A DNA stretch of 38,302 nt from an uncultured Bacteroidales bacterium. Lineage in GTDB: Bacteria > Bacteroidota > Bacteroidia > Bacteroidales > UBA932. The stretch lies in contig ONMJ01000019.1 in assembly GCA_900318955.1 (NCBI GenBank), forward strand, positions 1 to 38,302, read 5' to 3'. The notes below the pieces were generated by a model that made no database searches, was not told where the DNA came from, and worked only from the letters and a program-made list of their open reading frames with translations. This document shows positions 1 to 38,302 of this stretch, piece after piece (the stretch's first letter is position 1; the number at the start of each line of letters is the position of its first letter). The position numbers and the translations under genes are program-made.

Positions 1-52
1 GAGTCATCTTCCGGCATTTCCGAATCTCTTTTATGTCAATATACCTTTGCAT
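1..52 (-). CDS. possible 5' end of a leftward gene cut by the window edge
   Basis: A minus-strand frame opens at an ATG at 52 and stays open to the edge (about 17 codons, starting MQRYIDIKEI). A second minus-strand ATG at 16, in another frame (MPEDD), is an alternative start. A minus-strand TATCTTTG box at 72-65 lies just upstream and fits transcription leaving the window to the left. Too little is present to name a product. Confidence 0.25.
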   Translation of the reverse strand, partial: MQRYIDIKEIRKCRKMT

Positions 53-64
53 ACTTCTTTTTGG

Positions 65-72
65 CAAAGATA
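65..72 (-). promoter_or_regulatory. Bacteroidota-type -7 box (TATCTTTG)
   Basis: On the minus strand the octamer TATCTTTG matches the TAnnTTTG -7 consensus of the Bacteroidota primary sigma factor. The same octamer occurs before glyA and mraZ. No good -33 TTTG is seen at the usual distance. It would drive a gene running off the left edge. Confidence 0.4.
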
Positions 73-162
73 TAAAATGTTTAATATATATGCAACTTAT
101 TTGTAAATATCTAACTATTCCTTTACAATCAATGACCTGGATGATACAAGGGTGTAGCAGAT

Positions 163-190
163 GGGGGCGGAAACATGCCTCTGCGCCCCC
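163..190. repeat. GC-rich hairpin (GGGGGCG/CGCCCCC)
   Basis: GGGGGCG at 163-169 and CGCCCCC at 184-190 form a perfect 7-bp stem with a 14-nt loop. It lies downstream of the leftward oxidoreductase and its 3' repeats. On the minus strand no T-run follows the stem, so intrinsic termination is only a possibility. Confidence 0.45.
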
Positions 191-194
191 AAAA

Positions 195-313
195 TGCAGC
201 ACCGGGAAAGCTTGCAGCTCCCGAAAACCTCCCCGGAAAACAGCTCCCGAAATGCAGCCCCCGGAAATACAGCCCCGGAAAACCAGCCCCGTAACCTATC
301 AGTCCCGGAAATA
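195..313. repeat. degenerate tandem GC-rich repeat at the 3' end of the oxidoreductase gene
   Basis: About eight imperfect units of 11-18 nt, with a core like CAGC(C/T)CCCGGAAA, run from just inside the oxidoreductase stop codon outwards. The repeats are imperfect in length and sequence, unlike a CRISPR array. They produce low-complexity overlapping frames on both strands that are not believable genes. Confidence 0.6.
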
Positions 314-1669
314 AACACCTTCGGCCCTGAGGGAGTCCTGGAGCTGCCGGACGTCAAGAGCGCGCGGCTCAACTCCCGTGAGGGCGCAGATGGCGGCGGC
401 TTTTCCGGCGGCCTCGCCAAGGCACATTGCCGGACCCATGACCCTCACAGAAGCCAGCGCCAGATGGGTGGCGGAGATATTGCGGCCGGCGCAGAGAAGG
501 CCGTCGACCTTTTTCGGAACAAGGGAGCGGTACGGGATGTCATAACAATCCGGGCACCACATCAGGGTACAGTCCCCTCCGACGGGATGATGGAGATCGA
601 CAGGATATGCAGCAACACCGATGGCATCGTCAAATCGAGCGCAAGCAAAAATATCTTCCTCCGTGAGAACATACTCCCCTACTATTCTCCGGCTCTCGCG
701 GATGCCCATGAAAGGTGCAACCCTATCCATATAGGCATTCTCAAAACCAGGGATGAAGGTCTTCAGATACCTGACGATCTCGGCATTCTGACGAATGCAG
801 ATTTCCTCTCCACGGGTATACTGCTCCGGATCTGTCGAATCTATTCCATTGACTCTCGACATATTGACCCACCACTCGTCGGGAGCCATTCCGGTCATGA
901 AAATAGTCCTCTCAACCGGCAGGTTAAACCCCTGTTCCCGAGCCTGATGGATCTGATTCCTGAATCCGACCATAGTACAGTTGTCATCGGCGCGGAAGAA
1001 TTCATTTGGGATAAAGTCGATATCGTAGATCTCGGGATGGTCGGCTACCGCATCGCGGAGTTTGCGGGAATCCACCCCGCGCATCGAGAACATCAATGTC
1101 GGAGGCTGGGCGATGCCATTTTCATTGCCATAGGCCATTGGAGCACCTGCCCTGAAGGCTACATCCCCGTCTCCGGAGCAGTCCACAACCACCTTAGCCA
1201 GAATGGCTTCCCTCCCCTTCTTGGATTCGATAATGACTCCCTTGACCTTGTCACCATCCATAATAGTATCTACGCAGAAGACGTACATGAGGACCTTGAC
1301 CCCGCTCTCTTCCATGATTTCCCATGCCAGACGCTTGGTCCCTTCGGGGTCAATCATCGTCAGACTGACATGGAGGGGACATGCCCGATGGTGAGTCGCC
1401 TGCCCCCTTTCACGGAGCCGCTCGACAAAACGCAGCGGAAGCCCTTTAATAATCTCATTCCCTTTCCTCCCAAGAAAACCAAGCAGCGGGAGCCCCTGGG
1501 TCATGTTTCCGCCGAGAGATCCACGGCTTTCAATCAGCATGACGCGAGTTCCTTTTACAAGAGCTGCGGCCTGAGCCGCCATCAATCCGGCAGGACCACC
1601 GCCAACTACCAGAACATCGACTTCATCCCTTACCGGGATTTCCCTTGCGGGCTCATGAATCGTCTTCAT
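299..1669 (-). CDS. FAD-dependent oxidoreductase (FAD_oxidored family)
   Basis: Predicted cytoplasmic flavoprotein of 456 aa; the substrate cannot be told from sequence. An N-terminal Rossmann fold is clear: VDVLVVGGGPAG with GGGPAG at residues 23-28, an acidic residue ending the second strand (MLIES), and a later VVDCSGDGDVAF segment typical of the FAD_oxidored family. A C-terminal LLCAGRNISATHLALASVRVMGP stretch fits the second FAD-contacting segment (shown here only as a family hallmark). An in-frame ATG 66 nt upstream (1735) would add an atypical Lys-rich extension, so the start at 1669 is preferred. It is divergent from the exported-protein run at 1770. Such enzymes often sit in carbohydrate-use loci of Bacteroidota, which is context, not proof. 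Confidence 0.85.
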   Translation of the reverse strand: MKTIHEPAREIPVRDEVDVLVVGGGPAGLMAAQAAALVKGTRVMLIESRGSLGGNMTQGLPLLGFLGRKGNEIIKGLPLRFVERLRERGQATHHRACPLHVSLTMIDPEGTKRLAWEIMEESGVKVLMYVFCVDTIMDGDKVKGVIIESKKGREAILAKVVVDCSGDGDVAFRAGAPMAYGNENGIAQPPTLMFSMRGVDSRKLRDAVADHPEIYDIDFIPNEFFRADDNCTMVGFRNQIHQAREQGFNLPVERTIFMTGMAPDEWWVNMSRVNGIDSTDPEQYTRGEEICIRQNAEIVRYLKTFIPGFENAYMDRVAPFMGIRESRRIVGEYVLTEEDIFACARFDDAIGVAAYPVDLHHPVGGDCTLMWCPDCYDIPYRSLVPKKVDGLLCAGRNISATHLALASVRVMGPAMCLGEAAGKAAAICALTGVEPRALDVRQLQDSLRAEGVYFRD

Positions 1670-1715
1670 ATATTTTTCTTTTTCGAAAGATAATGCTTTT
1701 TTGCCAGTATTTATG

Positions 1716-1723
1716 TATTTTTG
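1716..1723 (+). promoter_or_regulatory. -7 box (TATTTTTG) for the exported-protein run
   Basis: TATTTTTG fits TAnnTTTG and predicts a transcript start near 1730, giving a leader of about 40 nt before the ATG at 1770. A -33 TTTG at canonical spacing is not obvious. Confidence 0.45.
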
Positions 1724-1769
1724 TATGAAATACACACTAAGGTAGAATAACCATTATAAAAAATAGAGG

Positions 1770-2894
1770 ATGGATAGAAGACATTTCATGGGTCTTACCG
1801 CCATTGGAGTAGCAGCCGCCGGGATGGGCATGGGCTGCATTCCCAATGGTAAAAAGCGGATCCCGAAAACTCATCCGCAAACGGCTCTGGCCGAGCCCAA
1901 CAACATACGCTCCGTATTGCTCCACCTTGGCAACAATATGTGGTGCGATTACCCTTCTCTCGCCATGGGAAAGACTCCCGAGGAAGGAACCGCCCTTCTG
2001 GAGAACAAGCCGGATCTCACCCTGAGATGCTCTGACAAGGCATGGCGGGAAGCCACTGACCGCGCCGCCGAAAAGGGCGTCAACATGATTGTCATTGACC
2101 TTGGCGAAGGGCTTTTCTACCCGAGCCATCCGGAGCTCGCCATCGAAGGGACATGGAGCATAGAGAAAATGCGCTCGGAGATTGACCGCCTGAATTCCCT
2201 CGGAATCGAAGTCATCCCGAAATTGAACTTCTCTACTACCCATAACGGATGGATGGGCGATTATACCCACATGGTCTCCTCGAAGCCGTATTACCGGATG
2301 TGCGAGGAAGTGATTGCCGATGTCATGGAAATATTTGGGAATCCCCGCTTTTTCCATATCGGATGCGACGAAGAGAGGGCCGACTTCCAGGCAAGACACG
2401 GATATAAATATGTCTGCACCCGCCTAGACGACTATTGGTGGCACGATCTGTACCACCTTGTAAATACCATCGAAAAGCACGGAGCCAGACCGTGGATGTG
2501 GAGCGACCACCTCTGGTACCATCCCGATTTCATCGACCGCTGTCCAAAGAGCGTCATCCAGCAAAACTGGTTCTACGACAGCCAGAACGGCGGTTTCGAC
2601 CTAGAGACCAACACCACCTCGGAGCTTATCCGCCTCCAAAGCTATCTGACTCTCGACAAAGCCGGATTCGATCAGGTTCCTTGCAGCACCAACTGGGTCG
2701 GAGGACAACGGAAAACCCTCGGAATCGGCGCCGATGATGTCATCGGAAAGTTTGTTCCCTTCTGCCGTGAGCACATATCCTCAGAGCATTTGATGGGCTT
2801 TATGATGGCCTCATGGGCCCCTACAGACACCCCTGACAATCTCAACCATATCCTCAGTGGAATTGACCTTTTCTCTAAAGCATTGGAAAAATGA
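1770..2894 (+). CDS. exported GH20-like TIM-barrel protein
   Basis: A 374-aa protein that starts with a twin-arginine-like leader (MDRRHFMGLT, then a small hydrophobic stretch ending MGMGC), so Tat export and possibly lipidation are likely. The body looks like a (beta/alpha)8 barrel: NMIVIDLGEG, IEVIPKLNFSTTHNGWMG, then RFFHIGCDEE. In GH20 hexosaminidases the matching strand reads H(I/L)GGDE and its Asp-Glu pair is catalytic; here D200-E201 are present but the second Gly is Cys199. The usual N-terminal GH20 accessory domain is absent and the protein is short. Its stop overlaps the next start by 4 nt (ATGA), so the two are probably co-translated. A glycan-hydrolase role is inferred; the substrate is unknown. 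Confidence 0.7.
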   Translation: MDRRHFMGLTAIGVAAAGMGMGCIPNGKKRIPKTHPQTALAEPNNIRSVLLHLGNNMWCDYPSLAMGKTPEEGTALLENKPDLTLRCSDKAWREATDRAAEKGVNMIVIDLGEGLFYPSHPELAIEGTWSIEKMRSEIDRLNSLGIEVIPKLNFSTTHNGWMGDYTHMVSSKPYYRMCEEVIADVMEIFGNPRFFHIGCDEERADFQARHGYKYVCTRLDDYWWHDLYHLVNTIEKHGARPWMWSDHLWYHPDFIDRCPKSVIQQNWFYDSQNGGFDLETNTTSELIRLQSYLTLDKAGFDQVPCSTNWVGGQRKTLGIGADDVIGKFVPFCREHISSEHLMGFMMASWAPTDTPDNLNHILSGIDLFSKALEK

Positions 2895-4063
2895 AAAAGA
2901 TAATTGCTCCCCTTGTATGCGCATGCTGCATCCTTTTCTCCTGCGAAAAGAATGAGCCCGCGAAGATTGAACCGAAACCTGACTACAATAATGATAAGGA
3001 ACAACCGGTCGAGCCTGTAGCTACAACTCTCCATAAGTGCTCCGAGGGCAAAATCGTCGACGAGATGATTTTCTCATCCACCTGTGCCCGCACCCTGACA
3101 TCTGTCCAACAGGGCTTCGATTACGACCCGGTTGACAACACCCTGTATTTTTCCCAGCTCAACCGCTGGTACAGAAACCTTATCAGCTGGACCAAGCCGG
3201 AGGTCACCCAGAGCACTACGATTGCTCCGCACTATATGGGTCTCAGCTGCTTCTCTCATGGGAACAATTTCATTTTCGAGCGCACCGAAAATGGCCAGAA
3301 ATATATCTGGGCTCCCAATTTCGGCACTCGTGGAGACGGTTCTTATACCGCCCCTTGGATTGTTTCCCGTATTCCCCTGAGGGAGACTTTCGACCTCAAC
3401 GATGATATAAAGAATACCGAGACCGAAGACAATTATTACTTCGGGGTATCTCCCTGCTGGCCGGCCATTGATTTCGAGAACGACCTCATCGCCATCTGCA
3501 CATACAAAAAGGTATATCTCTATAAGCTGAGCGAGGTGATGGCCCTTCCGAAAACCAATGTCACCATTCCTACTACAATTACCTACGGCGGTATCATCAC
3601 CAGCAGCTCAAGCACAGCAACATACGATTCCCTCATTCCGGAATTTGTAGGATCTCCGGTCGTCTTTGCCCATGATGCCAGCAAACTCACACCGATCATA
3701 GTGTTTGACAGCACCTACAGCAAGCGGGGACTCCACTGGCAGACCTTCTGCATCGGCAACGGGAAGGCCTATTTCCTCAACCAGGGAGATGTCCCTGCGA
3801 GCAGCGTTATCAAGCACGACGCCTTTATCGAGGTATATGACCTTAAGACCGGCCAGCTCATAAAGCAGAAAGTTCGTCAGGAGTATATACAAGATATTAA
3901 CGGGCTGGCATCGAGAGGCTTCGTAGAAAGCGATTACTGCTACGTAGAGCCTGAGGGGATTAAGGTAGTCGGTGAGACTATGTATGTCCTCTATACTTGC
4001 CGCGGCAACAAGAATATCACCACCCGCCGCCCGGTAATATTTAAACTTTCATCTGATATTTAA
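2891..4063 (+). CDS. lipoprotein with a propeller-like beta-rich domain
   Basis: A 390-aa protein with an SpII signal (MKKIIAPLV... ending LFSC, Cys18), followed by an acidic/proline linker to about residue 45. The rest is beta-rich with repeated aromatic strands (FDYDPVDNTLYFSQL, GLSCFSHGNNFIFER, KYIWAPNFG, IAICTYKKVYLYKL, KAYFLNQGD, ETMYVLYTC). This spacing resembles the helveticin J / TagC-like beta-propeller group, but I call that only a resemblance. It overlaps the GH20-like gene by 4 nt and is 5 nt from the phosphoesterase gene, so it belongs to the same operon and may bind or present the same ligand at the cell surface. No catalytic motif is recognised. Confidence 0.65.
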   Translation: MKKIIAPLVCACCILFSCEKNEPAKIEPKPDYNNDKEQPVEPVATTLHKCSEGKIVDEMIFSSTCARTLTSVQQGFDYDPVDNTLYFSQLNRWYRNLISWTKPEVTQSTTIAPHYMGLSCFSHGNNFIFERTENGQKYIWAPNFGTRGDGSYTAPWIVSRIPLRETFDLNDDIKNTETEDNYYFGVSPCWPAIDFENDLIAICTYKKVYLYKLSEVMALPKTNVTIPTTITYGGIITSSSSTATYDSLIPEFVGSPVVFAHDASKLTPIIVFDSTYSKRGLHWQTFCIGNGKAYFLNQGDVPASSVIKHDAFIEVYDLKTGQLIKQKVRQEYIQDINGLASRGFVESDYCYVEPEGIKVVGETMYVLYTCRGNKNITTRRPVIFKLSSDI

Positions 4064-4068
4064 TATTT

Positions 4069-5775
4069 ATGGATAGAAGATCATTCCTGTTCCTTATGAG
4101 CGGAGTTGTTGGAGCCTGCGCTTCAAAAAAGACGCTTGATGTTATTACAGATAAACCTACCGAAGAGGTCACCCCGCCCCCTGTAGTTGACGACGGGACC
4201 ATCAACGGGACCAAAATACTCGATGGGAACAACGTCCATGGCCTTATCAAGGACTCGGACGGAGCTCCGGTAAAGGGAGTTCCGGTCACTGACGGATATA
4301 CCTATGTCAAAACGGACAAAAACGGAGTATATCAGTTTAAGGCGGATTCCAAAGCCACTTTTGTTTATTATAGCCTTCCTTCAGGCTATGCCATCGAGCA
4401 GACTGAGGCCAACAGCCTTCCTTCTTTCTACCGGAAGATTAATCCGGGAGATAAAAACAGGAACGATTTCACCCTCGTAAAAATAGCTTCTTCGTCTTCC
4501 TTCTCGTTTGCCGTTCTTGGAGATATCCACGTCAGGGACACCGCCACTTCGACCAAGTTCCGCAACGGTGCCATGAAGCAGATTGGAGAGTATTTCAAGT
4601 CAAATCCTTCCGCCGGCCCGGTCTTCGGAGTCAGTCTCGGCGACATCATAAATAACGCAAAAGACCCGGACACATACGCCATGGCCCGTGGAGCGCTCAG
4701 AAGCGCTGAATACGCCTCCGGCAAGTATGTTCCATTCTACACTGTAATCGGAAACCATGACCACAATGCACGGAAGGGAGACAAATCACAATCCGGGACC
4801 GAGGGTTTCGACAAGGGAACGGAGACCGACTACGCCAACATTTTCGGTCCGACCTGTTACTCGTTCAACATTGGACGCGCCCATTTTGTAGCCATCGACA
4901 ATTATATCTCCAAGGCGGAGCCAAATAGTTCAAGCACAGCCCTTTCCGGGCAAGGCGCCACCGGCCTCTCGGAGGATGTCTATAAATGGATAGTGAAAGA
5001 CCTTGAACTTGTGGACAACAAGGCCGTGAAGATGGTTGTAGTCCTCCAGCATTGCCACGTTCGCGGTTTTGCCGACATCCCTCACCGTGAGGACCTTCTG
5101 GATAAGCTCTCGGCCTTCAACACCGCCTATATTTTCTCCGGCCATGCCCACATCTGTGAGACCTACAAGTACAAGGTGACAGCCCAGAGCGGAAAGCCCA
5201 TCATAGAGCGCATTCATGGAGTTCCCATGGGTAATTTCTGGTATTCCCGCTACAATCCCGACGGGGCCCCTGCCGGATTCTACATCTACAATGTCAACGG
5301 AAGCGATTTCTCCAGCTGGGAATACCGTCCCGTCCATGATCCTTCGGATCAGATGAGGGTCTACGACACAAACGATGTCTACGACAAGACCTCCGACTGG
5401 TCACATCAGTATGCATGGAAGAACAATGCCCTGTTTGCAGAGGGGAACTTCCTTATCGCCCATATCTACAACGGAGACGAGGATTGGGAGGTCAGTCTTG
5501 AGCACGAAGGGAAGATGAAGAAGATGACATTCGCCAACCAGCGAATCAGCGACTATTGCGTCAACTGCCACCTTGCCAACGATAACATCGAGGGCATCCG
5601 AACATCATGGAAATACCACTGGGACAACTCGGAGAACTGGTGGTACATAAAGCTTGACAAACCCGCCTCAGAGCTTACAGGTTGGAGGGTCGTTGCCAAA
5701 GCCAAATTCCCTGGTAGCAGCGAAACCATCATGTACACATGCGACAAGATTACAAAAAAGCTGGATGAAAAATAG
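4069..5775 (+). CDS. exported calcineurin-like phosphoesterase (three-domain Bacteroidota type)
   Basis: A 568-aa metallophosphoesterase. The N-terminus ([17 protein letters not shown]) combines a twin-arginine-like pair with a lipobox Cys17. Residues about 62-125 ([20 protein letters not shown], then TDKNGVYQF) form a carboxypeptidase-regulatory-like MetallophosN domain. The catalytic core carries the full metal-binding set: D152 and H154 (GDIH), D192 (GD), N229-H230 and D231 (GNHD), H328 (LQHCH), and H359 with H361 (GHAH). The remaining 150 or so residues fit the MetallophosC domain. It probably removes phosphate from a periplasmic or surface substrate, which may be a phosphorylated glycan given the GH20-like neighbour; that link is inference. 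Confidence 0.85.
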
Positions 5776-5792
5776 TATTTTTGTTATCTTTG
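5776..5792 (+). promoter_or_regulatory. two back-to-back -7 boxes before glyA
   Basis: TATTTTTG (5776-5783) and TATCTTTG (5785-5792) both match TAnnTTTG. They overlap the end of the phosphoesterase gene and its short 3' flank. The second predicts a start near 5799, about 18 nt before the glyA ATG at 5817, so glyA can be transcribed independently of the upstream run. Confidence 0.55.
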
Positions 5793-5816
5793 TATAATAG
5801 ACACTACAATTCTAAT

Positions 5817-7127
5817 ATGAGACAGGATCTTCAGGTATTCGACCTAATAAAGAAAGAAAAGGAGCGCCAGAGCTCCGGACTCGAGCTGATTGCTTCAGAA
5901 AACTATGTTTCCGCCCAGGTAATGGAGGCTATGGGCTCCGTATGTACCAATAAATACGCCGAAGGATATCCCGGCAAGCGCTACTACGGAGGCTGCGAAA
6001 TAGTCGATCAAATCGAGCAGCTCGCTATTGATAGAATCAAGACCATTTACGGTGCCGAATATGCCAATGTCCAGCCCCATTCCGGCGCTCAGGCCAACCT
6101 CGCCGTTGAAATGGCAGTCCTTCGTCCCGGCGACACTTTCATGGGCCTGGACCTCGCTCATGGGGGCCATCTCACCCACGGCTCTCCCGTCAATGCCTCA
6201 GGAATCCTCTATAAAGCGGTCTCATACGGCCTCGACGAGAAGACCGGCCGCATCGATTATGATGCTATGGAAAAAACTGCCCTTGAGACCCGTCCTAAGC
6301 TCATAATCGGCGGAGCATCAGCTTATTCCCGCGAGTGGGACTATGCCCGAATGAGAAAGATAGCAGATGAAGTAGGAGCTATTCTCATGGTCGACATGGC
6401 CCATACCGCCGGACTTATCGCAGCCGGCCTTCTCGACAATCCTGTCAAATACGCCCACATAGTTACCTCAACTACTCATAAGACCCTTCGCGGCCCTCGC
6501 GGGGGCATCATCCTGATTGGCAAGGATTTCGACAATCCATGGGGCATCACCACCCCGAAGGGTGTCATCAAGAAGATGTCCCAGATAATTGACTCCGCCG
6601 TCTTCCCGGGGATCCAGGGCGGCCCGCTGGAGCATGTAATCGCAGCAAAGGCTGTAGCTTTCTATGAGGCCATGCAGCCGGAGTATGTAGACTATCAGAA
6701 ACAAGTGATAGCCAATGCGAAAGCCATGAGCGAAGCCTTCATGGCCAAGGGTTACAAAGTCGTATCCGGAGGTACCGACAACCACCTCATGCTGATAGAC
6801 CTTAGGACCAAGTTCCCCGAAGTCACCGGCAGAATGGCGGAAAAAGAACTCGTCAAAGCGGACATAACAATCAATAAAAACATGGTTCCTTTCGACTCCC
6901 GTTCCCCGTTCCAGACTTCCGGCGTCCGCATCGGCACTCCGGCCGTAACATCACGCGGTTTTGTCGAAAAAGACATGGTCGACATAGTCGAGTTGATTGA
7001 CACAGTTCTTGAAGCCATCGCCAACCACGCCTCCGACCTTGAGAACCCGGAATATCTCGCCGTTTTGGAACAAGTCAAACACAAAGTGCATATGCTCACT
7101 AGCGGAAGACCGCTTAATAGATATTGA
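5817..7127 (+). CDS. glyA: serine hydroxymethyltransferase
   Basis: Cytosolic PLP enzyme that interconverts serine plus tetrahydrofolate with glycine plus 5,10-methylene-tetrahydrofolate, the main source of one-carbon units. The 436-aa protein has the family landmarks: [10 protein letters not shown] near the N-terminus, [15 protein letters not shown], the cofactor segment [13 protein letters not shown], and the PLP lysine K222 in [13 protein letters not shown]. The start at 5817 ([11 protein letters not shown]) is preferred to the ATG at 5781, which lies inside the promoter boxes. The next gene follows after 4 nt. Confidence 0.97.
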
Positions 7128-7131
7128 TATC

Positions 7132-8703
7132 ATGAAAAAATCCCTATTCATTCTTGCGGCAGGATTGCTCCTCGCCGCAGGTTGCGGTAACGCTCCCGAC
7201 AAAGAGGCTTTCACAAAGAGCCTTAACTCTCAGGCGGAGAAAGAATATCTCCAGCCTATCAGGCCGGGTTACGAGGGACGCAACCCCTTCTGGAACAAGT
7301 TCTCTAAGAAGTTCATGTACGCCCCAGCCTTTGATTTCGCAGAAGTTGAAGGAGCTGCGAAATACCGTTTCACTGCCTCGCAAGAGGGATTTGAATCCTC
7401 ATTTGAGGATAAGTCGCCGAAGGCTCCCCTATCCCCCATCTGGAGTAATATTCCTGTCGGAGACACCCACCTTAAGGTCGTCGCTCTGGATGAAAAGGGG
7501 ACGGAAATAGGCCTTGCCGGCGAAAGGGATTTCTTCAGGGATTACCCCTTCTCAGGTCCATATCTTCAGAAAGTCCGCCCATATGAGGAAGCTGCAAGGA
7601 TGGCACTTCTCTATAATGACGGCATTCCCCAGATTCAGGCTTGGAAGGAGAGTATAGAGCCGGATATGACCTATAAGCACAATACCTATCCGGACAAGAT
7701 TATCGGCGCCACCATCCGTAATGAATGCCTCGTCGCAAAGCTTTTCCCGAACAAGAAAGAGAATGCTCTCAAGATAGCCCGGAATGCAGCTCAGTTCCTT
7801 ATCGACCAGAGCCGTCCTGAAGGCGATCCCCTCGCATTTTTCCCTCCTACTTACTACAAGGACCTGATCGCCTCCGCAAACAATCAGGGAAAGATAATGA
7901 CAATGGATCCGATCTTTGCCGGAGATGCTTTCCTCGACCTTTTCGATGCAACAGGGGACGAACTCTACAAGGACAGGGCAGTCAAGATTGCCGATACATA
8001 TAAGGCAATCCAGAGGGAGGACGGATCATACCCGATCAAGATGGAATTTGAGACCGGAGAGCCTGTAAATAGCGCCTCAGCGATGCTGACTCCCCTTCTG
8101 AGATACCTTCGCCGCCTGGAAAAAGACTATGGCGTCAAGGGATATGAGGAGACTCTCGCGAAAGGAGAGAAATGGATGAAAGAAAAGGCCCTCGAAACCT
8201 TCGATTTCACAGGTCAGTTCGAGGATGTCGGAGTCGATGTCGAGCCTTACCAGAATCTCACCAACTGTACAGCAGCACCTTACGCTTCATACCTTCTGCT
8301 CTACGGCACAGATGAAGACATCGATGACGCCCGCGACCTTATCCGTCTCAGCGAAGACCAGTTTGTCCACTGGACATCGCGCCCTGATGCCAACGGGATT
8401 CATCATGTGCAGGTCCCTTGTGTCCATGAGCAGTATAAATATGAGACCCCTGTCGACAACAGCTCCTGCAATGTCGCTAATGCATACCTGGACCTCTATG
8501 AAAAGACCGGAGACAAGCTTGCCCTCGCAAAGGCAAAAGCGCTGGTCGACGGCCTCACCATAGCTCAGAATCCAGGCAGCGGATTCACTCCGACCACTCT
8601 CGACTATAGGGAGACAAAGCGTGACCGCGGCCGCACTTTCTGGATCAATTGCAGCTGCTCCACCATCCGGATATGGCTCCGTATGGCTGAAAAGGGCTAT
8701 TGA
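7132..8703 (+). CDS. lipoprotein, helical-toroid (glycosidase/lyase/epimerase-like)
   Basis: A 523-aa protein with an SpII signal (MKKSLFILAAGLLLAAGC, Cys18). After a beta-rich segment to about residue 130 (KYRFTASQEGF, HLKVVALDEKGTEIG), the rest is rich in paired helices with motifs seen in (alpha/alpha)6 toroids: FLIDQSRPEG, DGSYPIKMEFETGEPVNSASAM, YLDLYEKTGDKLALAKAKALVDGL, and a final FWINCSCSTIRIWLRM. This resembles six-hairpin glycosidases, uronate lyases and GlcNAc-epimerase-like folds, but the exact family is not recognised. The start at 7132 gives the signal peptide; an upstream ATG in the same frame lies inside glyA and is rejected. Probably surface or periplasmic carbohydrate processing. 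Confidence 0.65.
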   Translation: MKKSLFILAAGLLLAAGCGNAPDKEAFTKSLNSQAEKEYLQPIRPGYEGRNPFWNKFSKKFMYAPAFDFAEVEGAAKYRFTASQEGFESSFEDKSPKAPLSPIWSNIPVGDTHLKVVALDEKGTEIGLAGERDFFRDYPFSGPYLQKVRPYEEAARMALLYNDGIPQIQAWKESIEPDMTYKHNTYPDKIIGATIRNECLVAKLFPNKKENALKIARNAAQFLIDQSRPEGDPLAFFPPTYYKDLIASANNQGKIMTMDPIFAGDAFLDLFDATGDELYKDRAVKIADTYKAIQREDGSYPIKMEFETGEPVNSASAMLTPLLRYLRRLEKDYGVKGYEETLAKGEKWMKEKALETFDFTGQFEDVGVDVEPYQNLTNCTAAPYASYLLLYGTDEDIDDARDLIRLSEDQFVHWTSRPDANGIHHVQVPCVHEQYKYETPVDNSSCNVANAYLDLYEKTGDKLALAKAKALVDGLTIAQNPGSGFTPTTLDYRETKRDRGRTFWINCSCSTIRIWLRMAEKGY

Positions 8704-8704
8704 T

Positions 8705-9241
8705 ATGGGAGACCGAAAGCTTCTGAATATCGAGCTTCATCGGGTGACGGCTAAGGAGTATAAAGAGCTGCCACCAAGTGGAATTGTCGTCGTTCTCGAC
8801 AATATACGAAGCGCCCATAATGTCGGTTCGGCATTCAGAAGCTCTGACGCTTTCAAGGTCGACAAGATGGTGCTCTGCGGTATATCGGCTATGCCTCCTT
8901 CCGCCGAGATCCATAAGTCTGCTCTTGGGGCTGAAGACAGCGTCGATTGGGTTTATTATAGCGATACGCTTTCTGCTATTGAGGCTTTGCGTAAAGACGG
9001 ATACACGATTGTAAGTATCGAACAGACAGTTGGTTCCATAAAACTTGACAAGTTCACCCCGGAGCCAGGACGTCGCTATGCCCTCGTATTTGGGAATGAA
9101 GTCGAAGGAGTACGGCAGGACGTTGTCGACGCTTCGGATTTCGCCCTCGAGATCCCTCAGTTTGGCACCAAGCACTCCCTCAATGTCTCCGTCTCCGTCG
9201 GAGTTATCCTCTGGCACCTCAGATCAAGGCTTCTAATATAG
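8705..9241 (+). CDS. TrmH/SpoU-family RNA 2'-O-methyltransferase
   Basis: A 178-aa SPOUT methyltransferase that would use S-adenosylmethionine to methylate a ribose 2'-OH in tRNA or rRNA. All three SpoU motifs are visible: DNIRSAHNVGSAFR (motif 1), LVFGNEVEGV (motif 2) and IPQFGTKHSLNVSVS (motif 3), which together build the knotted cofactor site. It lacks the N-terminal substrate-binding domain of RlmB, so the exact target cannot be assigned. It starts 1 nt after the stop of the preceding lipoprotein, which indicates co-transcription. The upstream in-frame ATG at 8621 lies inside that gene and is not used. Confidence 0.9.
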   Translation: MGDRKLLNIELHRVTAKEYKELPPSGIVVVLDNIRSAHNVGSAFRSSDAFKVDKMVLCGISAMPPSAEIHKSALGAEDSVDWVYYSDTLSAIEALRKDGYTIVSIEQTVGSIKLDKFTPEPGRRYALVFGNEVEGVRQDVVDASDFALEIPQFGTKHSLNVSVSVGVILWHLRSRLLI

Positions 9242-9252
9242 GGAGTGGAGCT

Positions 9253-9288
9253 GAGGTGGCCCCATTGAGGACAATGGCCTACCACCTC
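9253..9288. terminator. bidirectional hairpin between convergent genes
   Basis: GAGGTGG (9253-9259) pairs with CCACCTC (9282-9288), and inside it CCATTG (9262-9267) pairs with CAATGG (9272-9277) around an AGGA... loop. It sits between the methyltransferase stop and the nitroreductase stop, overlapping the latter. No T-run follows on either strand, so termination is inferred from position and stability. Confidence 0.5.
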
Positions 9289-9854
9289 CCGCGATGGATT
9301 TTCTCCGGTCTCCATTTATCCTTGGGAGCGGGAGTTTCTGCAGGATGGCCAACCGGAATAATTGCAAGAGGCATCACATTCTCCGGGATGCCCAGCACCT
9401 CTTTTACAACACTATAACGGTCTTCATATGGCCAGCACGCCGTCCATACGGCACCTAAGCCCATTGCTTCGGCAGCAAGAAGAATATTCTCCGCTGCCGC
9501 AGAGCAGTCTATCATCCAGTTGGGATTCGGCCTTTCGATTGCGGGAGAATCCTTCGGGGCATCATGAGGCTTTACAGTCGTATTCAAATCCCCACATACT
9601 ACAATCAGGCATGGGGCCTCGGGGTACATCCTGTTGACGTTTTTTGTCACAAGTTTCCTTGCCGTTTCCCTGTCAGTAACTACTATGAAAGACCACGGCT
9701 GAATATTCTTGGCCGAGGGCGCGGCCATCCCCGCCCTTAGGAGAGTCTCTATTTCCGCCTCGGTAAGCGGCTCCGCAGTGTACTTTCTGACACTCTTCCT
9801 TGAGAGGATAACATCCATCACCGCCTCGAGGGCTATGTTGCTGTTGTTTTCCAT
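9279..9854 (-). CDS. nitroreductase-family FMN oxidoreductase
   Basis: A 191-aa flavin enzyme of the nitroreductase superfamily, expected to use NAD(P)H and FMN. Landmarks: SRKSVRKYTAEPLTEAEIETLLRAGMAAPSAKNIQP (shown as shorter pieces: RKSVRKYT, RAGMAAPSAKNIQPW), WMIDCSAAAENILLAAEAMGLG, and a C-terminal PVGHPAETPAPKDKW ending typical of the small single-domain group. The start is ambiguous: ATGs at 9890, 9872 and 9854 are in frame, each in one unit of an 18-nt tandem repeat. The -7 box at 9951-9944 rules out the much longer frame that continues into the upstream hairpins. Monocistronic by position. Confidence 0.9.
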   Translation of the reverse strand: MENNSNIALEAVMDVILSRKSVRKYTAEPLTEAEIETLLRAGMAAPSAKNIQPWSFIVVTDRETARKLVTKNVNRMYPEAPCLIVVCGDLNTTVKPHDAPKDSPAIERPNPNWMIDCSAAAENILLAAEAMGLGAVWTACWPYEDRYSVVKEVLGIPENVMPLAIIPVGHPAETPAPKDKWRPEKIHRGRW

Positions 9855-9906
9855 GATGCTGCTATTTCTCATAATGCTGTTATTTCTCATAATGCTGCTA
9901 TTTCCC
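9853..9906 (-). repeat. three 18-nt tandem repeats spanning the nitroreductase start
   Basis: Units at 9853-9870, 9871-9888 and 9889-9906 differ by a few bases. On the minus strand they supply in-frame ATGs and encode short Asn/Ser peptides (MRNNSI, MRNSSI, then MENNSN). Because 18 is a multiple of three, copy-number change would add or remove start codons without shifting frame. Confidence 0.8.
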
Positions 9907-9943
9907 TTTGATACAGCTTTTTCCCTTGATACATCCGTTGTCA

Positions 9944-9951
9944 CAAATATA
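9944..9951 (-). promoter_or_regulatory. -7 box (TATATTTG) for the nitroreductase
   Basis: On the minus strand TATATTTG fits TAnnTTTG. A start near 9937 gives a leader of about 45-80 nt depending on which repeat ATG is used. The same octamer drives rnpB and the cyclotransferase gene near 37.5 kb. Confidence 0.5.
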
Positions 9952-9989
9952 GCAATTTCTCCACAACTTCGCACGCCCAACCCCCTCCC

Positions 9990-10067
9990 GTACACCAAAT
10001 GCCCTTCCTGGTGTACAGATATCGTTTTCTGCCACCTCCCGTACACCAAACGACCTTCCCGGTGCAC
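9990..10067. repeat. paired hairpins (GTACACC/GGTGTAC type)
   Basis: GTACACC (9990-9996) pairs with GGTGTAC (10010-10016); GTACACC (10041-10047) pairs with GGTGCAC (10061-10067) with one G-U. Both loops are 13 nt and contain CCTTCC. A small CAGA/TCTG inverted repeat lies between them. A decayed third copy lies at 10313-10339 with the same 13-nt loop length. Confidence 0.7.
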
Positions 10068-10154
10068 CGACACTACCACCAACCCTTGGAAATGGCATAA
10101 TGTTATATATTTGATTGCAATTAATCTCAGGAAAAGAGGGATTGTGGAAGAACA

Positions 10155-10288
10155 TGTTCCAGGTCTCATTATAGAGCGGGGACCTGGAACACAAAGTAAA
10201 CAGAGAATCGGCCTCTGATCTTATCCCATGACCGATTTTACCCATCACTACTGTTCCAGGTCAACCTCCTGAAAGTAGACCTGGAACA
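10155..10288. repeat. three-hairpin module, copy 1 (134 nt)
   Basis: Outer hairpins: TGTTCCAGGTC at 10155-10165 with GACCTGGAACA at 10181-10191, and the same 11-nt arms at 10252-10262 and 10278-10288; both loops are 15 nt. Between them AATCGG (10206-10211) pairs with CCGATT (10232-10237). The second copy at 11019-11152 has the same length and aligns without gaps. Confidence 0.85.
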
Positions 10289-10390
10289 AAAGAGGAGGGT
10301 TTTCCAAGTACCGTACACCAAACACCTTCCCCAGCGTACAGGCACCATTCTAATGAAGTGTGACACTTTTTATGCTCAGTTGTCTATGAA

Positions 10391-10435
10391 CTTAATGCTT
10401 TGCCTCCACAGACCTTAATGCTATGCCACTACAGG
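10391..10435. repeat. two 22-23-nt direct repeats leading into the long inverted repeat
   Basis: Two imperfect copies beginning CTTAATGCT(T/A)TGCC lie at 10391-10412 and 10414-10435. The second copy also supplies the outer arm of the 215-nt inverted repeat that follows. Confidence 0.6.
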
Positions 10436-10633
10436 CCTTCGGGCTGACGTCGGGAAAGGGCGGGCTTGTCCGCCTCGGTTGCTGGACGGCGAACTCCTCC
10501 TTTTGGTCAGGGCAATTGCCCTGTCCAACGTCGTCGGACAGACGCCGTCCTTCTGCTTCGCAGAACCGCCGCCCTCGGCGGGCCCGCTGGTCCTTTCCCT
10601 CCTATTCGCCCGAAAGCCTGTCGCTGCATAGCA
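10419..10633. repeat. 215-nt GC-rich imperfect long inverted repeat
   Basis: Arms 10419-10444 and 10608-10633 pair as TGCTATGC/GCATAGCA, a 4-nt symmetric mismatch, then a 14-nt ACAGGC.../...GCCTGT stem with one G-U. Moving inward, GGGAAAGG (10452-10459) pairs with CCTTTCCC (10592-10599), GCGGGC (10460-10465) with GCCCGC (10582-10587), and GGACGGCG (10484-10491) with CGCCGTCC (10543-10550). The centre is the perfect 16-nt palindrome CAGGGCAATTGCCCTG (10508-10523). A side hairpin TTCTGC/GCAGAA sits at 10551-10565. It could be a structured RNA or a miniature inverted-repeat element; neither is proven. Confidence 0.75.
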
Positions 10634-10668
10634 CTATCGGTTCGTGCAACAGTCGCCAATATCCTTCC

Positions 10669-10751
10669 CCGTGCCACCGGAAGGGGCTCTCGTAGCACGG
10701 CAGGGCTGTTTTGATGGTCCCGTACCACCGGAAGGATGTTACGTGGTATAG
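10669..10751. repeat. two related hairpins sharing CCACCGGAAGG
   Basis: The first pairs CCGTGC (10669-10674) with GCACGG (10695-10700); the second pairs TACCAC (10723-10728) with GTGGTA (10743-10748). Both carry CCACCGGAAGG on the left side and CGT(A/G)G on the right. Less conserved relatives occur at 10905-10933, 10954-10985 and 11175-11206. Confidence 0.6.
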
Positions 10752-10777
10752 CTGGTAGGAACAGACCATGTCTCTTG

Positions 10778-10898
10778 ATGGCGCAGGTGCAGATTTTTCG
10801 CGGCTTCCTGCGCCATTATTGTTTCATAAATATCTGATAACTAGCTCTTTACAATAACGATACGGTGCAGGTCTCCAGCATTATTTCGCACCTGCGCC
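10778..10898. repeat. hairpin triplet (GCGCAGG type)
   Basis: ATGGCGCAGG (10778-10787) pairs with CCTGCGCCAT (10807-10816); GGTGCAGGT (10864-10872) pairs with ACCTGCGCC (10890-10898) with one G-U; between them TTATTGT (10816-10822) pairs with ACAATAA (10851-10857). This repeats the outer-centre-outer plan of the TGTTCCAGGTC modules with unrelated stem sequences. Confidence 0.75.
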
Positions 10899-10985
10899 AT
10901 GCCATACTGCCAAAAGATAGCTTCGTAGCGCGGAATGGCATATTTGCAGGTCACTGCTGCCAGGAGAGGAGTTTCGTGGTACAAG
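10899..10985. repeat. hairpin ATGCCAT/ATGGCAT and a degenerate neighbour
   Basis: ATGCCAT (10899-10905) pairs with ATGGCAT (10935-10941). The enclosed sequence and the stretch 10954-10985 share CTGCCA...TTCGT(A/G)G with the CCACCGGAAGG hairpins, so they are probably older copies of that family. Confidence 0.5.
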
Positions 10986-11018
10986 AAGGCCGGTTCCCGT
11001 GTCTCATTTCATACAGCC

Positions 11019-11152
11019 TGTTCCAGGTCTCTTTTCAGAACGGGGACCTAGAACAAGAGAAAAACCAATAATCGGCCCCAGACAGCCTCCTGTAGCCGAT
11101 TATGCCAATCGATTCTGTTCCAGGTCAACCTCCTGAAAGTAGACCTGGAACA
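11019..11152. repeat. three-hairpin module, copy 2 (134 nt)
   Basis: TGTTCCAGGTC (11019-11029) pairs with GACCTAGAACA (11045-11055, one mismatch), and the same arms recur perfectly at 11116-11126 and 11142-11152. Loops are again 15 nt; the second loop is identical to that of copy 1 while the first differs at several positions. The central stem is TAATCGGC (11069-11076) with GCCGATTA (11095-11102), two pairs longer than in copy 1. Confidence 0.85.
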
Positions 11153-11301
11153 AAAGAGGTGTGTTTTCCCTGTCCCGTGTCACCAGATGAGTGTTTGGCA
11201 GTACGGCCAGCCGATTGTTTCATGGATCAAATGACCGTTTCGCCTTTTCGTCTATGGAAATGCCCGGTTTTCATGGATGAGATTGTAGCCGGCGGAGAAC
11301 A

Positions 11302-11385
11302 GTGAAACAGCCATAGAAACGTCTTGTAAAACAGCCAGAGAAACGTCTTGTGAAACAGCCAGAGAAACGTCTTGTGAAAAGCCAG
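11302..11385. repeat. 24-nt tandem repeat, 3.5 copies
   Basis: Units at 11302-11325, 11326-11349 and 11350-11373 begin GT(G/A)AAACAGCCA and end AAACGTCTT, with two or fewer differences between copies. A partial fourth unit reaches 11385. There are no spacers, so it is not a CRISPR array. It lies 68 nt upstream of the first MraZ-type box. Confidence 0.85.
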
Positions 11386-11452
11386 TTGGGAGGTAGTTTT
11401 GGGGGAAGAGAAGAGGAGCAGTAGGGATTGTTAAAAAAATGTTGAAAAATTT

Positions 11453-11487
11453 TGGAAGAAAATGGGAGAAGATGGAAGAAAATGGAA
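11453..11487 (+). promoter_or_regulatory. candidate MraZ operator: four TGG[A/G]A boxes, 10-nt period
   Basis: TGGAA, TGGGA, TGGAA and TGGAA start at 11453, 11463, 11473 and 11483, each separated by exactly 5 nt. In E. coli, MraZ binds direct TGGGN repeats separated by 5 nt upstream of its own operon. The boxes end 9 nt before the -7 box at 11497, so a bound MraZ ring would cover the -33 region and repress. The call rests on spacing and position. Confidence 0.7.
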
Positions 11488-11496
11488 AATTATTCT

Positions 11497-11504
11497 TATC
11501 TTTG
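11497..11504 (+). promoter_or_regulatory. -7 box (TATCTTTG) of the dcw cluster
   Basis: TATCTTTG is identical to the glyA box and fits TAnnTTTG. It predicts a start near 11511 and a leader of about 30 nt before the mraZ ATG at 11541. It is the only clear promoter seen for the whole mraZ-gltX run. Confidence 0.65.
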
Positions 11505-11540
11505 TACCCGTAGCGTGAAAATAAAGTTTAACAGAGAGTC

Positions 11541-12002
11541 ATGGTAAGATTCTACGGAAAGACAAACGGAAAAATCGATGACAAGGGGCGCGTAGTGTTC
11601 CCTGCCATCTTCCGTGACGCCATGTCCCGTAGCGGCGAGACCGATACGACTCTCATAATCAAAAAAAGCGTACATGGCGCATGCCTGGACCTTTTCACTC
11701 TCGGTGAGTGGGTCAAGAGGTCCGACAAAGTCATGGAATCTCTGGATACTGAACTCAATCCCGAGCACGCTGCCTTCTGGTCAAAATACAATGACGAGGT
11801 CTATCAGGTAGTCCCTGACGGAAAACTCGGCCGTATCAATATACCGGAAGAACTTCTTAAGGCGACAGGTATCACCAAAGAGGTAGTGTTTGCAGGTGTC
11901 GGATACAAGATTGAGATCTGGGACAAGGAAAGACGCGAGTCATCACTCATTCCGGAAGATCAGTTCAGAAAGACAGCGGCAGAACTATCCCACAATAAGT
12001 AG
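11541..12002 (+). CDS. mraZ: transcriptional regulator MraZ
   Basis: A 153-aa nucleoid-type regulator with two SpoVT-AbrB beta-barrel halves: KIDDKGRVVFPAIFRD (residues about 11-26) and the second copy PDGKLGRINIPEEL (about 92-105), the matching DxKGR...P pattern. In other bacteria MraZ forms a ring that binds tandem TGGGN boxes before its own gene and represses the division cluster; matching boxes are present at 11453-11487. First gene of the dcw cluster; rsmH starts 14 nt after its stop. Confidence 0.95.
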   Translation: MVRFYGKTNGKIDDKGRVVFPAIFRDAMSRSGETDTTLIIKKSVHGACLDLFTLGEWVKRSDKVMESLDTELNPEHAAFWSKYNDEVYQVVPDGKLGRINIPEELLKATGITKEVVFAGVGYKIEIWDKERRESSLIPEDQFRKTAAELSHNK

Positions 12003-12016
12003 CAGGAGGATAGGAG

Positions 12017-12952
12017 ATGTCGGAATACCATACGCCTGTAATGCTTAATGAGAGCATTTCAGCTCTTATTACAAATCCTGAAGGAATATATGCAGATGCC
12101 ACTTTCGGAGGCGGTGGGCACACCGCTGAACTACTTTCACGCTTACATGATGGCGGCCGCGTCATCGCCTTCGATCGTGACAGCGATGCTCTGCACCAAA
12201 GGCCGGACGACAGTCGTCTGACCCTGATACACAATAATTTCCGCTTCATTCGCAATTACCAGCTCTATCTAGGAGTCGACGAGGGATTCGACGGCATCCT
12301 GGCAGATCTCGGAGTCTCGTCGCACCAGTTCGACACTGCTGAAAGGGGATTCTCTTTCAGATGGGATGCAGAACTTGACATGAGGATGAATACCGAAGGT
12401 GGAAAGACTGCCGCAGATGTTCTCAACACCTATAGCGAAGCGGAGATTGAAAAGATTCTCAAAGTGTACGGAGAGGTCGATGGAGCTTCCAGGATGGCGA
12501 GAATGATTGTCTCGGCCCGCGCCGGAAAAGATATTCGGACCACCGGTGATCTCCATGATGCAATCGAAAAAGCCCTTCCTCCCTTCCAAGAGCACAAGGT
12601 GCTTGCAAAAATCTACCAGGCACTGAGAATTGAAGTGAATGACGAAATGAGGTCCCTCGAAAAATTCCTCGAGGGGGCTGCAGAGGCGCTTAAGGTTGGT
12701 GGCAGACTCGTTGTCATCACCTATCATAGCCTCGAAGACCGCATGGTCAAGAACTTCATAAAAACCGGCAACATCAGCGGCGTCGAAGAAAAGGACATCT
12801 ACGGAAGAGTCACGACTCCCCTTTCAGCTGTCAACCGAAAGCCCATCCTCCCTTCGGAGGAAGAGATTGCCGCCAACACCAGGGCAAGGAGCGCAAAACT
12901 CCGGATAGCCGAGAAAGCAGGGGGCGAGAAAACAGGGAGGGCTGGACGATGA
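12017..12952 (+). CDS. rsmH: 16S rRNA (cytosine-1402-N4)-methyltransferase
   Basis: A 311-aa SAM-dependent enzyme (also called MraW) that methylates N4 of C1402 in the decoding centre of 16S rRNA. The SAM loop DATFGGGGHTAELL is at residues 27-40, followed by VIAFDRDSDAL, the catalytic-region ILADLGVSSHQFD, and the C-terminal VITYHSLEDRMVKNF. Normal family length. It overlaps the next gene by 4 nt (ATGA at 12949), so translation is probably coupled. Confidence 0.96.
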   Translation: MSEYHTPVMLNESISALITNPEGIYADATFGGGGHTAELLSRLHDGGRVIAFDRDSDALHQRPDDSRLTLIHNNFRFIRNYQLYLGVDEGFDGILADLGVSSHQFDTAERGFSFRWDAELDMRMNTEGGKTAADVLNTYSEAEIEKILKVYGEVDGASRMARMIVSARAGKDIRTTGDLHDAIEKALPPFQEHKVLAKIYQALRIEVNDEMRSLEKFLEGAAEALKVGGRLVVITYHSLEDRMVKNFIKTGNISGVEEKDIYGRVTTPLSAVNRKPILPSEEEIAANTRARSAKLRIAEKAGGEKTGRAGR

Positions 12953-13290
12953 ACGGAAAAAGGATTGGAGAGACCCTCCTCAGCATAGTCAAAGCCCTTT
13001 TCAAGGGAGAACTTCTGATAAGGATCGGCGCGGATAAGTATTTCTCTCATATAATCTACGCCTTCCTCCTCATAGGTCTTCTGATGTGGGTCGACTACAA
13101 CGTAGACCAGGCCCTGATAGAGGTCGAAAACAACAGGAAAGTACTTTCAGAGCTGAAGATATACCATGCCGAAAAGACCAGCGAACTGGTAAGGCTCAAC
13201 AGGGTCAGCACCATCCAGGCAAACCTCAAGGCCCTCGGATCGGATGTAGACATTGCGGAGAAACCCGCAACAGTGATAATTAAGAAGTAG
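12949..13290 (+). CDS. FtsL-like divisome protein (Bacteroidota type)
   Basis: A 113-aa bitopic membrane protein in the ftsL slot between rsmH and ftsI. A basic cytoplasmic segment is followed by one transmembrane helix (about residues 34-50, IIYAFLLIGLLMWV) and a periplasmic stretch with heptad-like Leu/Val spacing (NVDQALIEVENNRKVLSELK), the expected coiled coil. FtsL sequences are poorly conserved, so the call uses size, topology and position. It would pair with an FtsB-like partner to activate FtsW-FtsI. ftsI follows after 1 nt. Confidence 0.8.
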   Translation: MNGKRIGETLLSIVKALFKGELLIRIGADKYFSHIIYAFLLIGLLMWVDYNVDQALIEVENNRKVLSELKIYHAEKTSELVRLNRVSTIQANLKALGSDVDIAEKPATVIIKK

Positions 13291-13291
13291 A

Positions 13292-15415
13292 ATGGCAAAA
13301 AGAGAAAAGGCAATAAAAGACAAAGTGCTCGAGAAGAAAGACAGGGTGGGATTCATCCTGGATCTCTTCTATGCCGGCATTGTCATTCTCTCAATCGCCA
13401 TCATCGTCAAACTTATCCATATCCAGCTTACCTACTCCGTCGATCCTTCTGTAGAGAACATCTTCCGCCCGACCGGGACCAAGCGCCCGGAGACCCCGAC
13501 AAGAGGGGCGATCCTTTCCGAAGACGGAAGGATTCTCGCAATCTCTACCCCCATGTACCAGGTCTATATGGACTGCGCCGTGAGAAAGGACGATTTCAAG
13601 AGTGAAGGCGAGGAAGGTGCGAAGAAAGAAAAAGAATGGAAGCAGCTTGCAAAAGAGCTTTCCAGCGGCCTCAGCGCCATCTATGGGGACAAGTCCGCGG
13701 ACGACTATTATAAGTTTATAATTTCTAAGAGGGCGGAGGATCGCCACTACGTCAAGATAGGAGGGCCCATTGACCACAAGACTCTCAAGAAGGTCCAGGA
13801 GCTGCCCCTTTTCTCCAAAGGAAGCAACTACGGAGGTCTCCTCTATGAGACAATGGACACCCGTGAATACCCTTACGGCAGTCTCGCCAGAAGGACCATC
13901 GGATATGTCAAGAACAATTCCCGCACGGAAGGAAAGAGCCATATCGGAATTGAAGGAAAATTCGATTATGAGCTCCATGGAAAAGACGGATTTGAGTGGC
14001 TTAGAACGGCAGATGGAAAGAAGAAGGTGCGCAATACCGACAGCACTGCTGTGAAGGCTGTCGACGGCAACGATGTCCGCTCCACCCTCAATATAGATAT
14101 CCAGGACATTGCCGACAGGGCCCTCCGCAACCAGATTACAGAAGACCTCAGGGTCAGCGGAGCCTGCGCCATAGTAATGGACGTGAAGACAGGTGCAATC
14201 AGGGCCATGGTCAACCTCCAGAGGGACACCACTCTCGCCGGACAGCCTCTCCAGGAGAGATTCAACCTCGCAATCTCCCAGGTTGGCGAACCCGGGTCTG
14301 TCTTCAAGACTGTCACTCTTACCTCCCTCCTCGAGGACGGCTATGTAAAATCCCTGGACGAGACAATTCCCACGAATCACGGCTATGTTCCCGGAGGATA
14401 CCCTCATGATGACCACATCAGCCAATACGAGAGGAACACAGGACGTAACGACATCACTGTAAAGCACGGCTTCGAGATTTCTTCCAACTACGTATTCGCC
14501 TATTTGGCAACAAAGTATTACGGGAAAAAGCCACAGGAATTTTTCAACAAGCTCTACTCATACAGGCTCGGCGAAAAATTCGACTTCGACATTGACGGTC
14601 TGGGGACTCCCGTCCTCACACCTCCCTCCAATAAGGAAATGTGGAGCGAAACAACACTTGGAACAACAGCCTACGGCTACTCCGCCGCCGTTACTCCACT
14701 CCACCTCCTGACCTTCTACAATGCCATCGCCAACAAAGGAATAATGATGAAGCCATACCTTGTCGAGGACATTGAGAACGACGGAAAAGTGATTAAAAAA
14801 CGCGGCCCGAGCGTTCTCAACAACATTTGCTCCAGAGCCACGGCCGATACCCTGACGAGGGCTCTTATGGCGGTTGTTGAAGAGGGTACGGCGACGAGGC
14901 TAAAAGGAGCCAAACTGACGGTAGCCGGAAAGACCGGAACCGCCCGCGTAGCCCTCCAGGCCTCAGAGAAGCCGAAGCCGCACGACGGATACCATGACAT
15001 CTACGGCCGGAAAAAGAACCAGGGAACCTTCGTGGGATTCTTCCCGGCTGATAATCCTCAGTACTCTGTCCTTGTCTCCGTATACTCCAAACTATCCCTC
15101 GGCAACTTCTACGGAGGAACAATGCCGGCGATGGCAGTAAGGGAAATTATAGACAACATCTATGCTCTTACAGAACGCTGGAGCGATGAAATAGGAAGGA
15201 AGGGATCAGTTCCGTCGATGGGAAAGAAAGAGTCTGTCGTCGCAGATGGAATCACCCCCGATGTGAGGGGATTCGGACTCATAGACGCCATCTATGCAAT
15301 AGAGAATAATGGCTACAAGTGCTCCTACGAAGGGACAGGCCACGTAGCAAGCCAGTCCCCCGCTGCGGGAACTACGATTAAAAAAGGTGAAACGGTTACA
15401 CTGAAATTGAAATGA
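13292..15415 (+). CDS. ftsI: division transpeptidase, PBP with PASTA domain
   Basis: A 707-aa class B penicillin-binding protein that crosslinks septal peptidoglycan. After an N-terminal membrane helix (about residues 20-45) comes the dimerisation domain (RPTGTKRPETPTRGAILSEDGRILA), then the transpeptidase with all three motifs: S336-V-F-K339, S397-S-N399 and K547-T-G549. A C-terminal PASTA domain (PDVRGFGLIDAIYAIENNGY... to the end) is present, common in Bacteroidota homologues but absent from E. coli FtsI. Its stop overlaps the murE start (ATGA at 15412). Confidence 0.95.
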   Translation: MAKREKAIKDKVLEKKDRVGFILDLFYAGIVILSIAIIVKLIHIQLTYSVDPSVENIFRPTGTKRPETPTRGAILSEDGRILAISTPMYQVYMDCAVRKDDFKSEGEEGAKKEKEWKQLAKELSSGLSAIYGDKSADDYYKFIISKRAEDRHYVKIGGPIDHKTLKKVQELPLFSKGSNYGGLLYETMDTREYPYGSLARRTIGYVKNNSRTEGKSHIGIEGKFDYELHGKDGFEWLRTADGKKKVRNTDSTAVKAVDGNDVRSTLNIDIQDIADRALRNQITEDLRVSGACAIVMDVKTGAIRAMVNLQRDTTLAGQPLQERFNLAISQVGEPGSVFKTVTLTSLLEDGYVKSLDETIPTNHGYVPGGYPHDDHISQYERNTGRNDITVKHGFEISSNYVFAYLATKYYGKKPQEFFNKLYSYRLGEKFDFDIDGLGTPVLTPPSNKEMWSETTLGTTAYGYSAAVTPLHLLTFYNAIANKGIMMKPYLVEDIENDGKVIKKRGPSVLNNICSRATADTLTRALMAVVEEGTATRLKGAKLTVAGKTGTARVALQASEKPKPHDGYHDIYGRKKNQGTFVGFFPADNPQYSVLVSVYSKLSLGNFYGGTMPAMAVREIIDNIYALTERWSDEIGRKGSVPSMGKKESVVADGITPDVRGFGLIDAIYAIENNGYKCSYEGTGHVASQSPAAGTTIKKGETVTLKLK

Positions 15416-16872
15416 TACTCTCAAAAATAATAGATAATATAGGAACTGTTGAAGTAAAGGGAGATGTCCGCAAGGAGATAGCTTCCATTACCTCCGATTC
15501 CAGAAAAGTAGAGAAAGGTGGACTCTTCATTGCAGTGAAAGGCTACGCTTCCGACGGTCATGCTTATATAGCCTCTGCCATTGAAAAGGGTGCTATAGCA
15601 GTTATTTACGAGGAAGAAGGTGCTGCATGTGACGTCGAAGGAGTGACTTTCATCAAAGTAGAGAACTCCCGCCATGCCGTCGCCATCGCCGCACACAACT
15701 TCTTTGGGAAGCCTTCCGAGAAACTTACCCTCGTCGGCATCACCGGCACCAATGGAAAGACAACGACGGTCACCCTCCTTTATAACCTTTTCATGGGCCT
15801 TGGATACAACTGCGGCCTTCTCTCGACAATCGCCAACTACGTCGGCACGGACAAGAGAGAAACCGACAACACCACCTCCGATCCTATAACAATCAATTCC
15901 CTCCTCGCTGAGATGGTGGAAGAGGGCTGCGAGTATTGTTTCATGGAGGTCAGTTCGATCGGAGTCGAGCAGGAGAGGGTTAGCGGCCTCCGTTTCAAGG
16001 TGGGTATCTTCTCCAATCTCACCCATGACCACCTCGATTACCACAAGACATTCGCAGAGTACCTCCGCTGTAAGAAACTCTTCTTCGACAACCTGCCTTC
16101 AGAGGCCTTCGCAATAATCAATATCGACGATAAGAACGGCCCCGTGATGGTCCAGAACACCAAAGCGAAGGTAATCACATACTCATGCCGCTCCATCGCA
16201 GACCATACCTGCCGGATCATCGAAGAGAGCATGGACGGAATGCAGCTTAGAATAGACGGAGAATCCGTTTGGACACGGCTTATTGGCGTCCATAACGCAT
16301 ACAACGCCCTTGCAATATACACGACAGCATTAGTCCTTGGGACCGATCAGACCGAGACCCTCGTAGGAATCAGCAGCCTCGCCTCCGCTCCGGGTCGTCT
16401 CGAAACGCTGAGGGGGCCTAAGGGAATAACCGCCGTAATCGACTACGCCCACACCCCGGACGCCCTTGAAAATGTGCTCAAAACCCTCAGCGACACCTGC
16501 CGGGGCCATCAGCTCATCTGCCTTTTCGGATGCGGCGGAGACAGGGACAAGACAAAACGCCCGGAGATGGCGGCGATTGCCGAGAAATACGCTGACAGAG
16601 TAGTCGTCACTTCCGACAACTGCCGTACTGAAGACCCGGATGCCATTATCGATGATATCCGCAAAGGTTTCTCGATAAAAGGACTTGCAAAGACCATTTG
16701 CATTACAGACAGAAAAGAAGCCATCAGGACCGCTATCCTTACGGCAGACGAGAATGCGACCGTTCTGCTCGCCGGAAAAGGCCATGAGACTTACCAGATA
16801 ATCGGAAAAGAAAAGCACCACTTCGACGAAAGAGAGATTGTTACTGAAACCTTTAACCTCATAGAGAAATGA
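15412..16872 (+). CDS. murE: UDP-MurNAc-tripeptide synthetase MurE
   Basis: A 486-aa Mur ligase that adds the third stem residue to UDP-MurNAc-L-Ala-D-Glu using ATP. The N-terminal UDP-binding domain has SDSRKVEKGGLFIAVKG; the P-loop GTNGKTTT is at residues 112-119; the C-terminal domain has the amino-acid specificity loop. In meso-DAP enzymes that loop reads DNPR, while here it is D402-N403-C404-R405. The Arg is kept, so meso-DAP remains the likely substrate, but Pro to Cys is unusual. Overlaps ftsI and mraY by 4 nt each. Confidence 0.95.
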   Translation: MILSKIIDNIGTVEVKGDVRKEIASITSDSRKVEKGGLFIAVKGYASDGHAYIASAIEKGAIAVIYEEEGAACDVEGVTFIKVENSRHAVAIAAHNFFGKPSEKLTLVGITGTNGKTTTVTLLYNLFMGLGYNCGLLSTIANYVGTDKRETDNTTSDPITINSLLAEMVEEGCEYCFMEVSSIGVEQERVSGLRFKVGIFSNLTHDHLDYHKTFAEYLRCKKLFFDNLPSEAFAIINIDDKNGPVMVQNTKAKVITYSCRSIADHTCRIIEESMDGMQLRIDGESVWTRLIGVHNAYNALAIYTTALVLGTDQTETLVGISSLASAPGRLETLRGPKGITAVIDYAHTPDALENVLKTLSDTCRGHQLICLFGCGGDRDKTKRPEMAAIAEKYADRVVVTSDNCRTEDPDAIIDDIRKGFSIKGLAKTICITDRKEAIRTAILTADENATVLLAGKGHETYQIIGKEKHHFDEREIVTETFNLIEK

Positions 16873-18179
16873 TCTACCACCTTATACAGTACTTCGAGAA
16901 AGTCGGAATAGATTTCCCCGGAATGGGGCTGATGCATTACCTGTCCTTCAGGGCAATTATGGCCAGCGTCACTGCTGTCCTCGTTGCGCTCTTCGCCGGA
17001 AAAAGCATTATCCGCCTGCTCCAGAAAAAGCAGATTGGAGAGACTGTCCGCGACCTCGGCCTCCAGGGACAGATTGAAAAGAAAGGCACCCCCACTATGG
17101 GAGGAGTCATCATCATACTCTCCGTCCTCTCAGGAGTACTCCTCTTCTGCGACCTTACCAATATATATGTGCTGCTTTTGGTTTTCAGCACTCTCTGGTG
17201 CGGAGCCCTCGGCTTCACCGACGACTATATCAAAGTATTCAAGCACAATAAGGAAGGCCTCAGCGAGAAAGGAAAACTTATCGCCCAGATTGTTCTCGGC
17301 TTCATTATCGGTATTGCCGTTTGGCAGAGCAATGACATTGTAGTCAGGGAAAAGGTCCTCAGCGAAGGAACCACTATAATCCGCGAGGGAGAAGAAAAAT
17401 CCCGCGAGAGCGAGACTCTGGTGGAAGACAGCATCTACAAGGATGAGAATGTAGTAAAGAGCACAAAGACGACAATCCCGTTCGTCAAAAACCATGAGTT
17501 CGACTACCGCTGGCTCTCCCCTTTCAAAGGAGTGTGGGGCTGGTACGCTAAATGGGCCATCTATGTTCTGATGATCGTCATAGTCATCACCGCCTGCTCC
17601 AACGGCACCAACCTGACTGACGGACTGGACGGACTCGCAGCAGGCACTTCGGCGATTGTCGGTGTGGTAATCGGCATCCTCGCATGGCTGAGCGGCAACC
17701 TCATCGACTCGAACTACCTGAATATAATGTACCTGCCTGGAACCGGAGAGATTGCAATCTTCATGTCCGCCTTCGTAGGCGCCCTCATCGGATTCCTCTG
17801 GTACAATTCCTACCCAGCACAGGTATTCATGGGTGACACCGGTTCGCTTACCATCGGAGGCATCATCGGCGTCAGCGCCGTCCTCATCAGAAAAGAGCTG
17901 CTCCTGCCTCTTCTTTGCGGAATTTTCTTCGTAGAAAGTCTTTCCGTGCTCATGCAGAGAGCTTATTTCAAATACACCAAGAAACGTTATGGCCAGGGAA
18001 GGAGGATCTGGAGCATGACTCCCCTCCACCACCATTATCAGGATAAAAAGGAACTGCCCGGAAGCGTCATCTTCCATAAACCCGTACCGCCCCATCACGA
18101 GGCGAAGATTACAAGCCGTTTCTGGATTGTAGGCGTCATCCTCGCAGTTGCAACACTCGCACTTCTCAAGATAAGATAA
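16869..18179 (+). CDS. mraY: phospho-MurNAc-pentapeptide transferase MraY
   Basis: A 436-aa polytopic membrane enzyme that transfers phospho-MurNAc-pentapeptide to undecaprenyl phosphate, making lipid I. Visible active-site segments: GTPTMGG, FTDDYIKV (the Asp pair), NLTDGLDGLAAGTSA, FMGDTGSLTIGG and the C-terminal MTPLHHHYQ. It is about 75 residues longer than E. coli MraY because of a charged insertion between about residues 155 and 220 (SEGTTIIREGEEKSRESE and following), an insertion seen in Bacteroidota homologues. It overlaps murE by 4 nt; murD is 18 nt downstream. Confidence 0.96.
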   Translation: MIYHLIQYFEKVGIDFPGMGLMHYLSFRAIMASVTAVLVALFAGKSIIRLLQKKQIGETVRDLGLQGQIEKKGTPTMGGVIIILSVLSGVLLFCDLTNIYVLLLVFSTLWCGALGFTDDYIKVFKHNKEGLSEKGKLIAQIVLGFIIGIAVWQSNDIVVREKVLSEGTTIIREGEEKSRESETLVEDSIYKDENVVKSTKTTIPFVKNHEFDYRWLSPFKGVWGWYAKWAIYVLMIVIVITACSNGTNLTDGLDGLAAGTSAIVGVVIGILAWLSGNLIDSNYLNIMYLPGTGEIAIFMSAFVGALIGFLWYNSYPAQVFMGDTGSLTIGGIIGVSAVLIRKELLLPLLCGIFFVESLSVLMQRAYFKYTKKRYGQGRRIWSMTPLHHHYQDKKELPGSVIFHKPVPPHHEAKITSRFWIVGVILAVATLALLKIR

Positions 18180-18197
18180 AAAAGGAGTTACTATATT

Positions 18198-19532
18198 ATG
18201 TCAAGACTGGTCGTTTTAGGCGGAGCTGAAAGCGGTGTCGGAGCCGCAGTGCTCGCAAAGAAAGAAGGGTTCGACGTATTCCTGTCAGACAACGGGAAGA
18301 TTGCCGAAAAGTATGTTGAGACCCTGAAAAAATGGGATATAAAGTATGAAGAGGGTGGTCACACTGATGAGCTCATCCTCAATGCAGACGAAGTGGTAAA
18401 GAGCCCTGGAATCCCTTCCGAGGCCCCTATGGTTTGCCGCCTTCGCGAGCAGGGCACCCATGTCATTTCGGAAATAGAATTTGCAAGCCGCTATGACTCT
18501 GCAAAGAAAATCTGCGTGACCGGCTCCAATGGAAAGACAACTACTACTTCCCTTATATACTACCTGCTCCAGAATGCCGGACTCAACGTAGGTCTCGGCG
18601 GGAACATAGGAAGATCCTACGCCTACCAGGTAGCAACCGAGCACTTCGACTATTATGTACTGGAAATCAGTAGTTTCCAGCTCGACGATGTATACGAATT
18701 CAAGCCGGATATCGCCATTATCACCAACATCACTCCGGACCATCTTGACCGCTACGACCACAAGATGGAGAATTACGTCGCAGCCAAATTCAAGATCACC
18801 CAGAACCTGACCTCCGACGACTGCTTTATCTTCGACAGTGACGACGATATCACCATCGGCCACCTCAACAACATTATCCTCCGCTGCAAGATGCTCCCCT
18901 TCTCCCAGAAGAAAGAGCTCACACAGGGAGCGTTTGTCCGCGACGACAAGATGGTCATCCGCTACGAAGAGGACGAGACAGATCTCTATCTGAAAGAACT
19001 TGCCCTCGGCGGAAAACACAATATTTACAACTCGATGGCGGCAGCACTGGCAGCAAAGGCCACTGGCATCGACAATGCCGTCATCCGCGATTCCCTCGCC
19101 ACCTTCCAGCCTATCGAGCACCGTTTGGAACCTGTCCTCAGCATAAAGGACGTTCTATATATCAATGACTCAAAAGCCACTAACGTGGATTCGGCATGGT
19201 ACGCCCTCGAGTGCCAGAAAAAGCCTGTCGTATGGATTGTAGGCGGGAAGGACAAGGGCAATGACTACAGCGTACTCAACGACCTTGTCAAAGAAAAAGT
19301 AAAAGCCATTGTCTGCCTCGGAGTGGACAATTCAAAGATCCACGCCGCCTTCGAAGGAATGGTCGACAAAATGGTCGACACCTCCTCCGCTGAAGAAGCT
19401 GTCAAGGCGGCTGCCTCTCTTGCCGAAAGAGGAGACGTCGTGCTGCTTAGCCCTTGCTGCGCAAGCTTTGACCTCTTCACAAGCTACGAGGACAGAGGAA
19501 GGAAATTCAAAGAAGCTGTAAGAAACCTTTAG
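18198..19532 (+). CDS. murD: UDP-MurNAc-L-alanine:D-glutamate ligase MurD
   Basis: A 444-aa cytosolic Mur ligase that adds D-glutamate. The N-terminal Rossmann-like domain starts LVVLGGAESGVGAA; the ATP loop VTGSNGKTTTT is at residues 107-117 (K113); ITPDHLDRYD and INDSKATNVDSAWYAL are the Mur-ligase metal and hinge segments; LSPCCASFDLFTSYEDRG is the MurD-type C-terminus. Position between mraY and ftsW is standard for the cluster. Confidence 0.96.
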   Translation: MSRLVVLGGAESGVGAAVLAKKEGFDVFLSDNGKIAEKYVETLKKWDIKYEEGGHTDELILNADEVVKSPGIPSEAPMVCRLREQGTHVISEIEFASRYDSAKKICVTGSNGKTTTTSLIYYLLQNAGLNVGLGGNIGRSYAYQVATEHFDYYVLEISSFQLDDVYEFKPDIAIITNITPDHLDRYDHKMENYVAAKFKITQNLTSDDCFIFDSDDDITIGHLNNIILRCKMLPFSQKKELTQGAFVRDDKMVIRYEEDETDLYLKELALGGKHNIYNSMAAALAAKATGIDNAVIRDSLATFQPIEHRLEPVLSIKDVLYINDSKATNVDSAWYALECQKKPVVWIVGGKDKGNDYSVLNDLVKEKVKAIVCLGVDNSKIHAAFEGMVDKMVDTSSAEEAVKAAASLAERGDVVLLSPCCASFDLFTSYEDRGRKFKEAVRNL

Positions 19533-19536
19533 AGCC

Positions 19537-20916
19537 ATGGCAAAGGGAAAGAAAAAAGGGGGGATACTCGATTTTGTCGAGAACTACACCGGGGACAAGG
19601 TCATCTGGATGGTGGTCCTTCTCCTTATGATGTTCTCGATACTATCCGTATTCTCGTCCACCTCCCTTCTCGCCCAGCAGAAGCACGAGAGCCGCGTCAG
19701 CATAGTCAGAGTGCAGTGCCTCGTAGTTCTCGCCGGGCTTGCCATCATTACCTTCTGCTGCTGGATCAAGAACATAAAGGTATTTGAGACCATTTCCAAA
19801 TACGGATTCGCCTTCTCCTTGATCCTGCTGCTATGGATAGTATTCAAAATCAAGACGCCTATTATCAGGGCCGCAGACATCAACGGGGCATGGCGAGTCA
19901 TCAAAGTCTTCGGATTCCAGATACATGTCTATGAAGTAGTCAAGGTAGCGATGATAATGTATCTGGCATGGGCCGTAAACGCATTGAAAGAAGACAGTTT
20001 CACCCTCCTGCCAAAGCTTGCTGGCCTTTTCAAGCACCCGGAAAGGCTCAATACTACCACAGCAAAGAAAGTTTTCTATATCTATATTCCGATACTGATC
20101 ACTTCCGGCCTTATCCTCGTTGGAGGTACTTCTTCAGCCCTTTTCATCGGGATGATGATGATTCTGACAATATTCATCGGAGGGGTCAACCTCAAGGAGG
20201 TATTCCTTCTCGGACTGGCGGCTGTCGCATATGTAGGTATAGTAATCGGTCTTTACGACCTTACCAAGAATAATGAAAAGCCGATAGTCCTCTCGGAGCG
20301 AATCACTACCGCAAGGAGCCGAATGGATACGGACATGGACCAGCTGATGCAGCAGATGCTGGACAATCCCCGCAACTCAAAAGAGTTCCAGGATGCAGCC
20401 GATGCCCTCAAGCAACCCGTCAGCGCACTTATTGCCATTAAAGAGGGCGGAGTCCTCGGCAAGGGGCCCGGAAGAAGTACCCAGCGCTACATAGTACCTG
20501 TCCTTTTCGGAGACTACATGTTCAGCTTCTTTGTAGAAGAATACGGCCTCTGGGGCGCTCTGCTACTGATTATCCTCTATGCCAGCCTGCTCTCAAGAGG
20601 GGCGCTACTAGCCAAGAACTGCGACAACTACTTCGCCAAAGTGGTCCTGGCCGGTCTGGTGCTTCTGATATCATGCCAGGCGTTCATGCACATGGCTATC
20701 AATGTCCATCTCGCACCCCAAACAGGTCAGACCCTGCCGCTGATAAGCCATGGAACCTCGTCGTTCCTGGCCTTCAGCTTCGCATTCGGCATCATCCTCT
20801 CTATAAGCAGGATGATCCATACCAAAGTACAGAAAACAATAGATAAAGCAGAGCCCATCGTCGCTCCCCACGATGAGATCCGCGATTCAATCTCACAGAC
20901 GGAGGAAGAAATATGA
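19537..20916 (+). CDS. ftsW: septal peptidoglycan polymerase FtsW
   Basis: A 459-aa SEDS-family glycosyltransferase with about ten membrane helices that polymerises lipid II at the septum together with FtsI. Diagnostic segments: the lipid II-facing GVLGKGPGRSTQRY, then DYMFSFFVEEYGLWGALLL and the C-terminal GQTLPLISHGTSSFLAF. A large loop (about residues 240-305, ERITTARSRMDTDMD...) is longer than in E. coli. A basic cytosolic tail precedes the first helix. It overlaps murG by 4 nt. Confidence 0.95.
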   Translation: MAKGKKKGGILDFVENYTGDKVIWMVVLLLMMFSILSVFSSTSLLAQQKHESRVSIVRVQCLVVLAGLAIITFCCWIKNIKVFETISKYGFAFSLILLLWIVFKIKTPIIRAADINGAWRVIKVFGFQIHVYEVVKVAMIMYLAWAVNALKEDSFTLLPKLAGLFKHPERLNTTTAKKVFYIYIPILITSGLILVGGTSSALFIGMMMILTIFIGGVNLKEVFLLGLAAVAYVGIVIGLYDLTKNNEKPIVLSERITTARSRMDTDMDQLMQQMLDNPRNSKEFQDAADALKQPVSALIAIKEGGVLGKGPGRSTQRYIVPVLFGDYMFSFFVEEYGLWGALLLIILYASLLSRGALLAKNCDNYFAKVVLAGLVLLISCQAFMHMAINVHLAPQTGQTLPLISHGTSSFLAFSFAFGIILSISRMIHTKVQKTIDKAEPIVAPHDEIRDSISQTEEEI

Positions 20917-22043
20917 AAGAGTATAAACCTATCAAGGCAATAATAAGCGGGGGCGGCACCGGCGGCCATATTTTCCCTGCAATATCCATCGCAAATAAAC
21001 TGAAGGAGCTCAATCCCGATACGGAAATACTTTTCGTCGGAGCAGAAGGAAAGATGGAGATGGAGAAGGTTCCTGCCGCAGGGTATAAGATAGTCGGCCT
21101 TCCGATAGTTGGGCTCCAGAGACAGCCGAACCTAAAGAATACGATCAATAATCTCAAGGTCCCCGGAAAAATGCTTTCCAGCATATCCAAAGCGAGGAAG
21201 ACCATCAGGCAGTTTAAGCCCGATGTTGCAATTGGTGTCGGCGGCTTTGCAAGTGCCCCTCTTTTGTTTGCGGCGACGAGGATGAACATTCCCTCGCTGA
21301 TCCAGGAGCAGAACGGCTTCGCCGGACTTACCAATAAAATGCTCGCAAAGAAAGTAAGGTCGATATGCGTAGCCTATGACGGGATGGAGCGGTTCTTCCC
21401 TGCCGACCGCATCGTAATGAGCGGCAACCCCATAAGAAAGGAAGTCTCTACTCCAGCAACTCCCGAAATGAAGGCGGAAGCAATTGAGTATTATGGACTT
21501 GACGCTTCAAAGAAACATCTTTTCATAGTCGGAGGAAGCCTCGGAAGCGGGACCCTCAACAAGGCCATGAAAAAGTGGATATCTGAAGGATGCCCCGGTG
21601 GAGAGGATGTGGAAGTTATCTGGCAATGCGGCAAATACTACAAGAAGGGTATCGACTCATTCATGGAGGGAAAGAATCTTCCCCTCATCCATTACTCCGA
21701 TTTCATAAAGAGAATGGACCTTGCCTATGCCGCCTCTGATGTGATTATCACCAGAAGCGGAGCCAGCACAGTCTCAGAACTCTGTGCAATGGAAAAGGCG
21801 GCAATCTTCGTCCCTTCTCCAAATGTCGCAGAAGACCATCAGACCCATAATGCTATGGCCCTCGTAAAGAAAGACGCGGCCATGATAGTCAAGGACGCGG
21901 AAGCAGAGGAAAAACTCCTCCCGACCGCACTGGAATTACTAAAAGACGATGAGAAGATAGCTTCTCTTGAAAAGAATATAGCTAAACTTGCGCTTCGCGA
22001 TGCGGCGCAGGTTATCGCTGATGAAGTGTACAGGATAATATGA
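20913..22043 (+). CDS. murG: lipid II synthase MurG
   Basis: A 376-aa peripheral membrane GT28 glycosyltransferase that adds GlcNAc from UDP-GlcNAc to lipid I. The N-terminal glycine-rich loop SGGGTGGHIFPA is at residues 12-23; GVGGFASAPLL and QEQNGFAGLTNK are lipid I-domain hallmarks; the C-terminal domain has VGGSLGSGTLN and the UDP-sugar site RSGASTVSELCAMEKAAIFVPSP (recognised by its RSGAST and E residues). Overlaps ftsW and murC by 4 nt each. Confidence 0.96.
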   Translation: MKEYKPIKAIISGGGTGGHIFPAISIANKLKELNPDTEILFVGAEGKMEMEKVPAAGYKIVGLPIVGLQRQPNLKNTINNLKVPGKMLSSISKARKTIRQFKPDVAIGVGGFASAPLLFAATRMNIPSLIQEQNGFAGLTNKMLAKKVRSICVAYDGMERFFPADRIVMSGNPIRKEVSTPATPEMKAEAIEYYGLDASKKHLFIVGGSLGSGTLNKAMKKWISEGCPGGEDVEVIWQCGKYYKKGIDSFMEGKNLPLIHYSDFIKRMDLAYAASDVIITRSGASTVSELCAMEKAAIFVPSPNVAEDHQTHNAMALVKKDAAMIVKDAEAEEKLLPTALELLKDDEKIASLEKNIAKLALRDAAQVIADEVYRII

Positions 22044-23386
22044 AAAATGTCTATTTCATAGGTATTGGCGGGATCGGCATGAGCGCCCTTGCGAGGTACT
22101 TCGCTTTCAAGGGCTATAATGTGTCCGGCTATGACAAGACCCCTTCAGAGCTGACTGCTGAGCTCATAAAAGAAGGTATAGGGGTCCATTATGAAGACGA
22201 TATCACCGCAATCCCAAAGGATGTCGAGGAGACTCTTGTCGTCTATACCCCGGCTATCCCTGAAGATCTCGGCGAGCTCGTGTATGTCAACACCCACGGA
22301 TACAGGGTCATCAAACGCTCCCGCACCCTCGGTGAAATAGCTGAGGGTCAGGCATGTATGGCCGTAGCAGGGACTCATGGGAAAACCACCACTTCCACTC
22401 TCACCGCCCATATCTTCACCTCGAGCGGAGTCGGCTGCTCGGCCTTTCTCGGCGGAATTTCCCGCAATTACGGGACAAATATGCTGGTAAGCCACACCCC
22501 CGTAGTCGTTGCGGAAGCTGATGAATTCGACCGATCTTTCCTCCAGCTTTTCCCGGAGATTGCGGTAATCACTGCCATCGACCCCGACCACCTCGATATA
22601 TACGGGGATTACGCCCATGTACTCGAAGCCTTCAAGGCATTCGCCTCTCAGGTCAAAGGGACTCTCATCAAAAAACTCGGGCTCGATATCACCCCCTCCG
22701 ACACCAAAGCGAAGATACTCACCTATCATTCAGATGATTCCAAAGCCGATTTCTACGGAGAAAACGCTCGCACTGACGGTTTCGGACACTTTATCTACGA
22801 CCTTCACTACCCCGGCGGAGTCCTCAAGGACATACTCGTAGGGACAATAGGAAGGGTCAATATGGAAAATAGCATCGCTGCCGCGGCAATTGCACTTACA
22901 TACGGCATTGACCCTGAAAAAGTGCGGGAAGCAATCGGTACATTCAAGGGTGCCATAAGGCGGCTGGACGTCCACGTCAATAATGGAAACATCACATACA
23001 TAGATGATTACGCCCACCATCCGAAGGAACTATCCACTGCAATCTCATCCATAAGGGAGGTCTTCCCGGGAAGAAAGATAACCGCCGTTTTCCAGCCCCA
23101 CCTCTATACGAGGACAAGGGACTTCGCTCCTGAATTTGCAAAGGCCCTCAGCGCTGTAGACAAACTCATCCTCCTTGACATCTATCCGGCAAGGGAAGAA
23201 CCCATACCCGGGGTAACATCGGAGATTATTTTCAAAGATGTAACTGCCCCCGAGAAAGTACTTATAAAGAGAGATGAGCTGATGGAATATCTTAAAAATG
23301 AAGACCTTGACATACTCGTCACATTCGGAGCGGGAAATATTGACAGATTTGTTGAACCTATAACGGACATGCTCTCCGGAAAATGA
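22040..23386 (+). CDS. murC: UDP-MurNAc:L-alanine ligase MurC
   Basis: A 448-aa ligase that adds the first stem residue, L-alanine. The N-terminal nucleotide-binding motif GIGGIGMSALA is at residues 8-18; the ATP loop G111-T-H-G-K115-TTT has the MurC/Mpl-type His; later come EADEFDRSF, DPDHLDIYGDY, DDYAHHPKE and FQPHLYTRT. Length is normal. The 4-nt overlaps with murG and ftsQ suggest coupled translation. Confidence 0.96.
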   Translation: MKNVYFIGIGGIGMSALARYFAFKGYNVSGYDKTPSELTAELIKEGIGVHYEDDITAIPKDVEETLVVYTPAIPEDLGELVYVNTHGYRVIKRSRTLGEIAEGQACMAVAGTHGKTTTSTLTAHIFTSSGVGCSAFLGGISRNYGTNMLVSHTPVVVAEADEFDRSFLQLFPEIAVITAIDPDHLDIYGDYAHVLEAFKAFASQVKGTLIKKLGLDITPSDTKAKILTYHSDDSKADFYGENARTDGFGHFIYDLHYPGGVLKDILVGTIGRVNMENSIAAAAIALTYGIDPEKVREAIGTFKGAIRRLDVHVNNGNITYIDDYAHHPKELSTAISSIREVFPGRKITAVFQPHLYTRTRDFAPEFAKALSAVDKLILLDIYPAREEPIPGVTSEIIFKDVTAPEKVLIKRDELMEYLKNEDLDILVTFGAGNIDRFVEPITDMLSGK

Positions 23387-24162
23387 AAAAAGGGGTCAGA
23401 CATATCCTTCTCGGACTTCTTGCGGCAAGCGCCATTGCCGTCTATATCTTCGGGCTTCTTGCAAGCGCGAGGAATCGGCATCTGACAACCTGCAAGGGGG
23501 TGAGAGTCGAGATTGCAGACAGCGCAAAGCTCTCATTCGTAAACGCGGAAGACGTGAAGGGATATCTTGGCAGCTACGGAGAATACATAGGACAGAGAAT
23601 CGACAGCGTCAACCTCAAAAAGGTTGAGAAGATACTTAACGAAAGAAGCGCTATTTTAAGGGCTGACGCCTTTATGACTGATGACGGGTATCTCAATGTC
23701 ACCCTCACCCAACGGGAGCCGGTCGTGCGTTTTCACTCCGGTGGCAACGGATACTATGCAGATGAGAGCGGATTCGTCTTCCCTCTCCAGAAAGGCTTCT
23801 CGTCAAGGGTCCCTATCGTGGATGGAAACGTCCCTATGAATATAGCAAGGGGATACAAAGGCGAGCCTTCGACAGACAAAGAAAAGCAGTGGCTCTCTTC
23901 TCTTCTGGCCCTTTTGAACTATATCGAATCCAGCAAGACTTGGAGCAATAATTTCAGCCAGATAACTGTGCTTCAAGGCGGAGATCTCCTGCTTGTCCCG
24001 AGAGAAGGGAAGGAGAAGTTCATTTTCGGAAATCTCAGCGGCATCGACAGTAAATTCGCCCGCATGAAGGAATACTACGAAGTCATAGCGCCCTCGAAGG
24101 AAGTAGGATACTACTCATCCGTCGACCTCCGCTATGAAGGACAAATCGTTTGCAGAAAATAA
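23383..24162 (+). CDS. ftsQ: divisome protein FtsQ
   Basis: A 259-aa bitopic membrane protein. A short basic N-terminus precedes one transmembrane helix (about residues 8-29, LLGLLAASAIAVYIFGLL), then a POTRA-like segment (GVRVEIADSAKLSFVNAEDV) and a beta-rich FtsQ domain (VTLTQREPVVRFHS, YYADESGFVFPL). It links early and late divisome proteins through FtsL/FtsB in model bacteria. Sequence conservation is low, so the slot between murC and ftsA is part of the evidence. Confidence 0.9.
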   Translation: MKKGVRHILLGLLAASAIAVYIFGLLASARNRHLTTCKGVRVEIADSAKLSFVNAEDVKGYLGSYGEYIGQRIDSVNLKKVEKILNERSAILRADAFMTDDGYLNVTLTQREPVVRFHSGGNGYYADESGFVFPLQKGFSSRVPIVDGNVPMNIARGYKGEPSTDKEKQWLSSLLALLNYIESSKTWSNNFSQITVLQGGDLLLVPREGKEKFIFGNLSGIDSKFARMKEYYEVIAPSKEVGYYSSVDLRYEGQIVCRK

Positions 24163-24173
24163 AAATACTATAT

Positions 24174-25631
24174 ATGATTGACGAAAAATACATAGCAGCA
24201 GTGGACCTGGGGTCGTCCAAGATTGCTCTCTGCGTTGCCAAGGTGAGCGGAGACGACGTCCAGATTGTCTACTACAAGGAGCATCCGTCGGACGGCATCC
24301 GAGGGAGTATCGTAACCAATCCGATGAAGGCGTCCGCTCCCCTGAAAAAAGCCATAGCAGAGGCCGAGAACGAACTGATGATCAAGATTTTGCAGGTTGT
24401 TGTCGGGCTTCCCCGGGACGGTGTCATCCAGCAGATTGCAGACGGTAAGATCGAGCGTTCCAACCCGGATGACTACATCACCCGCGAAGAAGTTGAGAAC
24501 CTGAAATCGATTGCCGTAGAGGCATATCCCCTTGATGATGCTTCGAATCAGGTGATGTACGGAGCTGTCGCCCAGTCATTCTCGATTGACGACCAGATCC
24601 ACCTTGTCGAAGACGATACAATCGGAGGGCTCAGCTCTACCCTAGAGGGAAATTTCAAAGTATTTATCGGAAGCCGAAAGGCGACAAATGCGATAGACAA
24701 AATCTTCAATAACCTCGGGATTGCTATTGCAAAGAAGTATTTTCTTCCTGCAGTAACCGCTAAGGCAGTCCTTAGCGAGGATGACCGTCAGAACGGTGTA
24801 GCCCTCATCGATTTCGGCGGTGGAGTGACCTCTGTCGCTATTTATCACGGAGGAATCATGAGGCATTACGCCGCGATTCCATTCGGCGGAAAAACTGTTA
24901 CCAACGATATCAGGATTGAATCTTCAATCTCCGACTCTCTCGCCGAGAACCTGAAGCTCGCCTATGGAGCATGTATGCCGAATAAGCTCGCCTCCATGAG
25001 CGAGAAAATCATCCAGATCCAGTATGACGACCAGCCATACAAGGAGATTCCGGTCAAATACCTTTCTGAGGTTATTGACGCCCGCGAAAGGGAGATAATA
25101 AACGCTATTCTCTACTCAATCCAGGAAAGCGGCATGCAAAAGCTTCTCCGAAGCGGAATCGTCATCACCGGAGGCGGCGCGTCCATGGTCAACCTTAAAA
25201 ACCTCCTCAAGGACATGAGCGGCTACAATGTCCGCATCGGATCCGCAAGAAGGCTCATCACCGCACCGGGATGCATGGGAGCCAACAGCCCCGCAGCAAC
25301 TTCTGTTATCGGGATGATTCTCAGCGCAAAAGAAGATAATCTCCCCGAATGTATTTCAGTTCCAGTCCGGATCGAAGAGACTCCGGAGCCTGTAATTGAG
25401 AATGTCATAGAGGAAGTGATTGAAGAGTCGGCGCCTGTCACCCAAATGACAGATGACGAATTCATCCACGGCTCGACCGGCACTCTCGATGGATTCCCGG
25501 AAAATGAGAAAAAACCGAAGAAAATCAAGAAGAAGGCCACAATCGAGAAAAACGGGTTCAAACTCTTCTGGAGCAAGATTACCCAGACGGTGGGCAATGT
25601 ATATGATTCAGTGACTGACGACAATCTTTAA
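24174..25631 (+). CDS. ftsA: cell-division actin homologue FtsA
   Basis: A 485-aa actin-fold ATPase that tethers FtsZ filaments to the membrane. Phosphate loops: AAVDLGSSKIALCVAK near the N-terminus and LIDFGGGVTSVAIY in the middle; IVITGGGASMVNL is the adenosine segment. The C-terminus has a long acidic linker followed by a Lys-rich stretch and an amphipathic FKLFWSKITQTVGNVYD, the likely membrane-targeting helix. The start at 24174 (MIDEKYIAAVDLG) is preferred over an ATG at 24150, which would overlap ftsQ. ftsZ follows after 6 nt. Confidence 0.95.
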   Translation: MIDEKYIAAVDLGSSKIALCVAKVSGDDVQIVYYKEHPSDGIRGSIVTNPMKASAPLKKAIAEAENELMIKILQVVVGLPRDGVIQQIADGKIERSNPDDYITREEVENLKSIAVEAYPLDDASNQVMYGAVAQSFSIDDQIHLVEDDTIGGLSSTLEGNFKVFIGSRKATNAIDKIFNNLGIAIAKKYFLPAVTAKAVLSEDDRQNGVALIDFGGGVTSVAIYHGGIMRHYAAIPFGGKTVTNDIRIESSISDSLAENLKLAYGACMPNKLASMSEKIIQIQYDDQPYKEIPVKYLSEVIDAREREIINAILYSIQESGMQKLLRSGIVITGGGASMVNLKNLLKDMSGYNVRIGSARRLITAPGCMGANSPAATSVIGMILSAKEDNLPECISVPVRIEETPEPVIENVIEEVIEESAPVTQMTDDEFIHGSTGTLDGFPENEKKPKKIKKKATIEKNGFKLFWSKITQTVGNVYDSVTDDNL

Positions 25632-25637
25632 AGGAAT

Positions 25638-26879
25638 ATGGCAATAGAAAACGATATGATTCTCCCGAACGACTGGGTACCGGAGAACTCGATAATCAAG
25701 GTGATTGGCGTCGGCGGCGGCGGATGCAACGCTGTGACGTATATGTACAATCAGAAAATCCAGGGTTGCAGCTTCATCGTCTGCAACACGGATTCACAGG
25801 CGCTGCAAAAGAGCAATGTCCCCGTGAAAATCCAGCTGGGAGAAGGCCTCGGAGCAGGTACCGATCCGACAGGCGGACGCAATGCAGCACTTGAGTCTCA
25901 AGATCTTATCGCCAAAACCGCCTTGGACAACGGCACCAAGATGCTCTTTATCACAGCGGGCATGGGCGGCGGTACAGGCACAGGTGCTTCGCCGGTCATC
26001 GCAAAAATGGCACGCGAGCGTGGGATACTTACTGTCGCCGTAGTGACCCTTCCTTTCAGCAACGAAGGCAATGAGTCCCTTTCCAAAGCGATTGACGGAG
26101 TGAGAGAGCTCGAGAAAAACGTAGACAGCCTCCTTCTTATAAACAATGAGAAACTCTACGAGTTCTTCGGAGACGAACTGGTCCAGGACGCCTTCCCGAA
26201 GGCTGATGAAGTACTGGCAACCGCTGTCAGGGGCATAATCGAAATTATCTCAAAGCCCGGATACATCAATATCGACTTCAAGGATGTCACCAACATGATG
26301 AAGAACAGCGGCATGGCTCTGATGGGATGTGGTTCCGGAACCGGCAAAAACAGGATCGAGGACGCAGTGAAGGGTGCTTTCGAGTCCCCGCTTCTCAACG
26401 ATTTCGACCTCAAGACGGCAAAGAATGTCCTGATCAACATCACTGTCGGCCGGAACGAGCAAGGCATCAAAATGGGCGACATGAATAAGATCAACGAGCT
26501 TATAAGCCAGTACACCGGCAATGCCAACAAGTTCAAGAGAGGAATTATCTATGACGATGACCCGTCTGTCGGTGACAAGGTGAAAATCACCGCAATCGCT
26601 ACAGGGTTTGAAATGGGTAAACTCGGAGACATCACCGATGTCAATCTCGGCAACCTGATTATTGTCCAGCCCGATTTCAAATATGTGCCCGCTCCCATTG
26701 AGAGAGGTGTTGAAATCTCCCTTACTGAGACTCCAAGCACAATTAAAATCGGCTACAACACTGGTGACAACACCTGTAAATTCAATTATGACCCGTCGAA
26801 TAAGCCTGTACTCTATGTAAAACACGGAGAGAACAAGGCGGACCTTGAAAATATACCTGCAATCAGAAGAATACAGTAA
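25638..26879 (+). CDS. ftsZ: cell-division tubulin homologue FtsZ
   Basis: A 413-aa GTPase that polymerises into the Z ring. GTP-binding segments: GVGGGGCNAV at the N-terminus, the tubulin signature GGGTGTGA at residues 110-117, and the T7 loop region around DFKDVTNMMKNSGMALMG. The C-terminal linker is short, and the last residues (IPAIRRIQ) look like the conserved peptide that binds FtsA. Last division gene of the cluster; gltX begins 5 nt later. Confidence 0.97.
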   Translation: MAIENDMILPNDWVPENSIIKVIGVGGGGCNAVTYMYNQKIQGCSFIVCNTDSQALQKSNVPVKIQLGEGLGAGTDPTGGRNAALESQDLIAKTALDNGTKMLFITAGMGGGTGTGASPVIAKMARERGILTVAVVTLPFSNEGNESLSKAIDGVRELEKNVDSLLLINNEKLYEFFGDELVQDAFPKADEVLATAVRGIIEIISKPGYINIDFKDVTNMMKNSGMALMGCGSGTGKNRIEDAVKGAFESPLLNDFDLKTAKNVLINITVGRNEQGIKMGDMNKINELISQYTGNANKFKRGIIYDDDPSVGDKVKITAIATGFEMGKLGDITDVNLGNLIIVQPDFKYVPAPIERGVEISLTETPSTIKIGYNTGDNTCKFNYDPSNKPVLYVKHGENKADLENIPAIRRIQ

Positions 26880-26884
26880 ACGAT

Positions 26885-28660
26885 ATGGAAAGAAAGACCA
26901 GGGTGCGCTTTGCGCCATCACCTACCGGACCGCTCCACATGGGAGGAGTCAGGACAGCACTATACAATTACCTCTACGCAAAGCAGAGGGGTGGGGACTT
27001 CATTATCCGAATCGAGGATACAGACTCCCACCGTTTCGTTCCAGGGGCCGAGCAGTACATAATTGAAGCTCTCCGCTGGTGCGGCATCATTCCCGACGAA
27101 GGAGTCGATGAGAATGGAAAAGTGGTCGAAGTTCCATCTGAGAGGCACCCCCATGCTCCCTATCGTCAAAGCCAGAGAAGGCCAATATACAGGAAATATG
27201 CGGAGGAGCTCGTCGACTCGGGATGGGCATACTACGCATTTGACTCTTCCGAGGATCTGGAAAAGCGCCGCTCAGAGGCAGAAGCCTCTGGAGAGACCTT
27301 TATCTATAACCAGAAAACCCGCAAAGAGCTTAAGAACTCTTTGACACTCAGTCCGTCAGAGGTAAAGACCCTCCTCGAAGAGACATCCGACTGGACAATC
27401 AGGTTCAAGATGCCTGAGAACACTGTAGTCAAGATGGATGACCTTATCAGGGGCCATATCGAGGTCAACACAGACACCCTCGACGACAAGGTGCTCTGGA
27501 AGAGGGCTGACGAACTGCCGACATACCACCTTGCAAACATAGTTGACGACCATCTGATGGAAATCAGCGAGGTGATCCGAGGCGAAGAATGGCTTCCTTC
27601 CCTGCCCCTCCATTACATGCTGTACAAGGCCTTCGGATGGGAGGAAAGTATGCCGCGCTTTGCCCACCTTTCGCTTCTTCTGAAGCCGGACGGCAAGGGA
27701 AAGCTCTCAAAGAGAGACGGCGACAGGCTCGGTTTCCCTGTATTCCCTCTCAGATGGGTCAATGCTGAAGGAGAAGTCTCCCGCGGCTACCGCGAGGACG
27801 GATATTTCCCCGAGGCTTTCGTAAATATGCTCGCCTTCCTCGGCTGGAATCCTGGCGATGACCGCGAAATATTCTCGCTCGAGGAGCTTGTAGAGGCATT
27901 CTCACTCGAAAGAGTCATCAAATCCGGCGCCCGCTTCAACGCTGAAAAGGCAAAGTGGTACAACAAGGAATACCTAAGGATGAAACCCACCTCGGAGCTC
28001 GTTGAACTCTTCATTCCGGTACTTGAAAGCCACGGAATCAAGGTTGTTAAATGCCCTGCATGCGATTTCAAGAATCATATCTTCACTATTGACTATGTCA
28101 CCCGAGTTGTCGATCTCATCAAGGAGAGGGCCACTTTCGTTGCAGATTTCTGGACAATCGCTTCATATCTATTCATCTCTCCGTCGGAGTTCGAGGCCTA
28201 TGGAGTCAAGGCCGGAGCGGCTGTTGCAGAGAAACCCGCTGACCCGCGAAGGGCGGCCGATCCAAGGGCAAAAGTCTATGACGACGCTGCTACCGCACCT
28301 TTCCTTGCAAAGGACGTGGACAAATTCTGGAAGGTGGATAACTACGAGAATGCTTTCGAAGTATGCCAGTTCATCTCGGGCGCTGAGTTCGGATTCGATG
28401 ATATCGAGGTTTATCGCGGACCTCTTGGGAAAGCCGCGCTTGAAGAGGCACTGGAGGGCTATATCAAGATGAGGGAGTATCCTATGGGGAAGGTAATGAA
28501 TTGCCTTCGTCTCGCGCTTGCAGGCGCTTCGAGCGGTCTCGGTATCGCTGATATCATCAGTCTTATCGGCCGAAAGGAATTCGCTGCCAGAATGGGGTTT
28601 GCCGCAGAGCGCCTCGGCCGCTGCATCCCCACTCCTCCCCCGGCACAAAGTCTGGAATAA
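26885..28660 (+). CDS. gltX: glutamyl-tRNA synthetase
   Basis: A 591-aa class I aminoacyl-tRNA synthetase that charges tRNA-Glu. The HIGH-type motif is P16-L-H-M-G-G21 (in FAPSPTGPLHMGGVRTALYN) and the KMSKS-type motif is K273-L-S-K-R277. It is longer than the roughly 505-aa Bacteroides enzymes I know; part of the excess is an Ala/Pro/Asp/Arg-rich stretch near residues 440-480 (EKPADPRRAADPRAKVYDD) in the anticodon-binding half. It follows ftsZ by 5 nt, so it is probably read from the dcw cluster, and converges on truB with only 7 nt between the stops. Confidence 0.95.
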   Translation: MERKTRVRFAPSPTGPLHMGGVRTALYNYLYAKQRGGDFIIRIEDTDSHRFVPGAEQYIIEALRWCGIIPDEGVDENGKVVEVPSERHPHAPYRQSQRRPIYRKYAEELVDSGWAYYAFDSSEDLEKRRSEAEASGETFIYNQKTRKELKNSLTLSPSEVKTLLEETSDWTIRFKMPENTVVKMDDLIRGHIEVNTDTLDDKVLWKRADELPTYHLANIVDDHLMEISEVIRGEEWLPSLPLHYMLYKAFGWEESMPRFAHLSLLLKPDGKGKLSKRDGDRLGFPVFPLRWVNAEGEVSRGYREDGYFPEAFVNMLAFLGWNPGDDREIFSLEELVEAFSLERVIKSGARFNAEKAKWYNKEYLRMKPTSELVELFIPVLESHGIKVVKCPACDFKNHIFTIDYVTRVVDLIKERATFVADFWTIASYLFISPSEFEAYGVKAGAAVAEKPADPRRAADPRAKVYDDAATAPFLAKDVDKFWKVDNYENAFEVCQFISGAEFGFDDIEVYRGPLGKAALEEALEGYIKMREYPMGKVMNCLRLALAGASSGLGIADIISLIGRKEFAARMGFAAERLGRCIPTPPPAQSLE

Positions 28661-28667
28661 TAAAAAG

Positions 28668-29567
28668 TCAATCCGCCAATAGCCGCAACGCAGAATCAAG
28701 AGATAGGGAGTTCTCAATGCTGAATTCGCCTGTTCGGGTACGGCAGAGGCTATTGAGGAAAGCCCCGGAGCCGAGCGCCTCACCTATGTCACGGGCGAAA
28801 GCACGGATGTAAGTACCTTTGCTGCAGGCAATTCTGACAGTCGCTACTGGAAGCCCTAAGGCGGAAGTGTCGATGACATTGATCCGGCTACTGGCTGATG
28901 AGGACGTATCTTCAACCGTCTTCGGTGAGACGACATCGGTAGGTAATGTCGAGGGCACGAACGATTCTAGAGAAATGGTATGAATCGTTATCATTGACTT
29001 CTGGAGGATGGAAAGGGCGGCGGCATCAAAGTCACCGGAGGAAGTTCCGGCAGATTGCTTATACATGCGCCTTGCCATTTCATACGCCCTCACCCCGTCA
29101 ACAGACTTTGCGGAAAAAAGAGGGGCAATCTGCTCATTTGTACCCAGAAATGACGGAAGAACCTCTGCTACAGCCTCTTCCGAAATGTGTTCGTAAGGGA
29201 ATCTACGGTCTATATCTTTCTCCCTGTCGTAGGAAGGAGTAGTCGCGCCGAACATGATTCCCGCAAGATACTCTTTATCATGGTCCTGGAATGACTGAGC
29301 CTGCTTTGTCGCATTTCCAATGCAGACAAGAAGAACTCCGGTCGCAAGGGGATCAAGGGTCCCGGCGTGGCCAACTTTGAGATTCTTTTTATGGAAATGC
29401 CTGATAGCAGCAAACTTAACCTTTCGGATAACATCGGCGGAAGTCCACCTGTAGGGCTTGTCAATAGGAAGGACTATCCCGAGAGGATAATCCTCAATAT
29501 TGCAGGAGAGAGGCTCTCCCCCGCTGACCGGTACGAAAGCACCACCGAAAGGCATCGATTGTGTCAT
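28668..29567 (-). CDS. truB: tRNA pseudouridine-55 synthase
   Basis: A 299-aa pseudouridine synthase that converts U55 in the T-loop of tRNAs. The catalytic Asp is in GHAGTLDPLATGVLLVC; FSAKSVDGVRAYEMAR and CSKGTYIRAFARDIGEALGSGAFLNSLCRT (seen as CSKGTYIRAFARDIG and RTRTGEF) are TruB hallmarks. A Ser/Thr/Pro-rich insertion (SLESFVPSTLPTDVV and following) precedes the last part. It starts 4 nt after the rpiB stop on the same strand, hence is probably in one operon with rpiB and the kinase-like gene. Confidence 0.95.
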   Translation of the reverse strand: MTQSMPFGGAFVPVSGGEPLSCNIEDYPLGIVLPIDKPYRWTSADVIRKVKFAAIRHFHKKNLKVGHAGTLDPLATGVLLVCIGNATKQAQSFQDHDKEYLAGIMFGATTPSYDREKDIDRRFPYEHISEEAVAEVLPSFLGTNEQIAPLFSAKSVDGVRAYEMARRMYKQSAGTSSGDFDAAALSILQKSMITIHTISLESFVPSTLPTDVVSPKTVEDTSSSASSRINVIDTSALGLPVATVRIACSKGTYIRAFARDIGEALGSGAFLNSLCRTRTGEFSIENSLSLDSALRLLAD

Positions 29568-29571
29568 GAAA

Positions 29572-30006
29572 CTATTTGCACGGAATCTTGGCTATCCGCC
29601 TCTCGTGACGGCCGCCTCCTTCAAAGGAAGTTGAAAGCCAAGTATTTACTATCCGAGCCGCCATCTGATAGGAGATAAAACGGGCCGGAAGGACAAGGAC
29701 ATTGGCGTTGTTATGAGCCTTCACAAGACGACCGATTTCGCTGTTCCAGGCAAGTCCCGCACGAATCTTCTGGTGCTTGTTGAGAGTTATAGCCATACCA
29801 TTGCCCGTCCCGCAAAGAGCTATCCCTGCATCAACTTCGCCCGCTTCGACAGCCGCAGCCAACTTATGGGCAAAATCCGGATAATCCACACTGACAGTGG
29901 AATCAGTTCCGAAATCAACCATCTCATATCCCTTCTTTTGTAAAAGAGCGACGAGCTTTGTCTTGTACTCGTAGCCGGCATGGTCATTGCAAATACCTAT
30001 CTTCAT
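29572..30006 (-). CDS. rpiB: ribose-5-phosphate isomerase B
   Basis: A 144-aa isomerase of the RpiB/LacA/LacB family that interconverts ribose 5-phosphate and ribulose 5-phosphate in the pentose phosphate pathway. Key parts: MKIGICNDHAGYEYK (phosphate-binding His region), DFGTDSTVSVDYPDFA, and the active-site ALCGTGNGMAITLNK with its Cys. The start at 30006 is preferred; an ATG at 30036 would add ten residues and overlap the upstream gene by 17 nt. Confidence 0.94.
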   Translation of the reverse strand: MKIGICNDHAGYEYKTKLVALLQKKGYEMVDFGTDSTVSVDYPDFAHKLAAAVEAGEVDAGIALCGTGNGMAITLNKHQKIRAGLAWNSEIGRLVKAHNNANVLVLPARFISYQMAARIVNTWLSTSFEGGGRHERRIAKIPCK

Positions 30007-30019
30007 AATATTCTTATTT

Positions 30020-31096
30020 TCAATCGTTTCCTTCAATTGCCGCCTTGCATACTTCTACGGCCTCCCTATCGGGGCGGCAGCCAAGATGCCAGCATGGAAC
30101 CTCCATCGCTACCCTCTCGACAAGAGGAATAATCCTAGACATAACACTTGAATCCCAGCGAATAGTCGAGACCGCGGCAATAATGCTCGCGTATGCCTGA
30201 AGTCCGCTAAGGCGCTCGATATGGTTCTCAGGACGCTGCTCAAGACGGACCATTGCCCTCACAGGAGCCTTGACATTGCGATAGCAAAGAGTCTTTCCGC
30301 TCCATGGAGATCCATAGGCGACGGCCACTCCATCTTCGAAGCGGACGATGGGGTTGTCATCGTTCATTATATCCACTCCCGGCACATTCTCAAGCCAGAG
30401 GCGGCTATGGGTGCTCTTACCGGTACCGCTGACACCGAAAAAGAGATTGGCTTTTCCCTTGTGCCGGGGCATGGAAGCATGAAGCAGCAGGGCACCTTCC
30501 TTCGATCCTGCGAAGGTATAGAGAATCATGAGGCTCGTATTGACCTGCATTCCGGTAATCCTGGCTCCCATCCTCTCCCTAGGGTAATAATCCCCGGTCG
30601 CGGAATCGTCGCTCATTACAAAAACTCCGGCGCTCACCCCTTCGGCAGGGAAAAACTCGTATATGGTCTTCTCGCCGCTACGGTATCCATAATAGATCGG
30701 AGGGACCTCATCGACCGCGACAACCCGCTTCGCTCCTTTTATCTCATTATCAAGCCCTTCCGGGAATGAAGCATGGACAGTCAAATGGGAAATTGGGGCC
30801 CTGGAGAGAGAATCCCCGCTCACCTCAAAGGGAGCATACTGGAGGAAATCCAGAGAATGACGGAAAGCGGACCTCTCTTCTTCCGAGAGAGACTCCCAGA
30901 GCTCGCGGGTCATGGCTTCCTTTCCCATGGCCTTTTCATTATCCCGAAGCTCGGAAACCTTGTCTGCAGGAATGGGGATTACTCCGACATCCTCCCCCGC
31001 CTTAAGGCGGGCAACAAGGACCTTCTGCTCATCAGTGAGTTCCTTGAACGTCCACGGCCTCTCGAGAGAGACCTCGAAGGGAAGACCGCCAATCAT
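30020..31096 (-). CDS. HPr kinase / PEP carboxykinase-like P-loop protein
   Basis: A protein of about 358 aa whose C-terminal half has the P-loop kinase fold shared by HprK and PEPCK: FFGVSGTGKSTHSRLW (P-loop), then VDIMNDDNPIV, which supplies the acidic metal-binding residues, and SPWSGKTLCYRN. The N-terminal half, about 200 residues, has no recognised domain. Such genes are often mislabelled PEP carboxykinase, but this one lacks the size and substrate motifs of that enzyme. Its phosphorylation target is unknown. The ATG at 31117 would give a 365-aa form; the promoter at 31153-31122 places the transcript start near 31115, favouring 31096. Confidence 0.75.
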   Translation of the reverse strand: MIGGLPFEVSLERPWTFKELTDEQKVLVARLKAGEDVGVIPIPADKVSELRDNEKAMGKEAMTRELWESLSEEERSAFRHSLDFLQYAPFEVSGDSLSRAPISHLTVHASFPEGLDNEIKGAKRVVAVDEVPPIYYGYRSGEKTIYEFFPAEGVSAGVFVMSDDSATGDYYPRERMGARITGMQVNTSLMILYTFAGSKEGALLLHASMPRHKGKANLFFGVSGTGKSTHSRLWLENVPGVDIMNDDNPIVRFEDGVAVAYGSPWSGKTLCYRNVKAPVRAMVRLEQRPENHIERLSGLQAYASIIAAVSTIRWDSSVMSRIIPLVERVAMEVPCWHLGCRPDREAVEVCKAAIEGND

Positions 31097-31121
31097 GTAA
31101 ATCCTTGATTCAATCATATTA

Positions 31122-31153
31122 CAAAGATGACGAAAAAGGGCGAGATATACAAA
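31122..31153 (-). promoter_or_regulatory. promoter for the kinase-rpiB-truB operon
   Basis: On the minus strand a -33 TTTG (31153-31150) and CATCTTTG (31129-31122) are 20 nt apart, close to the TTTG-N19-TAnnTTTG consensus with one mismatch in the -7 box. It is the best-spaced two-element promoter found in the window. Confidence 0.55.
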
Positions 31154-31184
31154 GGAGGCTGCCCGTTTTGTTACGGACAGCCTC
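31145..31184 (-). terminator. terminator after the surface lipoprotein gene
   Basis: GAGGCTGCCCGT (31155-31166, + strand) and ACGGACAGCCTC (31173-31184) pair over 12 bp with one G-U and a 6-nt loop. On the minus strand a short CTTTGT follows. It starts 31 nt past the stop at 31215. The -33 element of the next operon lies right behind it. Confidence 0.65.
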
Positions 31185-31214
31185 TCAAATATTATCGAGA
31201 CAATACTTTAAGCT

Positions 31215-34172
31215 TTACTCTGTTGCCCAAGTAATCTCAATTTTACTTAGATATATTGCTCCATTAGTGGACCTGATTCCTACATACTTGTAGTCCTCAG
31301 TGAATTCGATGGTGCCAGTTGAGCTGAGCGAACCTATCTTAGTACCCTGATTTGTATTACCAGAGGTAGAATAAAGATCGGCGGCGGAAGTGTAAGCTGT
31401 ATTGGATCCATAGATCTCAATTGTATTAGTACCGGTTCCGACAGTAATGGTTACAGATTTGACAGTACCACCGGAAGTTGTAGAAACGATACCCGAATTA
31501 CTGTTTTTGGAACGCAGCTGGATGTTTCCGGCACTATCCTTGGCAGATTGTCCTGCATAAACAGCGCCGGATTCTTTTTCCACTCCGCTGAAGTCTTTAT
31601 ATGTAGTATTGGTAGCAACCAGATCGGAAGCTGTTATCACATCTGTAACATCTCCTGCACCAGCAGGCGAATGAACTATGATTGTATAACTTGCAGTGCC
31701 CTTGGAATAGGTGTCATCCTCAGCAGCAGTAGCAGTTATAGTAGCGTTTCCCGCAGCCTTGATAGTTACAGCTCCGGTAGAAGCATTTACCTCAGCTACG
31801 GCAGCATCGCTGGAAGCATAGGTAACAGTCGTTTTGGCTCCTGTGAGGGTAGGAGCGGTAAATGCGTCACCAAGAGTAAGAGTAACTGAAGTGGGGTTGA
31901 AAGCGAGAGTCTGAGGAGTCTTTGAAGATGCGGCCTCTTTAATAGAAGTCACCAGGATAACAAAATACTTCCCTCCTGTGCCGGATGTTCCCAAATAATA
32001 TCCTTCAATATCAACCGTCTTACCATTATAATCTGAGACGCTCAAACCTGTATCCGTCTGAAGAGAGCCGGTACGTGCGGTAGCTCCATCCACATAAAGA
32101 TTGAGATAACTGCCGCTTACTTCAAGACGACCAGTCACTTTGATATAGTCAGAAGAGTGAACGGTCGAAGGATAAGAATCAAAGGAAGAAGTAACATCGA
32201 CAGCAGCAGTCCTTATTATCTCATTATTGTTGGAATTCACAGTAACACTTGCATCCTTGCTGACTTCAACAAAATCATAGTAGGTTGTCTTCGTTCCAGA
32301 GACAGTAACATTCTGTCCATTAGAAGGAACAGTTGTAGGAGAGAATACATAAATATTATCTACCCCATCGGTAACGATAACACCACTTTTGCCTGTTGCA
32401 GCGACAACACCGGAGAAGGTACCGGTTGCATTGTCAGAGAGGGCAATGAATTGAGCGATAGACAGTTCTTCAGTCTGAGAAGCTGCAGCCTGATTGACTG
32501 TAAACTCAAACTCCGGGAAACCGTCAGCGTTGAAATAGACGATGTATTCTTTAGCTGTAGCTGTGGTATTGGCAGGGAAGGAGAGAGTAACGGTAGCAGA
32601 AGCGGAACCGCTTGCAGGAGCTATAGTTACACCCTCGTAAGCCTCCTCGAGAGAAGCTGTCCAAGCGACATTAGCGGTAACTGCGAATTTGGCAGATGTA
32701 GCAGCGGCATTAACATCCAGCTTGCCTGAAGCCTCAACTGTGAAAACAGGAGGGACGGTGACCGCTGAGTAAGGGTAGAGTTTCACCGACTGACGAGATG
32801 CATCAGAGCTAGAGTAGCAGCTGATAATAGGACTGCCATTATTTGTATTGAACTCAAGGACATTCCTGTTCGAAGACTTCTCGGCAGAGATAGCATAAGT
32901 GCCATCCTCATTGGCCTTTACTGTCCAATAAGCATTGACATCCGGCTCAGCCTCTGCCTTAAGCTGGTTCCCTGAACTGCTTGCAGCATAGAGATAGAGG
33001 CCATTGGCATCCTGAATAGTATACATTCCTTCGTAGTCGCCGGTTGTGACCTTTGTGAAGGTCATCTTGTGGTCGGAGTCAGAAGCGGAAATGGTATTGT
33101 CTTCATTGAAAGTAACAACAGCTGTTTTGAGGTTGTTGTTGCCGCTTACCCATGCCTTTGCTGCATAAGTAGCAGTTACTTCGTCTTTGGTATAAGTACC
33201 TGTCATCAGGTAATCTCCCGAATAATCGGTGTCTACAATCACTGAGCAGTCAGCCTCGGTAATGGTGAGATTGATAACGGCGATATTGCCCTGAGGGAAA
33301 GCGAGGTCCTTTGAAAGGGTAACAGTCTTTTTAATCGCATGCTTATCGGTCTCAGCCTCGAAAGTCACCTCCGTTCCGGCTACGATAGTCGTAGGGTTGA
33401 CAGCAAGATAAATTGCATTTGCAGTCGCATCATTGACAATGATGTCCTCTGTCGGGATAGCTTTGACGCTATTGGAATTGGTATTCCACTTGACAATCTT
33501 CTGAGCGGCAAGATCGATTGAGGCGCGTCCTGTAAGGGTGTCCGGAACAACAGTAGTTCCATCCTCACCGAAATGACCAGCAGAAGTCATAGTGAAATTC
33601 TTCACAACGTCACCGGCAGCAAAAGTACCCTTGAGGTTGACTTTGACAACGGAGATAACTCTCTTGAAATAGAGATCGTCTATGACAACATCTGTTCCGT
33701 CAGACTCATAAGCGCATGCGGGAGCGGCGAGAATGTCTGCAAGAGGATCGAAGCTCTCTGCTGAAGGCTGCTGAGTAGAGGCAAGCTCAACTCCAACAGT
33801 ACCGTTTTTATAGCCTTTTACGAACTTAGAAGCAGGATAGAGAGAAACAAATGTGCCTTCACCGGCGGCTACTGCCGTACCTTCGAAAGTCGCCCTCTCG
33901 GCCTTTCCTGCGGTATTCTGGAATACGGCTGTCGCCTTAGATGTTTTTTCATCAATCGTGCCGATGAAGATAGCAATCTCGTCGTTGGCATTCCAACCGA
34001 CCTTATAATTGCCGTCGAGCTGATTGTCAAGATATGTCCTGGTCTGAGGAGCTGATGCGTTGATCGTGAAATGAAGACCTTGTGCTGAGGGAACAAGTTC
34101 ATTCCTGTTGCAGGAAACAAGTGCCATTGCAGCTGCTGCAAGGGTCACAAAAATGCTAGTAATCTTTTTCAT
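31215..34172 (-). CDS. multidomain surface lipoprotein (fimbrillin-like, BACON, Ig-like)
   Basis: A 985-aa protein with an SpII signal (MKKITSIFVTLAAAAMALVSC, Cys21). In order: a fimbrillin/Mfa-like N-terminal domain (about 30-310, TRTYLDNQLDGNYKVGWNAND, ATFEGTAVAAGEGTFVSLYPAS); a segment of about 130 residues with TIQDANGLYLYAAS, ricin-like in feel; a BACON domain (about 480-570, AVTANVAWTASLEE, EFEFTVNQAAA); an OB-fold-like stretch (GTFSGVVAATGKSGVIVTDG); a Big_2-like Ig domain (TLAFNPTSVTLTLGDAF, TYASSDAAVAEV, GNATITATAA); and a C-terminal jelly-roll-like module (IEIYGSN, KYVGIRSTNGAIYLSKIEITW). Probably surface-exposed and adhesive or glycan-binding; no catalytic residues are recognised. 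The 44-aa gene at 34319-34185 precedes it by 12 nt. Confidence 0.8.
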   Translation of the reverse strand: MKKITSIFVTLAAAAMALVSCNRNELVPSAQGLHFTINASAPQTRTYLDNQLDGNYKVGWNANDEIAIFIGTIDEKTSKATAVFQNTAGKAERATFEGTAVAAGEGTFVSLYPASKFVKGYKNGTVGVELASTQQPSAESFDPLADILAAPACAYESDGTDVVIDDLYFKRVISVVKVNLKGTFAAGDVVKNFTMTSAGHFGEDGTTVVPDTLTGRASIDLAAQKIVKWNTNSNSVKAIPTEDIIVNDATANAIYLAVNPTTIVAGTEVTFEAETDKHAIKKTVTLSKDLAFPQGNIAVINLTITEADCSVIVDTDYSGDYLMTGTYTKDEVTATYAAKAWVSGNNNLKTAVVTFNEDNTISASDSDHKMTFTKVTTGDYEGMYTIQDANGLYLYAASSSGNQLKAEAEPDVNAYWTVKANEDGTYAISAEKSSNRNVLEFNTNNGSPIISCYSSSDASRQSVKLYPYSAVTVPPVFTVEASGKLDVNAAATSAKFAVTANVAWTASLEEAYEGVTIAPASGSASATVTLSFPANTTATAKEYIVYFNADGFPEFEFTVNQAAASQTEELSIAQFIALSDNATGTFSGVVAATGKSGVIVTDGVDNIYVFSPTTVPSNGQNVTVSGTKTTYYDFVEVSKDASVTVNSNNNEIIRTAAVDVTSSFDSYPSTVHSSDYIKVTGRLEVSGSYLNLYVDGATARTGSLQTDTGLSVSDYNGKTVDIEGYYLGTSGTGGKYFVILVTSIKEAASSKTPQTLAFNPTSVTLTLGDAFTAPTLTGAKTTVTYASSDAAVAEVNASTGAVTIKAAGNATITATAAEDDTYSKGTASYTIIVHSPAGAGDVTDVITASDLVATNTTYKDFSGVEKESGAVYAGQSAKDSAGNIQLRSKNSNSGIVSTTSGGTVKSVTITVGTGTNTIEIYGSNTAYTSAADLYSTSGNTNQGTKIGSLSSTGTIEFTEDYKYVGIRSTNGAIYLSKIEITWATE

Positions 34173-34184
34173 GGCCGATACAGT

Positions 34185-34319
34185 TTAAAAGTCATAAGTG
34201 TAATCAGGGTCCTCATTCAGAGGATCGCCGGCAAGATTGCCGGACTGAAGAAAACTAGTCTCGAAACGGATGTCGAGATAGCGGGTGGCCGGAGCCGAAT
34301 AAAGCAATTTTTTCTCCAT
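34185..34319 (-). CDS. 44-aa small protein upstream of the surface lipoprotein
   Basis: The frame runs from an ATG at 34319 to a TAA at 34187-34185 and encodes MEKKLLYSAPATRYLDIRFE followed by a Gly/Asn/Asp-rich half ending DPDYTYDF. It has no signal peptide or membrane helix. A promoter box (34380-34373) and a leader hairpin lie upstream, and the lipoprotein ATG is 12 nt downstream, so the two are probably co-transcribed. Short proteins of similar size and style precede surface lipoprotein genes in other Bacteroidota; their role is not known to me. Confidence 0.7.
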   Translation of the reverse strand: MEKKLLYSAPATRYLDIRFETSFLQSGNLAGDPLNEDPDYTYDF

Positions 34320-34343
34320 TTTTTATATCTATGAATTTTCCGC

Positions 34344-34366
34344 CGCGAATTTAGTCAAGATTCGCG
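34344..34366 (-). promoter_or_regulatory. 5' leader hairpin (CGCGAAT/ATTCGCG)
   Basis: CGCGAAT (34344-34350) and ATTCGCG (34360-34366) form a perfect 7-bp stem with a 9-nt loop. From the -7 box at 34380-34373 the transcript would start near 34366, so the hairpin would sit at the very 5' end of the mRNA, where such stems can protect against decay. Confidence 0.45.
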
Positions 34367-34372
34367 TAAATA

Positions 34373-34394
34373 CAAAACTAATCTATGATTAGTT
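34373..34394 (-). promoter_or_regulatory. -7 box overlapped by a 19-nt palindrome
   Basis: The minus strand has TAGTTTTG (34380-34373), matching TAnnTTTG. AACTAATC (34376-34383), TAT, then GATTAGTT (34387-34394) is a perfect palindrome that overlaps the box. It may be an operator. Alternatively, as it lies 27 nt past the stop of the TonB receptor at 34421 and is followed by TTTTG, it could be a weak terminator. Confidence 0.45.
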
Positions 34395-34420
34395 ATGGAG
34401 AAAAGAATAGACTTTTAGCC

Positions 34421-36640
34421 TTAGAATCTATAAGATAACTTCAAGAGGGCATTGCTGGGAGCCTGGGGGTAGACTCCGATTCCGGAGTATATTTCACCTG
34501 TCGCTTTGGAGTAAGACTCCCATCTCCAACCATATGCATAATACATATTGTTGAATATGTTATTGACATAACCGGTCAGGGTGAGAATTCCCTTCGGCAG
34601 CGGAATATCATAAGAGGCAGTAATATTTGCTACGAAATACGCGGGGATTTCCATCTCCTTTCTCATAGTATTATCGATAAACTGCCGTCCTACATATTTC
34701 CCGTCAATTGAAAGAGTCGTGCGCTTAATGGGGAAAAAGGTCAATTTTGCCATTCCGATAACGGATGGTGAAAGGAGCATATCAGTCTCTCCATAATTGA
34801 CAGGGTGAGTCTCATGTTCCTCTCCGTCAGATACTTCCACATAAGAAGTATAGTCCTTGAGACGGTTGGTGCTAAGGGTCATGTTGGCATCGAAGCGGAC
34901 CCACCGAAAAGGAGTCCAAGCCGAGGCAAGTTCTACTCCCCTTCTCCATCCCCTAGGGACATTTTCCTTTATGGCGTAGCCAGATGAACTAAGCCGCCCG
35001 GTCTCAAGCAGAATATCCTGATACTCCATAAGATAGACTCCGGCAGATGCGGAGAATGAGCTTCCCGAGTATCTGTATGAAGCCTCAATATCGACCATCT
35101 TTTCCGGGCGAATGGGATTCTCCTCCGCTTCGCCCTTAATATTCTCCTTTATATCGCTCCTTCCGGGTTCGCGATGCCCGAGAGCGACAGATGCATAGAC
35201 CCTGTGGGAAGGAGAGAAATCCCAGCTCAGACCTGCCCTTGGATTAAAGAAATTCCATGTATCATCATAGCCGATATCGGCGAAATCATCGTCTATGCCC
35301 CGCATCTTGAAATCGACCCTTCTATACTGCAAATCCGCATAAAGAGTTCCCTTTCCGAATACTTTCTTTTCACCTCTGACAAAGGCGGAATTATCGTTTT
35401 TCGATGAAGAATAATCGTACCACTCCAAGCCGCCTGAAAAATCGACCTTGGCCCTGGATGGATCGTAGGAGGGCCCGAAGAACCCCACTATTCCATCATG
35501 AACACCATCATAGCGACTTAGACTGATACCTCCCGTAAGGTCAAGATTCTCAGAACGATAACGAATATCGGAGTTCAGCACATAATAGTTGTTACCCATC
35601 CTTTTCCTATAAATCACATCGCCCTCAACCGGTGGGTCAGTATGGATACCATATTCTGAGAGATTCTTACCCGTCTTGAGATACTCATCGTAGCCATCCC
35701 CTCTCGTATAATTGAGAGTCGTGGTCCATGTCAAAGGATCCGAAAGACTACGGGTATAGTTTAGCTGAAGATGGTGCTGGGTATAGTTATCTGTCTGATT
35801 ATCATAATATTGAGTATTACCATCCTTGTCTTCATAAGCCCCCGCGTCGTTGTGACGACGGTCCTTTTGGTACTGAGAAAGCGAGATTCCATCCCAAGTG
35901 ATACCGCTTCTCTGATCACCCATTAAATAAGTGAATTTCAGAGAGTTCCTGCCTTTCAGATAACCAAGGGTAACAAATGCGGACTGGGACCCTACGAAGG
36001 CGTTACGGATGTATCCGTCGGTCATCCCTCTGGAGTAAGCGGCACTTGCATATAAACCTTTAGAGGTCAAGCCTGTACCGGCAGAGACAGTTGCCATGAA
36101 AGTATTATAAGACCCTCCGGAAAGATCAACAGAGCCGTAGGGGTCAGGGGTCACGAAAGCAGTGTTCATATTCACACTCGCTCCGAAAGCTCCGGAACCA
36201 CTGGCGGATGTGCCAAGGCCCCTTTGAAGCTGCACTGTCGAAATGAGACTGGTAAGGGAAGGGATATTGACCCAGAAGACCTCCTGTGATTCGGCATCAT
36301 TAAGAGTCACGCCGTTGAGGGTCACATTGATCTGCGACCCCTTGACGCCCCTTATGGTCATCGCTGAATTCCCGAGCCCTGTTCCGCCCTCGTTATATGT
36401 AACGACCGAAGGCTGAAGACTTAGGGCCATAGGAAGAGATGCTGAAGGGTTGGAGAGGCGAAGTTCATCTTTTCCGACCATTGTATAGGTCACAGGGGTG
36501 GACTTTCCGGCCCTCGAAGAGGATACGATTACACTATCCAGGGTTTCATGACGCTCCCCGTAGATGTCATCCTGTTCCTGCGAGAATGAAGGCACCGAAA
36601 TGAGCGCAGAGAGCGCCCAAACAACGATTTTTTTATTCAT
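34421..36640 (-). CDS. TonB-dependent outer-membrane receptor, predicted thiamine uptake
   Basis: A 739-aa receptor: signal peptide (MNKKIVVWALSALISVPSFS), a TonB-box-like region followed by a plug domain (VIVSSSRAGKSTPVTYTMVG, LQPSVVTYNEGGTGLGNSAMTIRG, QLQRGLGTSASGSGAFGASVNM, each a plug hallmark), and a 22-strand-type barrel ending in an aromatic residue (LLKLSYRF). It lies directly behind a TPP riboswitch, which is how TonB receptors for thiamine are controlled in Bacteroides. Import of thiamine or a precursor is therefore predicted from regulation, not from the protein itself. The start at 36640 is set by the signal peptide and the riboswitch; an ATG at 36679 would lie inside the aptamer. 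Confidence 0.88.
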   Translation of the reverse strand: MNKKIVVWALSALISVPSFSQEQDDIYGERHETLDSVIVSSSRAGKSTPVTYTMVGKDELRLSNPSASLPMALSLQPSVVTYNEGGTGLGNSAMTIRGVKGSQINVTLNGVTLNDAESQEVFWVNIPSLTSLISTVQLQRGLGTSASGSGAFGASVNMNTAFVTPDPYGSVDLSGGSYNTFMATVSAGTGLTSKGLYASAAYSRGMTDGYIRNAFVGSQSAFVTLGYLKGRNSLKFTYLMGDQRSGITWDGISLSQYQKDRRHNDAGAYEDKDGNTQYYDNQTDNYTQHHLQLNYTRSLSDPLTWTTTLNYTRGDGYDEYLKTGKNLSEYGIHTDPPVEGDVIYRKRMGNNYYVLNSDIRYRSENLDLTGGISLSRYDGVHDGIVGFFGPSYDPSRAKVDFSGGLEWYDYSSSKNDNSAFVRGEKKVFGKGTLYADLQYRRVDFKMRGIDDDFADIGYDDTWNFFNPRAGLSWDFSPSHRVYASVALGHREPGRSDIKENIKGEAEENPIRPEKMVDIEASYRYSGSSFSASAGVYLMEYQDILLETGRLSSSGYAIKENVPRGWRRGVELASAWTPFRWVRFDANMTLSTNRLKDYTSYVEVSDGEEHETHPVNYGETDMLLSPSVIGMAKLTFFPIKRTTLSIDGKYVGRQFIDNTMRKEMEIPAYFVANITASYDIPLPKGILTLTGYVNNIFNNMYYAYGWRWESYSKATGEIYSGIGVYPQAPSNALLKLSYRF

Positions 36641-36727
36641 AATACATTCCTCCGGCGGTATTGACCGCATCAGGTTCAAAGGGTATTTCTCAACCGCCTC
36701 CTACTGGAAGCAGTACCCCTTGTAATT
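36641..36727 (-). promoter_or_regulatory. TPP riboswitch (THI element)
   Basis: Read on the minus strand: P2 as GGGGTA with TACCC, a small P3 hairpin TACTG/CAGTA, the core TTGAGAAATACCC, then TTTGAACCTGATGCGG and CAATACCGCCGGAGGAA, the conserved pyrophosphate-sensing helix. The closing helix pairs bases near 36727-36721 with 36646-36641. The conserved GGAGGAA (36653-36647) ends 6 nt before the ATG at 36640, so it doubles as the ribosome-binding site. TPP binding would hide it and reduce translation. The 5' end touches the stop codon of the cyclotransferase gene. Confidence 0.93.
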
Positions 36728-37478
36728 ATTTTTTTATAAGTTCAACCTCATAAAGCCGGGGCCAGTTTTTCCCGGTGAGGTAGATATGTCCGTCTTTATA
36801 AGCGATTCCGTTCAGTACATCCGTGTCCTGCGTCCTAAGCTTAGCAGGAAGAAGTCCTGTGCAGTCGACAGTAGAAACAACCTCGCCGCTCTTTGGATCT
36901 ATAACTACAATAAGGTCTGTCGTATATACATTAGCCCAGATCTTACCGTCAATCCACTCCAGTTCATTGAGATAGCGGACAGGCCTTCCATTGAGAGTCA
37001 CTTTCAGTTTCTTACTGACTTTCAGGTCTTTATCCATGAAATACAACTGCGACGAGCCGTCCGAAGCTATTATCTGCTTGCCATCAGTCGTCATCCCCCA
37101 GCCCTCTCTGGGATATCCCTGTGTGGACCTATATTCAAGGGTCTCTGGATTATATTTAAAAGCAACCTTATTGGTCCATGTAAGTACATATAAGTCTCCA
37201 CCGAAGACCACTGAGCCTTCGATGAAATACTTATTGTTGAAACTAACCTTCTTGACCGGCTTGCCACTCTCGAGGTCGACTATCCTCAATGTGCTGCTGC
37301 CCCACTGGCCTGTGCTTTCGTAAAAGCGGCCGTCATGAAAGAAAAGGCCCTGAGTATAAGAGGTAACGTCATGGGGATACTCCTTGACAACCTTTACTTT
37401 ATACTCGACAACCTTGGCTGCACCACAAGAAGGAAGCAGCGCAATAAGTAGTGCCAATATGAATACCTTGATTCTCAT
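36726..37478 (-). CDS. glutamine cyclotransferase-like lipoprotein
   Basis: A 250-aa protein with an SpII signal (MRIKVFILALLIALLPSC, Cys18). The mature part is a five-bladed propeller-like domain of the glutamine cyclotransferase family: HDVTSYTQGLFFHDGRFYES, GQWGSSTLRIVDLESGK, LNELEWIDGKIWANVY, DVLNGIAYKDGHIYLTGKNWPRLYEVEL. Known relatives cyclise N-terminal glutamine to pyroglutamate; the natural substrate here is unknown. The start at 37478 is preferred over 37496 because the latter overlaps the -7 box at 37493-37486. The predicted transcript start is within 2 nt of the ATG, so the message may be nearly leaderless. Confidence 0.85.
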   Translation of the reverse strand: MRIKVFILALLIALLPSCGAAKVVEYKVKVVKEYPHDVTSYTQGLFFHDGRFYESTGQWGSSTLRIVDLESGKPVKKVSFNNKYFIEGSVVFGGDLYVLTWTNKVAFKYNPETLEYRSTQGYPREGWGMTTDGKQIIASDGSSQLYFMDKDLKVSKKLKVTLNGRPVRYLNELEWIDGKIWANVYTTDLIVVIDPKSGEVVSTVDCTGLLPAKLRTQDTDVLNGIAYKDGHIYLTGKNWPRLYEVELIKK

Positions 37479-37484
37479 TGCTCG

Positions 37485-37514
37485 GCAAATATACAAAATT
37501 TGTTGTATATTTGC
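37485..37514. promoter_or_regulatory. divergent promoters inside a 30-bp perfect palindrome
   Basis: GCAAATATACAA (37485-37496) and TTGTATATTTGC (37503-37514) are perfect reverse complements around AATTTG. Each arm carries TATATTTG: minus strand 37493-37486 for the cyclotransferase gene, plus strand 37506-37513 for rnpB. Either the two back-to-back -7 boxes happen to be symmetric or the palindrome is also a regulator site. Confidence 0.65.
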
Positions 37515-37520
37515 ACCGCT

Positions 37521-37910
37521 TTATGGTGGGACGATCTGCCGCGGTGCCTTTCGGGGCGCTGAGGAAAGTCCGGACAGGGCAGGGCGCCCGGCTGCGGAAA
37601 GCGCAGAAGGGAGTAATTTTTTGCAATCCGTAACAGAAAACAACCGCCGCACATATAGTGGCAGGCTCTTCGGAGCCGCTCATACCACGATTTCGTGGGA
37701 GACTTCGGTCAATGAACCACTATCGGCAAGGGTGAAAACGTGGGGTAAGAGCCCACGACGTGGTCCCGGCGACGGGCTGCGGGTACGGACCCCGGGCCTG
37801 CAAGACCGAATATACTGACAGATGAGGGCTGCCCGCCCGATGTCAGGGGGTAGGTTGCGAAGATAAATGGCAGATTTAAAAACAGAAACCGGCTTACGGC
37901 CCCGCCATTT
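37521..37910 (+). ncRNA. rnpB: RNase P RNA (bacterial class A)
   Basis: Catalytic RNA that removes 5' leaders from tRNA precursors. The conserved 5' core GAGGAAAGTCCGGACA is at 37561-37576; the middle has GGTGAAAACGTGGGGTAAGAGC (37732 onwards, the universally conserved GUGAAA...GGUAAGAGC) and the 3' core ACAGAAACCGGCTTA at 37882-37896. The ends pair as P1: ATGGTGGG (37523-37530) with CCCGCCAT (37901-37908). The promoter at 37506-37513 predicts a start at about 37520. Confidence 0.96.
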
Positions 37911-37915
37911 CCTCT

Positions 37916-37957
37916 AGAGGCTGACTCGCTTTTGATGAGTTGGCCTCTTTGTTTTTG
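37916..37957 (+). terminator. intrinsic terminator of rnpB
   Basis: AGAGGC (37916-37921) pairs with GCCTCT (37943-37948) with ACTC/GAGT inside, followed by TTTGTTTTTG. It lies 6 nt past the RNase P RNA. Confidence 0.85.
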
Positions 37958-38033
37958 CATAGGTGCCGGCCCTCGAGGGAGAAAAAACTGTCCTCCAAGA
38001 TGCATTCCGCCAAAAGTAGCTCCCGTCGCGTCA

Positions 38034-38204
38034 GCGGAGACCAAAAACCCCACGTTTTGACCTGAAAACGTGGGGTAAACTGTCCGCAGAGACCAAAAAT
38101 CCCACGCTTTGACCTGAAAACGTGGGGTAAACTGTCCGCGGAGACCAAAAAACCCCACGCTTTGACCTGAAAACGTGGGGTAAACTGTCCGCGGGGACCA
38201 AAAA
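38034..38204. repeat. 52-53-nt tandem repeat, three units plus a broken fourth
   Basis: Units at 38034-38085, 38086-38137 and 38138-38190 each read GC(G/A)GAGACCAAAAA, a hairpin, then GTAAACTGTCC. In unit 1 ACCCCACGTTTT and AAAACGTGGGGT pair over 12 bp around GACCTG; units 2 and 3 have one mismatch in the stem. On the minus strand each hairpin is followed by TTTTTGG, as in an intrinsic terminator. A fourth unit stops after its first 14 nt at 38204. Minus-strand frames with repeated FWSLRTVYPTFSG-type peptides are by-products. The stretch 37958-38033 before it holds only the palindrome CCCTCGAGGG. Confidence 0.85.
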
Positions 38205-38247
38205 TGTCTTATCCTGAAAAAAGTTGACTCACAACAAAGAGTTAACA
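38205..38247 (+). mobile_element. possible left end of an insertion sequence
   Basis: The fourth repeat unit breaks off at 38204 and is followed by TGTCTTATCCTGAAAAAAGT. A TG start and an A-rich stretch followed by GTTGAC resemble the terminal inverted repeats of IS3-like elements. An imperfect inverted repeat GTTGACTC/GAGTTAAC follows. The other end is outside the window, so this is a hypothesis. Confidence 0.35.
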
Positions 38248-38302
38248 ATGTATCGTTTACACACAGAGAAACAGCTGAAGTACTTTGACGAAGTTATTCG
38301 TC
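38248..38302 (+). CDS. 5' end of a gene cut by the right edge, possibly a transposase
   Basis: An ATG at 38248 opens a frame that is still open at the edge (18 codons, MYRLHTEKQLKYFDEVIR). The closeness of the suspected insertion-sequence end suggests a transposase gene, but the visible residues are not diagnostic. Confidence 0.4.
   Translation, partial: MYRLHTEKQLKYFDEVIR

Follow-up and report, generated by a model that had tools for sequence, protein, structure and literature searches.

The window analysed here, the whole stretch of 38,302 nucleotides, comes from an uncultured Bacteroidales bacterium with a genome of 2.40 Mb in 67 contigs. Between positions 9952 and 11452 it holds a gene-free region, referred to below as the island, bordered on the left by a minus-strand open reading frame that appears nitroreductase-like by eye (open to 10169, with a likely start at about 9853) and on the right by mraZ (11541..12002, plus strand), the first gene of the division cluster. 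The right edge of the island is marked by 10-bp TGG(G/A)A direct repeats (11450..11489, plus strand), which we take to be MraZ boxes; similar repeats also stand ahead of mraZ in relatives. The initial annotation had described an intergenic region rich in inverted repeats, lying upstream of the division cluster and with no adjacent gene to explain its hairpins, and this description is borne out: 28 inverted-repeat pairs (at least 10 nt, distant arms counted) lie in 9800-11600, mraZ follows directly, and inspection by eye found no mobility gene beside the island within the window. Both halves also fold as RNA to lower energies than dinucleotide-shuffled controls: -263.6 against -215.6 +/- 7.3 kcal/mol for 9952-10700 (z -6.5) and -260.2 against -223.5 +/- 9.0 kcal/mol for 10701-11452 (z -4.1), with none of 20 shuffles as low in either case. 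No Rfam family matched in 9952-11452 at the gathering score; at E<=10 there were 11 matches, the lowest E being 0.26 with 20.5 of 52 bits. A tRNA search of the stretch found none.

The island is made up of several repeat families, given here on the plus strand except for F6, which has no assigned strand. F3 comprises two GTACACC REP-like hairpins that are units of a 51-nt direct tandem (9990..10016 and, 51 nt further, 10041..10067) and a third, decayed hairpin at 10313..10339 with 69% identity to the reference copy. F2 is present as two TGTTCCAGGTC REPINs of the same layout, two inverted 37-nt REPs set 97 nt apart from start to start: F2a (10155..10288) encloses an inner inverted repeat at 10206-10237 and F2b (11019..11152) one at 11068-11103, the two being 78% identical over 160 nt. 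F6 is a long GC-rich nested hairpin element (10416..10636) with two 23-nt direct repeats at its left edge (10388..10433), and is followed by F4, another 51-nt tandem of REP-like hairpins built on a CCGTRCCACC unit, with CCGTGCCACC as unit 1 (10669..10700) and CCGTACCACC as unit 2 (10720..10749). Next comes F1, a GCGCAGG REPIN of 123 nt (10778..10900) in which a left REP (10778-10816) and an inverted right REP (about 10862-10900) are separated by an AT-rich spacer with a CTGATAACTAG core. Beyond F2b lie F5, a TCGTCTATGG REP-like hairpin (11249..11280) with a related stretch 51 nt upstream, and F7, three 24-nt tandem repeats (GTGAAACAGCCAGAGAAACGTCTT; 11302..11379). The GC-rich nested hairpin, the CCGTRCCACC units, the TCGTCTATGG units and the 24-nt tandem were absent from the initial annotation, which had reported two outer hairpins around a smaller inverted repeat for each of three stem words; that arrangement is found twice for TGTTCCAGGTC and once for GCGCAGG, but not for GTACACC, which forms a direct 51-nt tandem.

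Searched by BLAST against its own genome (E<=10), the interval 9930-11500 gave at least 106 matches, self included, and 40 of the 57 first-look candidates were scored. Pieces of the island recur singly and in mixed clusters, for example at C18:66822-67818, C49:166-759, C66:93298-94363, C56:44431-44920 and C23:2809-3511 (contig and position), and several contigs terminate in or near mixed repeat clusters. Among the loci examined, F3-type hairpins (stem CGTACACC/GGTGTACG) are also present on C57 (three), C46 and C38, while parts of F6 have 90-95% matches on C45 (both ends), C41 and C18, and 75-89% matches in the relatives G008 and G001. F1-type and F2-type stems are present elsewhere in the genus. 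The region 9952-11452 is a mosaic of dispersed REP-type repeats, rather than one RNA locus.

A structured RNA or an operator cluster conserved for its function at this site would be in keeping with the strong folding signal and with the location ahead of the division cluster, but we hold it to be highly improbable: F6 was the sole element matched in relatives at E<=0.001, in 2 of 30 genomes (best 12 or fewer candidates in each); a search for the island at the mraZ loci of four relatives gave a single match, 72 nt of F6 lying 6.5 kb ahead of mraZ; the two relatives with the highest MraZ identity have their nearest upstream open reading frame (at least 110 aa, mechanically called) ending 155 and 197 nt before mraZ; and pieces of the island stand at dozens of other genome sites. 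The island may have secondary roles in transcription or mRNA stability. We are confident that it represents REP and REPIN families that piled up before mraZ, copied and inserted over time by HuH tyrosine transposases specific for single strands (RAYTs).

F1, the commonest kind of repeat here, is the family for which this reading can be followed furthest. A search of the own genome for GCGCAGGTGCG-N6-30-CTGCGCC found 48 exact matches, against none for a backwards control, and the matches listed are each 34 nt long, with a gap of always 16 though 6-30 was permitted. A profile run over 343 kb of extracted own-genome stretches gave 51 hits, 15 of them partial and 36 near full length, the latter measuring 122 nt in 35 cases and 116 nt in one. 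Thirty-five copies align without gaps in 123 columns despite a variable AT-rich spacer, and this spacer retains a small palindromic core, CTGATAnTCAG, which is the inner smaller inverted repeat noted initially. The architecture is that of two inverted hairpins 84 nt apart, of two types by eye, one per side and facing each other in the manner of BIMEs. Just 2 of the 36 copies lie inside stop-to-stop frames of at least 150 aa, a location shared by 81% of 2000 positions picked at random from that DNA. F1 is a REPIN, with dispersed, intergenic, inverted pairs at fixed spacing. Of the three initial suggestions, palindromic mobile repeats is the one supported, by the scatter through the genome and by the transposase gene of fitting type that one family flanks; the opposing expectation, of hairpins scattered with no fixed pairing, is right as to the scatter and wrong as to the pairing, which is rigid among the F1 copies. 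The suggested structured RNA locus finds no support in Rfam, nor in an alifold of the 35 copies, where 0 of 22 predicted pairs changed on both sides, the stems being nearly invariant and hence little informative. A scan of the genome collection with the F1 pattern returned 119 stretches, of which the 80 listed have one match each in varied, often GC-rich genomes (the uncultured bacterium RUG14821, L141, is among them); these matches are read as chance.

By tracing F1 copies we located a transposase gene. On contig C48 (L238), full F1 units at 5195-5317 and 6760-6882 bracket an open reading frame of 118 aa (5395-5751) and, following it, one of 305 aa (5753-6670), designated RAYT3. A search of the own genome with PF01797 (E<=0.001) found RAYT1 and RAYT2 and missed RAYT3; overall, the RAYT search of this genome yielded these three RAYTs, RAYT3 occurring once, together with two partial hits, both weak (E 0.003 and 0.2). 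RAYT3 carries the motifs SNHGH (H68xH70), Y128-IVRNAMDN and W145-S146, and across 55 clade proteins Y128 is invariant and H68 and H70 nearly so, the clade consensus of the tyrosine motif being YIPRNALDN. In the family libraries RAYT3 stays below the cut-offs (13.3 of 23 bits in Pfam, 14.3 of 80 in NCBIfam), and the clade profile A1 found no transposase among PDB sequences. Its structure model (pLDDT 92.6, pTM 0.85) has as top PDB match 4er8, a REP transposase in complex with a REP hairpin, at E 1.4e-4 and a TM of 0.67 by target and 0.38 by query. This is the sole match below 0.001 among 1269; IS608 is second (E 0.0025), ISDra2 structures also match (E 0.0025 or above), and unrelated folds do so at E 0.003-0.01. 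The model thus points to RAYT3 as a divergent RAYT with a predicted HuH and single-tyrosine transposase fold. Among the other RAYTs of this genome, RAYT2 has 51-52-nt tandem hairpin arrays on both flanks, a family with 13 genome matches when self, the flanks and window positions 38066-38185 are counted, and RAYT1 is flanked, by eye, by CCGTGAG repeats. Seventeen of 38 Y1 genes from the own and related genomes have a word of at least 13 nt common to both flanks, a count made without shuffle control.

An origin as MITE- or ERIC-like elements, bounded by terminal inverted repeats and mobilised by a DDE transposase, would be suggested by the perfect 13-bp terminal inverted repeats of F1 and by its length of 122-123 nt, about that of ERIC and Correia elements. 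We nevertheless consider such an origin very improbable: as to target-site duplication, identical flanks of 3-9 bp were found at none of the 36 F1 copies and 2-bp identity at only 6; each F1 half is itself a hairpin; and the transposase that F1 flanks is of Y1 type, not DDE. Least probable is that the paired hairpins are the left and right ends of decayed IS200/IS605 insertion sequences, which share the enzyme superfamily and whose members IS608 and ISDra2 match the RAYT3 model, since insertion sequences usually occur in multiple near-identical copies, RAYT3 was found once in the genome, and the two hairpins of F1 are mutually inverted and repeat one word.

F1, dispersed, fixed in geometry, intergenic in placement and observed to flank RAYT3, is the REPIN of this RAYT, which probably copies it. 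We infer that RAYT3, perhaps as a dimer, recognises a REPIN in single-stranded DNA through both of its inverted hairpins; Tyr128 in the HuH active site would then cut, and RAYT3 would join the element elsewhere, making it mobile. Such paired action would retain the hairpins and their spacing while allowing the sequence of the spacer to drift.

RAYT3-like genes were found in 116 of 400 drawn genomes of the genus, own included (E<=1e-50), and 71 clade loci were chosen from the best hits, with flanks read up to 1500 nt before and 1000 nt after the gene. Sixty of these loci have REPIN-shaped elements, 23 of them on both sides, amounting to 87 elements, against 0 in five shuffles (150-nt blocks); the flanks of the other 11 hold no such element, and a looser element search returned one element in three shuffles. 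The hairpins follow a common template: a pyrimidine-G foot, a variable stem base, AGGT, a T- or A-rich loop, ACCT, and the complement of the stem base. The stem-base word differs by lineage (GGCGC, GGGCA, GGGGA, GTCGC, GATAA, GTACA and others). At four stem positions, 94-97% of 109 hairpins have a Watson-Crick pair, and shuffling the partners from locus to locus lowers this to 37-50%, in a test that is partly circular (complementarity found the elements, hairpins of one locus are non-independent and near relatives are included); 11 of 120 hairpins had been dropped from it for want of a recognisable core. At the foot of the hairpins no tetranucleotide, GT[AG]G or other, is conserved among 144 outer feet (no position outside the stem exceeds 0.17 bits).

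On the RAYT tree, which leaves out four distant rows (L331-L334), the own RAYT3 falls on a 16-row branch (98/93) that contains all 9 GGCGC rows, the remainder being four GTCGC rows, one GCTGC, one TGCTT and one without element; the eight other GGCGC rows have a spacing of 62 nt, as against 84 in the own genome. Comparison of these sequences indicates a turnover of stem words within the RAYT clade, on a scaffold that is conserved, with covariation across lineages. The initial annotation had been struck by unrelated stems with a common geometry, and this now has an explanation: the stems share a geometry because the stem word changes while the scaffold stays. The stem base, with its variable 4-5 bp, would act as a lineage address and the AGGT/ACCT inner stem as the common part.

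The clade also brings a possible partner for the transposase. An open reading frame of at least 90 aa ends within 60 nt ahead of the RAYT match at 37 of the 71 loci, and a partner gene (MKKILEVL...) precedes the RAYT at about 29 of them; 30 sequences were aligned, with L327 unlike a member. Its structure model is of modest quality (pLDDT 77.8) and found no PDB match below E 4.

Spacing between the paired hairpins of an element is banded. In the strict search (87 elements) it is 61-63 nt in 33, 72-75 nt in 43 (34 of them at 75), 83-84 nt in eight, 99 nt in one and 125 nt in two, with no element at 64-71 or 76-82, and the spacing class switches at least seven times on the RAYT tree. One could suppose that the DNA helix sets this distance, with lineages switching between about 62 and 73-75 nt, and 84 nt in the own genome (near six, seven and eight turns), and rarely resting between. 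The transposase, perhaps with the 118-aa partner, would then have to bring both hairpins to one face of the duplex; the REPIN would be read as a duplex or as one long hairpin rather than as two separate ones, by a complex that includes the partner. We think this unlikely, its probability being lowered by the off-band elements, the weak 84 band and the 13-nt step from 62 to 75, which is above one helical turn. The looser search has elements, one or two per value, at 46, 56, 64, 85, 123 and 125, with a single element from the shuffles at 64, and weak elements also lie at 58, 81 and 91. The 84 band is firm in the own genome only and weak elsewhere. Single loci also complicate the reading: the L328 word is itself palindromic, the looser search reading its spacing as 56; the upstream hairpins of L329 resemble direct tandem units; and L334, at 83, has two mismatches.

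No cognate RAYT for F2 to F6 was found in the own assembly, and for this reason most of the island is linked to RAYTs by architecture. F2 matches the RAYT3-clade template (T-GTTCC-AGGT, an arm offset of 29 and a spacing of 97 nt), and its stem pattern occurs at seven places in the own genome, 31 in G355, five in G170 and one each in G040 and G203. The other 395 of the 400 genomes have none, and a backwards control matched one genome, G245. In G170, one of three RAYT loci (of a sister subclade) has F2-like hairpins near its 3' end, as 73-nt tandem units, and is a lead only towards a cognate; none of the five RAYT hits of G355 (one gene broken) carries the F2 word. Judged by its sequence, F2 is an orphan REPIN on the RAYT3-clade template. 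F3, F4 and F5 would be, by architecture alone, 51-nt tandem REP arrays of the RAYT2-flanking type, and F6 is not assigned to any RAYT type.

The wider meaning is that hairpins gathered ahead of division genes can amount to an island of repeats. On the matter of how REPs acquire new sequence while the transposase keeps recognition, the genus offers more than 100 genomes with one RAYT clade (116 of the 400 drawn), a constant scaffold and differing stem words. Repeat and enzyme being both in hand, recognition can be tested by word swaps between lineages, and the partner gene and banded spacing are likewise concrete, testable features. The literature searched, which took in a minority of subscription journals, yielded no account of the RAYT3 clade, of a partner gene for a RAYT or of spacing in bands.

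Several known systems resemble this one. Among the TnpA-Y1 transposases, the excerpted account of subclass 2.6 (Bertels group 5) from Bacteroidetes has them flanked by genome-recurrent "atypical secondary structures" without GT[AG]G (PMC6006769), and RAYT3 shares with that subclass an NHxH motif, the lack of GT[AG]G and recurrent flanking structures. The Table 1 signature of subclass 2.6, NH[LIV]H / WQ / YIH[QN]NP, differs from the SNHGH, W145-S and YIVRNAMDN of RAYT3, in a comparison of motifs only that assumes W145 to be the W of the table; nor does YIPRNALDN match the tyrosine-motif signatures in the examined rows of that table, while the W-S of the RAYT3 clade is also seen there in subclass 1.1 (W[TS]) (PMC6006769). 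The GTAG- and CGTC-tagged REPs (PMC3733652) likewise form dimers with spacers of mostly 20-100 bp, some structured, but neither tag is conserved at the hairpin foot of the RAYT3 clade.

The likeness is broadest to the REPIN/BIME-RAYT systems of SBW25 and E. coli, where imperfect palindromes of 30-40 nt likewise stand between genes as inverted pairs with a fixed spacing (PMC3116915, PMC6006769, PMC8266576); further points in common are two REP subtypes per pair, single REPs beside pairs, a single transposase gene flanked by its own repeat, and the transposase fold. In contrast to those systems, the RAYT3 clade lacks a GT[AG]G guide at the foot of its hairpins, in which the stem base varies while the AGGT/ACCT inner stem is constant, and its transposase, of about 305 aa here, has a partner gene in front. 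The hairpins stand 84 nt apart in this genome and usually 62 or 75 in relatives, compared with the 71 and 110 bp given for Pseudomonas fluorescens SBW25, values measured between 16-mers and not strictly comparable. What is unusual in the RAYT3 clade is hence the lack of a GTAG guide, the YIPRNALDN motif, the partner gene and spacings mainly of 61-63 and 72-75 nt: the REP-repeat island before mraZ is of a known kind, found here in a lineage whose system has unusual and testable features.

The GC-rich nested hairpin element F6 occupies positions 10416-10636 of the window, and parts of it recur with 90-95% match at four further places in the same genome, including three sites where contigs end; less closely matching parts were found in the relatives G008 and G001 (loci L007, L008, L009, L010 and L065-L069). 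From these close matches within its own genome and the weaker ones in the two relatives, a recent amplification of F6 is possible. The analysis linked no transposase to F6. In G008, contig C56 begins with a piece of F6 and also carries a RAYT gene (3653-4516), with mraZ (6621) roughly 2.1 kb downstream of it (L367, G008:C56:1-8000). On this arrangement, the DNA ahead of the division cluster may serve as a landing site.

Beside RAYT3, the divergent transposase gene flanked by the GCGCAGG REPIN F1, short CATGATTTTGGCGCAGGT-like direct repeats adjoin the F1 units in arrays (L238:4640-4860 and 5050-5200), which look as if half-hairpins had multiplied at this locus. A further locus of the RAYT3 clade, L329 of relative G040, has an element with 62-nt spacing on one side and, on the opposite side, apparent 84-nt tandem units with a similar word; L329 is possibly an intermediate in a spacing switch.

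Elsewhere in the window, the nitroreductase-like gene begins with in-frame 18-nt tandem repeats (9839-9904), which leave its start codon uncertain. At the right end, 38066-38185 is a piece of the 52-nt tandem hairpin array type found beside the second transposase gene, RAYT2, and the 179-aa minus-strand ORF placed there is probably spurious. Rfam identifies an RNase P RNA (37523-37912, plus strand) and a TPP riboswitch (36630-36730, minus strand), the latter at the beginning of an ORF judged by eye to resemble a TonB-dependent receptor.
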